From: Pseudomonas graminis
Lineage (GTDB): Bacteria > Pseudomonadota > Gammaproteobacteria > Pseudomonadales > Pseudomonadaceae
Length of the DNA: 64,000 nucleotides
Reading direction: 5' to 3'
Assembly (NCBI RefSeq): GCF_013201545.1
Contig: NZ_CP053746.1
Coordinates: 5,284,501-5,348,500, forward strand
Shown: piece after piece, positions 1 through 64,000 of the stretch
How positions within the stretch are numbered: the stretch's first letter is position 1
Layout of the letters: each line of letters opens with the position of its first letter
The notes under the pieces: model-generated
Database searches by the model: none
The model's input: only the letters and a program-made list of their open reading frames with translations
What the model was told of the DNA's origin: nothing
Position numbers and translations under genes: made by a program

Positions 1-37
1 GCCGGACGATCACCCGTGACGATCGCCGGCCTTTTTG
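1..37 (+). terminator. probable rho-independent terminator of a gene left of the window
   Basis: An imperfect inverted repeat (GCCGG and GATC on the left pairing with GATC and CCGGC on the right, with a small internal mismatch) is followed at once by a CTTTTTG run. In Pseudomonas a first ccoNOQP operon commonly precedes the one that starts at 619, so this may end that operon, but the upstream gene is outside the window. Confidence 0.5.
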
Positions 38-618
38 CCAGCTCGGGCCAATTATTTTTGGGCAGTAATAAGTGCCAATGTCAGCGGCTTTTTGTATACA
101 ACTTTGCGGTCGAAATGCTCTCTCGATGCACAGGAACGGCAGGCAGAGAAGCGTTTCAGCTATCTCCGGAAATGGTTGATCGCCGCGTCCCGCCAGGGAC
201 GCGGCAACTTCACGTCGAGCGCGGCCAAGTGTCGCAGGCGCTGTTCCAAAGCCTTCCCTCCGCGATCATTCGCGTCTAAGCTGTGTCCGCACAGTGGACC
301 GGCGACAGCTAGCCACAGGCCCAGCAACAAGATTGTGCCCGGCAACGCAACCCTCTTGCAGACAAGCAGCCTCAGCGCTGTTTTCACCCGCAGGGTTGTA
401 TCCAATCCCTCCCACTCACGCGCGCGATCCAGCTCGACCTGTCTTCCTTCCCCCAGGCCACTCAGCCAGAACTCCCTCACGCTTCGGCGACCGGGCGTCT
501 GCGTGCGCCGCGTCTATCGCCTCCGTCGATCCTCAACCACGCCACTGCGTGACGGGCTACGCGCGATCGAAGGTGCGGCTGTTACCACACTAATAAAATA
601 CACACCGTGGAACCTGAC
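38..618. other. 580-bp region without a convincing gene upstream of ccoN
   Basis: No reading frame here has a ribosome-binding site plus a recognisable product. Two things stand out. A perfect TTGTATACAA palindrome lies at 92-101, identical to operators in the purine genes. A strong hairpin lies at 182-205, with ten-base arms GCCGCGTCCC and GGGACGCGGC. No Anr/Fnr box (TTGAY-N4-RTCAA) is visible before ccoN. This fits the constitutive rather than the oxygen-regulated of the two cco operons usually present, but that is inference. The AT-rich TAATAAAATA at 591-600 could be a -10 element. Confidence 0.5.
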
Positions 619-2061
619 ATGAGCACAGCACCCCGCCCGACTGCTTATAACTACAAGGTCGTCCGCCAGTTCGCCATCATGACGGTGGTCTGGGGCATCA
701 TCGGCATGGGCATGGGCGTGTTCATCGCCGCCCAGCTCGTCTGGCCTGACCTGAATTTCGGATTACCGTGGACGACATTCGGTCGCCTGCGCCCCCTGCA
801 CACTAACCTGGTTATCTTCGCGTTCGGCGGCTGTGCACTGTTCGGCACGTCCTATTACGTCGTCCAGCGCACCTGTCAGGCGCGGCTGATTTCCGATGGT
901 CTGGCGGCCTTTCATTTCTGGGGCTGGCAGGCCGTGATCATCGGCGCCATCGTCAGCCTGCCGATGGGCTACACCACCACCAAGGAATACGCCGAGCTCG
1001 AGTGGCCGATCGCGATCCTGCTGACGATTGTCTGGATCGCCTACGGCGCGGTGTTCTTCGGCACCATCGTCAAACGCAAGACCCAACACATTTATGTCGC
1101 CAACTGGTTCTACGGCGCATTCATCGTGGTGACGGCAATGCTGCACATCGTCAACCACATCTCGCTGCCGGTGAGCCTGTTCAAGTCGTATTCGGCGTAT
1201 GCCGGCGCCACCGACGCGATGATCCAGTGGTGGTACGGGCACAACGCCGTGGGCTTTTTCCTCACAACCGGCTTTCTCGGAATGATGTATTACTTCGTGC
1301 CGAAACAGGCCGAGCGCCCGATCTATTCCTATCGCCTGTCCATCGTGCATTTCTGGGCGCTGATCACCCTGTACATCTGGGCCGGCCCGCACCATCTGCA
1401 CTACACCGCCCTGCCCGACTGGGCGCAATCGCTGGGGATGGTCATGTCGATCATCCTGCTGGTGCCGAGCTGGGGCGGGATGATCAACGGCATGATGACC
1501 CTCTCCGGCGCATGGCATAAGTTGCGCACCGACCCGATTTTGCGCTTCCTCGTGCTGTCGCTGGCGTTCTACGGGATGTCGACGTTCGAAGGGCCGATGA
1601 TGGCGATCAAGACCGTCAACTCGCTTTCCCATTACACCGACTGGACCATCGGCCACGTTCATGCCGGCGCGCTGGGCTGGGTGGCGATGATCTCCATCGG
1701 CGCCGTCTACCACATGATCCCGAAACTCTACGGCCGTACGCAGATGCACAGCGTCCCCCTGATCAACACGCACTTCTGGCTCGCCACTGTCGGCACCGTT
1801 CTCTATATCGCCGCGATGTGGGTCAACGGCATCACCCAAGGCCTGATGTGGCGCGCAATCAACGACGACGGCACCCTCACCTACTCGTTCGTCGAGGCCC
1901 TGCAGGCCAGTCATCCAGGGTACATCGTGCGCGCACTGGGCGGAGGGATTTTCGCCAGTGGCATGCTGTTCATGGCCTACAACGTGTTCCGCACCATTCG
2001 TGCAGCGAACACGGAAGAAGCCGAAGCCGCCGCGCAGATTGCCGTCGTGGGGGCCCACTGA
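619..2061 (+). CDS. ccoN: cbb3-type cytochrome c oxidase subunit I (CcoN)
   Basis: Catalytic subunit of the proton-pumping cbb3 oxidase in the inner membrane. It reduces O2 to water with electrons from cytochrome c and serves respiration at low oxygen. The 480-residue protein shows about twelve membrane segments. Expected metal ligands are visible: the low-spin haem histidine in RPLHTN near residue 61, WWYGHN, the CuB histidine pair in GPHHLHY, and HVHAGALGW for the haems. The ATG at 619 (MSTAPRP) was chosen over an in-frame GTG at 607 because family members start there. First gene of ccoNOQP; its stop overlaps the ccoO start (TGATG). Confidence 0.97.
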
Positions 2062-2672
2062 TGATCAAGCACGAAGCACTGGAAAAGAACATCGGCCTGC
2101 TGTCGATTTTCATGGTCATCGCGGTGGCCATCGGCGGGTTGACGCAGATCGTTCCGCTGTTCTTTCAGGACGTCACCACCCAGCCCGTCGAAGGCATGAA
2201 GCCGCGCCCGGCGCTGGAGCTCGAGGGCCGCGACGTTTATATCGCCAACGGCTGCGTGGGTTGCCATTCGCAGATGATCCGGCCGTTCCGCGCCGAGACT
2301 GAACGCTACGGGCATTACTCTGTGGCCGGTGAAAGCGTCTGGGATCACCCCTTTCTGTGGGGTTCCAAACGCACCGGGCCGGACCTGGCCCGGGTCGGCG
2401 GTCGCTACTCGGATGACTGGCACCGCGCGCATTTGAACAACCCGCGGGACCTGGTGCCGGAGTCGATCATGCCGGCCTACCCCTTCCTGGCGGACACCAG
2501 GATCGACAGCACGCTGACCGGCAAGAAGATGGCAGTGCTGCGCAGCCTGGGCGTGCCCTACACCGATGCCGATATCGCCGGCGCGAGCGAAGCCGTGAAG
2601 GGCAAGACCGAAATGGATGCGCTGGTGGCCTACCTTCAGGGCCTGGGCACCCTCATCAAGAGCAAACGGTGA
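2061..2672 (+). CDS. ccoO: cbb3-type cytochrome c oxidase subunit II (CcoO)
   Basis: Membrane-anchored monohaem cytochrome c subunit that passes electrons from CcoP to CcoN. The 203-residue product has one N-terminal membrane anchor (about residues 10-33) and a periplasmic domain with the haem c motif GCVGCHS (Cys65, Cys68, His69). Length matches the family (about 200). The ATG overlaps the ccoN stop by one base, indicating translational coupling within the operon. Confidence 0.97.
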
Positions 2673-2677
2673 TCGCC

Positions 2678-2899
2678 ATGGACATGGGAACAATACGAGG
2701 CCTGGGCACCGTCGTCGTGATGGTGGCCTTCATTGGTCTGGCGTTGTGGGTGTACAGCCCGCGGCGCAAGGCGGAATTCGACGATGCCACGCTGCTGCCG
2801 TTTGCCGATGATCCCGAGGCGATTGCGCAGGTCAGACAGGCGCAAGACCAAAGCAAAGAGCACGCCCCCTCCAACGCCGAAAGGAGCCCGAAACCATGA
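2678..2899 (+). CDS. ccoQ: cbb3-type cytochrome c oxidase subunit CcoQ
   Basis: Small single-span subunit (73 residues) that stabilises the cbb3 complex. One hydrophobic segment (about residues 7-25, [16 protein letters not shown]) is followed by the basic SPRRK and an acidic tail. The frame is open from a GTG at 2669, but ATG 2678 (MDMGTIRG) matches the usual CcoQ start. The stop overlaps the ccoP ATG (ATGA). Confidence 0.93.
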
Positions 2900-3876
2900 G
2901 CACCTTCTGGAGCCTTTACGTCACGGTGCTGACGCTGGGCACGATCTTCGCGATGGGCTGGCTGCTGATCGCCACGCGCAAGGGCCAGCGCGCCGACACC
3001 ACCGATGAAACCGTGGGCCATTCTTTCGATGGCATCGAGGAATACGACAACCCGCTGCCCAAGTGGTGGTTCTGGTTGTTCATTGGCACCATCATTTTCG
3101 CCCTGGGTTATCTGGCGTTTTACCCGGGCCTGGGCAACTGGAAGGGCTTGCTGCCGGGGTACGACTACGCCGACAACGAGAAAAAAATCCAGTTTTCCGA
3201 CGGCACAACCGGCTGGACCGGCGTGCATGAATGGGAGAAGGAAATGGCCCGCTCCGAAGCGCGCTTCGGACCGATCTTCGCCAAGTTCGCGGCCATGCCC
3301 ATCGAAGAAGTGGCCAAGGATCCCCAAGCGCTGAAAATGGGTGGCCGGTTGTTTGCCTCTAACTGCTCGGTTTGCCACGGCTCCGACGCCAAAGGCGCCT
3401 ACGGCTTTCCTAACCTGACCGACGCCGACTGGCGCTGGGGCGGTGATCCGCAGAGCCTCAAAACCACCATCATGAACGGCCGTCATGCCGTGATGCCGGC
3501 GTGGGGTGCGGTGATCGGCGATCAGGGCGTGCGGGACGTGTCGGCTTACGTGCTGACCCAGCTGAACGGCCACACGCTGCCGGCTGGTGCGAACGCCGAT
3601 CCGGCGGCGGGCCAGAAAATCTACGCCACCACCTGCGTCGCCTGCCACGGCCCGCAGGGCAAGGGCGTTGCCGCATTGGGCGCGCCAGACCTGACCCACC
3701 CCGGCGCGTTCATCTACGGCGCAAGCTTTGCCCAGCTGCAACAGACCATTCAGTACGGTCGCCAGGGCCAGATGCCGGCACAGGCCTTGCTGCAAGGAAA
3801 CGATCGGGTGCACCTGCTGGCGGCTTACGTGTATAGCCTGTCCCATGGGGACGAACCGGCGGCAAACTCCGAGTGA
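2896..3876 (+). CDS. ccoP: cbb3-type cytochrome c oxidase subunit III (CcoP)
   Basis: Dihaem cytochrome c subunit that accepts electrons from periplasmic cytochrome c. The 326-residue product has two N-terminal membrane segments (about 5-27 and 57-77). Two haem c sites follow: CSVCHG (Cys157, Cys160, His161) and CVACHG (Cys247, Cys250, His251). Methionine ligands are probably in MPAWG and QMPAQ. Last structural gene of ccoNOQP; the maturation gene ccoG follows after 56 bp. Confidence 0.97.
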
Positions 3877-3932
3877 AGGATATCGCCGTCGCACACGCTG
3901 ATGATTCGGCCCGAAGGGCGTAGGACGCTGCC

Positions 3933-5348
3933 ATGAGCAATCAGATTCCGCTGCACAACGTCACGCCGCCGACTGAAAAGGACGGCGACACCGTTGACCT
4001 GTATGCCTCGCGGGAGAAGATCTACACCCGCGCGTTCACCGGTTTCTTCCGTAACCTGCGCATGGGCGGCGGCGTTGTGCTGTTCCTGCTGTATTTCGGC
4101 ACGGTCTGGCTCAACTGGGGCGCGCATCAGGCGGTGTGGTGGAACCTGCCGGCGCGCAAGTTCTACATCTTCGGCGCGACGTTCTGGCCGCAGGACTTCA
4201 TTCTGTTGTCGGGCATCCTCATCGTCAGCGCGTTCGGGCTGTTCTTCATTACCGTGTTCGCCGGGCGCGTCTGGTGCGGCTATACCTGCCCCCAAAGCGT
4301 GTGGACGTGGGTGTTCATGTGGTGCGAAAAGGTCACCGAAGGCGACCGCCACCAGCGCATCAAGCTCGACAAGGCGCCCATGGACGCCAACAAGTTCGCG
4401 CGCAAGAGTGCCAAGCACGGCCTGTGGCTGCTGATCGGCCTGGTCACCGGCCTGACCTTCGTCGGCTACTTTTCGCCCATCCGCGAGCTGCTGGCGGACT
4501 TCTTCACCGGCGAGGCCGACGGCTGGTCGTATTTCTGGGTCGGCTTCTTCACCCTCGCCACCTACGCCAATGCCGGTTGGCTAAGGGAACAGGTCTGTAT
4601 CCATATGTGCCCCTACGCGCGCTTCCAGAGCGTGATGTTCGATAAGGACACCCTGATCGTTTCCTACGACCCACGGCGCGGCGAGCCACGGGGTGCGCGC
4701 AAAAAGGACACGGATTACAAGGCTGAAGGCCTGGGCGACTGCATCGATTGCACGATGTGCGTGCAGGTCTGCCCCACCGGCATCGACATCCGCGACGGCT
4801 TGCAGATCGAGTGCATCGGTTGCGCGGCGTGCATTGATGCCTGCGACTCGATCATGGACAAGATGGACTACCCGCGCGGTTTGATCAGTTACACCACCGA
4901 GCACAACCTTTCCGGTCAGGTAACCCATACACTGCGGCCGCGGTTGATCGGCTATGGCCTGGTGTTGCTGGTGATGATCGGCGGGCTCACCGCCGCGTTT
5001 CTCACCCGCTCGCTGGTGGGTCTGGACGTCAGCAAGGACCGCATGCTGTACCGGGAAAACGCTGACGGCCGGATCGAAAACGTCTACAGCCTGAAGGTCA
5101 TGAACAAGGACCAGGTCGACCACACCTACCTGCTCGACGCTACCGGGCTGCCGGACCTGAAGCTGCAAGGCCGTCGCGAGATCAGGGTGCCGGCGGGCGA
5201 AATCGTCAGCCTGCCGGTGCAGCTGTCGGTCGCGCCGGAGCAGCTGCCGTCGAGCACCAACGAGGTCAGTTTCAGCCTCAGGGAGATCGAGCACAGCGAC
5301 ACCGAAGTCCACGCCAAGAGCCGTTTCATCGGCCCGTCCATTCGCTGA
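3933..5348 (+). CDS. ccoG: cytochrome c oxidase accessory protein CcoG (FixG/RdxA family)
   Basis: Polytopic membrane ferredoxin needed for cbb3 assembly; family members have been linked to copper reduction for the oxidase. The 471-residue product has about five membrane segments, a cysteine-rich CGYTCPQ motif near residue 115, and a ferredoxin part with two [4Fe-4S] patterns, CIDCTMCVQVCP and CIGCAACIDAC (about residues 270-310). A C-terminal Ig-like periplasmic domain follows (FixG_C). Start at ATG 3933 (MSNQIPL). ccoH follows 12 bp downstream, so ccoGHIS is probably one transcript. Confidence 0.96.
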   Translation: MSNQIPLHNVTPPTEKDGDTVDLYASREKIYTRAFTGFFRNLRMGGGVVLFLLYFGTVWLNWGAHQAVWWNLPARKFYIFGATFWPQDFILLSGILIVSAFGLFFITVFAGRVWCGYTCPQSVWTWVFMWCEKVTEGDRHQRIKLDKAPMDANKFARKSAKHGLWLLIGLVTGLTFVGYFSPIRELLADFFTGEADGWSYFWVGFFTLATYANAGWLREQVCIHMCPYARFQSVMFDKDTLIVSYDPRRGEPRGARKKDTDYKAEGLGDCIDCTMCVQVCPTGIDIRDGLQIECIGCAACIDACDSIMDKMDYPRGLISYTTEHNLSGQVTHTLRPRLIGYGLVLLVMIGGLTAAFLTRSLVGLDVSKDRMLYRENADGRIENVYSLKVMNKDQVDHTYLLDATGLPDLKLQGRREIRVPAGEIVSLPVQLSVAPEQLPSSTNEVSFSLREIEHSDTEVHAKSRFIGPSIR

Positions 5349-5360
5349 GAGAAGTCGGAA

Positions 5361-5894
5361 ATGACCGCAGTCACCGCAGCACGTCCCTGGCACCGGCAGC
5401 TATGGCCATGGATCATCATCGGCATCCTGACCTGCTCGGTGTCGTTGACCGCGGCGATGGTCACCATCGCCGTGACCCACCCGGACAACCTCGTCACCGA
5501 CAACTATTACGAGGCCGGGAAAGGCATCAACCGCTCCCTCGATCGCGAGTTGCTGGCTCAGTCCCTCAACCTGCAAGCCCTAGTGGGCCTTGACGAGCTG
5601 ACCGGCGAAGTGGATGTGCAACTGAGCGGCGCCAGCCAGCCGGAAACCATGGTGCTGAACCTGATCTCCCCGACCCAGCCGGACAAGGACCGTAAAATCG
5701 TGTTGGCGCGTAATCCTTCGCAGCCGGGGCGTTACGTCGGGCAGTTGAGCGACAGGGTTGAAGGCCGGCGCTTCGTCGAATTGCTGGGGGTGGAAAACGC
5801 CCAGACCTGGCGCCTGTTCGAGGAAGAGCGGATCGTTACCGGGCAGCCACTGACCCTGGGCGACGAGCCTATTCAGGGCGCGGGCAGGCATTGA
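5361..5894 (+). CDS. ccoH: FixH family cbb3 oxidase assembly protein (CcoH)
   Basis: Assembly factor thought to hold CcoP and other subunits during cbb3 maturation. The 177-residue protein has a single N-terminal membrane segment (about residues 15-38, IIIGILTCSVSLTAAMVTIA) and a periplasmic domain. The conserved DNYYEAGKGIN just after the membrane segment is typical of FixH. It lies directly between ccoG and ccoI; the ccoI start codon is one base after its stop. Confidence 0.93.
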   Translation: MTAVTAARPWHRQLWPWIIIGILTCSVSLTAAMVTIAVTHPDNLVTDNYYEAGKGINRSLDRELLAQSLNLQALVGLDELTGEVDVQLSGASQPETMVLNLISPTQPDKDRKIVLARNPSQPGRYVGQLSDRVEGRRFVELLGVENAQTWRLFEEERIVTGQPLTLGDEPIQGAGRH

Positions 5895-5895
5895 C

Positions 5896-8385
5896 GTGGA
5901 CGCCACTCAAATGACGGCCACAGAGATAAAAGCCCTGCGGTCTTGTTACCACTGCACGCTGCCGGTCCCGCCGGGCGGGCGCTTCGTCGCTTCGGTGCTG
6001 GGTGAGGCGCGGGAGTTCTGTTGCCCCGGTTGTCAGGCCGTGGCCCACGCCATCGTCGTCGGCGGCCTGGAAAGCTATTACCTGCATCGCAGCGAAGCGT
6101 CGGTCAATCCCCAAGTGTTGCCGACGCCTCTGGCCGACGAACAAACCCTCTTTGATCGTCCCGACGTGCAGGCGCCCTTTGTCCGCCATGGGCACGACGA
6201 TGACGGCGATGTCGCCGAAACCACGCTGATGATCGAAGGCATTACTTGCGCGGCCTGCGGCTGGCTGATCGAACGGCATCTTCGCACGTTGCCCGCCGTG
6301 GTCGAGGCGCGGCTGAACCTGTCCAATCACCGCCTGCACCTGCGCTGGCGAGACCAGTCAATGCCCCTGAGCGAGGTGTTGGCCGAGCTGCGCAGCATCG
6401 GTTACGCCGGCCACCCTTATCAGGCGGACAAGGCGACCGAGCAGCTGGCCCGGGAAAACCGCCGCAGCCTGCGTCAACTGGGCGTCGCCGGGTTGCTGTG
6501 GTTTCAGGCGATGATGGCGACCATGGCGACCTGGCCTGAATTCAACATCGACCTCAGCCCCGAGATGCATACGATCCTGCGCTGGGTGGCGATGTTTCTG
6601 ACGACACCCATCGTGTTTTATAGCTGTGCGCCGTTCTTCAAAGGGGCGCTGCGCGACCTGCGCGCCCGTCATCTCACGATGGATGTGTCGGTGTCGCTGG
6701 CGATCGGCGCGGCGTACCTCGCAGGCCTCTGGACGGCGGGCACCGGGGTTGGCGAATTGTATTTCGACGCGGTCGGCATGTTCGCGCTGTTCCTGCTCAC
6801 CGGCCGCTACCTTGAACGCCGCGCCCGGGAGCGCACCAGCGCCGCGACGGCGCAACTGGTCAATCTGCTGCCGGCGTCCTGCCTGCGCCTGAGCGCGGAC
6901 GGCCAGACCGAGCGCATCCTGACTGATCAACTGCGTTTGCTCGATCACGTGGTGGTACACCCCGGCGCGATGTTGCCGGCAGACGGCCGAATCATCGCGG
7001 GTCGGTCGAGCATCGACGAATCGCTGCTCACTGGCGAGTACCTGCCTCAGCCACGCGAGGTGGGAGACGCCGTCACCGCCGGCACCGCCAATGTGGAAAG
7101 CGTGCTGACAGTAGAAGTCCTTGCCCTCGGCGCTGACACACGGCTCTCTGCCGTCGTCCGATTGCTGGAGCGTGCCCAATCGGAGAAGCCGCCCCTTGCG
7201 CAGTTGGCGGACCGCGCGGCGCAGTGGTTTTTGCTGATTTCGCTGGTGCTGGCGGCGTGTGTCGGCGTGGTCTGGTGGGAGCTCGATGCCGCTCGCGCGT
7301 TCTGGATTGTGCTGGCGATGCTGGTCGCCACCTGCCCGTGCGCCTTGTCGCTGGCGACCCCGACCGCCCTGACCGCCGCCACCGGCACGCTGCACAGGCT
7401 CGGATTGTTGCTGACCCGCGGCCATGTGCTGGAAGGGCTGAACCGAATCGACACGGTGATCTTCGACAAGACCGGCACGCTGACGGAAGGTCGCCTGACG
7501 CTAAGAGCCATTCGCAGCCTCGGCGCGCTGAGCAGTGACGACTGTTTGAGCCTGGCGGCGGCCCTGGAAAGTCGCTCCGAACATCCGATTGCCCGGGCGT
7601 TCGGGAAAACGCCGCTGACTGCCGAGGGGGTTGTCGCCACGCCGGGGCTAGGCCTTGAAGGCGTCGTTGATGGGCGCCCGTTACGTATCGGTCAGCCCGC
7701 GTTTGTCTGCGCCTTGAGTGGCGTCGCCGTGCCATGGATGCCCGACGAGCCCGGTCAGTGGTTGTTGCTGGGGGATGACACACAGGCCCTCGCCTGGCTG
7801 GTGCTGGATGATCGGATGCGGGACGACGCGGCTGCCCTGGTCGAAGCATGCAAACAACGCGGCTGGAAGACCTTGCTGTTGTCCGGCGACAGCTCGCCCA
7901 TGGTGTCCAGCGTCGCTGCTCAGCTACAGATCGATGACGCGCGAGGCAGCCTGCGGCCGGATGACAAGCTCGCCATTCTTCAACGGCTGCGCGCCGAGGG
8001 CCGGACCATCCTGGTGATTGGCGACGGGGTTAACGATGTGCCGGTGCTGGCAGCAGCCGACATCAGCATCGCCATGGGTTCGGCGACCGATCTGGCCAAG
8101 ACCAGCGCCGATGCGGTGTTGTTGTCGAACCGTCTGCAGGTGTTGGTGGAGGCGCTTGGCCTCGCTCGGCGCACACGGCGGATCATTCTGGAAAATCTGG
8201 CGTGGGCCGGGTTGTACAACGGCCTGGTGCTGCCCTTCGCGGCGATGGGTTGGGTCACACCGTTGTGGGCGGCGGCGGGGATGTCGGTGAGTTCGCTGGT
8301 GGTGGTGTTGAATGCCTTGCGGCTGACACGGACAAAGCGGCTTTCTGCAGAGTCCCTACCTGCCCATCAGACGGTGACCCCATGA
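5896..8385 (+). CDS. ccoI: copper-exporting P1B-type ATPase for cbb3 oxidase assembly (CcoI/FixI)
   Basis: Membrane ATPase that delivers copper for the CuB centre of cbb3 oxidase. In order: an N-terminal cysteine-rich CYHCTLPVP region (residues 16-24), a heavy-metal-associated domain with TCAACGW (about 116), membrane segments, the TGE actuator loop, the membrane CPC copper site (about 480-482), the phosphorylation loop DKTGTLT starting at Asp524, and GDGVNDVP. At 829 residues it is normal for the CcoI group. The start is GTG 5896; ATG 5911 in the same frame is a possible alternative. Confidence 0.95.
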   Translation: MDATQMTATEIKALRSCYHCTLPVPPGGRFVASVLGEAREFCCPGCQAVAHAIVVGGLESYYLHRSEASVNPQVLPTPLADEQTLFDRPDVQAPFVRHGHDDDGDVAETTLMIEGITCAACGWLIERHLRTLPAVVEARLNLSNHRLHLRWRDQSMPLSEVLAELRSIGYAGHPYQADKATEQLARENRRSLRQLGVAGLLWFQAMMATMATWPEFNIDLSPEMHTILRWVAMFLTTPIVFYSCAPFFKGALRDLRARHLTMDVSVSLAIGAAYLAGLWTAGTGVGELYFDAVGMFALFLLTGRYLERRARERTSAATAQLVNLLPASCLRLSADGQTERILTDQLRLLDHVVVHPGAMLPADGRIIAGRSSIDESLLTGEYLPQPREVGDAVTAGTANVESVLTVEVLALGADTRLSAVVRLLERAQSEKPPLAQLADRAAQWFLLISLVLAACVGVVWWELDAARAFWIVLAMLVATCPCALSLATPTALTAATGTLHRLGLLLTRGHVLEGLNRIDTVIFDKTGTLTEGRLTLRAIRSLGALSSDDCLSLAAALESRSEHPIARAFGKTPLTAEGVVATPGLGLEGVVDGRPLRIGQPAFVCALSGVAVPWMPDEPGQWLLLGDDTQALAWLVLDDRMRDDAAALVEACKQRGWKTLLLSGDSSPMVSSVAAQLQIDDARGSLRPDDKLAILQRLRAEGRTILVIGDGVNDVPVLAAADISIAMGSATDLAKTSADAVLLSNRLQVLVEALGLARRTRRIILENLAWAGLYNGLVLPFAAMGWVTPLWAAAGMSVSSLVVVLNALRLTRTKRLSAESLPAHQTVTP

Positions 8386-8410
8386 ATGCACGACCCACCC
8401 CGGAGGCCCG

Positions 8411-8611
8411 ATGCCTGCGCTCTACATCATGATTCCGGTGGCGCTGCTGATTGTGGCGGTGGCGATTTACGTCTTTTTCTGGGCAGTGGACAGCGGCCAG
8501 TACGACGACCTCGACGGCCCGGCCCACAGCATTCTGTTCGACGATCAAGATCCAGGGCACAAGGCCGGGGTGGATGACGCGGCAGGGAAAGAGAAAGCGG
8601 ATGATAAATGA
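8411..8611 (+). CDS. ccoS: cbb3-type oxidase assembly protein CcoS
   Basis: Small maturation protein (66 residues) needed to insert haem b and copper into CcoN. One N-terminal membrane helix (about 4-25, IMIPVALLIVAVAIYVFFW) is followed by the conserved SGQYDDLDGPAHSILFDD, diagnostic of the family. A good Shine-Dalgarno (GGAGG) precedes ATG 8411. The stop overlaps the next start (ATGA). Confidence 0.95.
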   Translation: MPALYIMIPVALLIVAVAIYVFFWAVDSGQYDDLDGPAHSILFDDQDPGHKAGVDDAAGKEKADDK

Positions 8612-9384
8612 CGCCTATGCATGACCTCCTCCCCCAACTCCTCTCCGCCCTCGTCCTTGGCCTGCTCGGCGGCGGTCATTGCCTGGGCATGTGCGGCGGT
8701 CTGATGGGCGCGCTCACCTTTGCCATCCCCGAGGAGCAACGCGGACGACGCCTGCGTCTGCTGGTGGCCTACAACGTCGGACGTGTTTTCAGCTACGCCT
8801 GCGCGGGATTGCTCACAGGCATGCTCGGCTGGGCCGTCGCCAACAGCTCGGGGACGATGCTGTTGCGGGTGATCGCGGGGTTGCTGATGATTACCATGGG
8901 CTTGTACCTGGCCGGATGGTGGAGCGGCCTGACCCGCATCGAAGGTCTGGGCCGCGGGGTTTGGTGTTACCTGCAACCGCTGGCGCGCCGCTTGATGCCG
9001 GTGTCGACGACGCCCCGGGCGTTACTGCTGGGCGCGGTATGGGGCTGGCTGCCGTGCGGGCTGGTTTACAGCACCTTGCTTTGGTCGGCGAGCCAGGGCA
9101 ATGCACTGCACAGCGCATTGCTGATGCTCGCGTTCGGGGTCGGTACCTGGCCGGTGCTGCTCGCCACGGGGCTGGCCGCCGAGCGCATCACCGCCCTGCT
9201 CCGCCGAAGGAGCGTGCGCGTGGCCGGTGGCGTGCTGGTGATTCTGTTCGGCCTGTGGACACTCCCCGGCCCTCATCAACAGTGGCTGATGGGGCACACG
9301 CCTCACACAATGAATCACGAAATGAATCCCGCCATGGATCATTCAGGCATGGTCCACGAGAAATCCCACCCTCCCATCCATTGA
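8608..9384 (+). CDS. sulfite exporter TauE/SafE family membrane protein (UreH/SafE-like)
   Basis: Polytopic inner-membrane protein of 258 residues with about six membrane segments. The first contains the glycine/cysteine signature GLLGGGHCLGMCGGLMG, typical of the SafE/UreH-like group found next to cco and copper genes. The C-terminus is rich in His and Met (GHTPHTMNHEMNPAMDHSG), suggesting copper or another metal. It is translationally coupled to ccoS (ATGA overlap). A role in metal supply for cbb3 maturation is inferred from context; the substrate is not established. ATG 8617 is an alternative start. Confidence 0.85.
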   Translation: MTPMHDLLPQLLSALVLGLLGGGHCLGMCGGLMGALTFAIPEEQRGRRLRLLVAYNVGRVFSYACAGLLTGMLGWAVANSSGTMLLRVIAGLLMITMGLYLAGWWSGLTRIEGLGRGVWCYLQPLARRLMPVSTTPRALLLGAVWGWLPCGLVYSTLLWSASQGNALHSALLMLAFGVGTWPVLLATGLAAERITALLRRRSVRVAGGVLVILFGLWTLPGPHQQWLMGHTPHTMNHEMNPAMDHSGMVHEKSHPPIH

Positions 9385-9421
9385 CCCAGATCAACGCCTT
9401 GATCTGCGCGCTCCCTACACT
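9381..9421 (+). promoter_or_regulatory. Anr (FNR-type) box and -10 element of the hemN promoter
   Basis: TTGAC-CCAG-ATCAA at 9381-9394 fits the FNR/Anr consensus TTGAY-N4-RTCAA. A -10-like TACACT at 9416-9421 places the box centre about 41 bases before the expected start point, the class II position at which FNR-type activators work. It overlaps the stop codon of the upstream gene and precedes hemN. Confidence 0.75.
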
Positions 9422-9454
9422 TCCCGCACCGCCATCCTCATCGGGAATGCCCCC

Positions 9455-10837
9455 ATGCTCGACGACCTTCGTTGGGACTCCGAACTCATCCGCCGCTACG
9501 ATCTGGCGGGGCCCCGTTACACGTCCTACCCCACCGCCGTGCAATTTCATTCGCAGGTTGGCGCCTTCGAACTGTTGCATGCACTGCGCGACAGTCGTAA
9601 AGCGTCGCGGCCGTTGTCGCTTTACGTGCACATCCCGTTCTGCGCCAACATTTGCTACTACTGCGCCTGCAACAAAGTCATCACCAAGGACCGCAGCCGC
9701 TCGCAGGCGTATCTCCAGCGCCTGGAGCGCGAGATCAGCCTGATCGCCGCCCATGTCGATGACCGTCAGGTGGTGGAGCAACTGCACTTCGGCGGCGGCA
9801 CCCCGACCTTTCTCAGTCACGTCGAACTGCGCCAGCTCATGGCCCATTTGCGCCAGCACTTCACTCTGCTGGACGACCACTCCGGCGACTACGGCATCGA
9901 GATCGACCCGCGTGAGGCGGACTGGTCGACCATGGGCCTGTTGCGCGAGCTGGGCTTCAACCGCGTCAGCCTCGGCGTGCAGGACCTCGATCCGCTGGTA
10001 CAGCGGGCGATCAACCGTTTGCAGAGCCTTGAAGAAACCCGCGCCATCGTCGAAGCCGCGCGCACCCTGCAGTTTCGCTCGGTGAACATCGACCTTATCT
10101 ACGGTCTGCCGCTGCAGACGCCAGAGGGTTTTGCCCGCACCGTCGAGCAGGTGATTGCGCTGCAGCCCGACCGGCTTTCGGTGTTCAACTACGCCCACCT
10201 CCCCGAGCGCTTCATGCCCCAGCGGCGCATCGACATCGCTCAGTTGCCCGGCCCGGAGCACAAGCTGGAGATGCTCCAGCGCACCGTCGAACAGTTGACC
10301 GGCGCAGGCTATCGCTACATCGGCATGGACCACTTCGCCCTGCCCGATGACGACTTGGCGATCGCTCAAGAAGAAGGCACGCTGCAGCGCAATTTTCAGG
10401 GGTACACCACCCATGGCCACTGCGATCTGATCGGTCTTGGCGTCTCGGCCATCAGCCAGATCGGCGACCTGTACGCCCAGAACACCAGCGACCTCACCGA
10501 GTACCAGACCTTGCTGGCCAGCGACCAACTGGCAACCAAGCGCGGTCTGCGTTGCACCGAGGACGATCAGCTGCGGCGTACCATCATCAGCCAACTGATC
10601 TGCCACTTCCGCCTGGATTTCGCCCCTGTCGAGAACGAATTTTCCATTCACTTTCGAGAACATTTCCGAGAGCAGTGGCCTCAGTTACTGACCATGGCCA
10701 CGGATGGGCTGATTCATCTGGACCCGAAAGGTATCACCGTCACCCCGGCGGGGCGTCTGCTGGTGCGCTCGATCTGCATGGTGTTCGACGCGTATTTGGC
10801 CGCGCAGAACCGTCAGCGCTTTTCCCGGGTGATATAG
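9455..10837 (+). CDS. hemN: oxygen-independent coproporphyrinogen III oxidase (HemN)
   Basis: Radical-SAM enzyme that decarboxylates coproporphyrinogen III to protoporphyrinogen IX without oxygen, supplying haem when oxygen is low. The 460-residue product has PFCANICYYCACN with the CxxxCxxC cluster ligands Cys63, Cys67 and Cys70, then the glycine-rich FGGGTPTF. The conserved N-terminal RYTSYPTA is present. An Anr box lies upstream and anr downstream, which makes physiological sense. Confidence 0.96.
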   Translation: MLDDLRWDSELIRRYDLAGPRYTSYPTAVQFHSQVGAFELLHALRDSRKASRPLSLYVHIPFCANICYYCACNKVITKDRSRSQAYLQRLEREISLIAAHVDDRQVVEQLHFGGGTPTFLSHVELRQLMAHLRQHFTLLDDHSGDYGIEIDPREADWSTMGLLRELGFNRVSLGVQDLDPLVQRAINRLQSLEETRAIVEAARTLQFRSVNIDLIYGLPLQTPEGFARTVEQVIALQPDRLSVFNYAHLPERFMPQRRIDIAQLPGPEHKLEMLQRTVEQLTGAGYRYIGMDHFALPDDDLAIAQEEGTLQRNFQGYTTHGHCDLIGLGVSAISQIGDLYAQNTSDLTEYQTLLASDQLATKRGLRCTEDDQLRRTIISQLICHFRLDFAPVENEFSIHFREHFREQWPQLLTMATDGLIHLDPKGITVTPAGRLLVRSICMVFDAYLAAQNRQRFSRVI

Positions 10838-10971
10838 GCCCAAGTGATACAGGAACTTTCCGCCTGGCGCGGAGGAATCATTTCTGGCCATGGAAGGCGC
10901 GTGGTAGTCGCAGGGCTGACCGCTGAGTTACCCTTACGACTTATGTGTGTTTCTGCAAAAGGAATTACCCG

Positions 10972-11706
10972 ATGTCTGAGCCAGTCAAACTCCGCGCTCA
11001 CACCCAGGCTCACTGCAAGGATTGCAGCCTGGCCCCGTTGTGCCTTCCGCTTTCATTGAACATGGAAGACATGGATGCGCTGGACGAAATCGTCAAACGC
11101 GGCCGCCCCTTGAAGAAAGGCGATTTCCTGTTTCGCCAGGGCGACACTTTCAATTCCGTCTACGCCGTGCGTTCCGGCGCGCTGAAAACCTTCAGCCTCA
11201 GTGACAGCGGCGAAGAACAACTCACCGGCTTTCACCTGCCCAGCGAGCTGGTCGGGCTGTCCGGGATGGACGCCGAGGCGTATCCCGTCACGGCGCAGGC
11301 CCTTGAGACCACATCGGTGTGCGAAATCCCCTTCGAACGACTGGACGAGTTGTCGGTGCAACTGCCGCAATTGCGTCGCCAGTTGATGCGGGTGATGAGC
11401 CGGGAAATCCGCGATGACCAACAGATGATGCTGCTGCTCTCGAAGAAAACCGCCGACGAGCGCATCGCCACGTTTCTGGTCAACCTCTCCGCCCGCTTCC
11501 GCGCCCGCGGCTTCTCGGCAAACCAGTTCCGCCTGAGCATGTCGCGCAACGAGATCGGCAATTACCTGGGGCTGGCGGTGGAAACCGTGTCCCGGGTGTT
11601 CACCCGCTTTCAGCAGAACGAGTTGATCGCCGCCGAGGGCAAGGAAATCCAGATCCTCGATCCGATTCAGCTCTGTGCGCTGGCCGGAGGATCGCTGGAA
11701 AGCTGA
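10972..11706 (+). CDS. anr: anaerobic regulator Anr (FNR family)
   Basis: Cytoplasmic [4Fe-4S] oxygen sensor and transcription factor for low-oxygen genes such as hemN. The 244-residue product has cluster cysteines Cys15, Cys18, Cys24 and Cys117, a cyclic-nucleotide-binding-like beta roll, and a C-terminal helix-turn-helix ([19 protein letters not shown]) with the E..SR recognition pattern of FNR proteins. ATG 10972 (MSEPVKLR) was chosen because it has AAAGGAA just upstream and gives the family length; the frame is open from 10945. Confidence 0.96.
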
Positions 11707-11769
11707 TGCATCATGGCCCGGGCGGGCTTAGACTGGCGTCTTTTGAGTCATGTCCTGCCCGAGATCCTT

Positions 11770-12318
11770 ATGATTTTCGACGAAGTCAGCATCAAATCCC
11801 TCATCCGCCCTGTGGTGGACTTCCCCAAGCCCGGCGTGATTTTCCGTGACATCACCCCGCTGTTCCAGTCACCCAAGGCCCTGCGCCTGGTCATCGACAG
11901 CTTCATCCAGCGGTACATCGATGCCGAGTTCACGCACGTCGGCGCCATGGACGCGCGCGGGTTTCTCATCGGCTCGATCGTCGCCTACGAACTGAACAAA
12001 CCGCTGGTGCTGTTTCGCAAGCAGGGGAAATTACCGGCGGACGTGTTGGCCGAGGCCTATCAGACCGAATACGGCGAAGCGCTGCTGGAAGTCCACGCTG
12101 ACAGCTTGTGCGACGGGGATTCAGTGGTGATGTTCGATGACCTGATCGCCACCGGCGGCACCCTGGTCGCCGCCGCCAACCTGATCCGCCGCATGGGCGC
12201 CAAGGTTCACGAAGCCGCTGCGATCATCGACCTGCCTGAGCTGGGCGGTTCACAACGCCTGCGCGACATGGAAATCCCGACGTTCTGTTTGACCCAGTTT
12301 GCGTTGACGGATAAGTAA
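11770..12318 (+). CDS. apt: adenine phosphoribosyltransferase
   Basis: Cytoplasmic purine salvage enzyme that joins adenine and PRPP to give AMP and pyrophosphate. The 182-residue product has [17 protein letters not shown] near the N-terminus, GAMDARGFL, the conserved RKQGKLP loop, and the PRPP-binding motif [13 protein letters not shown]. Start at ATG 11770 (MIFDEVS) gives the usual family length; the longer open frame from 11713 has no support. Confidence 0.96.
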
Positions 12319-12397
12319 GAAGCCACCCGTGGACGTCTGATCACAGCACCAGACGTCAGGCCAGCTGACACTGCTGCTCCTGAGCGAACACGATATT

Positions 12398-12488
12398 GTG
12401 GGAGCGAGCTTGCTCACGAAGAGGCCGGTACCGCCGCCAGATATCTAGCGGTAGGAAGGCTACCTTCGCGAGCAATCTCGCTCCTACA
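12398..12488. repeat. REP/BIME pair, class A (GGGAGCGAGCTTGCTC)
   Basis: The left REP, GTGGGAGCGAGCTTGCTCAC, at 12398-12417 faces an inverted copy ending CTCGCTCCTACA at about 12463-12488. The same element recurs at about 29.42-29.51, 44.30 and 51.0 kb. It lies between the converging apt and recR genes, a usual place for such elements. Confidence 0.85.
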
Positions 12489-12539
12489 GGTCCTGCAGTC
12501 GCTGCAAGACAGGGGGCGTACTGAAGACAGGGAACTTAC

Positions 12540-13142
12540 CTACAACTGAATCGGCTTGCGCCCTGCGAACGAGTGCGCCAGCGTGCCGCCGTCGACCAGT
12601 TCCAGCTCGCCACCCAGCGGCACGCCGTGGGCAATGCGCGAAGTGACCAGGCCTTTGTTGGTCAGTAGCTGAGCAATGTAGTGCGCCGTGGCTTCGCCTT
12701 CGACCGTCGGGTTGGTGGCGAGGATGACTTCGGTGAACGAGCCCTGCTCTTCGATCCGCGCGACCAGTTGCGGGATGCCAATGGCTTCAGGCCCCAGACC
12801 ATCCAGCGGCGACAAGTGGCCCTTGAGCACGAAATAACGCCCGCGGTACCCAGTCTGCTCCACCGCATACACGTCCATCGGGCCCTCGACCACGCAGAGC
12901 AGCGTGTCGTCGCGCCGGACGTCCGAGCATTGCGGGCAGAGTTCTTCTTCTGTGAGGGTGCGGCATTGTTTGCAGTGACCAACGCCTTCCATCGCCTGAC
13001 TCAGCGCCTGGGACAGACGCGAGCCACCACTGCGATCGCGCTCCAGCAGCTGCAACGCCATGCGCTGGGCGGTTTTCTGACCGACGCCGGGGAGAATGCG
13101 CAGGGAGTCGATCAACTGGCGAATCAGGGGGCTGAAGCTCAT
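12540..13142 (-). CDS. recR: recombination protein RecR
   Basis: DNA repair protein that helps RecO load RecA on gapped DNA. The 200-residue product has an N-terminal helix-hairpin-helix ([20 protein letters not shown]), a zinc finger ([16 protein letters not shown], about residues 57-72), and a Toprim domain starting [12 protein letters not shown]. The start MSFSPLIRQ at 13142 gives the usual RecR length. It usually follows ybaB and dnaX directly; here an oxidoreductase gene lies between. Confidence 0.96.
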
Positions 13143-13211
13143 TGGAGAAACGTCCGACAAAAACACGAGACGCGGTTTATACCCGCGCCTCCGATTACCG
13201 TCAAATCAGGG

Positions 13212-14240
13212 TCATGAGACCTTGACCACCAGCTTGCCGAAGTTCTTGCCGTCGAGCAGGCCAATGAACGCATCCGGCGCGTTCTCCAAGCCTTCCACCA
13301 CGTCTTCGCGGAACTTCACCTTGCCGTCTTTCACCAGCGGAATCATGGCCTGCATGAACTCGTCCAGACGGTGGTAGTACTCCTCGTAGACGATGAAGCC
13401 CTGAATCTTCGCGCGCTTGGTCAGCAGCGTGCGCATCAGCAGCGGCAGCCGATTCGCCCCTTCTGGCTCGCTCTGGGCGTTGTAATGGGCGATCAGGCCG
13501 CACAGAGGCACCCGCGCACGCTCATTGAGCAGCGGTATGACCGATTCCAGCACCTTGCCGCCGACCAGCTCGAAATAGATGTCGATGCCGTTCGGGACGG
13601 CCGCCTTCAACTGCTCGGCGAAGTCGTCGCTGCGGTGGTCGATGCAAGCATCAAAGCCCAGCTCGTCGACCACATAACGGCATTTGTCCTCGCCACCGGC
13701 AACGCCCACCACCCGCAGGCCATTGAGCTTGGCCACTTGGCCGACCACCGAGCCGACCGCCCCGGAAGCTGCCGCGACGACCAGGGTCTCGCCCGCTTTC
13801 GGCTTGCCGATGTCCATCAAGCCCATGTAACCGGTGATGCCCGGCATGCCGAGGACGCCCACCGCCATGGACGGGCTGGGCAAATCCTTCGGCGCCATCA
13901 ACAGGTTGCTGCCATCGGAAATGCTGTGGGTCTGCCAGCCGGTTTGGCCCACGACAAGATCGCCTTCCTTGAACTTCGGGTTGCGCGACTGCTCGACCAC
14001 GCTGACCGCACCGCCTTCCATGACCGCGTCGATCTCTACCGGCGCCGCGTAGGACGGGGCGTCGCTCATGCGACCGCGCATGTAGGGGTCGAGGGACAGA
14101 TAGAGCGTGCGCAATTGCACCTGGCCGTCTTGCAAGTCCGGCAGCGCCTCGCGCTCGAGTCGGAAGTTTTCCGGGGTCGGTGCGCCCTGGGGACGGGATG
14201 CCAGGACCACACGCTGGTTGAGGATCAATTCTTGAGTCAT
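13212..14240 (-). CDS. NADP-dependent oxidoreductase of the MDR (zinc-independent) family
   Basis: Cytoplasmic medium-chain dehydrogenase/reductase, 342 residues, related to prostaglandin reductase and YncB/CurA-type enone reductases. It shows the N-terminal substrate region with YLSLDPYMRGRM, the nucleotide-binding AAASGAVGSVVGQ, and YFELVGG. Structural zinc cysteines are absent, as in this group. The start MTQELILNQ at 14240 has a plausible leader; the frame is open to 14372. It sits between ybaB and recR and is separated from ybaB by a terminator. The natural substrate is unknown. Confidence 0.9.
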   Translation of the reverse strand: MTQELILNQRVVLASRPQGAPTPENFRLEREALPDLQDGQVQLRTLYLSLDPYMRGRMSDAPSYAAPVEIDAVMEGGAVSVVEQSRNPKFKEGDLVVGQTGWQTHSISDGSNLLMAPKDLPSPSMAVGVLGMPGITGYMGLMDIGKPKAGETLVVAAASGAVGSVVGQVAKLNGLRVVGVAGGEDKCRYVVDELGFDACIDHRSDDFAEQLKAAVPNGIDIYFELVGGKVLESVIPLLNERARVPLCGLIAHYNAQSEPEGANRLPLLMRTLLTKRAKIQGFIVYEEYYHRLDEFMQAMIPLVKDGKVKFREDVVEGLENAPDAFIGLLDGKNFGKLVVKVS

Positions 14241-14370
14241 CGGATTGGGCTCCATGATGAAGGGTTGCGAGGGTATAGAAAGCAGACCGTGGGCGGCGGG
14301 ACGGGTTCGGTCGAATGTGGGATTCCATATGACGCGCGTAATGCGGGCGGTCTTGGTGCCGTCCGCAAAC

Positions 14371-14402
14371 AAAAATGCCAGGCGCGAGGGCCTGGCATTC
14401 GG
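14371..14402 (-). terminator. rho-independent terminator after ybaB
   Basis: Ten-base perfect arms AATGCCAGGC (14374-14383) and GCCTGGCATT (14390-14399) give, read on the minus strand, a hairpin followed by TTTTTG. It lies about 20 bp past the ybaB stop and separates dnaX-ybaB from the oxidoreductase gene. Confidence 0.9.
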
Positions 14403-14422
14403 GTGTCGCTACAGCGGTCCGA

Positions 14423-14749
14423 TCAGAACGGCATCTTCATGCCCGGCGGCAGTTGCATGCCGGCGGTCATGCTGGCGGTCTTTTCCTGGCTGGCCGCTTC
14501 GATCTTGCGCACAGCGTCGTTGACGGCTGCGGCGATCAGGTCTTCGAGAATTTCCTTCTCTTCCTGCATCAGGCTGTCGTCCAGGCTGACGCGCTTGACG
14601 TCATGACGCCCGGTCATGACCACGCTGACCAGACCGGCGCCAGACTGGCCGGTCACTTCAGCGTTGGCCAGCTCTTCCTGCATCTTGGCCATTTTTTCCT
14701 GCATCTGCTGAGCCTGCTTCATCAGGCCTGCCATGCCACCTTTCATCAT
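14423..14749 (-). CDS. ybaB: YbaB/EbfC family nucleoid-associated protein
   Basis: Small dimeric DNA-binding protein (108 residues) that coats the nucleoid. It has the methionine/glutamine-rich coiled N-terminus [20 protein letters not shown], then [15 protein letters not shown] and the C-terminal PPGMKMPF typical of the family. The start at 14749 is preceded by GAGGAGTAACTCCC. It lies 95 bp downstream of dnaX, as in most proteobacteria. Confidence 0.95.
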
Positions 14750-14844
14750 GGGAGTTACTCCTCGGAAGTCATTGGATAGAAAGTCGTTGAACAATAAGGG
14801 GCGCCCTATCAGCTTAGCGCCCCCGGGAATCATCGGGCGTGGAC

Positions 14845-16980
14845 TTAAGCCTGGGTCGGCGCATCCACCGGAACAATTGTGTCATCGCGAATCGACGCAC
14901 CGAACTGCTGCATCATCTGCTGGATAAACGGATCGCCGTGAATCGCCGCTTCGGCCTGCTTCTGCCGATCGGCACGCCGACGCGCCGCTGCCTGAGCCGG
15001 GGTTTCCTGCTCGGGCTTGATCAGTTCGATACTCAGGTTGAGGGTGCGTTCATGGTATTGGTTCAGCGCGTCGTTCAGACGGCGCTGCTGCGTCGAGTTG
15101 AACAGCGCGCTGTGGGCCGGATCCAAGTGCAGCAGCCAGTTGTCGCCCTCCACCGAAATCAGCGTGCAGTTGGCGGCGATGCTGCCGGTCATGCCGGAAA
15201 TCGGCAGTTTCGGGAACAGCTCAAGCCAGTCCGCCGCCAGCCCGGTGGCAGGCTTGGAAGCCGGCAACAGCTCGGGCTCCTTCTCCACCGCTTCGACCGC
15301 TTCGTGGGCCAGGTCATCGAGATAGGCGAACGACGCCGGATCGATGTCGATGTCCGGTTCGTTGTAGTCGTCATCGGGCGGCGGCTCGTCGTCGCGGTCC
15401 ATGGGCGCCGGCACGTAAGGCGTCGCGTCGGGCACGTGCTCGATCATCTGCAGTGTCACGGCGTCGGCGGCGGCTTGCCGTTGCTCTGACGACTCGACTT
15501 CGGGCGCTTCCGGCACAGGGCTCGCGGGGACCGGCGCCGGCATTGGCGTCAGATCAGGCTGCTCGGCCACGGTGTCGAGGACGGGCTCGGGAATCTCGGC
15601 GACGGATTCGGAAGCGGGCTGCGAAGACGGCTCTGGTTCAGGCTCTGCTGCAGGGGCTGGCGGTGCGACCTTCGGCTCGTTCCAGGGCAGGTCGATCTCT
15701 TCCTCAGCCTTTGCCTTCGCAGGTTGAGCGTCGGGCACGGCCACCGGAGCAGGCTTGGCGATAACAGGCGCTGGCGACGGGGCAGTGACAGGATGGGGTG
15801 CTGCGGATGCTGAACGCGCCACCGCTGTCCGGGAATCAACCGTGGCCGGGTTGATCCCCACTGACTTTAACGGTTGCGTCGGCGCGTTGTCGGCGTCTGC
15901 GGGCCGGAACGCCAGCATGCGCAGCAGCACCATCTCAAAGCCGCCACGGGGGTCCGGCGCCAACGGCAGATCGCGGCGACCGATCAGGCCCATCTGGTAG
16001 TAAAACTGCACGTCTTCGGCGGGCAATGACTGCGCCAGCGCCAGTACGCGATCGCGATCACCGTGGCCGTTATCGACCCCTTCAGGCAGCGCCTGGGCGA
16101 TGGCGACCCGGTGCAATACGTTGAGAATCTCCGAGAGCACGCCGCTCCAGTCCGGGCCCTGTTCGGCCAGATGGCGCACGGCTTCAAGCAGCGAGCGGGC
16201 ATCGCCCTCGATCAGCGCAGCCAGCACGTCGAACACCTGGCCGTGATCCAGCGTGCCGAGCATGGCGCGCACGTCGGCCGCCAACACTTTGCCTTCGCCG
16301 AAAGCAATTGCCTGATCGGTCAGGCTCATGGCGTCACGCATCGAGCCATCGGCCGCGCGACCCAGCAGCCACAGCGCGTCGTCTTCGAACGGAACGTTTT
16401 CCACGCCAAGGACGTGGGTCAAGTGCTCGACCACACGCTCGGGCGTCATGTTTTTCAGGGAGAACTGCAGGCAGCGGGACAGAATGGTCGCCGGCAGCTT
16501 CTGCGGATCGGTGGTGGCGAGGATGAACTTGACGTAGGGCGGCGGCTCTTCCAGCGTTTTGAGCAACGCATTGAACGAGTGGCTGGAGAGCATGTGCACT
16601 TCGTCGATCAGGTAGACCTTGAAGCGGCCGCGACTGGGGGCGTATTGCACGTTGTCGAGCAGCTCGCGGGTGTCTTCGACCTTGGTGCGGCTGGCGGCGT
16701 CGATCTCGATCAGGTCGACAAACCGGCCTTCGTCGATTTCGCGGCACACCGAGCATTCGCCGCAGGGCGTTGACGTGATGCCGGTTTCACAGTTAAGGCA
16801 CTTGGCGATGATCCGCGCGATGGTGGTCTTGCCGACCCCTCGCGTGCCGGTGAATAAATAGGCGTGGTGCAGGCGCTGACTGTCCAGCGCGTTGATCAAG
16901 GCCTTGAGCACATGGGTCTGGCCGACCATTTCGCGGAACGAGCGCGGACGCCATTTACGTGCAAGAACCTGATAACTCAT
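14845..16980 (-). CDS. dnaX: DNA polymerase III subunits gamma and tau
   Basis: Clamp-loader ATPase of the replicase; the tau form also holds polymerase cores and DnaB together. The 711-residue product has Walker A GTRGVGKT (45-52), zinc-binding cysteines in [19 protein letters not shown] (61-79), Walker B LIDE (about 124-127) and the SRC motif (168-170). A Pro/Ala/Glu-rich linker (about 380-540) separates this from the C-terminal tau domain. No obvious slippery A6G frameshift site was noticed, so how or whether gamma is made is not shown by the sequence. Confidence 0.97.
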
Positions 16981-17189
16981 TGAAAACCGTCGCGACTGGG
17001 TTGCGGAAGACCGCCAATGCTAGCGGAGCAGGGGCAAAATTGCATCTGATGTCCGCTGCTTTCGCTTTATGATGGCTGGCCTGGCTCCGCAAGACGGCTC
17101 CGCGAGATGGTTCCCCCATAAGGTTCCGCACCTGGATTCCGAAGACACAGCAGGCTTGAAGCGTCGCACTGTTACTTCGAGGGATCCGG

Positions 17190-17966
17190 ATGCGAGTGTG
17201 GGTGAGTGGCTTGGGACTTTTGGGCGCCGTGGAGTTACTGAGCGCACCTGCTGCGGCGCAAGGCCCGCCCCTGCGTTTCGCCGTGGCCGACAGTTGGTCG
17301 ATGCCGCTGATGCAAGTGGGTCCCGACGGACCTGAGACCGGCATTCTTTTCGACATCATGGAAAGCCTGGCCCGGCAGATCGGCCAGACTGCCGAATATC
17401 GCGTGTATCCACGGCTTCGGGTGCAGGCGGCGACCGAGCGCGGTGACGTCGATGTGCGCTGTTACGCCGCGCAGTCCTGGTTGCCGGACATGTCGGGCGA
17501 CTACACCTGGAGCCTGCCACTGCTGACCCAGCGCAACGTGCTGGTCGGCAGTGCCTACGACACCGCACCCTTTCAGTTGAGCGCGATTCTCGGCGATCAC
17601 ATCGGCACCGTGCTGGGCTATGCCTACCCGGTGCTGGACCCACTGTTCGCCACGCGCGATTTGATCCGCGAAGACGCCAGACTCCAGGAGCAGGTCCTGC
17701 AAAAGCTCTCGGCCCATCGCTACCGATACGCCGTGGACACCCAGTGGTCGCTGGACTGGTACAACCGCGACCAGAAAGCCGACGAGAAACTCAGGGCGGT
17801 GTGGGTTATCGATGAACAGCCCGTGGGTTGCGTCGCGCGCAACGACCCGAGCGTACCCGCGCAACGCATCATGCGCACGCTGCTGAGGATGAAGATGTCC
17901 GGGGAGATCGAGCGGATTGTCGAGCGGTATCAGGTGCATTCGGGCAACCCCGACGACCCGTATTGA
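17190..17966 (+). CDS. periplasmic substrate-binding-like protein (SBP_bac_3 family)
   Basis: Predicted secreted protein of 258 residues with an N-terminal signal peptide (MRVWVSGLGLLGAVELLSAPAAAQG, cleavage near residue 24). It has the fold pattern of polar amino-acid-type solute-binding proteins: LRFAVADSWSMPLM at the start, DVDVRCYAAQSW, then the second lobe. No ABC permease or ATPase gene is adjacent, as is common for this orphan group in Pseudomonas. Ligand unknown. Transcribed divergently from dnaX. Confidence 0.8.
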   Translation: MRVWVSGLGLLGAVELLSAPAAAQGPPLRFAVADSWSMPLMQVGPDGPETGILFDIMESLARQIGQTAEYRVYPRLRVQAATERGDVDVRCYAAQSWLPDMSGDYTWSLPLLTQRNVLVGSAYDTAPFQLSAILGDHIGTVLGYAYPVLDPLFATRDLIREDARLQEQVLQKLSAHRYRYAVDTQWSLDWYNRDQKADEKLRAVWVIDEQPVGCVARNDPSVPAQRIMRTLLRMKMSGEIERIVERYQVHSGNPDDPY

Positions 17967-18029
17967 GGCTGCGCCGCTTTCCTGTTGTGAGACTGCCTGC
18001 GACTTTCGATTGTGGGGCTGGCGCCGATC

Positions 18030-18166
18030 GTAGGACCGGCTTTAGCCGGGAAAGCGTCAGGCGTCACACCGCAAGACTGATGGCGTACACACTGGCCTCT
18101 TCCCGGCTAAAGCCGGTCCCACTAAAAGATCGCGCGCACTCAGTGGGACCGGCTTTAGCCGGGAAG
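18030..18166. repeat. REP elements, class B (GGACCGGCTTTAGCCGGGAA), three copies
   Basis: Three copies of the ACCGGCTTTAGCCGG palindrome lie at 18030-18054 (+), 18099-18122 (-) and 18143-18166 (+). They fill most of the 316-bp gap between 17966 and 18283. The same family recurs at 29.56-29.64 kb and as a tandem array at 60.45-60.8 kb, with shared flanking words (GCGGTGTG, GCGCCTGACG). Confidence 0.85.
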
Positions 18167-18282
18167 GCATTAGGTGGCACACCGCAAATTTGATGTCGCC
18201 TATCGCTGTAGCAATCCCGTCATGTTCCCTCGCTAGGCTCCGGCGACACATGTTGTAACAACTCGACCTGCGAGCGCCCGCC

Positions 18283-19989
18283 ATGACCAAGAAACCGGAA
18301 GATCCCGCACAGGCTTCGGCCCCCCAGACACCGGTGGATGGCAGCCGTCGACGCTTCCTCGGCGGCGTCGCGGTACTGGGCGCCGGCGCGACCCTCAGCG
18401 GTGTGGTGGGCGCGGCCGAAGCAGCCCCTGAAGGCAAGCCTGCGACGGACACCCTGTTGACCGGCCCGGCGCTGGACAAAGCGCTGCAGGACAACATCAA
18501 AACCATCGTGGTGATCTACGGTGAGAACCGCAGCTTCAATAACCTGTTCGCCAATTTCCCGGGCGTTGAGCACCCGCTTTCAGCCGTGAAACCCGAGCAA
18601 TACCGCCAGCGCGACCGTGACGGCAAGGTCCTCGACAGCCTGCCGCAGTGCTGGGGGGGCGTCTGCCAGATCGGCCCGCAAAGCGTCGACGGCGTCACCT
18701 ACGCGACGGGCGTGCAGTATCAGGAAAACCTGCCCAACGCGCCCTTCCCCCTCAAAGGCCCGAGCGGCGAAGACCTGCCATTGAGCGTCGTTACCCGCGA
18801 CCTGTGGCACGTGTTCTACCAGAACCAGATGCAGATCAACGGTGGCAAGAACGACGCTTTCGTTGCCTGGGCAGACTCCGGCGGCCTGACCATGGGCTAC
18901 TACGCCCAGACCCAATATTCCCTGCGCCTGTGGGACGTCGCCAAAGAGTTCGTGCTCTGCGACAACTTCTTCCAGGGCGCTTTCGGCGGTTCGTTTCTCA
19001 ACCACCAGTACCTGATCTCGGCCCGTGCGCCCTTTTATCCGGATGCGGCAAACTCCCCCGCCAAGTCACAGATCGCCGTGCTGGAAAGCAGCGATCCGCT
19101 GGACTACCGGCTCAAACCGCTGGAGAAGTCACCCGCCAGCGCCATGACCGGCCCGCCGCAATTCGGCCCGAGCGCGTTGACGCCGGACGGTTACGGCGTC
19201 AACACCATGGCCCCGCCCTACTGGCCGACCTGGCTGCGGGACAAGGAGAAACCGGACTATTCGCAGCCGGGGCTGGCCAACGTGCTGGTGCCGCAAACCC
19301 ATGACCACATCGGCGACAAGCTGTCGAAGAAGAACGTCGACTGGGCCTGGTACGCCGGCGCCTGGCAGGTGACGCTGGACGAGTACAAGGACTCGACCGG
19401 CATCCCGAAGATCCCGAACTTCCAGTACCACCACCAGCCCTTCAACTACTTCAAACAGCAAGGGCCGGAAAACCCGGGCGAGCGCCACAAGCGTTTGCGC
19501 GACGGTGGCCTGGGGGATGAGTCGAGCACCAATAAATTCCTCGCCGATGCCGAGGCCGGCAAGCTGCCCGCGGTGACCTTCTACAAACCTCAGGGCAACC
19601 TCAACATGCACGCCGGTTACGCCGACGTGGCTGCGGGTGATCGACATATCGATCGCGCCATCAAAGTGCTGCGCAACAGCCCGCAGTGGAAAAACATGGT
19701 GATCGTCATCACCGTCGATGAAAACGGCGGCTGGTGGGACCACGTCGCGCCGCCGAAGGGCGATCGCTGGGGCCCGGGCACGCGGGTGCCGGCGATTGTC
19801 ATCTCACCGTTCGCGCGCAAGGGCACGGTCGACCACACGGTGTACGACACCGCCTCGATCCTGCGTCTGATTACGCGGGTGCATGGTCTGGAGAAACTGG
19901 AAGGATTGACCGGGCGCGACAACGCCATGGCGGCACGGGGTCAGACGCCGATGGGTGATCTGAGCAACGCGCTGCAGTTTCCGGCGTAG
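18283..19989 (+). CDS. Tat-exported phosphoesterase (acid phosphatase AcpA / phospholipase C family)
   Basis: Predicted periplasmic phosphoester hydrolase of 568 residues. The N-terminus carries a twin-arginine signal, [15 protein letters not shown] (about residues 22-36), then a hydrophobic stretch ending near AEAAP. The mature part has [13 protein letters not shown], the metal/nucleophile region of the phosphoesterase (PF04185) family, and later [16 protein letters not shown] and [13 protein letters not shown]. This arrangement matches AcpA-type acid phosphatases more than haemolytic phospholipases, which have extra C-terminal domains. Monocistronic; substrate unproven. Confidence 0.88.
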
Positions 19990-20050
19990 CTCGTTCCAGT
20001 GTAGCCGCGCGCGCAACCATCGCTGGCAGGTGGGCTGATCTTATGTGTAA

Positions 20051-21247
20051 TCAAGCCGCCTGCCGACCGCCGGGCTCGTTCGGCAAGCAAACCGTCAACA
20101 CCGCCAGCACCACCGCGACCCCCGCAATCACCCCATACACCGCAACGAACGAACCGCTGACGCTCGCCAATAGCCCGGCGCAGTAATTGCCGAGCATGCC
20201 GCCGACGCCTTGCATGATGTTGGCGATGCCGAAGATGGTCACGGCCAGCGCCGCGCGGGACGCCATCTTCGACACGTACGCGGGGATCAGTCCGAAGATC
20301 GGGTAGAAGGCCACGGCGAACACGACGCCCGCCACGAGCGGCCAGTAGCCGGTCGGCGCGACGACCAGAATCAACGCCGCCGTCGCCACGCAGACGTACA
20401 CCAGCAACATCGCCGCCCGCAGGCCGATGCGGTCCGACAACGCGCCGAGCGCCAGGCCGCTGAACATGCCGACGAAGCCGATGCTGGCCCAGATCTGCGC
20501 GGTGTACTCGACGCCGAAATGCAGCTCTGTGCGCAAGTAGGACGACAGGTAGTTCTGAAACGGAAAGGTCGAGAAGCCGATCAGAAAATTCATCGACCAG
20601 ACTGCGTACACCCAGCCCTGCAGCGCCTCACGCAGAACGCCTCCACGTGGCGCGCCATCACTGGCACTTTCGTCGTTGCGCATAAAGAGCAGCGCACGTT
20701 TGAAGACCAGAAACACGCCGACGGCCAGCACGACCGTGATCAGCCCAACGATCCACCACACCGTGCGCCACTCGCCCTGGGGCGCATAAAACGGCACCAG
20801 CAGGCTGTTAATGAACACGCCGTAACTGGTGCCGCTCGACACCAGCCCCATGGCCATACCGCGGTATTTGTAGGGCACGGCGCTCGCGATCACGTCGACC
20901 ATCGGCACGAACACCGTTGCTGCCGTGCCGGCCAGAATCGTCAGCAGCAGGCCAATCAAAAACACATTCTGCGCCAAGGGCATAAGCAGCAAGGCCAGCG
21001 CACACACGGCGCCCGATCCGAAAATCACCCAACCGCCGCCAACGTGAGGCGTCAGCCATGCCGCCAGCAACGCACTGGCGAGAAACCCGGCCTGCCCCGC
21101 TGCGGTGATGGTGCCCACGTAGGCGATATCGAAGCCCAGGCTGGCGCGCATGTCCGGCACCAGTTGGGCAAAGAGGTAGATCCCGAAACCGTATGTGGCG
21201 GCCACGAGACCGGTAAGCAGTAACACAATCAGTGCGTTGATCCGCAT
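20051..21247 (-). CDS. MFS transporter
   Basis: Inner-membrane major facilitator of 398 residues with about twelve membrane segments. The first half opens with MRINALIVLLLTGLVAATYG, and the loop between segments 2 and 3 has the degenerate form typical of the YbfB/CynX-like group. A central cytoplasmic loop (about residues 195-215, FMRNDESASDGAPRGG) separates the halves. The start MRINAL at 21247 was preferred over upstream in-frame codons. The substrate cannot be told. Confidence 0.85.
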   Translation of the reverse strand: MRINALIVLLLTGLVAATYGFGIYLFAQLVPDMRASLGFDIAYVGTITAAGQAGFLASALLAAWLTPHVGGGWVIFGSGAVCALALLLMPLAQNVFLIGLLLTILAGTAATVFVPMVDVIASAVPYKYRGMAMGLVSSGTSYGVFINSLLVPFYAPQGEWRTVWWIVGLITVVLAVGVFLVFKRALLFMRNDESASDGAPRGGVLREALQGWVYAVWSMNFLIGFSTFPFQNYLSSYLRTELHFGVEYTAQIWASIGFVGMFSGLALGALSDRIGLRAAMLLVYVCVATAALILVVAPTGYWPLVAGVVFAVAFYPIFGLIPAYVSKMASRAALAVTIFGIANIMQGVGGMLGNYCAGLLASVSGSFVAVYGVIAGVAVVLAVLTVCLPNEPGGRQAA

Positions 21248-21346
21248 CGTCGGCATCCTTGCTGAAGGCCGTCGCAGACGCGGCGGCACAGGTCGACCCG
21301 GAGCATCTCGTCTGGATCAAGCAAAGGCTAGCGCAAAACGTGAGGG

Positions 21347-21715
21347 TTACTGGCAGGGAAACGCGTTTTTCAACGCCGCGACAACCAGCACGGACTCATT
21401 CAGATGCAGACTCTCGGGATGCGCCTGCAAGGACTGCACAATGATGCGCATCGACTGAATCATCGGAATACCGCCTTCGGGCACGCACACCAGTCGGGGC
21501 AATCCGCCCGCTTCGTGGAACAGGTCCAGGGTGTCCATCGTCGCTTGCAGGACCCCGACGCAATGGCCGACACCCACGCCGTTCTGCGCCACGGCGCCGC
21601 TCATGCTGTTGATCCCGTCCTGGCATTCAAGCAGCAACTTGTTGCCGTCCGCCAGAGCGCCAGTGCTGACGCACAACGCGAATAACGCCGACGCGGCCGC
21701 GATGGACTTCCTCAT
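21347..21715 (-). CDS. Rap1a/Tai-like small secreted protein
   Basis: Predicted periplasmic protein of 122 residues with a signal peptide ([22 protein letters not shown]). The mature part has four cysteines in the pattern LLLEC...GVGHCVGVL...LVCVPEGG...ALKNAFPC, which resembles the Rap1a/Tai domain (small disulfide-bonded proteins, some of which neutralise type VI secretion effectors). No effector gene is adjacent. Its ATG overlaps the stop of the pantothenate kinase gene (TGATG), so the two are co-translated. Immunity function should not be assumed. Confidence 0.72.
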   Translation of the reverse strand: MRKSIAAASALFALCVSTGALADGNKLLLECQDGINSMSGAVAQNGVGVGHCVGVLQATMDTLDLFHEAGGLPRLVCVPEGGIPMIQSMRIIVQSLQAHPESLHLNESVLVVAALKNAFPCQ

Positions 21716-22641
21716 CAGCGTAGCCACAGTTCCTTCACCGAATGATCCGACGCCTTACGCACCACAAGGCTGGCGCGCTCGCGGGTCGGCAGGATGTTTT
21801 CCAGCAGATTGGGACGGTTGATGTCGTGCCAGATCTTGCGCGCCGCGTCCGGGGATTTCTCCGGCGGCAGGTCGGCCAGCTCGCGGAAGTACGCGCCTCG
21901 CGCGCGAAACGCGGTGCGTTGTAGCATCAGAAAACGCTCAACGTACCAGCGCTCGATGTCGCCTTCTTCGGCGTCCAGATAGATCGAGAAATCGAAGAAA
22001 TCCGAGACGATGCTGCCCGGCTTCTGCCCGTCATTGCCCTCGGTCTGCAACACATTCAGCCCTTCGAAAATCAGGATGTCGGGCTGGCTGACCTTGAAGA
22101 ACTGGTCCGGGACGATGTCGTAGCTGATGTGGGAATAGACCGGAGCGGTGATTTCCGGCGTGCCGGCCTTGAGGTCGGAGAGAAACTTGACCATGCGCTT
22201 GCGATCGTAGCTTTCCGGAAAACCCTTGCGGTGCATGATGCCGTCGGCGACGAGCCGGGCATTGGGGTGCAGAAAGCCGTCGGTGGTGATCAGATCGACC
22301 CGGGGATGATCCGGCCAGCGCGCCATCAGCGCCTGCAGCACCCGGGCGAAGGTACTTTTGCCCACCGCGACGCTGCCCGCCACCGCGACCACATAGGTCT
22401 GACGTTTGGCAGGGCGTCCGAGAAAGGTGTCCTTGATGCTGTCGAGGTTGCGTGCAGCACTGACATGCAGATTGATCAGGCGCGACAACGGCAGGTAGAT
22501 GTTGGCGACATCCTCCAGCGAGATGTCCTCGTTCACGCCTCGCAATGCGGCGAGGTCTTCTTCGGACAACGTCAATGGCGTACTGGCGCGCAGCCCCGCC
22601 CACTCCGCGCTGCTCATTACCAGATAGTCATCAGGGGCCAT
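21715..22641 (-). CDS. coaA: type I pantothenate kinase (CoaA)
   Basis: Cytoplasmic kinase that phosphorylates pantothenate in the first step of coenzyme A synthesis. The 308-residue product has Walker [10 protein letters not shown] (about residues 89-97), [32 protein letters not shown] and [11 protein letters not shown], all of the CoaA (PRK-like) family, and is close to the E. coli length (316). The frame starts with TTG 22644; ATG 22641 is more likely, with GGAA upstream. The well-studied pseudomonads use a type III enzyme (CoaX), so this may be a second kinase. Confidence 0.93.
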
Positions 22642-22644
22642 CAA

Positions 22645-22954
22645 TCGCGTTCCAGTCAGGTGTCCGTATCGACAATGGTGCGAAGACTATCGTATTGATC
22701 CAAATGGAGGGCAGATTTATTTGGGTCTGTCGGGGCGATTGGCTTTGCGCCAAGTGTCGAGGGCCAGACGATACGGTGCCGAGTTCGGCTTGCAGAATCT
22801 GGCTGAAACGCCTGAAACCGCTTCTGAGAAACTGAATGGCGGCCCTGCCGCAGAACCTGACATCAGGGCCCGCAGACCTCTTTAATTCGTCCAGAAAAAC
22901 CTACCTCAGGCTAGGCTGTACGGTGAGATTTCCAATTGATGAGGGGAACACCGT
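22645..22954. other. 310-bp intergenic region, no gene seen
   Basis: Lies between divergent coaA and the small gene at 22955. The only structure noticed is an inverted repeat GGCCCTG ... CAGGGCC at about 22851-22873 with a long loop and no T-run. No convincing promoter or RNA motif was recognised. Confidence 0.4.
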
Positions 22955-23170
22955 ATGCAATTGCTATCAGCTGAAATCAAGCATCTGCTCGCCCTGCAGG
23001 CAGGACAATCTGTGGTCAAGGGTGAGGATGTACACACACTTCGCCACTTGGTCACCAAGGGATACGCAGTGAGTAAGAATGCTTCTGATGAAAACGGGGA
23101 CGAGTTCATCGAAGTGCGCCTGTCGCCATCAGGCCGGGAGGTTGTGAGCGACCTATATACAGACGAATGA
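22955..23170 (+). CDS. hypothetical protein, 71 residues
   Basis: Not recognised. The product (MQLLSAEIKHLLALQAGQ...) is soluble and mildly acidic, with no signal peptide or membrane segment. The middle resembles a short winged-helix-like pattern (GEDVHTLRHLVTKGYAVSK then FIEVRLSPSGREVV), but this is too weak to assign. Support for it being a gene: a strong GAGGGG ribosome-binding site eight bases before ATG 22955. It sits in a lower-GC patch with the gene at 23522-24604. Confidence 0.65.
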   Translation: MQLLSAEIKHLLALQAGQSVVKGEDVHTLRHLVTKGYAVSKNASDENGDEFIEVRLSPSGREVVSDLYTDE

Positions 23171-23521
23171 CAGTCCAGCGGCCTGAGCGCGAGGTGAGAG
23201 CATGATTGCAGGACAGCTTGTAATGAGACTTCTGGGATTCCAGCCCCGCGTTTGCTTCCGGCCAGAGTGGGACCATTCTAGCGGCAGTCGTCAGGAACTT
23301 TACGGCCTTAACTCTGTGGTTCAGCGTGGGTTGGCAACGGGCTGGTCGGATTAAACTGACCAGATTGGGCGCATGTCAATTCTTGGGTGGGGCGCGGCAT
23401 GATGCCAAACGCGGACTATGTGAGTCACCATTGCGATAGCACTAGCTCGTCCGCCCGCCCCCTACGCTGGAAACGCACCTAAGCATTTGCCAGCGCAGGC
23501 ATCTCGTACCGACTGACTGAA
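23171..23521. other. 351-bp intergenic region, no gene seen
   Basis: Converging genes flank it. No terminator hairpin with T-run, known repeat or RNA motif was recognised. Confidence 0.4.
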
Positions 23522-24604
23522 TTAGCTGTAGTGTGAAATCACACCCTTCAGGTGATCGGAGAAGCTATATATATCGTCGACCGAATCAATTGCATGCCGG
23601 GTTTCGTTTTTCTCGCGATCAAAAATACCTATGTACTTTTGACTCCGATTGAAATGTAGCCGGCATATGGGTTTCCTATTGTTGTCGTCGAGCAGGATGC
23701 CGAAATAGCTCTGCGTATCCCGGTGCACAATGCGCTTGGCGTCAACGACCGATCTCACGATAGCTTTAACTACATGGAAACCTTCCAGTTCTTCGAGCGT
23801 GGTTTGAACCCGATCGTCCTCTGTCTCTTCCACCGTTTCACTCGCTGGATTGCTATCAACAGGGGCCATCGCGAATGTCGGCTGGATCGGACCACTGATG
23901 GCGGACTTAAGCCGGTCATTGACTTGATCGCCCAAGAACTGCGCAGCAGCCTTTCGCGTCAACACTGCGAATTGCTCACGAACTTTCTGGGTGATGATTC
24001 CTTCGTAAACACGGGCCGCGAAAAACTTAACAAATTCATCGTCAGGTTTGGTGAATTGAGCGGCAATCTCCCTCTTAATCTGGCCTACGTACTTCAGCTC
24101 CCCAGCCGCGCTGATGATGGAGTCCACGTCAAAAGCGGATTTTGTGAGCTTCTCCAGCTCGGGCAGGGCGTGTTCGTCGAGATCGAGCAGATCCAGCTCC
24201 AGAAACGGCTTGTCGTCCATTTTATTGGGCGCGTCGAGGTCGGTATAAAACCGGTAGACCCGGCCGTTGGTGAGTATGGAAATTCGCGCACTGGTGACGT
24301 GGAAGTAGCGAAACAATTGACCGGCATGATTGATATGAAGGGGTTCGCCGATTTTTTTGCACTCGATCAGGATTTGCACCTCGCCATTTTTCATAATGGC
24401 GTAATCGATTTTCTCCCCTTTTTTGGTTCCAACATCGCAGATGTATTCTGGGACTACTTCCAGCGGATCAAATACATCATATCCAAGCACAGAATTGATG
24501 AACGGCATCACAAATGCTGTCTTGGTTGCTTCCTCAGTCTGGATGGCAGCAGATTGCTGCTGGATTTTGGCCGATAACGCGTTGACTCTCGCTAGAAATT
24601 CCAT
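23522..24604 (-). CDS. stand-alone HsdR N-terminal-domain protein (PD-(D/E)XK nuclease fold)
   Basis: Soluble 360-residue protein whose first ~180 residues match the N-terminal nuclease domain of type I restriction R subunits. Key pieces are TKTAFVMPFINSVLGYDVFD, IDYAI with Asp67, and ILIECKK with Glu81 and Lys83 as the D...ExK triad. The helicase motor of a true HsdR is absent, and no hsdM or hsdS gene is nearby. AAGGAG precedes ATG 24604. Base composition looks lower in GC than the neighbours, suggesting transfer. A role in defence is possible but unproven; such proteins are often annotated as type I restriction endonucleases. Confidence 0.82.
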   Translation of the reverse strand: MEFLARVNALSAKIQQQSAAIQTEEATKTAFVMPFINSVLGYDVFDPLEVVPEYICDVGTKKGEKIDYAIMKNGEVQILIECKKIGEPLHINHAGQLFRYFHVTSARISILTNGRVYRFYTDLDAPNKMDDKPFLELDLLDLDEHALPELEKLTKSAFDVDSIISAAGELKYVGQIKREIAAQFTKPDDEFVKFFAARVYEGIITQKVREQFAVLTRKAAAQFLGDQVNDRLKSAISGPIQPTFAMAPVDSNPASETVEETEDDRVQTTLEELEGFHVVKAIVRSVVDAKRIVHRDTQSYFGILLDDNNRKPICRLHFNRSQKYIGIFDREKNETRHAIDSVDDIYSFSDHLKGVISHYS

Positions 24605-24996
24605 AGCTCGCTCCTTGCTCGGGAAAATCAGAGTAGTACCAAGACCCCATACCGGCAATTCAAAATCAAAACGAAATTTTCAGAATCAGAGACGTCTTTC
24701 ACGAACGCCACCACAGTCCTACAAAGCGCGATCAAGCGCTGGCTAAAACTCAGCGCAAAACAAGCTCAAAGGCTTACAAGCCGTGATCATTGCAATTCCT
24801 TCAGATGGAACCCCGCGCAAAGACTGGATCACCATGAAACAGGTCTGTTGCAGTGGATTGGAAGGAAGATTCCGGAAAAATGAAAACGGTGGGCCGGGGG
24901 AACGCAAATGACGCAGACAGTCGCATCATGCGCGGTGCAGTGGGAATTACTAAAAGCAGAAGAAACGGCGGAATCTAGAGAGGAGAGCGTTATGGA
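24605..24996. other. 392-bp intergenic region, no gene seen
   Basis: Continues the lower-GC patch. It contains the promoter region of the HsdR-N-like gene on its left side and downstream sequence of the 4.5S RNA gene on its right. Short ATG frames here lack support. Confidence 0.4.
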
Positions 24997-25106
24997 GGCA
25001 ACCCCACCAGCCACACCCCGGCACACAATGTTCCCGCTGTGGCTGCTGCCTTCCGGCTCTGACCAGGTTCACGGGTAATCGTTGCGGGGGGACCGATGGG
25101 GTCACC
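24997..25106 (-). ncRNA. ffs: 4.5S RNA of the signal recognition particle
   Basis: RNA partner of Ffh, which targets membrane proteins to the translocon. Read on the minus strand, the sequence contains the conserved tetraloop region GTCAGAGCCGGAAGGCAGCA, CCCGCAACG on the 5' side and GTGTGCCGGGGTGTGGCTGG on the 3' side. The ends pair: GGTGACCCC (25106-25098) with GGGGTTGCC (25005-24997), allowing two G-U pairs. Ends are set by this helix; mature ends may differ by several bases. Confidence 0.95.
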
Positions 25107-25137
25107 ATAACGACGCTCGCCAGTGGCGAGCCGCGCC

Positions 25138-25165
25138 ATTGTACCGGTCTCGCGCGAAGTTACAA
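25138..25165 (-). promoter_or_regulatory. sigma-70 promoter of the 4.5S RNA gene
   Basis: On the minus strand: -35 TTGTAA (25165-25160), 16-base spacer, -10 TACAAT (25143-25138). Transcription would begin near 25130, so the primary transcript would start with a CTCGCCACTGGCGAG hairpin that must be trimmed from the 5' end. Confidence 0.75.
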
Positions 25166-25332
25166 CCTCTTGTTTCAGATTAAGATTTTGAGCGTATCCA
25201 AGCCCTCGCGGTGTGCACGACGCAGCCAACAAACCGCGGGATGCGGCACAATGGGGCCTGAATTTTCACCGCCGGCAAGCCAGTGGCTTCCCCCTGCCCG
25301 ACCCCACCAGGCGCAAGACACAGGAACCACCG

Positions 25333-25827
25333 ATGCATTTCGCGCTCACCCCATACGACTCCCTCTCCCCCACGCAACAGCGCCAGGTGCTGGAGATCGA
25401 GCTGCTGCCCGAGCAGATCCGCCACGTCGGCGACATCCATGGCGGTTTGCACACGCTGACCGCCCGTCCCGTCGCCGACCGGCAAGGCTTCGTGCTGCTG
25501 ATCGACGACACCCCCCGGGGCTTCTTCGTACTCAAGCGCAGGTCGCTGCTGCCGGACTGGGCACGTGACCGCCCGCGCATCACCACCACATTGCACGCGC
25601 TGATGATTGATAAACGGTTTCAGGGTCTGGGACTGGGCAAGCAGTGCCTGCGCGCGCTGCCCGGATTGACGCAGGCGTTATGGCCAGACACCGAGCAATT
25701 GATGCTGGCGGTGGAGGCCGGCAATCACCCGGCGCGCCAGCTGTACCTGACGCTGGGTTGGCAGGAATTGCCCGAAAGCGATCCGAATCACGCCAGCGTT
25801 GAGCGGTTGATGCTTCTCAGGCTGTAA
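25333..25827 (+). CDS. GNAT family N-acetyltransferase
   Basis: Cytoplasmic acetyl-CoA-dependent acyltransferase of 164 residues. The acetyl-CoA loop is visible as KRFQGLGLGKQCLRAL (RxxGxG/A pattern), preceded by the beta strand TTLHALMIDK and followed by VEAGNHPARQLYLTLGWQE, the usual C-terminal motif. ATG 25333 (MHFALTPYD) was chosen over the longer frame from 25213, which would run through the likely leader. Acceptor substrate unknown. Confidence 0.88.
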   Translation: MHFALTPYDSLSPTQQRQVLEIELLPEQIRHVGDIHGGLHTLTARPVADRQGFVLLIDDTPRGFFVLKRRSLLPDWARDRPRITTTLHALMIDKRFQGLGLGKQCLRALPGLTQALWPDTEQLMLAVEAGNHPARQLYLTLGWQELPESDPNHASVERLMLLRL

Positions 25828-25830
25828 CGC

Positions 25831-27636
25831 TCAATGGGCCAGTGAGCGCAACTGCCGGACCTTGCCGCTGCGCTCGACGTTCATCCAGTGTTCGAGGGCG
25901 CTGACGGTCATGGGCCGTGCGACCAGGAAGCCTTGCACTTCGTGGCAACCCAGTTCGCAGAGAATTTCGTAGACGCCTTCGGTTTCCGCGCCTTCCGCGA
26001 CCACGCGATAGCCAAGGCGCCTGGCCAGATCGACGATGGCTTCCACCAAGCCACGATCCTTGTCATTGCTGTCGATGTTTTCCACCAGTGACTTGTCGAG
26101 CTTGACCGTGGTGGCCGGCAGTTGCCGCAGGTAGGTCCAGTTGCTGTAACCGGTGCCGAAGTCATCGATGGCGATGTCGATGTTCAACCCGCGCAGGCGC
26201 TCCAGCTGCAGGCGGGTCACTTCAGGGTTGTCGCACAGCGCGCTTTCGGTGAACTCAAGTTCGAAGCCGCTCGGATCAAGACCGCTGACCGACAGCTGCT
26301 CAAACAGCGCATCGCTGAACGATGAATTCGCAAGGTCGATGGCCGACACGTTCATTGCGACCTTGAAAGCGTAACCCTGCGCCTGCCAGATCACCGCCTG
26401 GGCGACGGCCTTTCTCAACACCCAGAGGCTGAGCGAGCGAATCAGCGCGGTCTTTTCCGCCAGGGGAATGAATTCCATCGGGCTGATCGGACCCAGCATG
26501 GGATGTTGCCAACGCAGCAGCGCTTCGACGGTCACAATGCGGCCGGTCGCCACTTCCAGCCTCGGCTGATACACCAGCGACAGTTGATCCGGGCTGCGCA
26601 CCGCCTCGGCCAGCGCGGCCAATAGTAGAAAGGCTCGTTGCTGAGCGAAGTCCAGATGGGGCTCGTACCAACGCCAGCCCGTCGATTTGCCCCGGGCTTC
26701 GTCCGCCGCGCTGACCACCAGCCGAATCCAGTCGCGCTCATCGCAGCGGTCCAAACCTAATGGCAGCACACCGATGCCGACGTCCATCTGAATGGGAATA
26801 TTGCGGCAGATCAGCGGCTGACGAAAATGCTCGAGCAACTGCCGAAACACCCTCTCGGCCTGCTCGGGGCGGGCATGACGGGTGATCAGCGCGATGCGCG
26901 TGGGGCTGACTTTGTACAGCGCGGTGTCGGCAGGCAACTGGCTGCGGCAGTTATCGATCATGCAGCGCACCAGCTCTTGGGCAAAGCTGTAGCCCAGCGC
27001 CTTGACGATGCTGTCGAGGAACGCCGGTGCGACCATGTCCAGCGCGACCAGCGCGTGTTTGCGGCGATCGTGCAACGCCTCCAGATCCTCCTCAAGACGC
27101 AGGCGATTGAACAAACCCGTGGGCTGATCGACGAAGCTGGCACTGCGCAGGTTATTAAGGCGCTTCATCACCAACTCGCCGTACATTTCCAGCATGGCCT
27201 GGTCGCGCGGATCAAGTTGCGGCCGGGGCGTGGTGTCAATGATGCACAGCGTGCCGAGGGCAAGACCATCGGCGGTCACCAAGGGCACGCCGGCATAAAA
27301 GCGGATGTGGGGCTCCCCGGTCACTAGCGGGTTATCGCTGAAGCGCGCGTCAAGCATCGCGTCAGGAACCTGAAACGCCTCATGGCTGAGGATGGTGTAG
27401 GCACAAAAAGCGATATCGCGAGGCGTCTCGCGCTCATCAAGGCCTGCCCGTGCCCGAAACCACTGGCGGTGCTCACTGACGATGGAAACGAGGGCAATGG
27501 GCACCTCGAAATAATGGGTCACCATCGAGACAATGTGATCGAGCACATCGTCGGCCGTCGCATCGATGAGCCCCATGTGGGTAATGCGCGAAAGCCGGGA
27601 ACGCTCGTTTTTGGGCAATGGAGCACGGGTGGCCAT
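25831..27636 (-). CDS. GAF-GGDEF-EAL protein, probable c-di-GMP phosphodiesterase
   Basis: Cytoplasmic signalling protein of 601 residues. Order: N-terminal GAF domain (about 15-165), GGDEF-type domain (about 170-325), and C-terminal EAL domain (about 345-590). In the GGDEF domain the active-site motif is lost (SPTRIAL at the signature position), so it should not make c-di-GMP. The EAL domain keeps EALLRW, the metal-binding IDDFGTGYS, LDKSLV and VVAEGAETE, so hydrolysis of c-di-GMP is expected. Start 27636 has AAGGG upstream. Converges with the GNAT gene (3-bp gap). Confidence 0.93.
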   Translation of the reverse strand: MATRAPLPKNERSRLSRITHMGLIDATADDVLDHIVSMVTHYFEVPIALVSIVSEHRQWFRARAGLDERETPRDIAFCAYTILSHEAFQVPDAMLDARFSDNPLVTGEPHIRFYAGVPLVTADGLALGTLCIIDTTPRPQLDPRDQAMLEMYGELVMKRLNNLRSASFVDQPTGLFNRLRLEEDLEALHDRRKHALVALDMVAPAFLDSIVKALGYSFAQELVRCMIDNCRSQLPADTALYKVSPTRIALITRHARPEQAERVFRQLLEHFRQPLICRNIPIQMDVGIGVLPLGLDRCDERDWIRLVVSAADEARGKSTGWRWYEPHLDFAQQRAFLLLAALAEAVRSPDQLSLVYQPRLEVATGRIVTVEALLRWQHPMLGPISPMEFIPLAEKTALIRSLSLWVLRKAVAQAVIWQAQGYAFKVAMNVSAIDLANSSFSDALFEQLSVSGLDPSGFELEFTESALCDNPEVTRLQLERLRGLNIDIAIDDFGTGYSNWTYLRQLPATTVKLDKSLVENIDSNDKDRGLVEAIVDLARRLGYRVVAEGAETEGVYEILCELGCHEVQGFLVARPMTVSALEHWMNVERSGKVRQLRSLAH

Positions 27637-27808
27637 AACTGAAATCCCTTTTAGACCGCTTCGCAAACCGCTTCGCCAGTAGTATCAAAACGATATGTAT
27701 AGGGAAAATACCACCGCTTTTTGTGCGATGCAGGCGTCGCGGACAAGCGGCGATTCCCTTTCACCGCTTCGTACCAGGGGACGATTTGCAGTCACCCACA
27801 TGGGTGAT

Positions 27809-28975
27809 TTATTGCACGTGCAGGACTTCATCCGCCTTGCCGCCCGCACCCTGTATGACCAAATGGATGAAATGCAGTTTGGTGATGACGGCCGGCGGCA
27901 GCACGAACGGATAGAAATCCGCCTGGCCCATGGCGCGGGACAACTCGTTGAGCATGCCGGCCAGCTCGATCCACGCATTGACGAACGATAGAAACGCCGG
28001 CCCGCCCGGATGCTGAGGGTCGTACAAGGTTTCCAGCGGGAACGGCTGGTAGTCGAGGTCCATGTCCCGGGCGCTCATGCCCAGGCTCAGGGCGGTGTCG
28101 ACGGCGTCCATCATGTGCAGGTAATGCGCCCAGGTTTCCGCCCAGTCTTCCCACGGGTGCATGGTCGCGTAAGCGCTGACGAAATTCTGCTGCCAGTCGG
28201 CGGGTGCGCCGTTCTGGTAGTGGTGATCAAGGGCGTCGGCGTAGCTGGCGCGGTCATCGCCGAACAGGTGGCGGAATCCGTCTTGCCAGTAAGTGTCGGC
28301 GATCAGACGATCCCAGTAGTAATGCCCTACCTCATGACGGAAATGCCCAAGCAACGTGCGGTAGGGTTCGTGCATCTGCACGCGAACCTTCTCGCGAATC
28401 GCATCGTCGGCTTCTTCGACGTTGAGGGTGACCAGGCCACTGGCGTGCCCAGTGGTGGGCAGGTTGCCTTCCAGGTCGACGCCCAAAAATTCGAAGGCCA
28501 GCCCACGCTCTTCATCCACGCTTTTCGGGATGACTTGAAGCCCGAGGGTGATCAATTGCGCAACCAGCCGGCGCTTGGCGGTCTCGATCTTGCCCCAGCG
28601 CTCGGGGTTTTCCGGCACGGACAGGTCGGGGATGGTCTTGTTGAGGCTACAGGCGATGCAGAAATCTCCGGCATTCGGCGCCGGAAACACCCAGTTGCAG
28701 GCGGCTGCTGTGTCGAGGTTGGCGCAACGACGGTAGAGCCCGGCCTGGGGCTCGTCGGTGAGACGCCAGGTCTGCGCCTCGGGGCCCGGTTCCAGCGCGG
28801 CAATCTTGCTCTGCTCCGGGAGATACCCCAGCGCAGACGAACAGGCCAGGCACTGACTGTTGCGGAAAAACACCGACTGCCCGCAATGGCATTGCCAGAC
28901 TTTGCTGTTGCGCTTGCTCTCACCGGCGAACGGCGCCGCGATCCGTGTGCTGAGTTGTTCGAAGAACTGGAACAT
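27809..28975 (-). CDS. putative zinc-binding metallopeptidase (DUF2248-like)
   Basis: Predicted cytoplasmic protein of 388 residues. The N-terminus has two zinc-ribbon-like cysteine pairs (CHCG...CLAC, about residues 28-45) and a further CIAC. The C-terminal half has the metallopeptidase motif GHFRHEVGHYYWD with the HExxH-like HEVGH, and downstream EDWAETWAHYLHMMD that may give a third ligand. Family members are annotated as zinc-binding peptidases of unknown substrate. Start MFQFFEQL at 28975. Confidence 0.85.
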   Translation of the reverse strand: MFQFFEQLSTRIAAPFAGESKRNSKVWQCHCGQSVFFRNSQCLACSSALGYLPEQSKIAALEPGPEAQTWRLTDEPQAGLYRRCANLDTAAACNWVFPAPNAGDFCIACSLNKTIPDLSVPENPERWGKIETAKRRLVAQLITLGLQVIPKSVDEERGLAFEFLGVDLEGNLPTTGHASGLVTLNVEEADDAIREKVRVQMHEPYRTLLGHFRHEVGHYYWDRLIADTYWQDGFRHLFGDDRASYADALDHHYQNGAPADWQQNFVSAYATMHPWEDWAETWAHYLHMMDAVDTALSLGMSARDMDLDYQPFPLETLYDPQHPGGPAFLSFVNAWIELAGMLNELSRAMGQADFYPFVLPPAVITKLHFIHLVIQGAGGKADEVLHVQ

Positions 28976-29095
28976 GGCGATATCCTGATGGGGCTGCAAG
29001 CACTAGATTCCTCAGGGTGACCGGGGTTCCGTGGGATTCTCCTACTCTTTAAGCGCGCCGCCGTCGTTACTCCTTCACTAGGGTCCAGATCCGTG

Positions 29096-29327
29096 GACCC
29101 GCCTAACGGCGGGCATTTCGCCTTCGGCGAGTTACTTGGAAAAGCACCCCAAGTAACCAAGGGTGCTTGCTCTTGGTTTGGCCCTTCCTTCGTCAGGGTT
29201 CCCTCACTCCGGCCTTGCTCCGTGGGCCCGCGCCGAACGGACATCCATGTCCTGACGGCGCTCTCGCCGCATCCATGCGGCTCGACCCACTCCGCAAGAC
29301 CTGCGTTCAGCCTGCACCAAAGTCGCG
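29096..29327 (+). repeat. long dispersed repeat, copy 1 (left arm of an inverted pair)
   Basis: About 230 bp starting at GACCCGCCTAACGGCGGG and ending at CACCAAAGTCGCG. It is homologous, in inverse orientation, to 29690-29909, and its beginning matches 63889-64000. Reading frames inside it are shared by the copies only because the DNA is repeated; no gene is called. Confidence 0.88.
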
Positions 29328-29416
29328 TTTGGCGGTGTCTGGACTTGCTTCGTAGGAAAGATCAAAAGCAAAGCAAGGCAGATCAAGAGCAGATCGAGGG
29401 CAGATCAGTCGCTACG

Positions 29417-29513
29417 GACTTGTGGGAGTGAGCTTGCTCACGAAGGGGCCGGTACATCCATCGGATATCTGGCGTGTTGGATAAAGCATTCGCGAGCAAG
29501 CTCGCTCCCACAG
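29417..29513. repeat. REP/BIME pair, class A
   Basis: GTGGGAGTGAGCTTGCTCAC at about 29421-29440 and its inverse GCGAGCAAGCTCGCTCCCAC at about 29491-29511 frame a 50-bp spacer. It lies between the two arms of the long inverted repeat. Confidence 0.85.
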
Positions 29514-29556
29514 GGAGGGGGGTGCTATCAGCAAAAATGTCGGTGCCTGAGCTGGC

Positions 29557-29645
29557 CTCTTCCCGGCTAAAGCCGGTCCTACAAGGACACCATATGTCGT
29601 CAGTGGGACCAGCTCCGACTGTAGGACCGGCTTTAGCCGGGAAGC
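29557..29645. repeat. REP/BIME pair, class B
   Basis: CTTCCCGGCTAAAGCCGG at about 29558-29575 faces CCGGCTTTAGCCGGGAAG at about 29626-29643. Same family as at 18.03-18.17 and 60.45-60.8 kb. Confidence 0.85.
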
Positions 29646-29689
29646 TTTTGATCTTGATCTTCTTACGCGATAGCTCAGACGACACCTAT

Positions 29690-29909
29690 CGCGACTTGGG
29701 TGCAGGCTGAACGCAGGTCTCGCGCAGTGGGCCGAGCCGCATGGATGCAGCGAGAGCGCCGTCAGGACAGGGATGTCCGTTCGGCGCGGGCCCACGGAGC
29801 CAGGCCGGAGTGAAGGAACCCTGACGACGGAAGGGCCTAACCAGGAGCAGGGCCTTTTTGGTTACTTTTTCGGCTCTTGGAAAAAGTGACCCGCCGTAAG
29901 GGCGGAACC
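29690..29909 (-). repeat. long dispersed repeat, copy 2 (right arm of the inverted pair)
   Basis: Reverse complement of copy 1 with scattered differences and a changed end (ACTTTTTC...AAAAAGTAACC in place of GAGTTACTTGG). With 29096-29327 it makes an inverted repeat about 0.8 kb long overall that encloses two REP pairs. The whole gap from 28976 to 29962 holds repeats only. Confidence 0.88.
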
Positions 29910-29962
29910 ACAATTCCAGCACACACAGATAATGGATATGGCCCCAATCCCAAGCGCATTCC

Positions 29963-32354
<2,392 letters not shown>

Positions 32355-32385
32355 TTGGTGATGCTTGACTCTGTGGGAGCGCCAA

Positions 32386-33237
32386 TCAGCGACGCTGGGT
32401 CAGGGCGCGACGTTCGAACTCGACGATGCGCTGACGGTAATGCTCGATGGTCTGCGCGGTCATCACGCTGCGCTGGTCATCCTTCAACTCACCGTTCAAC
32501 TCATGGGCCAGCTTGCGAGCCGCTGCGACCATGACATCAAAAGCCTGCTTCGGATGACGCGGCCCTGGCAGACCCAGGAAGAAGCTCACGGCGCGGGTGC
32601 TGAAGTGGTCGATATCGTCCAGATCGAACACGCCCGGCTTGACTGCGTTGGCCATCGAGAACAGCACTTCGCCGTTGCCGGCCATGCTTTCGTGACGGTG
32701 GAAAATGTCCATTTCGCCGAAGCGCAGACCGCTTTCCAGAATGTTCTGCAACAGCGCCGGTCCCTTGAAGCCGCTTTCGTCGCGGGAGATCACGCTGATC
32801 ACCAGCACTTCCTCAACCGGTGGCAGGTCCTTGTCTTCGGTGATGCGCTGGTTCGGCTTGTCGTCCGGGAAATCATCGTCCCGAGCGCTGAACAGGTCCG
32901 GGCCATTGGCGCCGAGGTTCAGATCACCCTGGTGCGGCTCGTCCTTGCGCTTGCCGCGTCGCGGTTCACGTTCGGCGCGCTCGCGGGGCGCTGCACTCAT
33001 CGTTGGCAGGTCATGCTCGTCGAGTTTCGGTTCTTTATGGGTGTCGAGAACGCGCGCAGGGCCCAACACTTCAGCGGACGTCGGTTCGTCGTCGTCCGGC
33101 AGGTTGGACAAGTTACGGTCCAGCCTGAATTTCAATTTGCCCTTGCCACCACGCATCCGGCGCCAGCCGTCAAACAGAATACCGGCGATGACAATAATGC
33201 CGATGACGATCAGCCACTCTCGCAGACCGATTTCCAT
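32386..33237 (-). CDS. zipA: cell division protein ZipA
   Basis: Inner-membrane anchor that tethers and bundles FtsZ at the division septum. The 283-residue product has a single N-terminal membrane segment ([20 protein letters not shown], about 5-24), a basic juxtamembrane region ([16 protein letters not shown]), a charged linker, and the C-terminal FtsZ-binding domain starting near [15 protein letters not shown]. Located between smc and ligA, the usual Pseudomonas order. Confidence 0.95.
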
Positions 33238-33511
33238 GTAGTCCCGTGCCTCTAATGAAATTCTGAAAATTAAGGGCGCAAACCCCTTTAAAACGTGGAG
33301 CCAACTCTATGTTCTGAATGGCCTTTTACCCACGCGAAATGGAAAAGTGGACATTAAGCTAGCACGACCAAAGGCAACTTTACACCGTCTGTTACATCTG
33401 GCAGGTCACAAGCATCTGTTACGCTGCGGCGGTGGTTCCTGTACTGGACGCCCGTGCACCACTTTTCCCTGCAAATCTGCATGATCGCCACGCGATCAAC
33501 TGCGCATCCTG

Positions 33512-36500
33512 CTACGACTCCACCAGCGCCATCGCCTCCTCTACGTCGACCGCCACCAGCCTTGAACAGCCTGGCTCGTGCATGGTGACGCCCATCAACT
33601 GGTCAGCCATTTCCATGGCGATCTTGTTGTGGGTGATGTAGATGAACTGCACGGTCTGCGACATCTCTTTGACCAACCGGGCGTAGCGCCCCACGTTGGC
33701 ATCGTCCAGCGGCGCATCGACTTCGTCGAGCATGCAGAACGGCGCCGGGTTGAGTTTGAAGATGGCGAAAACCAGCGCCAGCGCGGTCAAGGCTTTCTCA
33801 CCCCCGGACAGCAAATGGATCGTGCTGTTTTTCTTGCCGGGAGGACGCGCCATGATCGTCACCCCTGTATCGAGTAAATCTTCGCCCGTCAGTTCCAAGT
33901 AAGCGCTGCCACCACCGAAAACTTTTGGAAAAAGTGCCTGAATTCCGCTGTTTATCTGATCAAAGGTCTCTTTGAAACGGTTACGCGTTTCCTTGTCGAT
34001 CTTGCGGATCACGCTTTCCAGCGTGTCCAGCGCTTCGACCAGATCGGCGTCCTGGGCGTCCAGATAGCGTTTGCGTTCGGACTGCTGCTGATACTCGTCG
34101 ATGGCGGCGAGGTTGATCGCGCCCAGACGCTGAATTCGCGCAGCGATGCGTTCCAGTTCTTCTTCGGCGGCCTTCTCGTTCGCCTCGGCGGTGAGCGTCG
34201 CCAATACGCCATCCAGGTCGTAGCCGTCTTCGTGCAGTTGCTCCTGAAGCGCCTTGCGTCTTACGGTCAGCGATTGCCATTCAAGGCGCTGCTGCTCCAG
34301 TTGCCCACGCAACAGCGCTGATTGCTGCTCGGCCTGGTTGCGGCGTTTCTCGGCCTCGCGCAGTTCGCGGTCGGCGTCTTCCAGGGCGTTCTTGGCGGTG
34401 CGCATCTCTTCGTCGACCACCATGCGCTTTTCCAGCAGCTCTTCGAGCTTCATCCGCAGTTCTTCGAGCGGCGCGGCGCCCTCCTCCAGATTCAGGCTCA
34501 GCTGCTCGCGCTTCTCGGTCAGGCGCTCGGACTGCATCTCCAGACGTTCCAGGGCCTGGCGTGTGGAATCATGCTGCGCGCGCAACGAACCCAGGCGCAC
34601 GGCCAACTGGTTGGCGTGATCCTTATGCTGGCGGGCTTCCTGACGCACCCGGTCCAGACGCTCGCGCAGGCTGTCGCGCTGTGCCAGCAGCAACTCGCGC
34701 TGTTCAGTGTCCAGCGCCATGCTGTCGAGGGCGTCCTGCAATTGCAGGCGGGATTCGCCGAGGGTTTCCTGCTCCATGGCCCGCTGTTCGGCGAGCTCGG
34801 TCAATTCTTCATCAAGCCGCGTGCGGCGCAGGGTCAGTTGCTCGACCTTGGCTTTGGCGGCGGACAGCTGCGCCTTGAGCTCGCTCTGCTGACGGGCTTC
34901 GTCCTGCAAGTGGCGGCGCAATTGCTCGCGGTTGTCTTCCTGGATACGTTGCTGCTCGCGCTGGGTCGACAGCTGCTCGTCCAGCGCCGCCAGGGTCGCT
35001 TCCCGCTCTTCGCGCTCGGCTTCCAGACGCTGCAATTCCTGCCCCCGCGCCAGCACACCGCTTTCGGCTTCGCTGGCGCGGCGCACCCGCAGGAAATCCC
35101 GCCCGACCCAGTAGCCGTCGCGGCTGATCAAGCTCTCACCGGCGCCCAGTTGCCCGCGCAGCGCCAGCGCATCGTCCAGGGTTTCAACGGGTTTGACCTG
35201 GCCCAGCCAGTGGGTCAGATCGACCTGCGTGTCGACCTTGTCCAGCAAGCTGCCAGGGATACGCGTCACGTCAGCACCGGGACTTACCAGGCGCAAGTCG
35301 CCCTGACTGAATCCGACCAGATCGAGACCGGCGAAATCATCCACCAGCACCGCATTCAGGTCGGCGCCCAGCACGGTCTCGACGGCCATTTCCCAGCCCG
35401 CCTCGACCCGCAGCCCTTCCGCCAGACGCGGACGCTCGCTCAACTGATGATCACGCAGCCATTCGGCGGTGCCGGTGCCAGGGTCGAGTGCAGCCTGTTG
35501 CAGGGCTTCCAGCGACGCGAGGCGGCCGTTCAAGCGTTGCAGATCGCCTTGGGCCTGCTGTTGCGCCTGGGTGGCCTGTTGCAGATCGACACGCAATTGC
35601 TCAAGGCGCTCGATCAGGTGTTCTTCTTCGGCGGTCAGCTCTTCGAAAGCCATTTCCCGGGCGGCGAGGTCTTCGCTGAGTTCGAGAATTGCCGCGTCTT
35701 CAGGGTCCGCCGCGAGCAATTGACGCTCTTCGCCCAGACGCCGCTGACGCTCGGCCAGACGCTCCAGGCTGGTTTCCAGCTGCTGAATGCGCGATTGCTG
35801 CACTTCCGCCTGACGCCGGGGTTCGGCGGACGTGAGGTTGAAGGCGTCCCACTGTTCCTGCCAGCCATGCATGGCGGTTTCGGCGTCTTCCAGCGCGGCG
35901 GCAGATTCTTCGGCGGCGGCGAGGGTGATCTCCTGCTCCGGCTCGAGCATTTCCAGCTCTTCGCCGAGGGTCGCCAGCAGCGTGCGGTCGTGACCCAGGT
36001 GGGATTCGGTTTCCAGGCGCGCACGCTCGGCTTCGCGCAGGTCGTCCTGCAACTGCCGCAAGCGTTGCTGACCGTGCTGAATGCTCTGCTCGACCCGGGC
36101 GATGTCGCCGCCCACGGAGTAGAAACGCCCCTGCACCAGGTTGAATCGCTCGGACAGGTCGTGATGACCGTCGCGCAGGCGCTCAATGGCGGCGTCGGCG
36201 CTGCGCTGGTCGGCGACCAATGACTCAAAGCCGACCTCCTGATTGCCGATCACCGATTCGCGCTGCGCCACCTGCTCGTTCAGCGCCTGCCAGCGCAACG
36301 CCGACAGCTGCGCCTTGAGCTGACGCTCTTCGGCTTTATATTCCTGATACTTCTCGGCGGCCTGGGCCTGACGCTGCAGACGCTCCAGCTGCCGACCCAG
36401 TTCTTCGCGCAAATCGGTCAGGCGCGCCAGGTTCTCGTGGGTGCGGCGGATGCGGTTTTCGGTGTCGCGACGGCGCTCCTTGTACTTGGAGATGCCGGCG

Positions 36501-37000
36501 GCTTCTTCGATGAAATTGCGCAGGTCCTCGGGCTTGGCTTCGATCAGCTTGGAGATCATGCCCTGCTCGATGATCGAGTAGCTGCGTGGGCCCAGGCCGG
36601 TGCCGAGAAAGATGTCGGTGATGTCGCGGCGACGGCATTTGGTGCCGTTAAGGTAATAGCTGTTCTGGCTGTCGCGGGTGACTTTGCGGCGGATGGAAAT
36701 TTCCGCGTAGCTGGCGTATTCGCCGACCAGGGTGCCGTCGGAGTTGTCGAAAACCAGCTCGATGCTCGCCTGGCTCACTGGCTTGCGGCTGGTGGAGCCG
36801 TTGAAGATGACGTCGGTCATCGACTCGCCGCGCAGGTTCTTGGCCGAGCTTTCGCCCATGACCCAGCGCACCGCATCGATGATGTTGGATTTGCCGCATC
36901 CATTGGGGCCGACCACGGCCGCCATGTTGCTGGGGAAGTTCACCGTCGTCGGGTCGACGAACGATTTGAACCCCGCCAGCCTGATGCACTTGAGGCGCAT
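33512..37000 (-). CDS. smc: chromosome partition protein SMC
   Basis: Cytoplasmic ATPase that compacts and segregates the chromosome. The 1162-residue product has an N-terminal Walker A (VVGPNGCGKSNIIDAV, about residues 28-43), two long coiled coils on either side of a hinge (about 500-650, with GAGESLISRDG), and a C-terminal head with the signature LLSGGEKALTALALVFAIF and Walker B PFCMLDEVDAPLDD. Start at ATG 37000, three bases past the upstream GntR gene, so the two are probably one transcript. Confidence 0.97.
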   Translation of the reverse strand: MRLKCIRLAGFKSFVDPTTVNFPSNMAAVVGPNGCGKSNIIDAVRWVMGESSAKNLRGESMTDVIFNGSTSRKPVSQASIELVFDNSDGTLVGEYASYAEISIRRKVTRDSQNSYYLNGTKCRRRDITDIFLGTGLGPRSYSIIEQGMISKLIEAKPEDLRNFIEEAAGISKYKERRRDTENRIRRTHENLARLTDLREELGRQLERLQRQAQAAEKYQEYKAEERQLKAQLSALRWQALNEQVAQRESVIGNQEVGFESLVADQRSADAAIERLRDGHHDLSERFNLVQGRFYSVGGDIARVEQSIQHGQQRLRQLQDDLREAERARLETESHLGHDRTLLATLGEELEMLEPEQEITLAAAEESAAALEDAETAMHGWQEQWDAFNLTSAEPRRQAEVQQSRIQQLETSLERLAERQRRLGEERQLLAADPEDAAILELSEDLAAREMAFEELTAEEEHLIERLEQLRVDLQQATQAQQQAQGDLQRLNGRLASLEALQQAALDPGTGTAEWLRDHQLSERPRLAEGLRVEAGWEMAVETVLGADLNAVLVDDFAGLDLVGFSQGDLRLVSPGADVTRIPGSLLDKVDTQVDLTHWLGQVKPVETLDDALALRGQLGAGESLISRDGYWVGRDFLRVRRASEAESGVLARGQELQRLEAEREEREATLAALDEQLSTQREQQRIQEDNREQLRRHLQDEARQQSELKAQLSAAKAKVEQLTLRRTRLDEELTELAEQRAMEQETLGESRLQLQDALDSMALDTEQRELLLAQRDSLRERLDRVRQEARQHKDHANQLAVRLGSLRAQHDSTRQALERLEMQSERLTEKREQLSLNLEEGAAPLEELRMKLEELLEKRMVVDEEMRTAKNALEDADRELREAEKRRNQAEQQSALLRGQLEQQRLEWQSLTVRRKALQEQLHEDGYDLDGVLATLTAEANEKAAEEELERIAARIQRLGAINLAAIDEYQQQSERKRYLDAQDADLVEALDTLESVIRKIDKETRNRFKETFDQINSGIQALFPKVFGGGSAYLELTGEDLLDTGVTIMARPPGKKNSTIHLLSGGEKALTALALVFAIFKLNPAPFCMLDEVDAPLDDANVGRYARLVKEMSQTVQFIYITHNKIAMEMADQLMGVTMHEPGCSRLVAVDVEEAMALVES

Positions 37001-37003
37001 GAA

Positions 37004-37663
37004 TCAGCTGGCCGCCAGGGCAGACAAAACCGATTGGCAGCTGCGCTCGGCGTAGCAGGTCAGTACGTCGCGGATCCGCACCAGATCCCGCGCCACCACC
37101 GCTTCGAGCAACTGGCCGAAGAGGGTCAGGTACTCGCTCATTTCCGCCTGGCGTTGATCCAGGGCAAGGAAGTAGAAGCGGCTCATGGACGGCTGCAGGT
37201 TCTCGACGGTCTCTTCCAGGTACGGGTTGTTGGCGAACGGATAGGCCGCGCGCATCACGTTGAAACTCTCTTCAACGAAGCCCTTTACGTCCTGGCGCTC
37301 GCAACTGGCGATAAGCCGCTGCTGAATCTGCTGGAACGCCGCAAGGTCAACCGGCTCTTTCCAGCTGCGCGCCACGGCCAGACCGAGCAGGATGTACATC
37401 TCGCTCATGAGGGCGCAGAGGCTGGTGATGTTGTGCGGGGTCAGGACCGAGACCTGCGCGCCGCGACGGGGCAGGATCACGATCAGATGGCGGCGCTCGA
37501 GGATCAGCAAGGCCTCGCGCACCGAGCCTCGGCTCACGTTCAGCGCGGCCGTGACCTTCTGCTCCTGAATCCGCTCCCCTGGCTTGAGCTCGCCGCGGAT
37601 GATGCGCTCGGCCAGGTGGTGAGCGATCTGCTCGGCGAGGCTGTCAGGTGCCTTGAACGTCAT
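37004..37663 (-). CDS. GntR family transcriptional regulator (FCD/FadR subfamily)
   Basis: DNA-binding regulator of 219 residues. The N-terminal winged helix (about 10-75) contains RIQEQKVTAALNVSRGSVRE and LPRRGAQVSVL; the C-terminal helical FCD effector domain covers the rest. It is divergent from xdhA (318-bp gap), and this pairing is conserved in Pseudomonas, so it may control purine oxidation genes. Its effector is unknown. Candidate operators TGAC-N6-GTCA lie in the divergent gap at 37857 and 37880. Confidence 0.9.
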   Translation of the reverse strand: MTFKAPDSLAEQIAHHLAERIIRGELKPGERIQEQKVTAALNVSRGSVREALLILERRHLIVILPRRGAQVSVLTPHNITSLCALMSEMYILLGLAVARSWKEPVDLAAFQQIQQRLIASCERQDVKGFVEESFNVMRAAYPFANNPYLEETVENLQPSMSRFYFLALDQRQAEMSEYLTLFGQLLEAVVARDLVRIRDVLTCYAERSCQSVLSALAAS

Positions 37664-37749
37664 TTCTTACCTTCAACTTCTTTGGTCGCAAACAAGCGGC
37701 GGAGTGTATCGCACTGCAGGTCTGTGGCGCAGGGCCATACTGTGGAAAC

Positions 37750-37765
37750 TGGCACGAATTAAGCA
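37750..37765 (+). promoter_or_regulatory. possible sigma-54 promoter upstream of xdhA
   Basis: TGGCACGAATTAAGCA has GG and GC at the exact -24/-12 spacing and a perfect TGGCACG half; the -12 half is AAGCA rather than TTGCA. Transcription would start near 37776, about 205 bp before xdhA. Nitrogen control of purine use would fit, but the mismatch keeps this tentative. Confidence 0.35.
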
Positions 37766-37856
37766 GAAACACGGACATGTTCTGCTCACGAGCACTCAGT
37801 CTTTAAACGTTATCGTCTTGTGGGTTATCGGCCATTTCTTGAAATAATGAATTTCT

Positions 37857-37893
37857 TGACCTTTGAGTCAGAAATTAATTGACCCGATAGTCA
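37857..37893. promoter_or_regulatory. two TGAC-N6-GTCA sites upstream of xdhA
   Basis: TGACCTTTGAGTCA (37857-37870) and TGACCCGATAGTCA (37880-37893) are spaced 23 bp start to start, about two helical turns. The first is 13/14 identical to TGACCTTTCAGTCA at 45433-45446 before the AzgA-like permease. Probably binding sites for one regulator, perhaps the divergent GntR protein. Confidence 0.55.
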
Positions 37894-37981
37894 GAGCTGA
37901 TAGATTCATCGACATGTTCGATGACCCATCCGCCGGCAGCTGTGACCAGTGCTGTTTAACGACAAGAACGAGGCGCGACCC

Positions 37982-39451
37982 GTGATCCAGTTTCTCCTGA
38001 ACCAAGAGCTGAAAACCGAACAGGCTCTGGACCCCAATGTGACGGTGCTCAACTATCTGCGCGAGCACCTGCACAAACCCGGCACTAAAGAAGGCTGCGC
38101 CAGCGGCGATTGCGGTGCGTGCACCGTGGTTGTCGGCGAGCTGACCACCGACGCGGCGGGCCGGGAGCAATTGAGTTATCGCAGCCTCAATTCGTGCCTG
38201 ACCTTCGTGGCCTCACTGCACGGCAAGCAGCTGATCAGCGTCGAAGACCTCAAGCATCAGGGCCGCTTGCACAGCGTTCAGCAGGCGATGGTCGACTGCC
38301 ACGGTTCCCAGTGCGGTTTCTGCACGCCGGGCTTTGTGATGTCGCTGTTCGCGCTGCAAAAGAACAGCGCCGAATCCGCCTCCTCCGAAACGAAACACGC
38401 CCAGGCCCACGAAGCCCTGGCCGGCAATCTGTGCCGCTGCACCGGGTATCGACCGATCCTCGCGGCGGCCGAGCAAAGCTGCAGCCAGCCGTCTTCGGAC
38501 CAGTTCGATGCCCTGAAGGCTCAAACCATCGCCCGGCTCAAGGCCATCGCGCCAACCCAAACCGGCGAGCTGAACAGCGGCGACAAGCGCTGCCTGGTGC
38601 CGCTGACCGTGGCGGATCTGGCCCAACTCTACGAGGCCAATCCCCAGGCCCGGCTGCTGGCCGGCGGCACCGACCTGGCCCTTGAAGTGACGCAATTCCA
38701 TCGCCCGCTGCCGGTGATGATCTACGTCGGCAACGTCGCGGCGATGAAGAAGATCGAGCACTTCGAAGACCGCATCGAGATCGGCGCGGCGACGGCCCTC
38801 ACCGATTGCTACGAAGCACTGAGCCGCGAGTACCCTGATTTCGGGGAATTGCTGCACCGTTTTGCATCGCTGCAGATCCGCAATCAGGGCACCCTCGGCG
38901 GCAACATCGGCAACGCCTCTCCGATTGGCGACTCCCCGCCCCTGCTCATCGCGCTGGGCGCGAAGATCGTGCTGCGCAAGGGCGAGCAGACCCGCACCCT
39001 GGCGCTGGAGGATTACTTCATCGATTACCGGGTGACGGTGCGTCAGGAAAGCGAGTTCATCGAGCGCATCATCTTGCCCCGCGCCACTGCCCGGCAGACG
39101 TTTCGCGCGTACAAGGTGTCCAAACGGCTGGACGACGACATCTCGGCAGTCTGCGCGGCGTTCCGCGTACACGTCGAAAACGGCGCCATCGTTGACGCCC
39201 GCGCGGCCTTCGGCGGCATGGCGGCAATCCCCAAACGCGCCGCCCACTGCGAACAGGCGCTGATCGGCCAGCCGTGGACGTCGGCCACCATTGAGCGCGC
39301 CTGCGCTGCGCTGGCCGAGGATTTCACCCCGCTGACGGACTTCCGCGCGAGCAAGGAATACCGCCTGCTCAGCGCGCAGAACCTGCTGCGCAAATACTTC
39401 ATTGAAGTGCAAACGCCTCACATCCAGACGCGGGTGACAGCTTATGTCTAA
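37982..39451 (+). CDS. xdhA: xanthine dehydrogenase small subunit (2Fe-2S and FAD)
   Basis: Electron-transfer subunit of cytoplasmic xanthine dehydrogenase, which oxidises hypoxanthine and xanthine to urate with NAD+. The 489-residue product has a plant-type 2Fe-2S domain (GCASGDCGACTVV), a second 2Fe-2S domain (CHGSQCGFCTPGF ... LCRCTGYRPI), and from about residue 200 the FAD domain (LLAGGTDLALEV, GGNIGNASPIGDSPP). Start GTG 37982 (MIQFLLNQE) matches the family; the frame is open from GTG 37949. Its end overlaps the xdhB start by eight bases. Confidence 0.95.
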   Translation: MIQFLLNQELKTEQALDPNVTVLNYLREHLHKPGTKEGCASGDCGACTVVVGELTTDAAGREQLSYRSLNSCLTFVASLHGKQLISVEDLKHQGRLHSVQQAMVDCHGSQCGFCTPGFVMSLFALQKNSAESASSETKHAQAHEALAGNLCRCTGYRPILAAAEQSCSQPSSDQFDALKAQTIARLKAIAPTQTGELNSGDKRCLVPLTVADLAQLYEANPQARLLAGGTDLALEVTQFHRPLPVMIYVGNVAAMKKIEHFEDRIEIGAATALTDCYEALSREYPDFGELLHRFASLQIRNQGTLGGNIGNASPIGDSPPLLIALGAKIVLRKGEQTRTLALEDYFIDYRVTVRQESEFIERIILPRATARQTFRAYKVSKRLDDDISAVCAAFRVHVENGAIVDARAAFGGMAAIPKRAAHCEQALIGQPWTSATIERACAALAEDFTPLTDFRASKEYRLLSAQNLLRKYFIEVQTPHIQTRVTAYV

Positions 39452-41897
39452 TCATCATTCAGCCAGGTCCCAAGAAGAGATGGTCGCCCTGTTTCAACAG
39501 GACCTGACCACCGGCGTGGGCCGCAGCGTCAAGCACGACAGCGCCGACAAGCACGTCTCCGGCGAAGCGATCTACATCGACGACCGCCTCGAATTCCCCA
39601 ATCAGCTGCACGTGTATGCGCGGCTGTCCGACCGTGCCCACGCGCGCATCGTCCGCGTTGACGTGTCGCCCTGCTACGCCTTCGACGGCGTGCGCATCGC
39701 CATCACCCACGAAGACATTCCGGGCCTCAAGGACATCGGCCCGCTGCTGCCCGGCGACCCGTTGCTGGCCATCGACACGGTCGAATTCGTCGGTCAACCG
39801 GTGATTGCCGTGGCCGCCCGGGATCTGGAAACCGCGCGCAAGGCGGCGATGGCCGCGATCATCGAATACGAAGACCTTGAGCCGGTGCTCGACGTGGTTC
39901 AGGCCTACCGCAACAAACACTTCGTGCTCGACAGCCACACCCATCAGCGCGGTGATTCGGCAACGGCGCTGGCCTCCGCGACCCACCGGATTCAGGGCAC
40001 GCTGCACATCGGCGGTCAGGAACACTTCTACCTGGAAACGCAGATTTCGTCGGTGATGCCCACCGAAGACGGCGGCATGATCGTCTATTGCTCGACGCAG
40101 AACCCGACCGAAGTGCAGAAGCTCGTCGCCGAAGTGCTGGATGTGTCGATGAACAAGATCGTCGTCGACATGCGCCGCATGGGCGGCGGCTTTGGCGGCA
40201 AGGAAACCCAGGCCGCGAGCCCCGCGTGCCTGTGTGCGGTGGTGGCGCGACTGACCGGGCAGCCGACCAAGATGCGCCTGCCGCGCATGGAAGACATGAT
40301 GATGACCGGCAAGCGCCACCCGTTTTACGTCGAGTACGACGTGGGTTTTGACGACGACGGACGCCTGCACGGGATTCAGCTGGAACTGGCAGGCAACTGC
40401 GGGTATTCGCCTGACCTGTCGGCGTCCATCGTCGACCGCGCGATGTTCCACGCCGACAACTCCTACTACCTGGGCGACGCCACGATCAATGGCCATCGCT
40501 GCAAGACCAACACCGCGTCCAACACGGCATACCGCGGCTTCGGCGGCCCCCAGGGGATGGTCGCCATCGAGGAAGTGATGGACGTCATCGCGCGGCATCT
40601 GGGCAAGGACCCGCTGGCAGTACGCAAGGCCAACTACTACGGCAAGACCGAGCGCAACGTCACCCATTACCACCAGACGGTCGAGCACAACATGCTCGAA
40701 GAAATGACCGCCGAGCTGGAGGAAAGCAGTAACTACGCGGAGCGGCGCAAAGCGATCAAGGCTTACAACGCCAACAGCCCGATTCTGAAGAAAGGCTTGG
40801 CCCTGATCCCGGTGAAATTCGGCATTTCCTTCACCGCCAGTTTCCTCAATCAGGCCGGCGCGCTGATCCACATCTACACCGACGGCAGCATCCACCTCAA
40901 TCATGGCGGCACCGAGATGGGCCAGGGTCTGAACGTCAAAGTGGCTCAAGTGGTGGCCGAGGTGTTTCAGGTCGATATCGACCGCGTGCAGATCACCGCG
41001 ACCAACACCGACAAGGTGCCGAACACGTCGCCGACGGCAGCTTCCAGCGGCGCCGACCTGAATGGCAAGGCGGCGCAGAACGCTGCAGAAATCCTCAAGC
41101 AGCGGCTGGTGGAATTCGCGGCCAAGCATTACCAGTGCGATGAGTCGCGGGTCGAGTTTCGCAACGGCCACGTGCGCGTCGGCGAGCACGTCATCAGCTT
41201 CGATACCCTCGCCCAGCAGGCGTGGATGGGCCAGGTGTCGCTGTCGAGCACCGGCTATTACAAGACGCCGAAGATCTTCTACGACCGCAGCCAGGCGCGG
41301 GGCCGGCCCTTCTATTACTTTGCCTTCGGCGCGGCCTGCACCGAAGTGCTGGTCGACACCCTGACCGGCGAGTACAAAATGCTGCGCACGGACATCCTTC
41401 ACGACGTCGGCGCCTCGCTGAACCCGGCCATCGACATCGGCCAGGTCGAGGGCGGCTACATCCAAGGCATGGGCTGGCTGACGACCGAGGAACTGGTGTG
41501 GAACGACAAGGGCAAGCTGATGACCAACGGCCCGGCCGGTTACAAGATTCCTGCCGTGGCCGACATGCCGGCGGACCTGCGGGTGAAGCTGGTGGAGAAC
41601 CGCAAGAACCCCGAAGACACGGTGTTTCATTCCAAAGCCGTGGGTGAACCGCCGTTCATGCTGGGCATCGCCGCGTGGTGCGCGATCAAGGATGCGGTGG
41701 CGAGTCTGGGTGATTACAGGCATCAGCCAAAAATCGACGCGCCGGCGACCCCGGAACGGGTGTTGTGGGGGTGTGAGCAGATGCGGGCGTTGCGTCGCGA
41801 TGCGGAATTAGTTGCCGAGAACGCTGCCGAGATCGTTTCAGAACCTGCTCCGGGGCTCCGCGTGGGAATGCAGCCCGAGACGCTTCGCGTCGACTAG
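39444..41897 (+). CDS. xdhB: xanthine dehydrogenase molybdopterin-binding subunit
   Basis: Catalytic molybdenum subunit, 817 residues, of xanthine dehydrogenase. Visible motifs: GQEHFYLETQ, the molybdopterin contacts GGGFGGKETQ, the conserved arginine region NTAYRGFGGPQGM, GGTEMGQGLN, and the catalytic glutamate region KAVGEPPFMLG. The last ~14 residues (PGLRVGMQPETLRVD) are odd: their codons lie in a palindromic intergenic repeat (41855-41950), and the stop codon TAG sits in the repeat's loop, so the tail is a recent addition. Confidence 0.95.
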   Translation: MSNHHSARSQEEMVALFQQDLTTGVGRSVKHDSADKHVSGEAIYIDDRLEFPNQLHVYARLSDRAHARIVRVDVSPCYAFDGVRIAITHEDIPGLKDIGPLLPGDPLLAIDTVEFVGQPVIAVAARDLETARKAAMAAIIEYEDLEPVLDVVQAYRNKHFVLDSHTHQRGDSATALASATHRIQGTLHIGGQEHFYLETQISSVMPTEDGGMIVYCSTQNPTEVQKLVAEVLDVSMNKIVVDMRRMGGGFGGKETQAASPACLCAVVARLTGQPTKMRLPRMEDMMMTGKRHPFYVEYDVGFDDDGRLHGIQLELAGNCGYSPDLSASIVDRAMFHADNSYYLGDATINGHRCKTNTASNTAYRGFGGPQGMVAIEEVMDVIARHLGKDPLAVRKANYYGKTERNVTHYHQTVEHNMLEEMTAELEESSNYAERRKAIKAYNANSPILKKGLALIPVKFGISFTASFLNQAGALIHIYTDGSIHLNHGGTEMGQGLNVKVAQVVAEVFQVDIDRVQITATNTDKVPNTSPTAASSGADLNGKAAQNAAEILKQRLVEFAAKHYQCDESRVEFRNGHVRVGEHVISFDTLAQQAWMGQVSLSSTGYYKTPKIFYDRSQARGRPFYYFAFGAACTEVLVDTLTGEYKMLRTDILHDVGASLNPAIDIGQVEGGYIQGMGWLTTEELVWNDKGKLMTNGPAGYKIPAVADMPADLRVKLVENRKNPEDTVFHSKAVGEPPFMLGIAAWCAIKDAVASLGDYRHQPKIDAPATPERVLWGCEQMRALRRDAELVAENAAEIVSEPAPGLRVGMQPETLRVD

Positions 41898-41950
41898 GCG
41901 ACGCGAAGCGTCAGAGGGTCCGTGCCCACGCAGAGCGTGGGTACGATCGA
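41855..41950. repeat. palindromic repeat of the P. syringae DUF1534-associated type, overlapping the xdhB end
   Basis: Inner arms GACGCTTCGCGTC (41879-41891) and GACGCGAAGCGTC (41900-41912) are perfect. Outer arms CTCCGCGTGGG (about 41857) and CCCACGCAGAG (about 41925) pair with one mismatch. The ending GTGGGTACGATCG and the encoded LRVGMQ tail are typical of a repeat that is abundant in P. syringae. The xdhC ribosome-binding site follows directly. Confidence 0.82.
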
Positions 41951-41967
41951 TGCTTGAGGAGAATCAC

Positions 41968-42807
41968 ATGAATAACTGGATCAGCGCCCTCGCCGACTTG
42001 CAGCAGCAGGGCGAGGCCTGCGTGCTGGTGACCATCATCGAGGAGCGTGGCTCGACACCCCGCAATGCCGGTTCGAAAATGGTCGTCAGCGCCGGGCGGA
42101 TCTTCGACACCATCGGCGGCGGGCATCTGGAATACAAGGCCATGGAAATCGCCCGGAACATGCTCGCCAGCGGCAGCCAGCACACCCGTCTGGAGCGCTT
42201 CAGCCTCGGCGCCAGCCTGGGTCAGTGCTGCGGCGGCGTGAATGTGTTGCTGTTCGAACCCATGGGTCAGCCCCAGGCGCACATCGCCGTTTTCGGCGCC
42301 GGCCACGTCGGTCGGGCGCTGGTCCCGTTGCTCGCCAGCCTGCCCTGCCGCGTGCGCTGGATCGATTCCCGCGAGGCCGAATTTCCTGCGCAGTTGCCGG
42401 AAGGCGTGACGCAGATCCTCAGCGAGGACGTCATCGAAGAAGTCGACAACCTCCCCGCTGGCAGCTATTGCATCGTCATGACCCACAACCATCAGCTGGA
42501 TCTGGAGCTTGCCGAGGCGATTCTCAAGCGCGGCGATTTCAGCTATTTCGGCCTGATCGGCTCGAAAACCAAACGCGTGAAATTCGAGCATCGCCTGCGG
42601 GATCGCGGCTTCGACGCCGCTGCAGTGCAGCGCATGCGTTGTCCCATGGGACTGACCGAAGTCAAAGGCAAACTGCCCATGGAAATCGCCGTGTCCATCG
42701 CCGGCGAAGTGATCGCCACCTACAACGCTCATTTCGGCGAGCAAAGCACCATCGCCGAACCTGTCGCCAAGCTGCTGCCGGTGTCCCGCCGCAGCCAGGC
42801 CCAATGA
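41968..42807 (+). CDS. xdhC: xanthine dehydrogenase accessory protein XdhC
   Basis: Cytoplasmic chaperone that receives molybdenum cofactor, promotes its sulfuration and inserts it into XdhB. The 279-residue product has the N-terminal XdhC/CoxI domain (EERGSTPRNAGSKMVVS, TIGGGHLEY, CCGGVNVLLFE) and a C-terminal Rossmann domain (VFGAGHVGRALVPLL). Also seen: YFGLIGSKTKRVKF and the ending region CPMGL. ATG 41968 has GAGGAG upstream; the longer frame from 41812 is the shadow of the repeat and xdhB. Confidence 0.95.
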   Translation: MNNWISALADLQQQGEACVLVTIIEERGSTPRNAGSKMVVSAGRIFDTIGGGHLEYKAMEIARNMLASGSQHTRLERFSLGASLGQCCGGVNVLLFEPMGQPQAHIAVFGAGHVGRALVPLLASLPCRVRWIDSREAEFPAQLPEGVTQILSEDVIEEVDNLPAGSYCIVMTHNHQLDLELAEAILKRGDFSYFGLIGSKTKRVKFEHRLRDRGFDAAAVQRMRCPMGLTEVKGKLPMEIAVSIAGEVIATYNAHFGEQSTIAEPVAKLLPVSRRSQAQ

Positions 42808-42831
42808 ATCCCGGAAGAACGATCAACTGAC

Positions 42832-44148
42832 ATGACCCCTGATATCAGCACCACCCAAAAAGCCTACCGCGCCGCCATCATTCACAGCATCGCCGACCCT
42901 GCCGACGTGGCGGTGGAAGCGTCGTACGAGTATTTCGAAGACGGCCTGATGGTGGTCGAAAACGGCAAGATCATTGCCCTCGGCAATGCCGAAGACCTGC
43001 TCGGCACGCTCGCCGCCGACGTCGAAATCGTCAGCTATCAGGACGCCCTGATCACCGCCGGTTTTATCGACACTCACATCCATTTGCCGCAGACCGGCAT
43101 GGTCGGTTCCTACGGAGAGCAGTTACTCGACTGGCTGAATACCTACGTTTTTCCGTGCGAGAAGCAGTTCGAAGACCCCGAGCATTCGGCCCAGGTGGCT
43201 GACATCTTTCTTAAGGAATTGCTGCGCAACGGCACCACCACCGCGCTGGTGTTCGGCAGTCGGCACAAGGAGTCGGTGGAGGCGCTGTTCAGTGCCGCCG
43301 AGAAACTCAATCTGCGCCTGATCGCCGGCAAGGTGATGATGGACCGCAACGCCCCGGATTATCTGGTGGACACCGCTGAGTCCAGCTATGTCGACAGCAA
43401 GGCGCTGATCGAGCGCTGGCACGGCAAGGGCCGCCTGCATTACGCCGTCACCCCACGCTTCGCACCGACCAGCACGCCCGAACAATTGACCCTCGCCGGG
43501 CAGTTGCTGACTGAATACCCCGACCTGTACATGCAGACTCACATCAGTGAAAACCTGAAGGAGGTCGAGTGGGTCAAGGCGCTGTTCCCGGACCGTAAGA
43601 ACTACCTGGACGTGTACGACCATTTCAACCTGCTCGGCGAGCGCTCGGTGTTTGCCCACGGCGTGCATCTGTGTGACGAAGAGTGTGAGCGCCTGGCGGA
43701 AACCGGGTCAGCCATCGCCTTCTGCCCGACGTCCAATTTCTTCCTCGGCAGCGGGCTGTTCAACTTGCCGATGGCCGAAAAGCACAAGGTCAATGTCGGC
43801 CTGGGCACCGATGTCGGCGCCGGGACGAGCTTCTCGCTGCTGCACACCTTGAACGAGGCGTACAAGGTGATGCAGCTGCAAGGCGCCAGGTTGAGCCCGT
43901 TCAAATCGCTGTACCTGGCGACGCTGGGCGGCGCACGGGCGCTGCGGCTGGAAGACAAGATCGGCAATCTGCAGCCGGGCAGCGAAGCGGACTTTGTCGT
44001 GCTGGATTTCAACGCCACGCCGTTGCTGGCCTACCGCATGAGTCAGGCGACGAGCATTGAAGAGCAGCTGTTTGTGTTGATGACCCTGGGCGATGACCGG
44101 ACCGTGAGCGAAACGTATTCGGCGGGGGCGTTGGTGCATAGGCGTTGA
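42832..44148 (+). CDS. guaD: guanine deaminase
   Basis: Cytoplasmic zinc amidohydrolase that converts guanine to xanthine and ammonia. The 438-residue product has the metal motif DTHIHLPQTG (about 80-89), MQTHISENLKEVEW, HGVHLCDEEC with a further histidine, and the catalytic aspartate in GLGTDVGAGTS. It follows xdhC by 24 bp, so xdhABC-guaD is probably one operon feeding guanine into urate. Confidence 0.95.
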   Translation: MTPDISTTQKAYRAAIIHSIADPADVAVEASYEYFEDGLMVVENGKIIALGNAEDLLGTLAADVEIVSYQDALITAGFIDTHIHLPQTGMVGSYGEQLLDWLNTYVFPCEKQFEDPEHSAQVADIFLKELLRNGTTTALVFGSRHKESVEALFSAAEKLNLRLIAGKVMMDRNAPDYLVDTAESSYVDSKALIERWHGKGRLHYAVTPRFAPTSTPEQLTLAGQLLTEYPDLYMQTHISENLKEVEWVKALFPDRKNYLDVYDHFNLLGERSVFAHGVHLCDEECERLAETGSAIAFCPTSNFFLGSGLFNLPMAEKHKVNVGLGTDVGAGTSFSLLHTLNEAYKVMQLQGARLSPFKSLYLATLGGARALRLEDKIGNLQPGSEADFVVLDFNATPLLAYRMSQATSIEEQLFVLMTLGDDRTVSETYSAGALVHRR

Positions 44149-44303
44149 GGCAGTGCCGCAAACGGTAGAAGCGCTTGCCCGCGAATGCAGTGTGCCAGCC
44201 GCCATTAATGTCACTGGCCCGCCGCTTCGCGACCGTCGTAACCTCCGATTGCTCCTACAAGAGATTTGCGTTCAACGCTGATCTTGGTAACGGCTAAGCA
44301 TTT

Positions 44304-44330
44304 GTGGGAGCGAGCTTGCTCGCGAAGGCG
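44304..44330 (+). repeat. single REP element, class A
   Basis: GTGGGAGCGAGCTTGCTCGC lies between converging guaD and gntR. A degraded inverse copy (GTGAGCAAGGTGGAGCGCCAC) may lie at about 44372-44392. Confidence 0.75.
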
Positions 44331-44408
44331 TTTTGTCAGTCAGCCTGGATGTGGCTGACCCACCGCATTCGTGAGCAAGGTGGAGCGCCACCCCCGTCAC
44401 TGCCACAT

Positions 44409-45173
44409 TTAGACCGCCGTGCTGCGCCCTGCTTTTTTCTTCGGCAGCATCAGGTGCGAGAACACGGCGTGGAGGTCGTCGGAGGCGCTGTCTTCGTCGA
44501 GGTTGAGCTTGCTGTCGATGTGATCCATGTGATGCATCATCAGGTTCACCGCCAGGGTAGCGTCGCGGGCTTCGATGGCGTCGATCAGTTGGGTGTGTTC
44601 ATCGTACGAGCAGTGCGAGCGGTTGCCGCTTTCGTACTGGGCGATGATCAGCGAGGTCTGCGAGACCAGGCTGCGCTGAAAGCTGATCAGCGGGGCGTTC
44701 TTCGCCGCTTCCGCCAGCTTCAGATGGAATTCCCCCGACAGACGAATCCCCGCTCCGCGATCTCCTTTGGAAAAACTGTCGCGCTCGTCGCTGACCATCT
44801 GCCGCAGTTCGCCGAGCTGTTCCGCCGTGGCATGCTCGACCGCCAGTTCAGTGATCGCCTTCTCCACCAGACGCCGGGCGAAGAACACCTGCCGTGCCTC
44901 TTCGACGCTCGGGCTGGCCACCACTGCGCCGCGATTCGGGCGCAGCAGCACCACGCCTTCGTGGGCCAGACGCGACAAGGCGCGACGAATGATGGTGCGG
45001 CTGACGCCGAAGATTTCACCGAGGGCTTCTTCGCTCAGCTTGGTGCCGGGCGCCAGACGCTGTTCGAGGATCGCCTCGAAAATGTGGGCGTAGACGATGT
45101 CGTCCTGGGTGCCGCTACGGCCGGACTTGGCCGTGCGTGAGTGTTTCTTGAGGGGTTGCAACTGATCGTTCAT
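44409..45173 (-). CDS. GntR family regulator (FCD subfamily), probable repressor of ureide genes
   Basis: DNA-binding regulator of 254 residues. A basic N-terminal extension (about 1-25) precedes the winged helix with GTKLSEEALGEIFGVSRTIIRR and RPNRGAVVASP; a helical FCD ligand domain follows, with EFHLKLAE and HCSYDEHTQLIDAI. Start MNDQLQPLK at 45173. It is divergent from the AzgA-like permease. A TTGTAYACAA-type palindrome, a form FadR-subfamily proteins can recognise, lies in this gap and before uraH, puuE and the urea transporter, so this protein is the best candidate for its binder. The effector is unknown. Confidence 0.9.
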   Translation of the reverse strand: MNDQLQPLKKHSRTAKSGRSGTQDDIVYAHIFEAILEQRLAPGTKLSEEALGEIFGVSRTIIRRALSRLAHEGVVLLRPNRGAVVASPSVEEARQVFFARRLVEKAITELAVEHATAEQLGELRQMVSDERDSFSKGDRGAGIRLSGEFHLKLAEAAKNAPLISFQRSLVSQTSLIIAQYESGNRSHCSYDEHTQLIDAIEARDATLAVNLMMHHMDHIDSKLNLDEDSASDDLHAVFSHLMLPKKKAGRSTAV

Positions 45174-45292
45174 GGGCACTCGTGGTAACAGAATCCGGCG
45201 CGGGGCCTTGCCGTGATCAGGGCGGGTACGACCACTGTTGGCGCAACCAATAGCAGATATCCCGGCAAAGTCACAGTAAAAGTAATGGCGCA

Positions 45293-45302
45293 TTGTACAC
45301 AG
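45293..45302. promoter_or_regulatory. degenerate TTGTAYACAA site near the gntR promoter
   Basis: TTGTACACAG differs from the TTGTAYACAA consensus only in the last base. It lies 120 bp upstream of the gntR start, where it could give autoregulation. Confidence 0.4.
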
Positions 45303-45395
45303 CCGGTAAAGTCTGCACAGGCCCCGAAATGACGGGGCGTTATGCACACAATCCGCCAAATATTCTGTACAGGATCGAAAACATTATTTGCATTA

Positions 45396-45407
45396 TTTGT
45401 ATACAAA
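45396..45407. promoter_or_regulatory. TTTGTATACAAA operator before the AzgA-like permease
   Basis: Perfect 12-base palindrome in the 358-bp divergent gap between gntR and the permease gene. Its centre TATACA could also serve as a -10 element, which would suit repression. A related CTGTACAG palindrome is at 45365-45372. Confidence 0.7.
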
Positions 45408-45432
45408 AGCATAATCCGTTCGTGCACGTTTC

Positions 45433-45446
45433 TGACCTTTCAGTCA
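45433..45446. promoter_or_regulatory. TGAC-N6-GTCA site before the AzgA-like permease
   Basis: TGACCTTTCAGTCA, 13/14 identical to the site at 37857-37870 upstream of xdhA. It lies 86 bp before the permease start codon. Confidence 0.5.
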
Positions 45447-45531
45447 ACAAATCTGCCTGACAGGTCCATACCCCTCCCGGAGCCCGCAACCGGCTCAGTC
45501 ATAACAACAAAAACGTCCCGAGGATTTCACT

Positions 45532-46878
45532 GTGGAAAGTCGCAAAACCGAAGCCACGCCGCTGGATCTCACGCTGCCGCGCAAAGGCCTGCTTGAACGC
45601 CTGTTCAAGCTCAGCCTGCACGGCACGACCGTCCGAACCGAGCTGCTGGCAGGGCTCACGACCTTCATCACCATGGCCTACATCATCTTCGTCAACCCCA
45701 ACATCATGGCCGACGCCGGCATTGATCATGGCGCGGCGTTCGTCGCGACCTGCATCGCCGCCGCGCTGGGTTGTCTGTTGATGGGGCTGTACGCCAACTG
45801 GCCGGTGGGCCTGGCGCCGGGGATGGGCCTGAACGCGTTCTTTACCTACACCGTCGTCGGGACCATGGGCTACAGCTGGGAAACGGCATTGGGCGCGGTG
45901 TTCGTCTCGGGCGGGATCTTCATGGTCCTGACCCTGTCGCGGATCCGCGAATGGCTGCTCAACAGCATCCCGGTCAGCCTGCGTTACGCCATGGGCGCGG
46001 GGGTCGGTCTGTTTCTCGGGCTGATCGGCCTGAAGACCGCCGGCATCGTCGTCGACAGCCCGGCGACGCTGATCAAACTGGGTTCGTTGCGCGAGCCCGG
46101 TCCGCTGCTCGCCGCCATCTGCTTTCTGATGATTGCCGTGCTCAGTTATCACCGGGTGTTCGGCGCGATCCTCATCAGCATCATCGCGGTGACGCTGGCC
46201 GGTTGGGGCCTGGGGCTGGTGCATTACAACGGTATCTTCTCCATGCCGCCGAGCCTGGCGCCAACCTGGATGGCCATGGACCTGGCGGGCGTGTTCAACG
46301 TCAGCATGATCAGCGTGGTGCTGGCGTTTCTGTTCGTGCACATGTTCGACACCGCCGGCACGCTCATGGGTGTGGCACAGCGCGCCGGTTTGGTGCGCGA
46401 AGACGGCCGCATCGAGAACCTCTCGCGGGCCTTGAAGGCGGACAGCGCCTCCAGCGTGTTCGGCGCGATGGTCGGTGTGCCGCCGGTCACCAGCTACGTG
46501 GAAAGCGCCTCGGGCGTGGCGGCCGGGGGTCGGACTGGTCTGACCGCCGTGACCGTGGGCGTGCTGTTCGTTGCGGCAATGTTCTTCGCCCCGCTGGCTG
46601 GCATGATTCCCGCTTACGCGACGGCAGGTGCATTGATTTACGTGGCGATGCTGATGATGGGCGGCATGGCGCACATCGACTGGGACGAAGCCACCGACAG
46701 CATTCCCGCGATCGTCACGGCGATCATGATGCCGCTGACGTTTTCGGTGGCGGACGGGATTGCGCTGGGGTTCATCACCTACGTGGTGCTTAAGGCCGGC
46801 ACAGGCCGCCACCGGGAAATCTCCATCAGCCTGTGGGTGCTGTGCGCGATTTTCATCGCCAAGTTCGTGTTTTTGTAA
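45532..46878 (+). CDS. NCS2-type purine permease (AzgA-like, guanine/hypoxanthine family)
   Basis: Inner-membrane proton symporter of 448 residues with about twelve to fourteen segments. Family marks include TELLAGLTTFITMAYIIFVNP at the start, NWPVGLAPGMGLNAFFTY, FLFVHMFDTAGTLMGV and the later TSYVESASGVAAGGRTGL motif. These place it in the AzgA/COG2252 branch rather than the UraA/XanQ branch seen at 53224. Start GTG 45532 with GAGGA upstream. The context (guaD, xdh, ureide genes) supports a purine base as substrate; which one is not shown. Confidence 0.92.
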   Translation: MESRKTEATPLDLTLPRKGLLERLFKLSLHGTTVRTELLAGLTTFITMAYIIFVNPNIMADAGIDHGAAFVATCIAAALGCLLMGLYANWPVGLAPGMGLNAFFTYTVVGTMGYSWETALGAVFVSGGIFMVLTLSRIREWLLNSIPVSLRYAMGAGVGLFLGLIGLKTAGIVVDSPATLIKLGSLREPGPLLAAICFLMIAVLSYHRVFGAILISIIAVTLAGWGLGLVHYNGIFSMPPSLAPTWMAMDLAGVFNVSMISVVLAFLFVHMFDTAGTLMGVAQRAGLVREDGRIENLSRALKADSASSVFGAMVGVPPVTSYVESASGVAAGGRTGLTAVTVGVLFVAAMFFAPLAGMIPAYATAGALIYVAMLMMGGMAHIDWDEATDSIPAIVTAIMMPLTFSVADGIALGFITYVVLKAGTGRHREISISLWVLCAIFIAKFVFL

Positions 46879-46936
46879 CGCTGTCCGGCTGCCGCACTGC
46901 TGATGGATGGCAGTCGTAACCGCTCATGACCTGAAG

Positions 46937-46962
46937 CGCCGCGCAGCCCGCGGCGTTTGCGC
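46937..46962 (+). terminator. possible terminator after the AzgA-like permease
   Basis: Arms CGCCGCG (46937-46943) and CGCGGCG (46949-46955) with a five-base loop, followed by TTTGCGCTTT. The T-run is interrupted, so strength is uncertain. Confidence 0.4.
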
Positions 46963-46988
46963 TTTCGAATAAACAAGGAGAACACCCC

Positions 46989-47615
46989 ATGACACTGGAG
47001 ACCTGGCTGCTGTTCAGCGGCGCGGCGTTGGTGGTCATTCTGATTCCGGGGCCGCTGTCACTGCTGATGATCGGCAACAGCCTGAATTACGGCCTGCTGC
47101 GCTCCTACCCCGCCTTCCTCGGCGGCGTCTGCGCATCGATCTGCCTGCTCAGCGCTTCGGCCCTGGGTCTGGGCGCCTTGCTGCTGGCGTCCGAGCAACT
47201 GTTCAGCGCCTTGAAAATCGTCGGCGGCCTGTACCTGTTTTACCTCGCCTGGCAGAGCTGGAAACAGTCGCGCCTGCCCGCCACCGCCGCCGAAGTGCCC
47301 GAGGCGTCCAGCAAACCGGCGTTTGGCTCGCTGTTCTGGCGCGCCTTCGTGCTGGGCGGCAGCAACCCGAAAGACATCCTGTTTTTCGCCGCCTTTCTGC
47401 CTCAGTTTCTCAAGGCTGATGAGCCGTTCTTCGGCCAGTTGATCACCATGATCACCACCTGGACCGTGCTCGACCTGAGCTGCAAATTGTTCTACGGCCT
47501 CAGCGCCCAGGGCGCGGCCCGCTATCTGCGTACGGGCAAGGGCCAGACCTGGTTCAACCGCATCAGCGCCGGCCTGTTCGGCACTGCGGGCACCGTCGCC
47601 CTGATCAGCCGCTGA
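46989..47615 (+). CDS. LysE/RhtB family translocator
   Basis: Inner-membrane amino-acid exporter-type protein of 208 residues with about six membrane segments. It has the family N-terminus with IPGPLSLLMIGNSLNYG and the middle GGLYLFYLAWQSWKQ, then GGSNPKDILFFAAFLPQF, a conserved RhtB motif. ATG 46989 follows CAAGGAG. It sits inside the purine cluster but has no clear part in it; substrate unknown. Confidence 0.9.
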   Translation: MTLETWLLFSGAALVVILIPGPLSLLMIGNSLNYGLLRSYPAFLGGVCASICLLSASALGLGALLLASEQLFSALKIVGGLYLFYLAWQSWKQSRLPATAAEVPEASSKPAFGSLFWRAFVLGGSNPKDILFFAAFLPQFLKADEPFFGQLITMITTWTVLDLSCKLFYGLSAQGAARYLRTGKGQTWFNRISAGLFGTAGTVALISR

Positions 47616-47655
47616 CGTCTTAAAAGCCACAAACTCGGGGCAGAAACCAAGGGCA

Positions 47656-47683
47656 GAAAAAAGCCCGCAGTGTGGGCGGGCAA
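47656..47683 (-). terminator. rho-independent terminator after uraH
   Basis: On the minus strand GCCCGC-CCACACT-GCGGGC (arms 47676-47681 and 47663-47668) is followed by TTTTTT. It ends the uraH transcript and lies between the converging lysE and uraH genes. Confidence 0.85.
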
Positions 47684-47715
47684 GAGGAACAGGGGGAGCA
47701 GCAAACGGCAGCGAT

Positions 47716-48069
47716 CTAGCTGCCGCGATAGGTCGAATAGCTGTAAGGCGAAATCAGCAGTGGCACGTGGTAATGGTCTTGCCCGGCGTCGATGCCGAAG
47801 CGCAGCACCACTTCATCGAGAAACGCCTGCGTGCCGGACTGCACGCCTTTGCCGCGAAAGTACTCGCCGGCCTGAAACTGCAATTGATAGACGCCAGACC
47901 GGTAGTCATCGCCCTGCAACAGCGGTGCGTCGCAGCGGCCGTCGCTATTGGTGACCGCCTCGGCGACTTTCTCCAGCCGGTCACCCTCGACCCGATAAAG
48001 CACAACGCGGATGGAGCTGCCGGGGCAGCCATGTGCAGCGTCCAGCACGTGAGTGGTGAGTCGTCCCAT
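47716..48069 (-). CDS. uraH: 5-hydroxyisourate hydrolase
   Basis: Transthyretin-like enzyme (117 residues) that hydrolyses 5-hydroxyisourate to OHCU, the second step of urate breakdown. Diagnostic features are the N-terminal LTTHVLDAAHGCPG with the catalytic histidine, a central arginine, HYHVPLLISPYSYSTYRGS, and the C-terminal YRGS tetrapeptide. Start MGRLTTHV at 48069 gives the family length; the frame is open to 48087. No signal peptide, so it is cytoplasmic. Divergent from puuE. Confidence 0.96.
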   Translation of the reverse strand: MGRLTTHVLDAAHGCPGSSIRVVLYRVEGDRLEKVAEAVTNSDGRCDAPLLQGDDYRSGVYQLQFQAGEYFRGKGVQSGTQAFLDEVVLRFGIDAGQDHYHVPLLISPYSYSTYRGS

Positions 48070-48173
48070 GGCGTGTCGTTGCCTCATTCAGTGAGAGAGT
48101 AAGAGATGGCCTGCACCCGAAAAGGGCATCAGCGGTAAGACATGAGAAGGATTAAGACAGTTTCAGCGCAGAT

Positions 48174-48183
48174 TGTACACAAT
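48174..48183. promoter_or_regulatory. TTGTACACAA operator upstream of uraH
   Basis: One base from the perfect palindrome TTGTATACAA; 105 bp before the uraH start on its side of the 398-bp divergent gap (48070-48467). Confidence 0.6.
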
Positions 48184-48349
48184 TAAAATCACCTAAATTT
48201 TCACTGATCACCCGCCGCGGCCCCTTGCCTCGGATAGCGACACAAGGCAGATGAATACGCGATAACAAGCGCCATATCTGACCACTCAGGCAGGTTTCTT
48301 GCACAGTGATCCCATGAGGCCGGGAGTGGCGGGAAGTGAAAAAACAGGG

Positions 48350-48379
48350 TTACAAGTTGTAAATAAAGTTGTATACAAT
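48350..48379 (+). promoter_or_regulatory. puuE promoter with overlapping TTGTATACAA operator
   Basis: A -35-like TTACAA (48350-48355) and a -10 TATACA (48372-48377) have a 16-base spacer. The perfect palindrome TTGTATACAA at 48369-48378 covers the -10, the layout expected of repression. The puuE GTG is 90 bp downstream. Confidence 0.65.
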
Positions 48380-48467
48380 CTCACCATCGCAACGACCGTC
48401 GCGGCACCTTGCTGCATCGCCCTGACGACCACCGCCACAGAACACAGGCTAGATAAGGAAGATTGCA

Positions 48468-49394
48468 GTGAGCGCCGACTACCCACGCGACCTGATCGGT
48501 TACGGCAGTAACCCGCCCCATCCCCGCTGGCCAGGCAATGCCCGTATCGCGCTGTCGTTCGTGCTCAATTACGAGGAAGGCGGCGAGCGCAACATTCTGC
48601 ATGGCGACAAGGAGTCCGAAGCGTTTCTCTCCGAAATGGTCGCCGCGCAACCGCTGCAGGGCCAGCGCAACATGAGCATGGAATCGCTCTACGAATACGG
48701 CAGCCGCGCCGGCGTGTGGCGCGTGCTCAAACTGTTCAAGCAATTCGACATCCCGCTGACGGTCTTCGCGGTGGCCATGGCTGCACAACGTCATCCGGAC
48801 GTAATCCGCGCCATGGTCGACGCCGGCCATGAGATCTGCAGCCACGGCTATCGCTGGATTGACTACCAGAACATGGACGAGGCCCAGGAGCGCGAGCACA
48901 TGCTCGAAGCGATCCGCATCCTCACCGAACTCACCGGTGAACGTCCACTGGGCTGGTACACCGGGCGCACCGGCCCGAACACCCGGCGGCTGGTGATGGA
49001 AGAAGGCGGTTTTCTCTACGACTGCGACACCTATGACGACGACCTGCCCTATTGGGAGCCGAACACCCCCGCCGGCAAGCCGCATCTGGTGATCCCCTAC
49101 ACCCTGGACACCAACGACATGCGTTTCACCCAGGTGCAGGGTTTCAACAAGGGCGATGACTTTTTCGATTACCTGAAAGACGCCTTCGACGTGCTCTACG
49201 CTGAAGGCGCCGAGGCGCCGAAGATGCTGTCGATCGGCCTGCACTGCCGGTTGATCGGCCGCCCTGCCCGACTGGCGTCGCTGCAGCGTTTTCTTCAGTA
49301 CGTCAAAGGTCACGAGCAGGTCTGGTTCGCCCGTCGCGTCGAGATCGCGCGGCACTGGCACCAAGTTCATCCCTTCAACGGAGCTGCCGAATGA
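48468..49394 (+). CDS. puuE: allantoinase PuuE (polysaccharide deacetylase family)
   Basis: Cofactor-poor allantoinase of the NodB/polysaccharide-deacetylase fold (308 residues) that opens allantoin to allantoate. Visible: SFVLNYEEGGERN near residue 24, TVFAVAMAAQRHPD, EICSHGYRWIDYQ with the histidine of the deacetylase core, and GWYTGRTGPNTRRLV. The start is GTG 48468 with AAGGAAG upstream. First gene of a run puuE-uraD-alc-allA-puuD; its stop overlaps the uraD ATG (ATGA). Confidence 0.95.
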   Translation: MSADYPRDLIGYGSNPPHPRWPGNARIALSFVLNYEEGGERNILHGDKESEAFLSEMVAAQPLQGQRNMSMESLYEYGSRAGVWRVLKLFKQFDIPLTVFAVAMAAQRHPDVIRAMVDAGHEICSHGYRWIDYQNMDEAQEREHMLEAIRILTELTGERPLGWYTGRTGPNTRRLVMEEGGFLYDCDTYDDDLPYWEPNTPAGKPHLVIPYTLDTNDMRFTQVQGFNKGDDFFDYLKDAFDVLYAEGAEAPKMLSIGLHCRLIGRPARLASLQRFLQYVKGHEQVWFARRVEIARHWHQVHPFNGAAE

Positions 49395-49906
49395 GCCGTT
49401 TTCAGACCCTGACGCCCTCTTCCCTCAGCCGCGACGAATTCGTCCAGGCGTTCGCCGACATCTACGAACACTCGCCCTGGGTTGCCGAACAGGCGTACGA
49501 CCGGGGCCAGCTGCACGAGCTCGATGACATCGAGACGCTGCATGCACGCATGAGCGACATCCTGTTGAGTGCCGATCACGCCGCGCAACTGGCGCTGATC
49601 AACGCCCACCCGGACCTTGCCGGCAAAGCCGCCGTGCAAGGCCAACTGACCGAAGCCAGTACCTCTGAACAGGCTGGCGCCGGTATCCACCAATGCACGG
49701 CCGAAGAGTTTCAGCGCTTCACCGAGCTGAACGACGCCTACAAGGTTAAGTTCGCGTTCCCCTTCATCATGGCGGTGAAAGGCAGCAACCGGCATCAGAT
49801 CCTCGCGGCTTTCGAGACGCGCATTCACAACACGGCCGACGCCGAGTTTGCCTGCGCCCTCGCCGAGATCAACAAGATCGCGATGTTCCGCCTGCAAGCC
49901 CTCTGA
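49391..49906 (+). CDS. uraD: OHCU decarboxylase
   Basis: Cytoplasmic enzyme (171 residues) that decarboxylates 2-oxo-4-hydroxy-4-carboxy-5-ureidoimidazoline to S-allantoin. Family motifs are EHSPWVAEQAYDRG near residue 27, the catalytic histidine in LINAHPDLAGKAA (about 72-84), SEQAGAGI, and KFAFPFIMAVKG. Translationally coupled to puuE, so consecutive pathway enzymes are made together. Confidence 0.96.
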   Translation: MSRFQTLTPSSLSRDEFVQAFADIYEHSPWVAEQAYDRGQLHELDDIETLHARMSDILLSADHAAQLALINAHPDLAGKAAVQGQLTEASTSEQAGAGIHQCTAEEFQRFTELNDAYKVKFAFPFIMAVKGSNRHQILAAFETRIHNTADAEFACALAEINKIAMFRLQAL

Positions 49907-49948
49907 CCGACCGTTCCCACGCCCCCCTATCAAAGGCAGACAAAAAGA

Positions 49949-50944
49949 ATGAAAGCTTACGCCGCACCCTTCGAGAAGTTCGTCAACCTGGCCGATGCGC
50001 GTCTGGGCACGAAGATCCTTTCCGTCACCGATGACTGGTTCGCCGACGCCAACCGCCTGTTCCAGCCGACCCCTGCGGTCTGGAAAGAAGGCGTGTTCGA
50101 CGACAACGGCAAGTGGATGGACGGCTGGGAGTCGCGCCGCAAGCGCTTCGAAGGTTACGACAGTGCAGTGATCCGTCTGGGCGTCGCCGGTTCGATCAAG
50201 GGCGTGGACATCGACACCTCGTTCTTCACCGGCAACTACCCGCCCTCGGCCTCGCTGGAAGCGTGCTTCCTGGCGTCGGGGGAGCCGGACGAGCACACCG
50301 AGTGGGCCGAAGTGCTGCCCGCCGTCGAGCTCAAGGGTGACAGCCACCACTACCACGAGATCGCTGACGCCAAGGCCTACAGTCATTTGCGTTTCAACAT
50401 CTACCCGGACGGCGGCGTGGCCCGTCTGCGGGTGTACGGCGTGCCCCATCGGGACTGGTCGGCGGTGGGTGACAACGAACAGATCGATCTGGCCGCTGCG
50501 CTGAATGGTGGTCGTGCGCTGGCCTGCTCCGACGAGCATTTCGGGCGCATGAGCAATATCCTCAACCCCGGCCGTGGCGTGAACATGGGCGACGGCTGGG
50601 AAACCGCCCGTCGCCGCACCCCTGGCAATGACTGGGTGATCGTGGCGCTGGGCCATGCCGGCGAGGTTGAGCAGATTGTCGTCGACACCCTGCACTTCAA
50701 GGGCAACTACCCGGACAGCTGCTCGATTCAGGCGGCGTTCGTCAAAGGCGGCACCGACAGCCAGATCGAGACCCAGAGCCTGTTCTGGCGCGAACTGCTG
50801 CCGAGCCAGAAGCTGGAAATGCACGCCGAACACACCTTCGTCGAGCAGATCAAGGCACTGGGACCGATCACCCACATCCGCCTGAACGTGTTCCCGGATG
50901 GCGGCGTGAGCCGGTTGCGGGTGTTGGGCAAGGTTGCGAAATAA
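49949..50944 (+). CDS. alc: allantoicase
   Basis: Cytoplasmic hydrolase (331 residues) that splits allantoate into ureidoglycolate and urea. It is built of two similar beta-sandwich halves: [20 protein letters not shown] in the first and [16 protein letters not shown] in the second. Each half has a GWE(S/T)xRRR motif and an [16 protein letters not shown] / [16 protein letters not shown] strand pair. AAAGGCAG precedes ATG 49949. Confidence 0.96.
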
Positions 50945-50991
50945 CGAGGATGCCGTTCTCACGCAATGCGGGAACGGACAACACATGAACC

Positions 50992-51079
50992 TGTAGGAGT
51001 GAGCTTGCTCGCGATAGCGTCGGATCAGCCATCACAGGCGTTACAGATATCGCAATCGCGAGCAAGCTCACTCCTACAG
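50992..51079. repeat. REP/BIME pair, class A, between alc and allA
   Basis: TGTAGGAGTGAGCTTGCTCGC at about 50992-51012 and its inverse GCGAGCAAGCTCACTCCTAC at about 51058-51077. It fills most of the 169-bp gap inside the ureide operon, where it could shape mRNA stability between alc and allA. Confidence 0.85.
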
Positions 51080-51113
51080 ATGATTCGTCAATCAAGAGAA
51101 CAGAAGACTCCGC

Positions 51114-51617
51114 ATGCGCACACTGATCATCGAGCCGTTGACCAAGGCAGCCTTCGCCCCGTTCGGCGATGTCATCGAAACCGATGGCAGCGATCATTTC
51201 ATGATCAACAACGGCTCGACCATGCGCTTTCACCGTCTGGCCGAGGTTGAAACGGCCACGCCGGATGACAAGGCGATCATCAGCATTTTCCGCGCCGAGG
51301 CGCTGGACATGCCGTTGACCATCAGCATGCTGGAGCGCCACCCGCTGGGCAGCCAGGCTTTCATTCCGCTGCTCGGCCATCCTTTTCTGGTCGTGGTCGC
51401 GCCACTTGGCGATGCACCTGAACCCGAGTTGACCCGCGCCTTCATCACCAATGGCAGGCAGGGTGTTAATTACCATCGCGGCGTCTGGCACCACCCGGTG
51501 CTGACGATCGAAAAGCGGGATGACTTCCTGGTGGTTGATCGCAGTGGCAACGGCAATAACTGCGATGAGCATTTCTTCGAAGAGAGTCAGAAGATGGTTC
51601 TCGATCCCCAACTATAA
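51114..51617 (+). CDS. allA: ureidoglycolate lyase
   Basis: Cytoplasmic cupin-like enzyme (167 residues) that cleaves ureidoglycolate to glyoxylate and urea, the last step of the pathway. Family marks: LTKAAFAPFGDVIETDG at the N-terminus, FRAEALDMPLTISMLERHPLGSQAF, and GVNYHRGVWHHPVL with the active-site histidines. It lies between alc and puuD on the same strand. Confidence 0.95.
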   Translation: MRTLIIEPLTKAAFAPFGDVIETDGSDHFMINNGSTMRFHRLAEVETATPDDKAIISIFRAEALDMPLTISMLERHPLGSQAFIPLLGHPFLVVVAPLGDAPEPELTRAFITNGRQGVNYHRGVWHHPVLTIEKRDDFLVVDRSGNGNNCDEHFFEESQKMVLDPQL

Positions 51618-51664
51618 GAAGGGTCTGACCACCCGCCAAAGGGTGGCAGGCAAAGGGTAAGACT

Positions 51665-52999
51665 GTGGCTGCACATCTGATGGAATGGCTGAATCTGGGC
51701 GTGCGCTGGATTCACATGATCGTCGGGATCGCCTGGATCGGCGCGTCCTTTTATTTCGTCTGGCTGGAGAACAACCTCAACCGCGCCAACCCCCGCGACG
51801 GTCTGTCAGGCGACCTCTGGGCGATTCACGGCGGCGGTATCTACCACCTGGAAAAGTACAAACTGGCCCCACCCACCATGCCGGACGACCTGCACTGGTT
51901 CAAATGGGAAGCCTACTGGACCTGGATGTCGGGCGTCGCGCTGCTGTGCATCGTGTTCTATTCCAACCCCACCCTTTACCTGCTGGCGCCCGGCAGCACG
52001 CTGAGCGGTGGCGCCGGCATCGCCATCGGCGTCGGCTCATTGATCGCCAGCTGGACGATCTACGACATTCTGTGTGATTCACCCCTGGGCAAGCGCCCCG
52101 CCCTGTTGGGCCTGGTGCTGTTTGTGCTGGTCATCGCGGCCTGCTTCGGCTTCAGCCAGGTGTTCAGCGGGCGGGCGGCTTACCTGCACACCGGCGCAAT
52201 CATCGGCACGATCATGGTCGGCAACGTGCTGCGCATCATCATGCCGGCCCAGCGCGCGCTGGTTGCCGCCATCGCCGAGAACCGCACGCCGGACCCGTCG
52301 CTGCCGGCCAAAGGTCTGCTGCGTTCACGGCACAACAACTACTTCACCCTGCCCGTGCTGTTCATCATGATCAGCAACCACTTCCCGAGCACCTACGGCA
52401 GTCAGTACAACTGGCTGATCCTGGCCGGGATCGCGGTGTGTGCGGTGCTGGTGCGTCACTTCTTCAACACCCGTCACAACAGTCACAAATACGCCTGGGC
52501 CTTGCCGGTCGGGGCATTGGGAATGATTTGCCTGGCCTACGTCACCGCCCCGGCGCAAATGACCCGTGGCCCGGACGTGGCGGAGAAAATTCAGTACCAG
52601 CCGCTGCCGGGTACGGCCATCGGTGGCCATCGCGCCGACGAGGCGAAGCCTGAGGTCGCACCAGCGCCAGCCCCTGCCGCCGCCCCGGCACCTGCCGCAG
52701 AGGCCGCAGCCCAACCGGCGCAAGCCAGCAGCGGCGGTGTTGATTTCGAGAAGGTCCACAGCGTGATTCAGGAACGCTGCACCGTCTGCCACTCTGCCAA
52801 ACCCACCAGCCCGCTGTTCAGCAGCGCGCCGGCCGGGATCATGTTCGACACGCCGCAACAGATCCAGCAACTCGCCCCGCGCATTCAGGCCCAGGCCGTG
52901 ACCGCGCAGATCATGCCGCTGGGCAACATCACCCAGATGACCCAACAGGAACGCGACCTGCTGGGGCAATGGATCGATAAAGGGGCGCAGACGAACTAA
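51665..52999 (+). CDS. puuD: urate hydroxylase PuuD with C-terminal cytochrome c domain
   Basis: Membrane urate oxidase (444 residues) that converts urate to 5-hydroxyisourate and passes electrons to the respiratory chain, so needing no direct O2 reaction. It has about eight or nine membrane segments from the N-terminus (IHMIVGIAWIGASFYFVW, then LWAIHGGGIYHLEKYK with conserved histidines). An Ala/Pro linker (about 325-355) follows, then a cytochrome c domain with haem motif CTVCHS (about 371-376). Start GTG 51665 with AAGGGT upstream; ATG 51680 is possible. Confidence 0.94.
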   Translation: MAAHLMEWLNLGVRWIHMIVGIAWIGASFYFVWLENNLNRANPRDGLSGDLWAIHGGGIYHLEKYKLAPPTMPDDLHWFKWEAYWTWMSGVALLCIVFYSNPTLYLLAPGSTLSGGAGIAIGVGSLIASWTIYDILCDSPLGKRPALLGLVLFVLVIAACFGFSQVFSGRAAYLHTGAIIGTIMVGNVLRIIMPAQRALVAAIAENRTPDPSLPAKGLLRSRHNNYFTLPVLFIMISNHFPSTYGSQYNWLILAGIAVCAVLVRHFFNTRHNSHKYAWALPVGALGMICLAYVTAPAQMTRGPDVAEKIQYQPLPGTAIGGHRADEAKPEVAPAPAPAAAPAPAAEAAAQPAQASSGGVDFEKVHSVIQERCTVCHSAKPTSPLFSSAPAGIMFDTPQQIQQLAPRIQAQAVTAQIMPLGNITQMTQQERDLLGQWIDKGAQTN

Positions 53000-53008
53000 G
53001 CAGCTGCA

Positions 53009-53196
53009 AGCTTCAAGCGGCAAGCCACAAGTTAGAAGCAGTACGCGGTCGGCTTTGGCTTGTAGCTTGAAGCTTGTGGCCTGGATGGATTCAAAGCTTC
53101 AAGCAGCAAGCGCCAAGCCAAGGCAGTACGCGATCGGCTTTGGCTTGAGGCTTGCCGCTTGAAGCTTGTCGCCTCCACCGATTCAAAGCTTCAACC
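53009..53196. repeat. AGCTTCAAGC repeat, two units of about 86 bp plus a third partial
   Basis: Units begin at 53009 and 53095, with a partial at 53187. Each runs AGCTTCAAGC...GCAGTACGCG(G/A)TCGGCTTTGGCTTG...GCTTGAAGCTTG, so each unit is itself an inverted repeat that can fold. It separates puuD from the permease gene. Such AGCTTCAAGC blocks are scattered in many Pseudomonas intergenic regions. Confidence 0.8.
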
Positions 53197-53223
53197 CCAC
53201 AATAAGAACAAATGAGGTGTTGC

Positions 53224-54579
53224 ATGTCCGAGTCAACTCACGCGCGCATCCCTGCCGCGCCGCCACGACAGCCCCTGCCACTGCTGCAACTGATCCTGGT
53301 GGGCCTGCAACACGTTCTGTTGATGTACGGCGGTGCCGTTGCGGTGCCGCTGATCATCGGCCAGGCCGCCGGGCTTTCCCGGGAAGAAATCGCCTTTCTG
53401 ATCAACGCCGACCTGCTGGTCGCCGGCATCGCCACGGTGGTGCAGTCCCTCGGCATCGGTCCGCTGGGGATTCGCATGCCAATCATGATGGGCGCCAGCT
53501 TCGCCGCCGTCGGCAGCATGGTGGCGATGGCCGGAATGAACGGCGTCGGCCTGCCGGGGATCTTCGGCGCGACCATCGCGGCGGGCTTCTTCGGCATGCT
53601 GATCGCCCCGTTCATGTCGAAAATCGTGCGCTTCTTTCCGCCGCTGGTGACCGGCACGGTGATCACCTCCATCGGCCTGTCGCTGTTTCCGGTGGCGGTC
53701 AACTGGGCGGGCGGCGGCAGCAAGGCGGTGAGCTTCGGCGACCCGGTCTACCTCGGCGTCGCCGCGCTGGTGCTGCTGACGATTCTGCTGATCAACCGCT
53801 TCATGCGCGGCTTCTGGGTGAATATCTCGGTGCTGATCGGTATGGGCCTGGGCTACATCCTCTCCGGCTTCATCGGCATGGTCGACCTCAGTGGACTGGG
53901 TCAGGCCGAATGGCTGAAGGTGGTCACGCCCCTGCACTTCGGCATGCCGCAATTCAGTCTCGCGCCGATCCTGTCGATGTGCCTGGTGGTGGTGATTATT
54001 TTTGTCGAATCCACAGGAATGTTCCTCGCCCTGGGCAAGATCACCGACCGCGAAGTCACCCCGAGCATGCTGCGCCGGGGCCTGTTGTGCGACGCGGCCG
54101 CCTCGTTTCTTGCGGGCTTTCTCAACACCTTCACCCACTCCTCGTTTGCGCAGAACATCGGGCTGGTGCAGATGACCGGTGTGCGCTGCCGCTCGGTGAC
54201 CATCGTCGCGGGCGGGTTTCTCATCCTCCTCAGCCTGCTGCCGAAAGCGGCTTATCTGGTGGCCTCGATTCCGCCCGCCGTACTGGGCGGCGCGGCCATC
54301 GCCATGTTCGGGATGGTCGCCGCCACCGGGATCAAGATCCTTCAGGAGGCGGACATCGCCGATCGGCGTAATCAGCTGCTGGTCGCGGTGAGCATCGGCA
54401 TGGGCCTGATCCCGGTGGTAAGGCCGGAATTCTTCAGCCAGTTGCCACAGTGGATGGGGCCGATCACCCACAGCGGCATCGCCATGGCGACATTGAGCGC
54501 CGTGCTGCTGAACCTGCTGTTCAACGTGCTGGGCGGTGCCGAGCGCGCAGCGATGGCCGGGCCGCTGCATTCACACTGA
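53224..54579 (+). CDS. NCS2 nucleobase:cation symporter (urate/xanthine, UacT/XanQ-like)
   Basis: Inner-membrane proton-coupled purine importer of 451 residues with about fourteen segments. Family motifs: LLQLILVGLQHVLLMYGGAVAVP at the start, GIRMPIMMGASFAAVGSM, FVESTGMFLALGKITDREVT with the conserved glutamate of segment 8, and NTFTHSSFAQNIGLVQMTGVRCR matching the NCS2 signature in segment 10. Start ATG 53224 with GAGGTG upstream. Its place after puuD suggests urate as substrate. Confidence 0.93.
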   Translation: MSESTHARIPAAPPRQPLPLLQLILVGLQHVLLMYGGAVAVPLIIGQAAGLSREEIAFLINADLLVAGIATVVQSLGIGPLGIRMPIMMGASFAAVGSMVAMAGMNGVGLPGIFGATIAAGFFGMLIAPFMSKIVRFFPPLVTGTVITSIGLSLFPVAVNWAGGGSKAVSFGDPVYLGVAALVLLTILLINRFMRGFWVNISVLIGMGLGYILSGFIGMVDLSGLGQAEWLKVVTPLHFGMPQFSLAPILSMCLVVVIIFVESTGMFLALGKITDREVTPSMLRRGLLCDAAASFLAGFLNTFTHSSFAQNIGLVQMTGVRCRSVTIVAGGFLILLSLLPKAAYLVASIPPAVLGGAAIAMFGMVAATGIKILQEADIADRRNQLLVAVSIGMGLIPVVRPEFFSQLPQWMGPITHSGIAMATLSAVLLNLLFNVLGGAERAAMAGPLHSH

Positions 54580-54604
54580 GGGGTTGCCCTGTTTTCGACG
54601 GGAG

Positions 54605-54621
54605 TGCGCTGTCACAGAGCA
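54605..54621. promoter_or_regulatory. possible NtrC-type enhancer site
   Basis: TGCGCTGTCACAGAGCA has the TGCNC-N7-GNGCA outline of NtrC sites. It is about 210 bp before the sigma-54-like promoter at 54814, a normal enhancer distance. Match is partial. Confidence 0.35.
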
Positions 54622-54813
54622 CTTGAGCACGGCTGCGCGAGTCAGTATCCTCCGCCGCCGCTCGAATTCAGCCCAATAACAACACTGCAACTAACCTGAC
54701 TGACCGGACAACTCTCCGATCAGCCCGTGCATCTTCCAAACGGCATCGAAAAAACGACCAATCGACTGTTCTTTAAACAGCCGGCAGGACTTTTTTGTCT
54801 TTTTTCAAGGTGT

Positions 54814-54829
54814 TGGCTCAGCTCTTGCT
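54814..54829 (+). promoter_or_regulatory. sigma-54 (-24/-12) promoter before the Tsx-like channel
   Basis: TGGCTCAGCTCTTGCT matches TGGCACG-N4-TTGCW at 14 of 16 scored or free positions, with GG and GC at exact spacing. Transcription would begin near 54840, giving a leader of about 97 bases. The 357-bp gap (54580-54936) otherwise shows a CTGTT...AACAG inverted repeat (54767-54781) and TTAGTTAATTAA (54858-54869). Confidence 0.65.
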
Positions 54830-54936
54830 ATTCACTCAAAGCTGACCAAACAGACAACTTAGTTAATTAAACCCAAGGCGCCATAACAGAGCGTCCGTTC
54901 AAAAAAAACCACGACGTCAATCCAAGGGAGTCTTAC

Positions 54937-55725
54937 ATGAACCGCACGCTTTCCAGCCTGATGGCCGCCAGTAGCCTGCTGGCCGCCGCGCCTGCCATGT
55001 CGGGTGATCTGCTGCAGTGGCAGAGCAACAGCCTGACTTACCTTTACGGCAAGAACTTCGCCGTGAACCCTGAGAACCAGCAGACGTTCACCTACGAACA
55101 TGCCGATGGCTGGAAATACGGCGATAACTTCGTGTTCCTCGATTACATCAGCTACAACGGCAAAAAAGACGGCAGCCTGGGCAACGCATCGACGTACGGG
55201 GAGATTTCCCCTCGCCTGTCCCTGGGCAAGATCTTCGATCAGAAGTTCCAGCTGGGACCGATCACTGACGTGTTGTTGGCGACGACGTACGAGTTTGGCG
55301 AAGGGGATGTCGAGTCGTATCTGATCGGCCCGGGTTTTGATTTGAAGGTGCCTGGCTTTGACTACTTCCAGCTCAACTTCTACAAGCGTTACACCGACGG
55401 CCACCGCGCAGGCTATGGCGCCTGGCAGATTACGCCGGTCTGGTCCTACACGATTCCCGTGGGCAAGTCCGACATTCTCATCGACGGTTTCATGGATTGG
55501 GTCGTGGACAATAAGCAGTCCAACAGCAAAGGCGATTACCACTCCAACCTGCACTTCAACCCGCAGATCAAATACGACCTGGGCAAGGCGCTTAATCTTC
55601 CGGATCGGCAGTTGTATGTGGGCGTCGAATACGATTACTGGAGCAACAAGTACGGCATCAACGACACGCGCTCTTTCGACACCGACCAGAACACCGCGAG
55701 TTTGCTGGTGAAAGTGTTCTTCTGA
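54937..55725 (+). CDS. Tsx/OmpK-like nucleoside-specific outer-membrane channel
   Basis: Predicted 12-strand outer-membrane porin of 262 residues with a signal peptide (about 1-22, ending PAMSG). Alternating beta pattern with aromatic girdles, LTYLYGKNFAVNPENQQTFTYEH near the N-terminus and the C-terminal LLVKVFF ending in Phe, the assembly signal for outer-membrane barrels. This family takes nucleosides across the outer membrane, which fits the purine genes upstream; the exact ligand is not shown. Good AAGGGAG upstream of ATG 54937. Confidence 0.88.
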   Translation: MNRTLSSLMAASSLLAAAPAMSGDLLQWQSNSLTYLYGKNFAVNPENQQTFTYEHADGWKYGDNFVFLDYISYNGKKDGSLGNASTYGEISPRLSLGKIFDQKFQLGPITDVLLATTYEFGEGDVESYLIGPGFDLKVPGFDYFQLNFYKRYTDGHRAGYGAWQITPVWSYTIPVGKSDILIDGFMDWVVDNKQSNSKGDYHSNLHFNPQIKYDLGKALNLPDRQLYVGVEYDYWSNKYGINDTRSFDTDQNTASLLVKVFF

Positions 55726-55934
55726 TCGCTTTGGACGGTGCCGGCAAACGCCTTCACGGGCCGCCGGCAGCAGGCGTTCACTGCAGAATGTCCGGGGCAT
55801 TGCGCTCCGGGCATTTAATGCGCTTTTCATTTTCATGTGACCGATTTTTAACTTCCACTCCGGGAAGATAGGCACCGTCGGCCACTGTCGGGCAGACACT
55901 CAAACCTCCCTGTCTGCACCACCCGGTAATCACA

Positions 55935-56693
55935 ATGAACAAACTTCCGCAGATAACGCTCGCGTTCTGGGTCATGAAAATCTGTGCCACCACGTTAGGC
56001 GAAACAGCAGGCGACTTGCTGTCGATGACCCTCGACGTTGGCTATCTGATCAGCTCCCTTATTTTAATCAGCGTCTTTGTCGTCACGCTCATCACCCAAC
56101 TGGCCTCCAAACGCTATAACCCGGCGCTGTACTGGCTGGTCATTCTGTCCACCAGCACGGCGGGCACCACCATGTCCGATTTCATGGACCGCACGCTGGG
56201 CCTCGGTTATGCCGCAGGCTCGGCCATTCTAGTGGCGATCCTGCTGGCGATCTTCTCGGCCTGGTACTGGAGCGAACGGTCGTTGTCAGTCAGCCGCGTC
56301 ACCACAATGAAAGCCGAGCTGTTCTACTGGTTCGCCATCCTGTTCTCGAACACCCTGGGCACGGCGCTGGGCGACTTCCTGGCGGATGACTCGGGATTGG
56401 GTTTCATGGGCGGGGCGTTGCTGATCGGCTCGGCGATTGCCCTGGTCGTGGTGCTTCACTACACGACCCGGTTGTCTTCGGTGGCGTTGTTCTGGATCGC
56501 CTTCGTGCTGACTCGCCCGTTTGGCGCGACCCTGGGCGACGTGCTGACCAAACCCCATGAAAAAGGTGGCCTGGATTTCGGCACGGTGGGTTCGTCGATG
56601 GTACTGCTGGGTATTCTGATGCTGCTGGTGGGCGCCGCCATGTATTACAACCGCAAGCCCGCGCCGGCTTATGCGGCGATCAGCGACAAGTAA
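55935..56693 (+). CDS. COG4705-family membrane protein with four internal repeats
   Basis: Uncharacterised inner-membrane protein of 252 residues with about eight membrane segments. Four internal repeats are visible: TTLGETAGDLLSMTLDVGY (about 14), TAGTTMSDFMDRTLGLGY (about 74), TLGTALGDFLADDSGLGF (about 137) and PFGATLGDVLTKPHEKGG (about 193). Each carries a T-G-(E/T/A)-GD/SD core followed by a helix, which suggests a pseudo-fourfold channel or carrier. Function unknown. Confidence 0.85.
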   Translation: MNKLPQITLAFWVMKICATTLGETAGDLLSMTLDVGYLISSLILISVFVVTLITQLASKRYNPALYWLVILSTSTAGTTMSDFMDRTLGLGYAAGSAILVAILLAIFSAWYWSERSLSVSRVTTMKAELFYWFAILFSNTLGTALGDFLADDSGLGFMGGALLIGSAIALVVVLHYTTRLSSVALFWIAFVLTRPFGATLGDVLTKPHEKGGLDFGTVGSSMVLLGILMLLVGAAMYYNRKPAPAYAAISDK

Positions 56694-56804
56694 GGACACG
56701 CTCCATCGAAGTAAGGCGCGCTTGCCTGGGACCGAAGCACTTCAACCCTCGCTACACAGGCTGAGGTTCAACGGGCACAGGCAAACGCGCCCAGGGTCAC
56801 CCCC

Positions 56805-57029
56805 TCAGGAATGCCCTTCCCACGGCAGCGGCTTGCCCGCTCGCACCCTCGCGTTCAGCGAGCGCAACAGGTCGAGGGGATCCCGGTCCTTCATCGCATG
56901 ACTCTGCTCGTCGACCCAGGTCATGACCTGCTGCCGGTCGAGCGTCGGCCGGCGGTGCAGGATTTCAACCAACTGCCGCTCACAATGCTGGGCATACGCA
57001 ACGACGCTGGAAAACAATGGGCTGTTCAT
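56805..57029 (-). CDS. hypothetical protein, 74 residues
   Basis: Not recognised. A soluble, helical-looking product (MNSPLFSSVVAYAQHCERQL...) with a tail LRSLNARVRAGKPLPWEGHS. GAGGTG lies about eight bases before the ATG at 57029. It stands alone, divergent from the TetR gene. Called because of the ribosome-binding site and natural composition, but it could be spurious. Confidence 0.5.
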   Translation of the reverse strand: MNSPLFSSVVAYAQHCERQLVEILHRRPTLDRQQVMTWVDEQSHAMKDRDPLDLLRSLNARVRAGKPLPWEGHS

Positions 57030-57253
57030 GCTGCCGACACCTCGCCACCGAATACGCGTTCAGCCTTGATAAGGCGCCAGTTCTGCTACTGCTCCCGGTA
57101 CAACCCGCCACACAATACCACTGGCGCGCCATTGAAACAGTGGCAAGCCGGTGCGGCAAAGGGACGGGGTCGGGTGGCAGTGACAATGTTGAGCCTGCCG
57201 GGAGGCCGGTGCTAACATTCGCCACCGCCGAGCAGGCAAGGACAGACCGGTTT

Positions 57254-57862
57254 ATGAGCAGCATCCGCGAGCGCAACAAAGAACTGATCCTGCGCGCAGC
57301 CAGCGAGGAATTTGCCGACAAGGGGTTCGCCGCCAGCAAGACCAGCGACATCGCCGCCAAGGCGGGTGTGCCCAAGCCCAACGTCTATTACTACTTCAAG
57401 TCCAAGGACAACCTGTATCGCGAGGTGCTCGAAAGCATCATCGAGCCGATCATGCAGGCGTCGACGCCGTTCAATCGCGAGGGCGTGCCGGCTGACGTGT
57501 TGACGCGTTATATCCGCTCGAAGATCCGCATCTCCCGCGACCTGCCCTTCGCCTCAAAGGTGTTCGCCAGCGAGATCATGCACGGCGCGCCGCATCTGAC
57601 ACCCGAACAAGTTGAGCAACTCAATGGACAGGCCCGGCACAACATCGAATGCATTCAGGGGTGGATCGATGACGGTCTGATTGCGCCGATCGACCCCCAT
57701 CACCTGATGTTCAGCATTTGGGCCGCCACCCAGACCTATGCCGACTTCGACTGGCAGATTTCCACGGTGACGGGCAAAGCAAGTCTGGACGACGCTGATT
57801 ACGAAGCCGCCGCCCAGACCATCATCCGGCTGGTGCTCAAAGGGTGTGAGCCGGACCGCTGA
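57254..57862 (+). CDS. TetR family regulator, RutR-like
   Basis: DNA-binding repressor-type protein of 202 residues. The N-terminal helix-turn-helix is LRAASEEFADKGFAASKTSDIAAKAGVPKPNVYYYFKSKDNLY. The C-terminal part (RDLPFASKVFASEIMHGAP, APIDPHHLMFSIWAATQTYADF) resembles RutR, the uracil/thymine-sensing regulator that also affects purine genes in E. coli. ATG 57254 (MSSIRERN) was chosen; the frame is open further upstream. A nucleobase effector and control of nearby purine genes are inference. Confidence 0.85.
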   Translation: MSSIRERNKELILRAASEEFADKGFAASKTSDIAAKAGVPKPNVYYYFKSKDNLYREVLESIIEPIMQASTPFNREGVPADVLTRYIRSKIRISRDLPFASKVFASEIMHGAPHLTPEQVEQLNGQARHNIECIQGWIDDGLIAPIDPHHLMFSIWAATQTYADFDWQISTVTGKASLDDADYEAAAQTIIRLVLKGCEPDR

Positions 57863-57864
57863 AG

Positions 57865-58263
57865 TCAGTAGCCTTCTTCTTTGTCATAGCCCAGGGCCTT
57901 GTTCACGCCTTGTAAAAGCTGGCCGAAGCTCCAAGGCTTGCGAATGAACACGACCGGATGGACGACGCCAGAGCTTTCGGGCGTCTCGTGGCCTGACATG
58001 ATCAGGATCGGGATGTCCGGATACTTGTCGCCTGACAGATTCGCAAGGTCGGCACCGTTCAAGGTACCCGGCATGAGGATATCGGTGAGGAGAAGCGCCA
58101 CCTCGCCGGCGTTGCTTTCGAGGTACTTCGCCGCCTCATCTGCAGTCTCCAGCGCACGGGTGGTAAAGCCCTCATCCTCGAGGATTTCGCAAACAAACTC
58201 GCGAATGATTTCCTCGTCCTCAACCACCAGAATGAGTCCCATGTTTGGTACGTCTGCTGCCAT
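57865..58263 (-). CDS. CheY-like single-domain response regulator
   Basis: Cytoplasmic receiver of 132 residues without an output domain. It shows the acidic pair in LVVEDEEIIREF, the phosphoacceptor Asp in LLTDILMPG (about residue 60), the switch serine in ILIMSGHE and the conserved lysine in FIRKPW. Start at 58263 (MAADVPN); 58242 (MGLILVVED) is an alternative. No partner histidine kinase is adjacent; a probable Rsm-type sRNA gene lies just upstream on the same strand. Converges with the TetR gene. Confidence 0.88.
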   Translation of the reverse strand: MAADVPNMGLILVVEDEEIIREFVCEILEDEGFTTRALETADEAAKYLESNAGEVALLLTDILMPGTLNGADLANLSGDKYPDIPILIMSGHETPESSGVVHPVVFIRKPWSFGQLLQGVNKALGYDKEEGY

Positions 58264-58450
58264 TTGCGCCACATCCACAATAATTATTTCCCATGCCTGC
58301 CCGGCCGGCCCTGTCCTGGACTCGGGTGTAGTCCGTACTGTGAGCGGCGCAAGCGCCGGAAATTCCATCGGGAAGCAACATTTGGTCGAAACGTTGTACA
58401 GATTCGGCAAATGAATGGGTGCACAAGGGTGTTCGCCAAATCGCAGGCAA

Positions 58451-58578
58451 TAAAAAACCCGCCGAAGCGGGTTTGTGCAACACCGTCCAACTTCCTGTTG
58501 GCCGCCAATGCCTGGCAACGGTCGATCGTCCTTGATCCTGCAGCGGTCCGTTGCTGCAGTTGATGGATCCAATGTACC
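58451..58578 (-). ncRNA. Rsm-type small RNA (RsmX/Y/Z-like RsmA/RsmE sponge)
   Basis: On the minus strand, about 128 nt, ending in the terminator AAACCCGC-TTCG-GCGGGTTT followed by TTTTT. It has repeated GGA triplets, three of them in loops of perfect hairpins: CTGCAGC-AACGGACC-GCTGCAG (58559-58538), GATC-AAGGAC-GATC (58537-58524) and CCAAC-AGGAA-GTTGG (58501-58487). Others are TTGGATCC near the 5' end and TTGGACGG near the 3' end. Length, GGA loops and terminator are those of Rsm sRNAs, which titrate RsmA/RsmE. The 5' end is approximate. Confidence 0.82.
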
Positions 58579-58619
58579 GCGAGCGCGTGTTACAACCTAG
58601 AGCCAAGTTCCTCAGGTCG

Positions 58620-58637
58620 TGTAAGCCTTTCGCTATA
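58620..58637 (-). promoter_or_regulatory. candidate GacA binding site upstream of the Rsm-type sRNA
   Basis: Minus-strand TATAGCGAAAGGCTTACA compares with the GacA box TGTAAG-N6-CTTACA: the right half CTTACA is perfect, the left half degenerate. It lies about 42 bp upstream of the estimated RNA start. Confidence 0.55.
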
Positions 58638-58805
58638 CCTGTGTCAGTTGCCTGCGTCCACGCTCAGGTTTATACCGGTCAGGCCGAGATGCTTAATGAC
58701 ACCGTGGCTTCCCTTCGTTAAAGGGCGCGGGTCAACGCGCTGTCGTGCAAGCGCTGACAGGGCGGCCTGCCCGAACAAGAAGAATAAAGAAGCGGAGTGA
58801 CGATC

Positions 58806-60437
58806 ATGAATATGCGCAATCTCTCGATCAGCCGGCGTTTGTGGCTGATTCTCATCGTCGCCGTGGTGATGCTGTTTACACTGGCGGCGGCGATGCTCAA
58901 GCAGATCCACGACGATCTGTATGAAGCCAAAACCATCAAGACCATGCACGTGGTGCAGACCGCCAGCGGCCTGCTCGACTTCTACCATGGCCTGGAAACC
59001 GCCGGGACCCTCACCCGCGAACAAGCGCAGCAGCAGGCGATGGATGCCATTCGCGGGCTGCGCTACAACCAGACCGACTACTTCTGGATCAACGACCTGC
59101 GCCCGGTGATGATCATGCACCCGGCCAACCCCAAGCTGGTGGGCCAGGACCTGTCCGGCATCAAAGACCCGGACGGCTTTCAGGTCTTCAACGAGATGGT
59201 GACACTGGCCAAGGCCAAAGGCGCCGGCATGGTCAACTACCGCTGGCCCAAGCCCGGCGCCACTGACGCGGTCGGCAAGACCTCCTACATTTCGCTGTTC
59301 GCGCCGTGGGGCTGGATCATCGGCTCCGGCGTCTACATCGATGACGTGCAGGCCGAGTTCTACAAGCAGGTGGTCAAGGCGCTGTCGATCAGTGCCGGCA
59401 TCATTCTGGTCATGGCGCTGCTGTTGATTCTGATCGCGCGCAGCATCGCCGGCCCGCTCAAGGCCACCGTCGAGGCGATGGCCAACATTGCCAGCGGGGA
59501 AAGCGACCTGACCCGCACCCTGGCAACTCAGGGCAACGACGAAGTCACCCAACTGGCCCGGCACTTCAACGCGTTTACCGCCAAGCTGCGTGGCGTGGTC
59601 AGCGAGTTGCAATCCTCGGCCGTCGGCCTTGGTCAGGCGTCCAGTGAGCTGGGCAGCAACGCGATACAAGCCCAGGAACGCAGCCAGCAGCAGTCGTTGC
59701 AGATGGAGCAGGTGGCGACGGCGGTCAATGAGGTCACCTATGGCGTGCAGGACGTGGCGAAGAACGCCGAGCACGCCGCCAGCGAGATGCGCAACGCCGA
59801 GTCCCAGGCGCAGCAGGGTCAGGCCAACATCGACAGCAGCCTGAAGCAGATCGGGCACCTGTCCGGGACGATCGATCAGGCCGTGGAAGTGATTCGCACG
59901 CTGGCCAGCGAAAGCACGCAGATCGGCGGCGTGCTGGAGGTGATCAGTTCGATTGCCGAGCAGACCAACCTGCTGGCGCTCAACGCCGCTATCGAGGCCG
60001 CCCGCGCCGGTGATCAGGGCCGTGGCTTCGCCGTCGTAGCAGATGAAGTACGTCTGCTGGCCCAGCGCACGCAGAAATCCACGGCGGAAATCCAGGCGAT
60101 GATCGAGCGGCTGCAGGCGCATTCGGATGCGGCGGTGAAAGTCATCGCCGACAGCAGTCGTTCGTCGCAGTTGACCATCGAGCAGGCCAATCTGGCCGGC
60201 CAAAGCCTGACCTCCATCAGCCAGGCGCTTCGCAACCTCAACGGCCTCAACGCCTCTATCGCCAGCGCGACCCTTGAGCAATCCCATGTGGTGGAAGACA
60301 TCAACCAGAACGTCACTCAGGCGGCGCAGTTGTCCCAGAGCACGGCGGTGGCGGCGGAACAGTCCAGCGCGGCGAGCCATCAGCTCAAGGGGTTGAGTGA
60401 ACAGCTGAATGGGTTGTTGCGGCAGTTTCGGGTTTAA
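58806..60437 (+). CDS. methyl-accepting chemotaxis protein with a single-Cache sensor
   Basis: Inner-membrane chemoreceptor of 543 residues. Order: membrane segment 1 (about 10-30), periplasmic sCache_2-type domain (about 35-185, with [14 protein letters not shown] and [14 protein letters not shown]), membrane segment 2 (about 190-212), HAMP (about 215-265), and a signalling domain with the hairpin tip [20 protein letters not shown] and [18 protein letters not shown] 58806 has GGAG eight bases upstream. The sensor type often binds small carboxylates; the ligand is unknown. Confidence 0.94.
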
Positions 60438-60450
60438 GCAACTGACGTCT

Positions 60451-60820
60451 TCCCGGCTAAAGCCGGTCCCACGGGGGTCCGCGGTGTTTTCGTAGGACTG
60501 GCTTTAGCCGGGAAGAGGCCCGTTTCGACGCCATCAATTTTGCGGTGTGGCGCCTGACGCTTTCCCGGCTGAAGCCGGTCCTACAGGGGTACGTGGTGTT
60601 TTCGTAGGACTGGCTTTAGCCGGGAAGAGGCTCGTTTTGACGCCATCAATTTTGCGGTGTGGCGCCTGGCGCTTTCCCGGCTGAAGCCGGTCCCACGGGG
60701 GTACGCGGTGTTTTCGTAGGACTGGCTTTAGCCGGGAAGAGGCCCGTTTCGACGCCATCAAATTTGCGGTGTGGCGCCTGACGCTTTCCTGGCTGAAGCC
60801 GGTCCTACAGGGATGCGGTG
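60451..60820. repeat. 112-bp tandem repeat of class B REP elements, about 3.3 copies
   Basis: The word TCCCGGCT(A/G)AAGCCGGTCC recurs at 60451, 60563, 60675 and (as TCCTGGCT) 60787, exactly 112 bp apart each time. Each unit holds a REP pair plus the spacer GACGCCATCAA(T/A)TTTGCGGTGTGGCGCCTG. The array lies between the chemoreceptor gene and the urea transporter promoter. Confidence 0.92.
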
Positions 60821-60892
60821 TGTCAGCGATAGTGGCGATGAAGCGGATGTAGCTTGCCTACAACCTTGCTGAACTACGTACCTCAAGTCATT

Positions 60893-60903
60893 ATGTATAC
60901 AAT
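60893..60903. promoter_or_regulatory. ATGTATACAA operator / -10 element of the urea transporter gene
   Basis: ATGTATACAAT differs by one base from TTGTATACAA and includes a good -10 (TATACA or TACAAT). It is only about 25 bp before the ATG. Probable member of the purine operator set; a matching -35 is not clear. Confidence 0.6.
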
Positions 60904-60926
60904 AACTGCAACTATTGAATACATAT

Positions 60927-61808
60927 ATGCCAACCATTCCCACGGCATCCCCCCACCATTGCCCCGACTGGGCCGAAGCCCTGCTCAACGGGTTCAGTCA
61001 GGTGCTCCTGCAACGCAGCCCCCTCTGCGGGGTTTTCTGTCTGTTGGCGATTCTGATCAGCGCGCCCTCCTCCCTGGGCGGCGCACTGCTGGGTGCCGTC
61101 GCCGGTTTGCTCACGGCGCAACGTCGCGGCTACTCGAAAAGCCGGCGCCAAGCCGGGCTCTATAGCTACAACGGCATTTTGCTCGGGCTGCTGATCGGTT
61201 CTCAGGTCGAATGGTCGCCACTGGTGCCGCTGCTGACCATTGCCTGCGGCGGACTCAGCGCGATGCTCATGCACGCCTGGCTGGAACGCACGCCGCGCGC
61301 TACGTGCCTCCACGCCTACACCGCGCCCTTCGTGCTGTTTGGCTGGTTGTTATTGATGTTTGTCGAACCGACTTCAATCGGCGTCGCAGACATGAGCCCG
61401 ATCCACGCCCTGCCCTTGGGGTTTGGTCAGGTCTTCTTGCTCGATCATCCGCTGGCAGGGCTGCTGATCGGTGTCGGGCTGCTGATCGCCAATCGGCGCG
61501 CCGCGCTCTGGGCCTTTGTCGGTTGCATCAGCGGCCTCGCTTTCGTGCTGTGGCAGTCGCAGCCCGGTTTGCCGCTGCCCGGCCTGTGCGGCTATAACCC
61601 GGCGCTGGCCGGGCTGGCCTTCAGTCAGACGCGGCACAAACCCTGGCTCCCGGCGAGCGCCATCGCGCTGTCCATTCTGCTGCAGCCGGGGTTTGCAGCC
61701 ATAGGGCTTGAGACCCTCACCGCGCCGTTTATTCTGGCCTGCTGGCTGGTGCAGGCCAGCACCCGGCTGCTGCGCAAGGTGATCAGCGATGACAGGTTGC
61801 GCTCCTGA
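60927..61808 (+). CDS. urea transporter (UT family)
   Basis: Inner-membrane urea channel of 293 residues with about ten membrane segments in two related halves, as in bacterial UT proteins. Half 1 has SYNGILLGLLIGSQ and half 2 has GYNPALAGLAFSQ, the paired pore motifs (L-P/YN...). It begins at ATG 60927 (MPTIPTASP); the frame is open from TTG 60915. No Shine-Dalgarno is visible, and the predicted leader is very short. Urea is made by Alc and AllA encoded upstream, which fits uptake or release of that product. Confidence 0.9.
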   Translation: MPTIPTASPHHCPDWAEALLNGFSQVLLQRSPLCGVFCLLAILISAPSSLGGALLGAVAGLLTAQRRGYSKSRRQAGLYSYNGILLGLLIGSQVEWSPLVPLLTIACGGLSAMLMHAWLERTPRATCLHAYTAPFVLFGWLLLMFVEPTSIGVADMSPIHALPLGFGQVFLLDHPLAGLLIGVGLLIANRRAALWAFVGCISGLAFVLWQSQPGLPLPGLCGYNPALAGLAFSQTRHKPWLPASAIALSILLQPGFAAIGLETLTAPFILACWLVQASTRLLRKVISDDRLRS

Positions 61809-61853
61809 GCGCTTTGTCCCACGCTCTGCCGACCTTGCACGCGGAACGACCCC

Positions 61854-62720
61854 ATGGACAGCAACATCAGTTGGCGCGAACAGCTACGCATCATCGTTTT
61901 TCAGAGTGACACCAAACCCGGTCGACGCTTCGACAAGATCCTGCTGGTGCTCATCCTTTGCAGCCTGCTCGTGGCGATCATCGACAGCATCGAAGCCGTC
62001 CACCGCAACTACGCGACGCCGCTGGCCTGGGTCGAGTGGGCTTTCACCTTCATCTTCGCCGTCGAGTACCTGGTGCGCCTGTACTGCTCGCCCAAGCCCC
62101 TCAAGTACGCGTTCAGCTTCTACGGCCTGATCGATTTGCTGGCGATCGTGCCGGGCATCCTGGCGATCTATTACAGCGACGCGCAGTACCTGCTGATCGT
62201 GCGCGTAGTGCGGATGCTGCGGATCTTCCGCGTGCTCAAGCTCAGCCCCTATCTGAAGCAGGCCAACTATTTGCTGGCGGCCCTGCGGGGCAGCAAACAG
62301 AAGATCATTGTGTTTCTCGCCACCGTGTCGACGCTGGTCACGGTGTTCGGCACGCTGATGTACGTCGTCGAAGGGCCGGAGCACGGCTTCACCAGCATTC
62401 CAAAGGGCATCTATTGGGCGATCGTCACGCTGACCACGGTGGGCTTTGGCGACATTGTGCCGAAGACCCCGATCGGGCAGATTCTGTCGTCGCTGGTGAT
62501 GATCACCGGTTACTCGATCATCGCCGTGCCGACCGGGATTTTCACCGCCGAACTGGCCAATGCCATGCGCGGCGATCAACTGCAGCACGACTGCCCGGTC
62601 TGCGCCAAGAACGCCCATGAACCCAACGCGGCGTTCTGTTCGCGCTGCGGCAATGCGCTGTTTCCCAAGCTCGGCGCGATGCCTGCACCGGCAGACGCGC
62701 AACGGGACATAAGCACATGA
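61854..62720 (+). CDS. voltage-gated potassium-channel-type ion transporter with C-terminal zinc ribbon
   Basis: Inner-membrane six-helix channel of 288 residues. S1-S4 form a voltage-sensor-like domain, with the arginine-rich S4 RVVRMLRIFRVLKL (about 118-131). The pore loop has the K+ selectivity filter TVGFGD (about 196-201). The cytoplasmic tail ends with CPVCAKNAHEPNAAFCSRCG, a CxxC...CxxC zinc ribbon (about 243-262), an addition common in this bacterial group. Selectivity for K+ is inferred from the filter. Confidence 0.9.
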   Translation: MDSNISWREQLRIIVFQSDTKPGRRFDKILLVLILCSLLVAIIDSIEAVHRNYATPLAWVEWAFTFIFAVEYLVRLYCSPKPLKYAFSFYGLIDLLAIVPGILAIYYSDAQYLLIVRVVRMLRIFRVLKLSPYLKQANYLLAALRGSKQKIIVFLATVSTLVTVFGTLMYVVEGPEHGFTSIPKGIYWAIVTLTTVGFGDIVPKTPIGQILSSLVMITGYSIIAVPTGIFTAELANAMRGDQLQHDCPVCAKNAHEPNAAFCSRCGNALFPKLGAMPAPADAQRDIST

Positions 62721-62750
62721 GTTTTTGATCTATTGGGCCGCTGGGGACTT

Positions 62751-62811
62751 TGGTTATAGTCGCCAGCAATTCGCCATCTTGCCTGGTTATAACAACGGCT
62801 CTTTCAAGAGC
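62751..62811. promoter_or_regulatory. repeated TGGTTATA words and a palindrome before sbp
   Basis: TGGTTATA occurs at 62751-62758 and 62784-62791, 33 bp apart, and GCTCTT-TC-AAGAGC at 62798-62811. In other bacteria sulfate-uptake genes are activated by CysB at loosely defined AT-rich sites; whether these words are such sites is a guess. Confidence 0.3.
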
Positions 62812-62854
62812 GACTCACTAAACGCCCCCCGCTCAACGCCACAAGGAATTCACA

Positions 62855-63856
62855 GTGAAAAAGATCTTCGCCGCTTCCCTGCTCGCCGCAGGACTGGCCC
62901 TGGGCAGCGCTGCACAGGCCGCCGCGCCGTCGTTGCTCAACGTGTCGTATGACGTGATGCGCGATTTCTACAAGGACTACAACGCTGCATTCCAGAAGCA
63001 CTGGAGCGCCGAGCATCAGGAAAACGCGACGATTCAGATGTCCTTCGGCGGGTCGAGCAAGCAGGCGCGGTCGGTGATCGATGGCCTGCCTGCCGATGTC
63101 ATCACCATGAACATGGCCACCGACATCAACGCGCTGGCCGACAACGGCGAGCTGGTGCCGAAGGACTGGGTCACCCGCCTGCCGAACAACAGCGCGCCGT
63201 TCACCTCGGCCACGGTGTTCATCGTGCGCAAGGGCAACCCGAAGGCGCTGAAGGACTGGCCGGACCTGGTCAAGGATGGCGTTGAAGTGGTGGTGCCCAA
63301 CCCGAAAACCTCGGGCAACGGCCGCTACACCTACCTCTCGGCCTGGGGCTACACGCTGAAGAACGGCGGCGATGAAGCAGCCGCGAAGAAGTTCGTCGGC
63401 GAGCTGTTCAGTCACGTGCCCGTGCTCGACACCGGCGGCCGCGGCGCGACCACCACGTTCATGACCAACCACATCGGCGACGTGCTGGTGACCTTTGAGA
63501 ACGAAGCGGAAATGATCGCCCGCGAGTTTGGTCGCGATCAGTTCGAAGTGGTCTACCCGAGTGTCTCCGCCGAGGCAGAACCGCCGGTGAGTGTGGTGGA
63601 CAAAGTAGTCGACAAGAAAGGCACCCGCGCGGTGGCCGAGGCGTACCTGAAGTACTTGTGGTCGCCGGAAGGACAGGAAATTGCGGCGGCCAATTACTTG
63701 CGTCCCCGCGACCCGGCGGTGCTGGCCAAGTACAACGACCGCTTCCCGAAAGTGGACTTTCTGTCAGTGGAAAAAACCTTCGGCGACTGGCGCACTGTGC
63801 AGAAGACCCACTTCAATGATGGCGGGGTGTTTGATCAGATCTATCCGGCGAAATAA
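62855..63856 (+). CDS. sbp: periplasmic sulfate-binding protein
   Basis: High-affinity sulfate-binding component of an ABC importer, 333 residues. Signal peptide MKKIFAASLLAAGLALGSAAQA (cut near 22-23). The mature protein has LLNVSYDVMRDFYKDYN, SFGGSSKQARSVIDGL, the sulfate-binding NPKTSGNGRYTYL and GGRGATTTFM, all standard for Sbp. Start GTG 62855 with AAGGAA upstream. The permease and ATPase genes (cysT, cysW, cysA) are not in the window. Confidence 0.95.
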   Translation: MKKIFAASLLAAGLALGSAAQAAAPSLLNVSYDVMRDFYKDYNAAFQKHWSAEHQENATIQMSFGGSSKQARSVIDGLPADVITMNMATDINALADNGELVPKDWVTRLPNNSAPFTSATVFIVRKGNPKALKDWPDLVKDGVEVVVPNPKTSGNGRYTYLSAWGYTLKNGGDEAAAKKFVGELFSHVPVLDTGGRGATTTFMTNHIGDVLVTFENEAEMIAREFGRDQFEVVYPSVSAEAEPPVSVVDKVVDKKGTRAVAEAYLKYLWSPEGQEIAAANYLRPRDPAVLAKYNDRFPKVDFLSVEKTFGDWRTVQKTHFNDGGVFDQIYPAK

Positions 63857-63888
63857 GGCCCTCGGCTTAGTACCCCAGGATCAAGAGC

Positions 63889-64000
63889 GTCTGCCTAACG
63901 GCAGACTGTTTCGCCTTCGGCGAGTTACTTGATAAAGCCCCAAGTAACCAAGGGCTTTTGCTCCTGGTTGGGCCCCTCGTCCCTCGGGGTTCCTTCACTC
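63889..64000 (+). repeat. long dispersed repeat, copy 3 (cut by the window end)
   Basis: GCCTAACGGC...TTTCGCCTTCGGCGAGTTACTTG...AAGTAACCAAGGG...GGGCCC..CGTC..GGGTTCC(T/C)TCACTC aligns with the start of copy 1 at 29096. It continues past the right edge. Confidence 0.85.

Follow-up and report, generated by a model that had tools for sequence, protein, structure and literature searches.

An rsmX small RNA gene with a GacA-type upstream element in a 64-kb stretch of Pseudomonas graminis DNA

The 64,000-nucleotide stretch of Pseudomonas graminis DNA analysed here, which as a whole we call the window, carries an ordinary rsmX gene on its minus strand, a member of a known family of which multi-copy genomes have already been described. 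RsmX is a well-known small RNA thought to titrate the RsmA-type repressor proteins of Pseudomonas. With a probability of roughly 0.96, we consider the gene to be functional, one of two rsmX genes found in the genome, activated by GacA and acting by titration of RsmA/RsmE. Judged from its sequence, it is very probably RsmX specifically and not RsmY or RsmZ, which map elsewhere in the genome. We regard the identity of the RNA as settled, because an Rfam E-value of 7.8e-15, a conserved locus and covariation all support it. Transcription, GacA dependence and sequestration of RsmA/RsmE are the likeliest properties of this RNA by analogy with its family.

Family match and predicted fold

Along the minus strand from 58564 to 58452, the Rfam model RF02144 (rsmX) aligned over its full length (model positions 1-114 of 114) with 87.5 bits (cut-off 56), the E-value above being that for the window. 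A first-pass annotation, made from base pairing, had recognised the design of an Rsm-type RNA here, and the match bears this out. The comparison with the Rfam Rsm models that it proposed places the rsmX match at this site and the RsmY and RsmZ matches elsewhere in the genome; at the window RNA itself, neither RsmY (RF00195) nor RsmZ (RF00166) was matched in the own-genome search with each model at E <= 0.001 among the candidates scored. The hallmarks of RsmX membership occur together: a score above the gathering cut-off over the whole model, at least three loop-exposed GGA words, a 3' Rho-independent terminator, a GacA element at a fixed distance and, in the same genome, both GacA and RsmA/CsrA-family partners.

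The window scan left out one lower-scoring overlapping match from the same clan as rsmX. Matches to isrB (19.6 bits) and isrK (18 bits) and an rsmX match on the plus strand (58397-58477, 17.7 bits) fell below their cut-offs and were rejected. A relation to phages was likewise rejected: 102 phage records match, and among the 20 listed it is query bases 164-197, the terminator end alone, that are matched. Long reading frames spanning the RNA are taken as mechanical, and a literature search on the rsmX covariance model found no paper. Elsewhere in the window, a gene for the bacterial small SRP RNA lies at 25002-25098 (minus strand, 75.4 bits).

Table 1. Positions of the rsmX gene, its elements and its neighbours in the window.
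Feature	Positions	Strand	Basis
rsmX small RNA gene, 113 nt	58452..58564	minus	ends as in Rfam model RF02144
GacA upstream activating sequence, rsmX form, TATAGCGAAAGGCTTACA	58620..58637	minus	comparison with published upstream activating sequence
likely -10 box TACATT	58571..58576	minus	6 bases before predicted first base
hairpin 1, CUGCAGC/GCUGCAG, 7 bp, GGA in loop	58538..58559	minus	predicted fold
hairpin 2, GAUC/GAUC, 4 bp, GGA in loop	58524..58537	minus	predicted fold
hairpin without GGA, GCC AGGCAUU GGC, inside closing multibranch stem	58504..58516	minus	predicted fold
hairpin 3, CCAAC/GUUGG, 5 bp, AGGA in loop	58487..58501	minus	predicted fold
intrinsic terminator, UUCG loop and U-run	58452..58474	minus	Rfam alignment, predicted fold
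downstream neighbour, single-domain response regulator, 125 aa	57865..58242	minus	PF00072, 53.7 bits
divergent neighbour, methyl-accepting chemotaxis protein with sCache_2 sensor	58806..60437	plus	PF00015, PF17200, PF00672

The predicted fold has an energy of -44.7 kcal/mol and a z-score of -2.92, and none of 200 shuffled sequences folded as well. All three GGA-loop hairpins of the first-pass annotation are found (Table 1); its description of them as consecutive holds for the first and second, which adjoin, but not for the second and third, which are separated by a hairpin without GGA. The two further GGA words that it counted lie outside the loops at 58538-58536 and 58488-58486 and bring the total to five, in an RNA of a predicted 113 nt and not the 128 nt it gave. 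The UUCG-loop terminator was correctly recognised, with the core ACCCGC-UUCG-GCGGGU at 58472-58457 (minus strand) followed by the T-run.

GacA element and likely promoter

The GacA box is a palindrome, TGTAAG-N6-CTTACA. Upstream of the RNA, a half-perfect box had been noted; its CTTACA is indeed present (58625-58620, minus strand), but "half" does not hold, as these bases form the right half of an 18-mer, TATAGCGAAAGGCTTACA, which in its entirety is a GacA element of the rsmX form. This element ends 55 bases before the predicted RNA start and is one base apart from the published rsmX element of P. brassicacearum, TATAGCGAAACGCTTACA (PMC7911923). Its left half departs from the palindrome, as those before the examined rsmX genes usually do, and the element is absent among the own-genome sites within 2 mismatches of TGTAAG-N6-CTTACA. 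At this threshold the strict palindrome is unspecific, because its 47 matches per strand in the genome are fewer than the 66 of the reversed control; its matches include sites before rsmY (0 mismatches) and rsmZ (1 mismatch).

The rsmX-form pattern, with the one differing base left free, occurs at 4 sites in the genome when up to 3 mismatches are allowed: the window site, which alone has 0 mismatches, a site before the other rsmX with 1, and two more at 3 mismatches. The reversed control of the pattern likewise yields 4 sites, so that only close matches and their position count. Between the element and the RNA, the sequence TACATT is likely the -10 box, a promoter role suggested by its position and by its retention there in 14 of the 16 orthologs (altered in L065 and L067).

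Copies in the genome and in the genus

Two rsmX genes were found in the genome, about 160 kb apart (150 of 1000 first-look candidates scored). The second scores higher (92.5 bits) and has a similar terminator and a GacA element with one mismatch. The same genome holds one match each, at E <= 0.001, to RsmY (150 of 399 first-look candidates scored) and RsmZ (150 of 156), as well as four CsrA-family genes and one regulator above the NCBI cut-off for the UvrY/SirA/GacA family (315 bits versus 280).

With stricter filters, rsmX scored above the cut-off in 24 of the 57 genomes searched, our own included. All are among the 36 Pseudomonas genomes, of which 8 more gave weaker matches only, and none among the 21 genomes of other genera. 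Where copies were counted in the 20 genomes behind the scanned loci described below (covering 20 of the 28 loci), 19 had at least two rsmX above the cut-off and one, G074, had a single copy; the genomes of the five nearest loci (L052-L056) have two each. Pairs of rsmX whose starts are 211-238 bases apart, similar to the tandem arrangement of P. brassicacearum, occur in the relatives L023, L032 and L036.

A copy was also observed on a plasmid (96.9 bits; L111:5976-6089, corresponding to NZ_CP135972.1, 80313-80426), a 98-kb record from a Pseudomonas isolate from human blood and the only record found when 72,556 plasmids were searched with three rsmX sequences as queries (E 1e-5). Curli (csg) genes lie upstream of this copy, and 57 bases before it stands a GacA-like element, CATGGCAAAAGGCTTACA, of 3 mismatches; no gene is listed at its position in a gene table that is without RNA genes.

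A conserved locus

By way of the neighbouring response regulator, 59 loci were fetched, 31 of them from other bacteria with a regulator identity of 25-40%. The RNA scan covered the best 28 (L052-L079), of which 27 are titled Pseudomonas and one, L073, gamma proteobacterium L18. In 16 of the 28 (L052-L067), rsmX lies above the cut-off upstream of the regulator gene, and each of these 16 loci also has the chemotaxis receptor, with rsmX between it and the regulator. At the 12 others (L068-L079), where the regulator relatives are weaker (49-68% identity), neither an rsmX above the cut-off nor a receptor match was found. By this locus, the nearest named relatives are Pseudomonas sp. CFBP 13711, P. 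petrae and P. graminis, and the position of rsmX is conserved across this group. Two observations stand apart: a further relative, L021, has an rsmX beside a 77% identical receptor near a contig end (585 bases), and L063 has a match to TwoAYGGAY RNA, of the same Rfam clan as rsmX, at 157-221 on the minus strand, barely reaching the cut-off (43.1 versus 43).

Conservation in relatives, which the first-pass annotation had made a test of its reading, extends to the GacA element (0-2 mismatches), the GGA words and the terminator in all 16 other Pseudomonas records. Taking the window and these 16 loci together, the element is free of mismatches in 6, has 1 mismatch in 10 and 2 in a single locus, its spacing from the RNA is 55 bases in 16 and 56 in 1, and the RNA contains five GGA words in 13 and six in 4.

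The RNA shares its strand with the regulator gene just downstream, and the pair stays together in 16 of the 28 scanned loci, which could point to a structured, RsmA-controlled leader of the regulator mRNA instead of a free small RNA. We judge this to be very unlikely, as the terminator with its U-run would stop the RNA about 210 bases before the regulator gene, the full-length match is to a family of stand-alone RNAs, and the other rsmX of the genome, complete with element and terminator, has no match to the regulator or the receptor around it (3.1-kb stretch, E 1e-10). There is equally little to recommend a silent or decaying rsmX copy, for which the higher score of the second copy might speak: the window RNA is identical to that of L052 (Pseudomonas sp. 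CFBP 13711), and every one of the 16 orthologs retains the element with at most 2 mismatches, the spacing of 55 or 56 bases, five to six GGA words and the terminator.

Alignment and covariation

The rsmX sequence of the window was aligned with 35 further sequences, namely 13 of the 16 orthologs, the second copy of the genome, 20 rsmX of other relatives and the plasmid copy; L054-L056 (RNA equal to L053), L026-L028 and copies without a locus were left out. All 36 sequences keep the GGA in the loop of hairpin 2. RNAalifold gave a consensus of 26 pairs, in which covariation contributes a modest -1.48 of the -24.82 kcal/mol and from which the hairpin without GGA is absent. Across the 35 distinct rows, 97.2% of the cells in this structure pair, a score favoured by the derivation of the structure from the same alignment; slid versions of it pair 29-48%.

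Nine pairs have changes on both sides, compared with a shuffled mean of 3.6 (35 distinct rows), and none of 500 shuffles reached the observed value on any of the five measures used, although shuffles can be beaten by relatedness alone. These two-sided changes fall on hairpin 1 (4 of its 6 consensus pairs, with 91.4% of cells paired), hairpin 2 (2 of 4), the closing stem (2 pairs) and the terminator (1 pair). Hairpin 3 pairs in 99.3% of cells and its changes are one-sided, hence it has no covariation of its own. For 22 further rsmX genes, other than the window gene and its orthologs, the distance from the best-matching element to the RNA is 55-57 bases in every case. That element shows 0-2 mismatches in 13 of the genes, 3 in 7 and 4 in 2, and CTTACA is intact in 21.

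Within the window, searched on both strands for Watson-Crick stems of at least 4 pairs with loops of 4-8, no other place packs three GGA-loop hairpins, free of overlap, into 130 nt. Shuffling the sequence 60 times with dinucleotides preserved gave such clusters at a mean of 0.93 per 64 kb, both strands counted, and because they are not rare there, GGA loops alone are weak evidence. Across all 60 shuffles, a single cluster reached stem lengths of at least 7 and at least 5 bp in two of its hairpins, and none was followed by a T6 run within 60 nt downstream. Hairpins that carry GGA by chance, for which this rate of about one cluster per 64 kb might argue, have a negligible probability here, since the Rfam match already refutes them and covariation and the conserved locus also stand against them.

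Discussion

We propose that the rsmX gene of the window works as its relatives are thought to do. Phosphorylated GacA would act at the upstream element, and transcription would begin at about 58564 and end near 58452, where the UUCG terminator lies. The hairpin loops of the RNA could then display GGA and mimic the sites of RsmA/RsmE on mRNAs, and titration of these proteins would free the repressed mRNAs. The existing understanding of how Rsm RNAs act is unchanged by this gene, which adds one well-supported member to the presumed Gac/Rsm output of Pseudomonas near CFBP 13711, P. petrae and P. graminis. That the linkage of rsmX with receptor and regulator is functional, in the sense that the single GacA element found between the divergent genes also sets receptor expression, seems to us improbable; if it were so, sponge-RNA output and chemotaxis would be tied to one switch.

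Compared with RF02144 RsmX as a family, the window gene has the full-length match, the three exposed GGA loops, the terminator and the rsmX-form GacA element, and differs in nothing essential, although the sequence of its hairpin 1 is unlike that of the other copy in the genome. RsmY (RF00195) and RsmZ (RF00166) share its Rfam clan and its presumed job, but are separate genes elsewhere in the genome, and rsmY has a perfect palindromic element. RsmX1-5 of P. syringae pv. tomato DC3000 were reportedly described by Moll et al. in 2010. According to PMC7911923 and PMC7366521, P. syringae has up to five rsmX copies; DC3000 resembles our genome in having several, with five there versus two found here. 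A close parallel is P. brassicacearum NFM421 with rsmX-1 and rsmX-2. There, as described in PMC7911923, rsmX-2 was detected by Northern blot and 5' RACE, its transcription requires GacA, and its overexpression restores a gacA mutant. Both genomes have two rsmX genes with near-identical GacA elements; the copies are in tandem in P. brassicacearum (PMC7911923), but far apart here.
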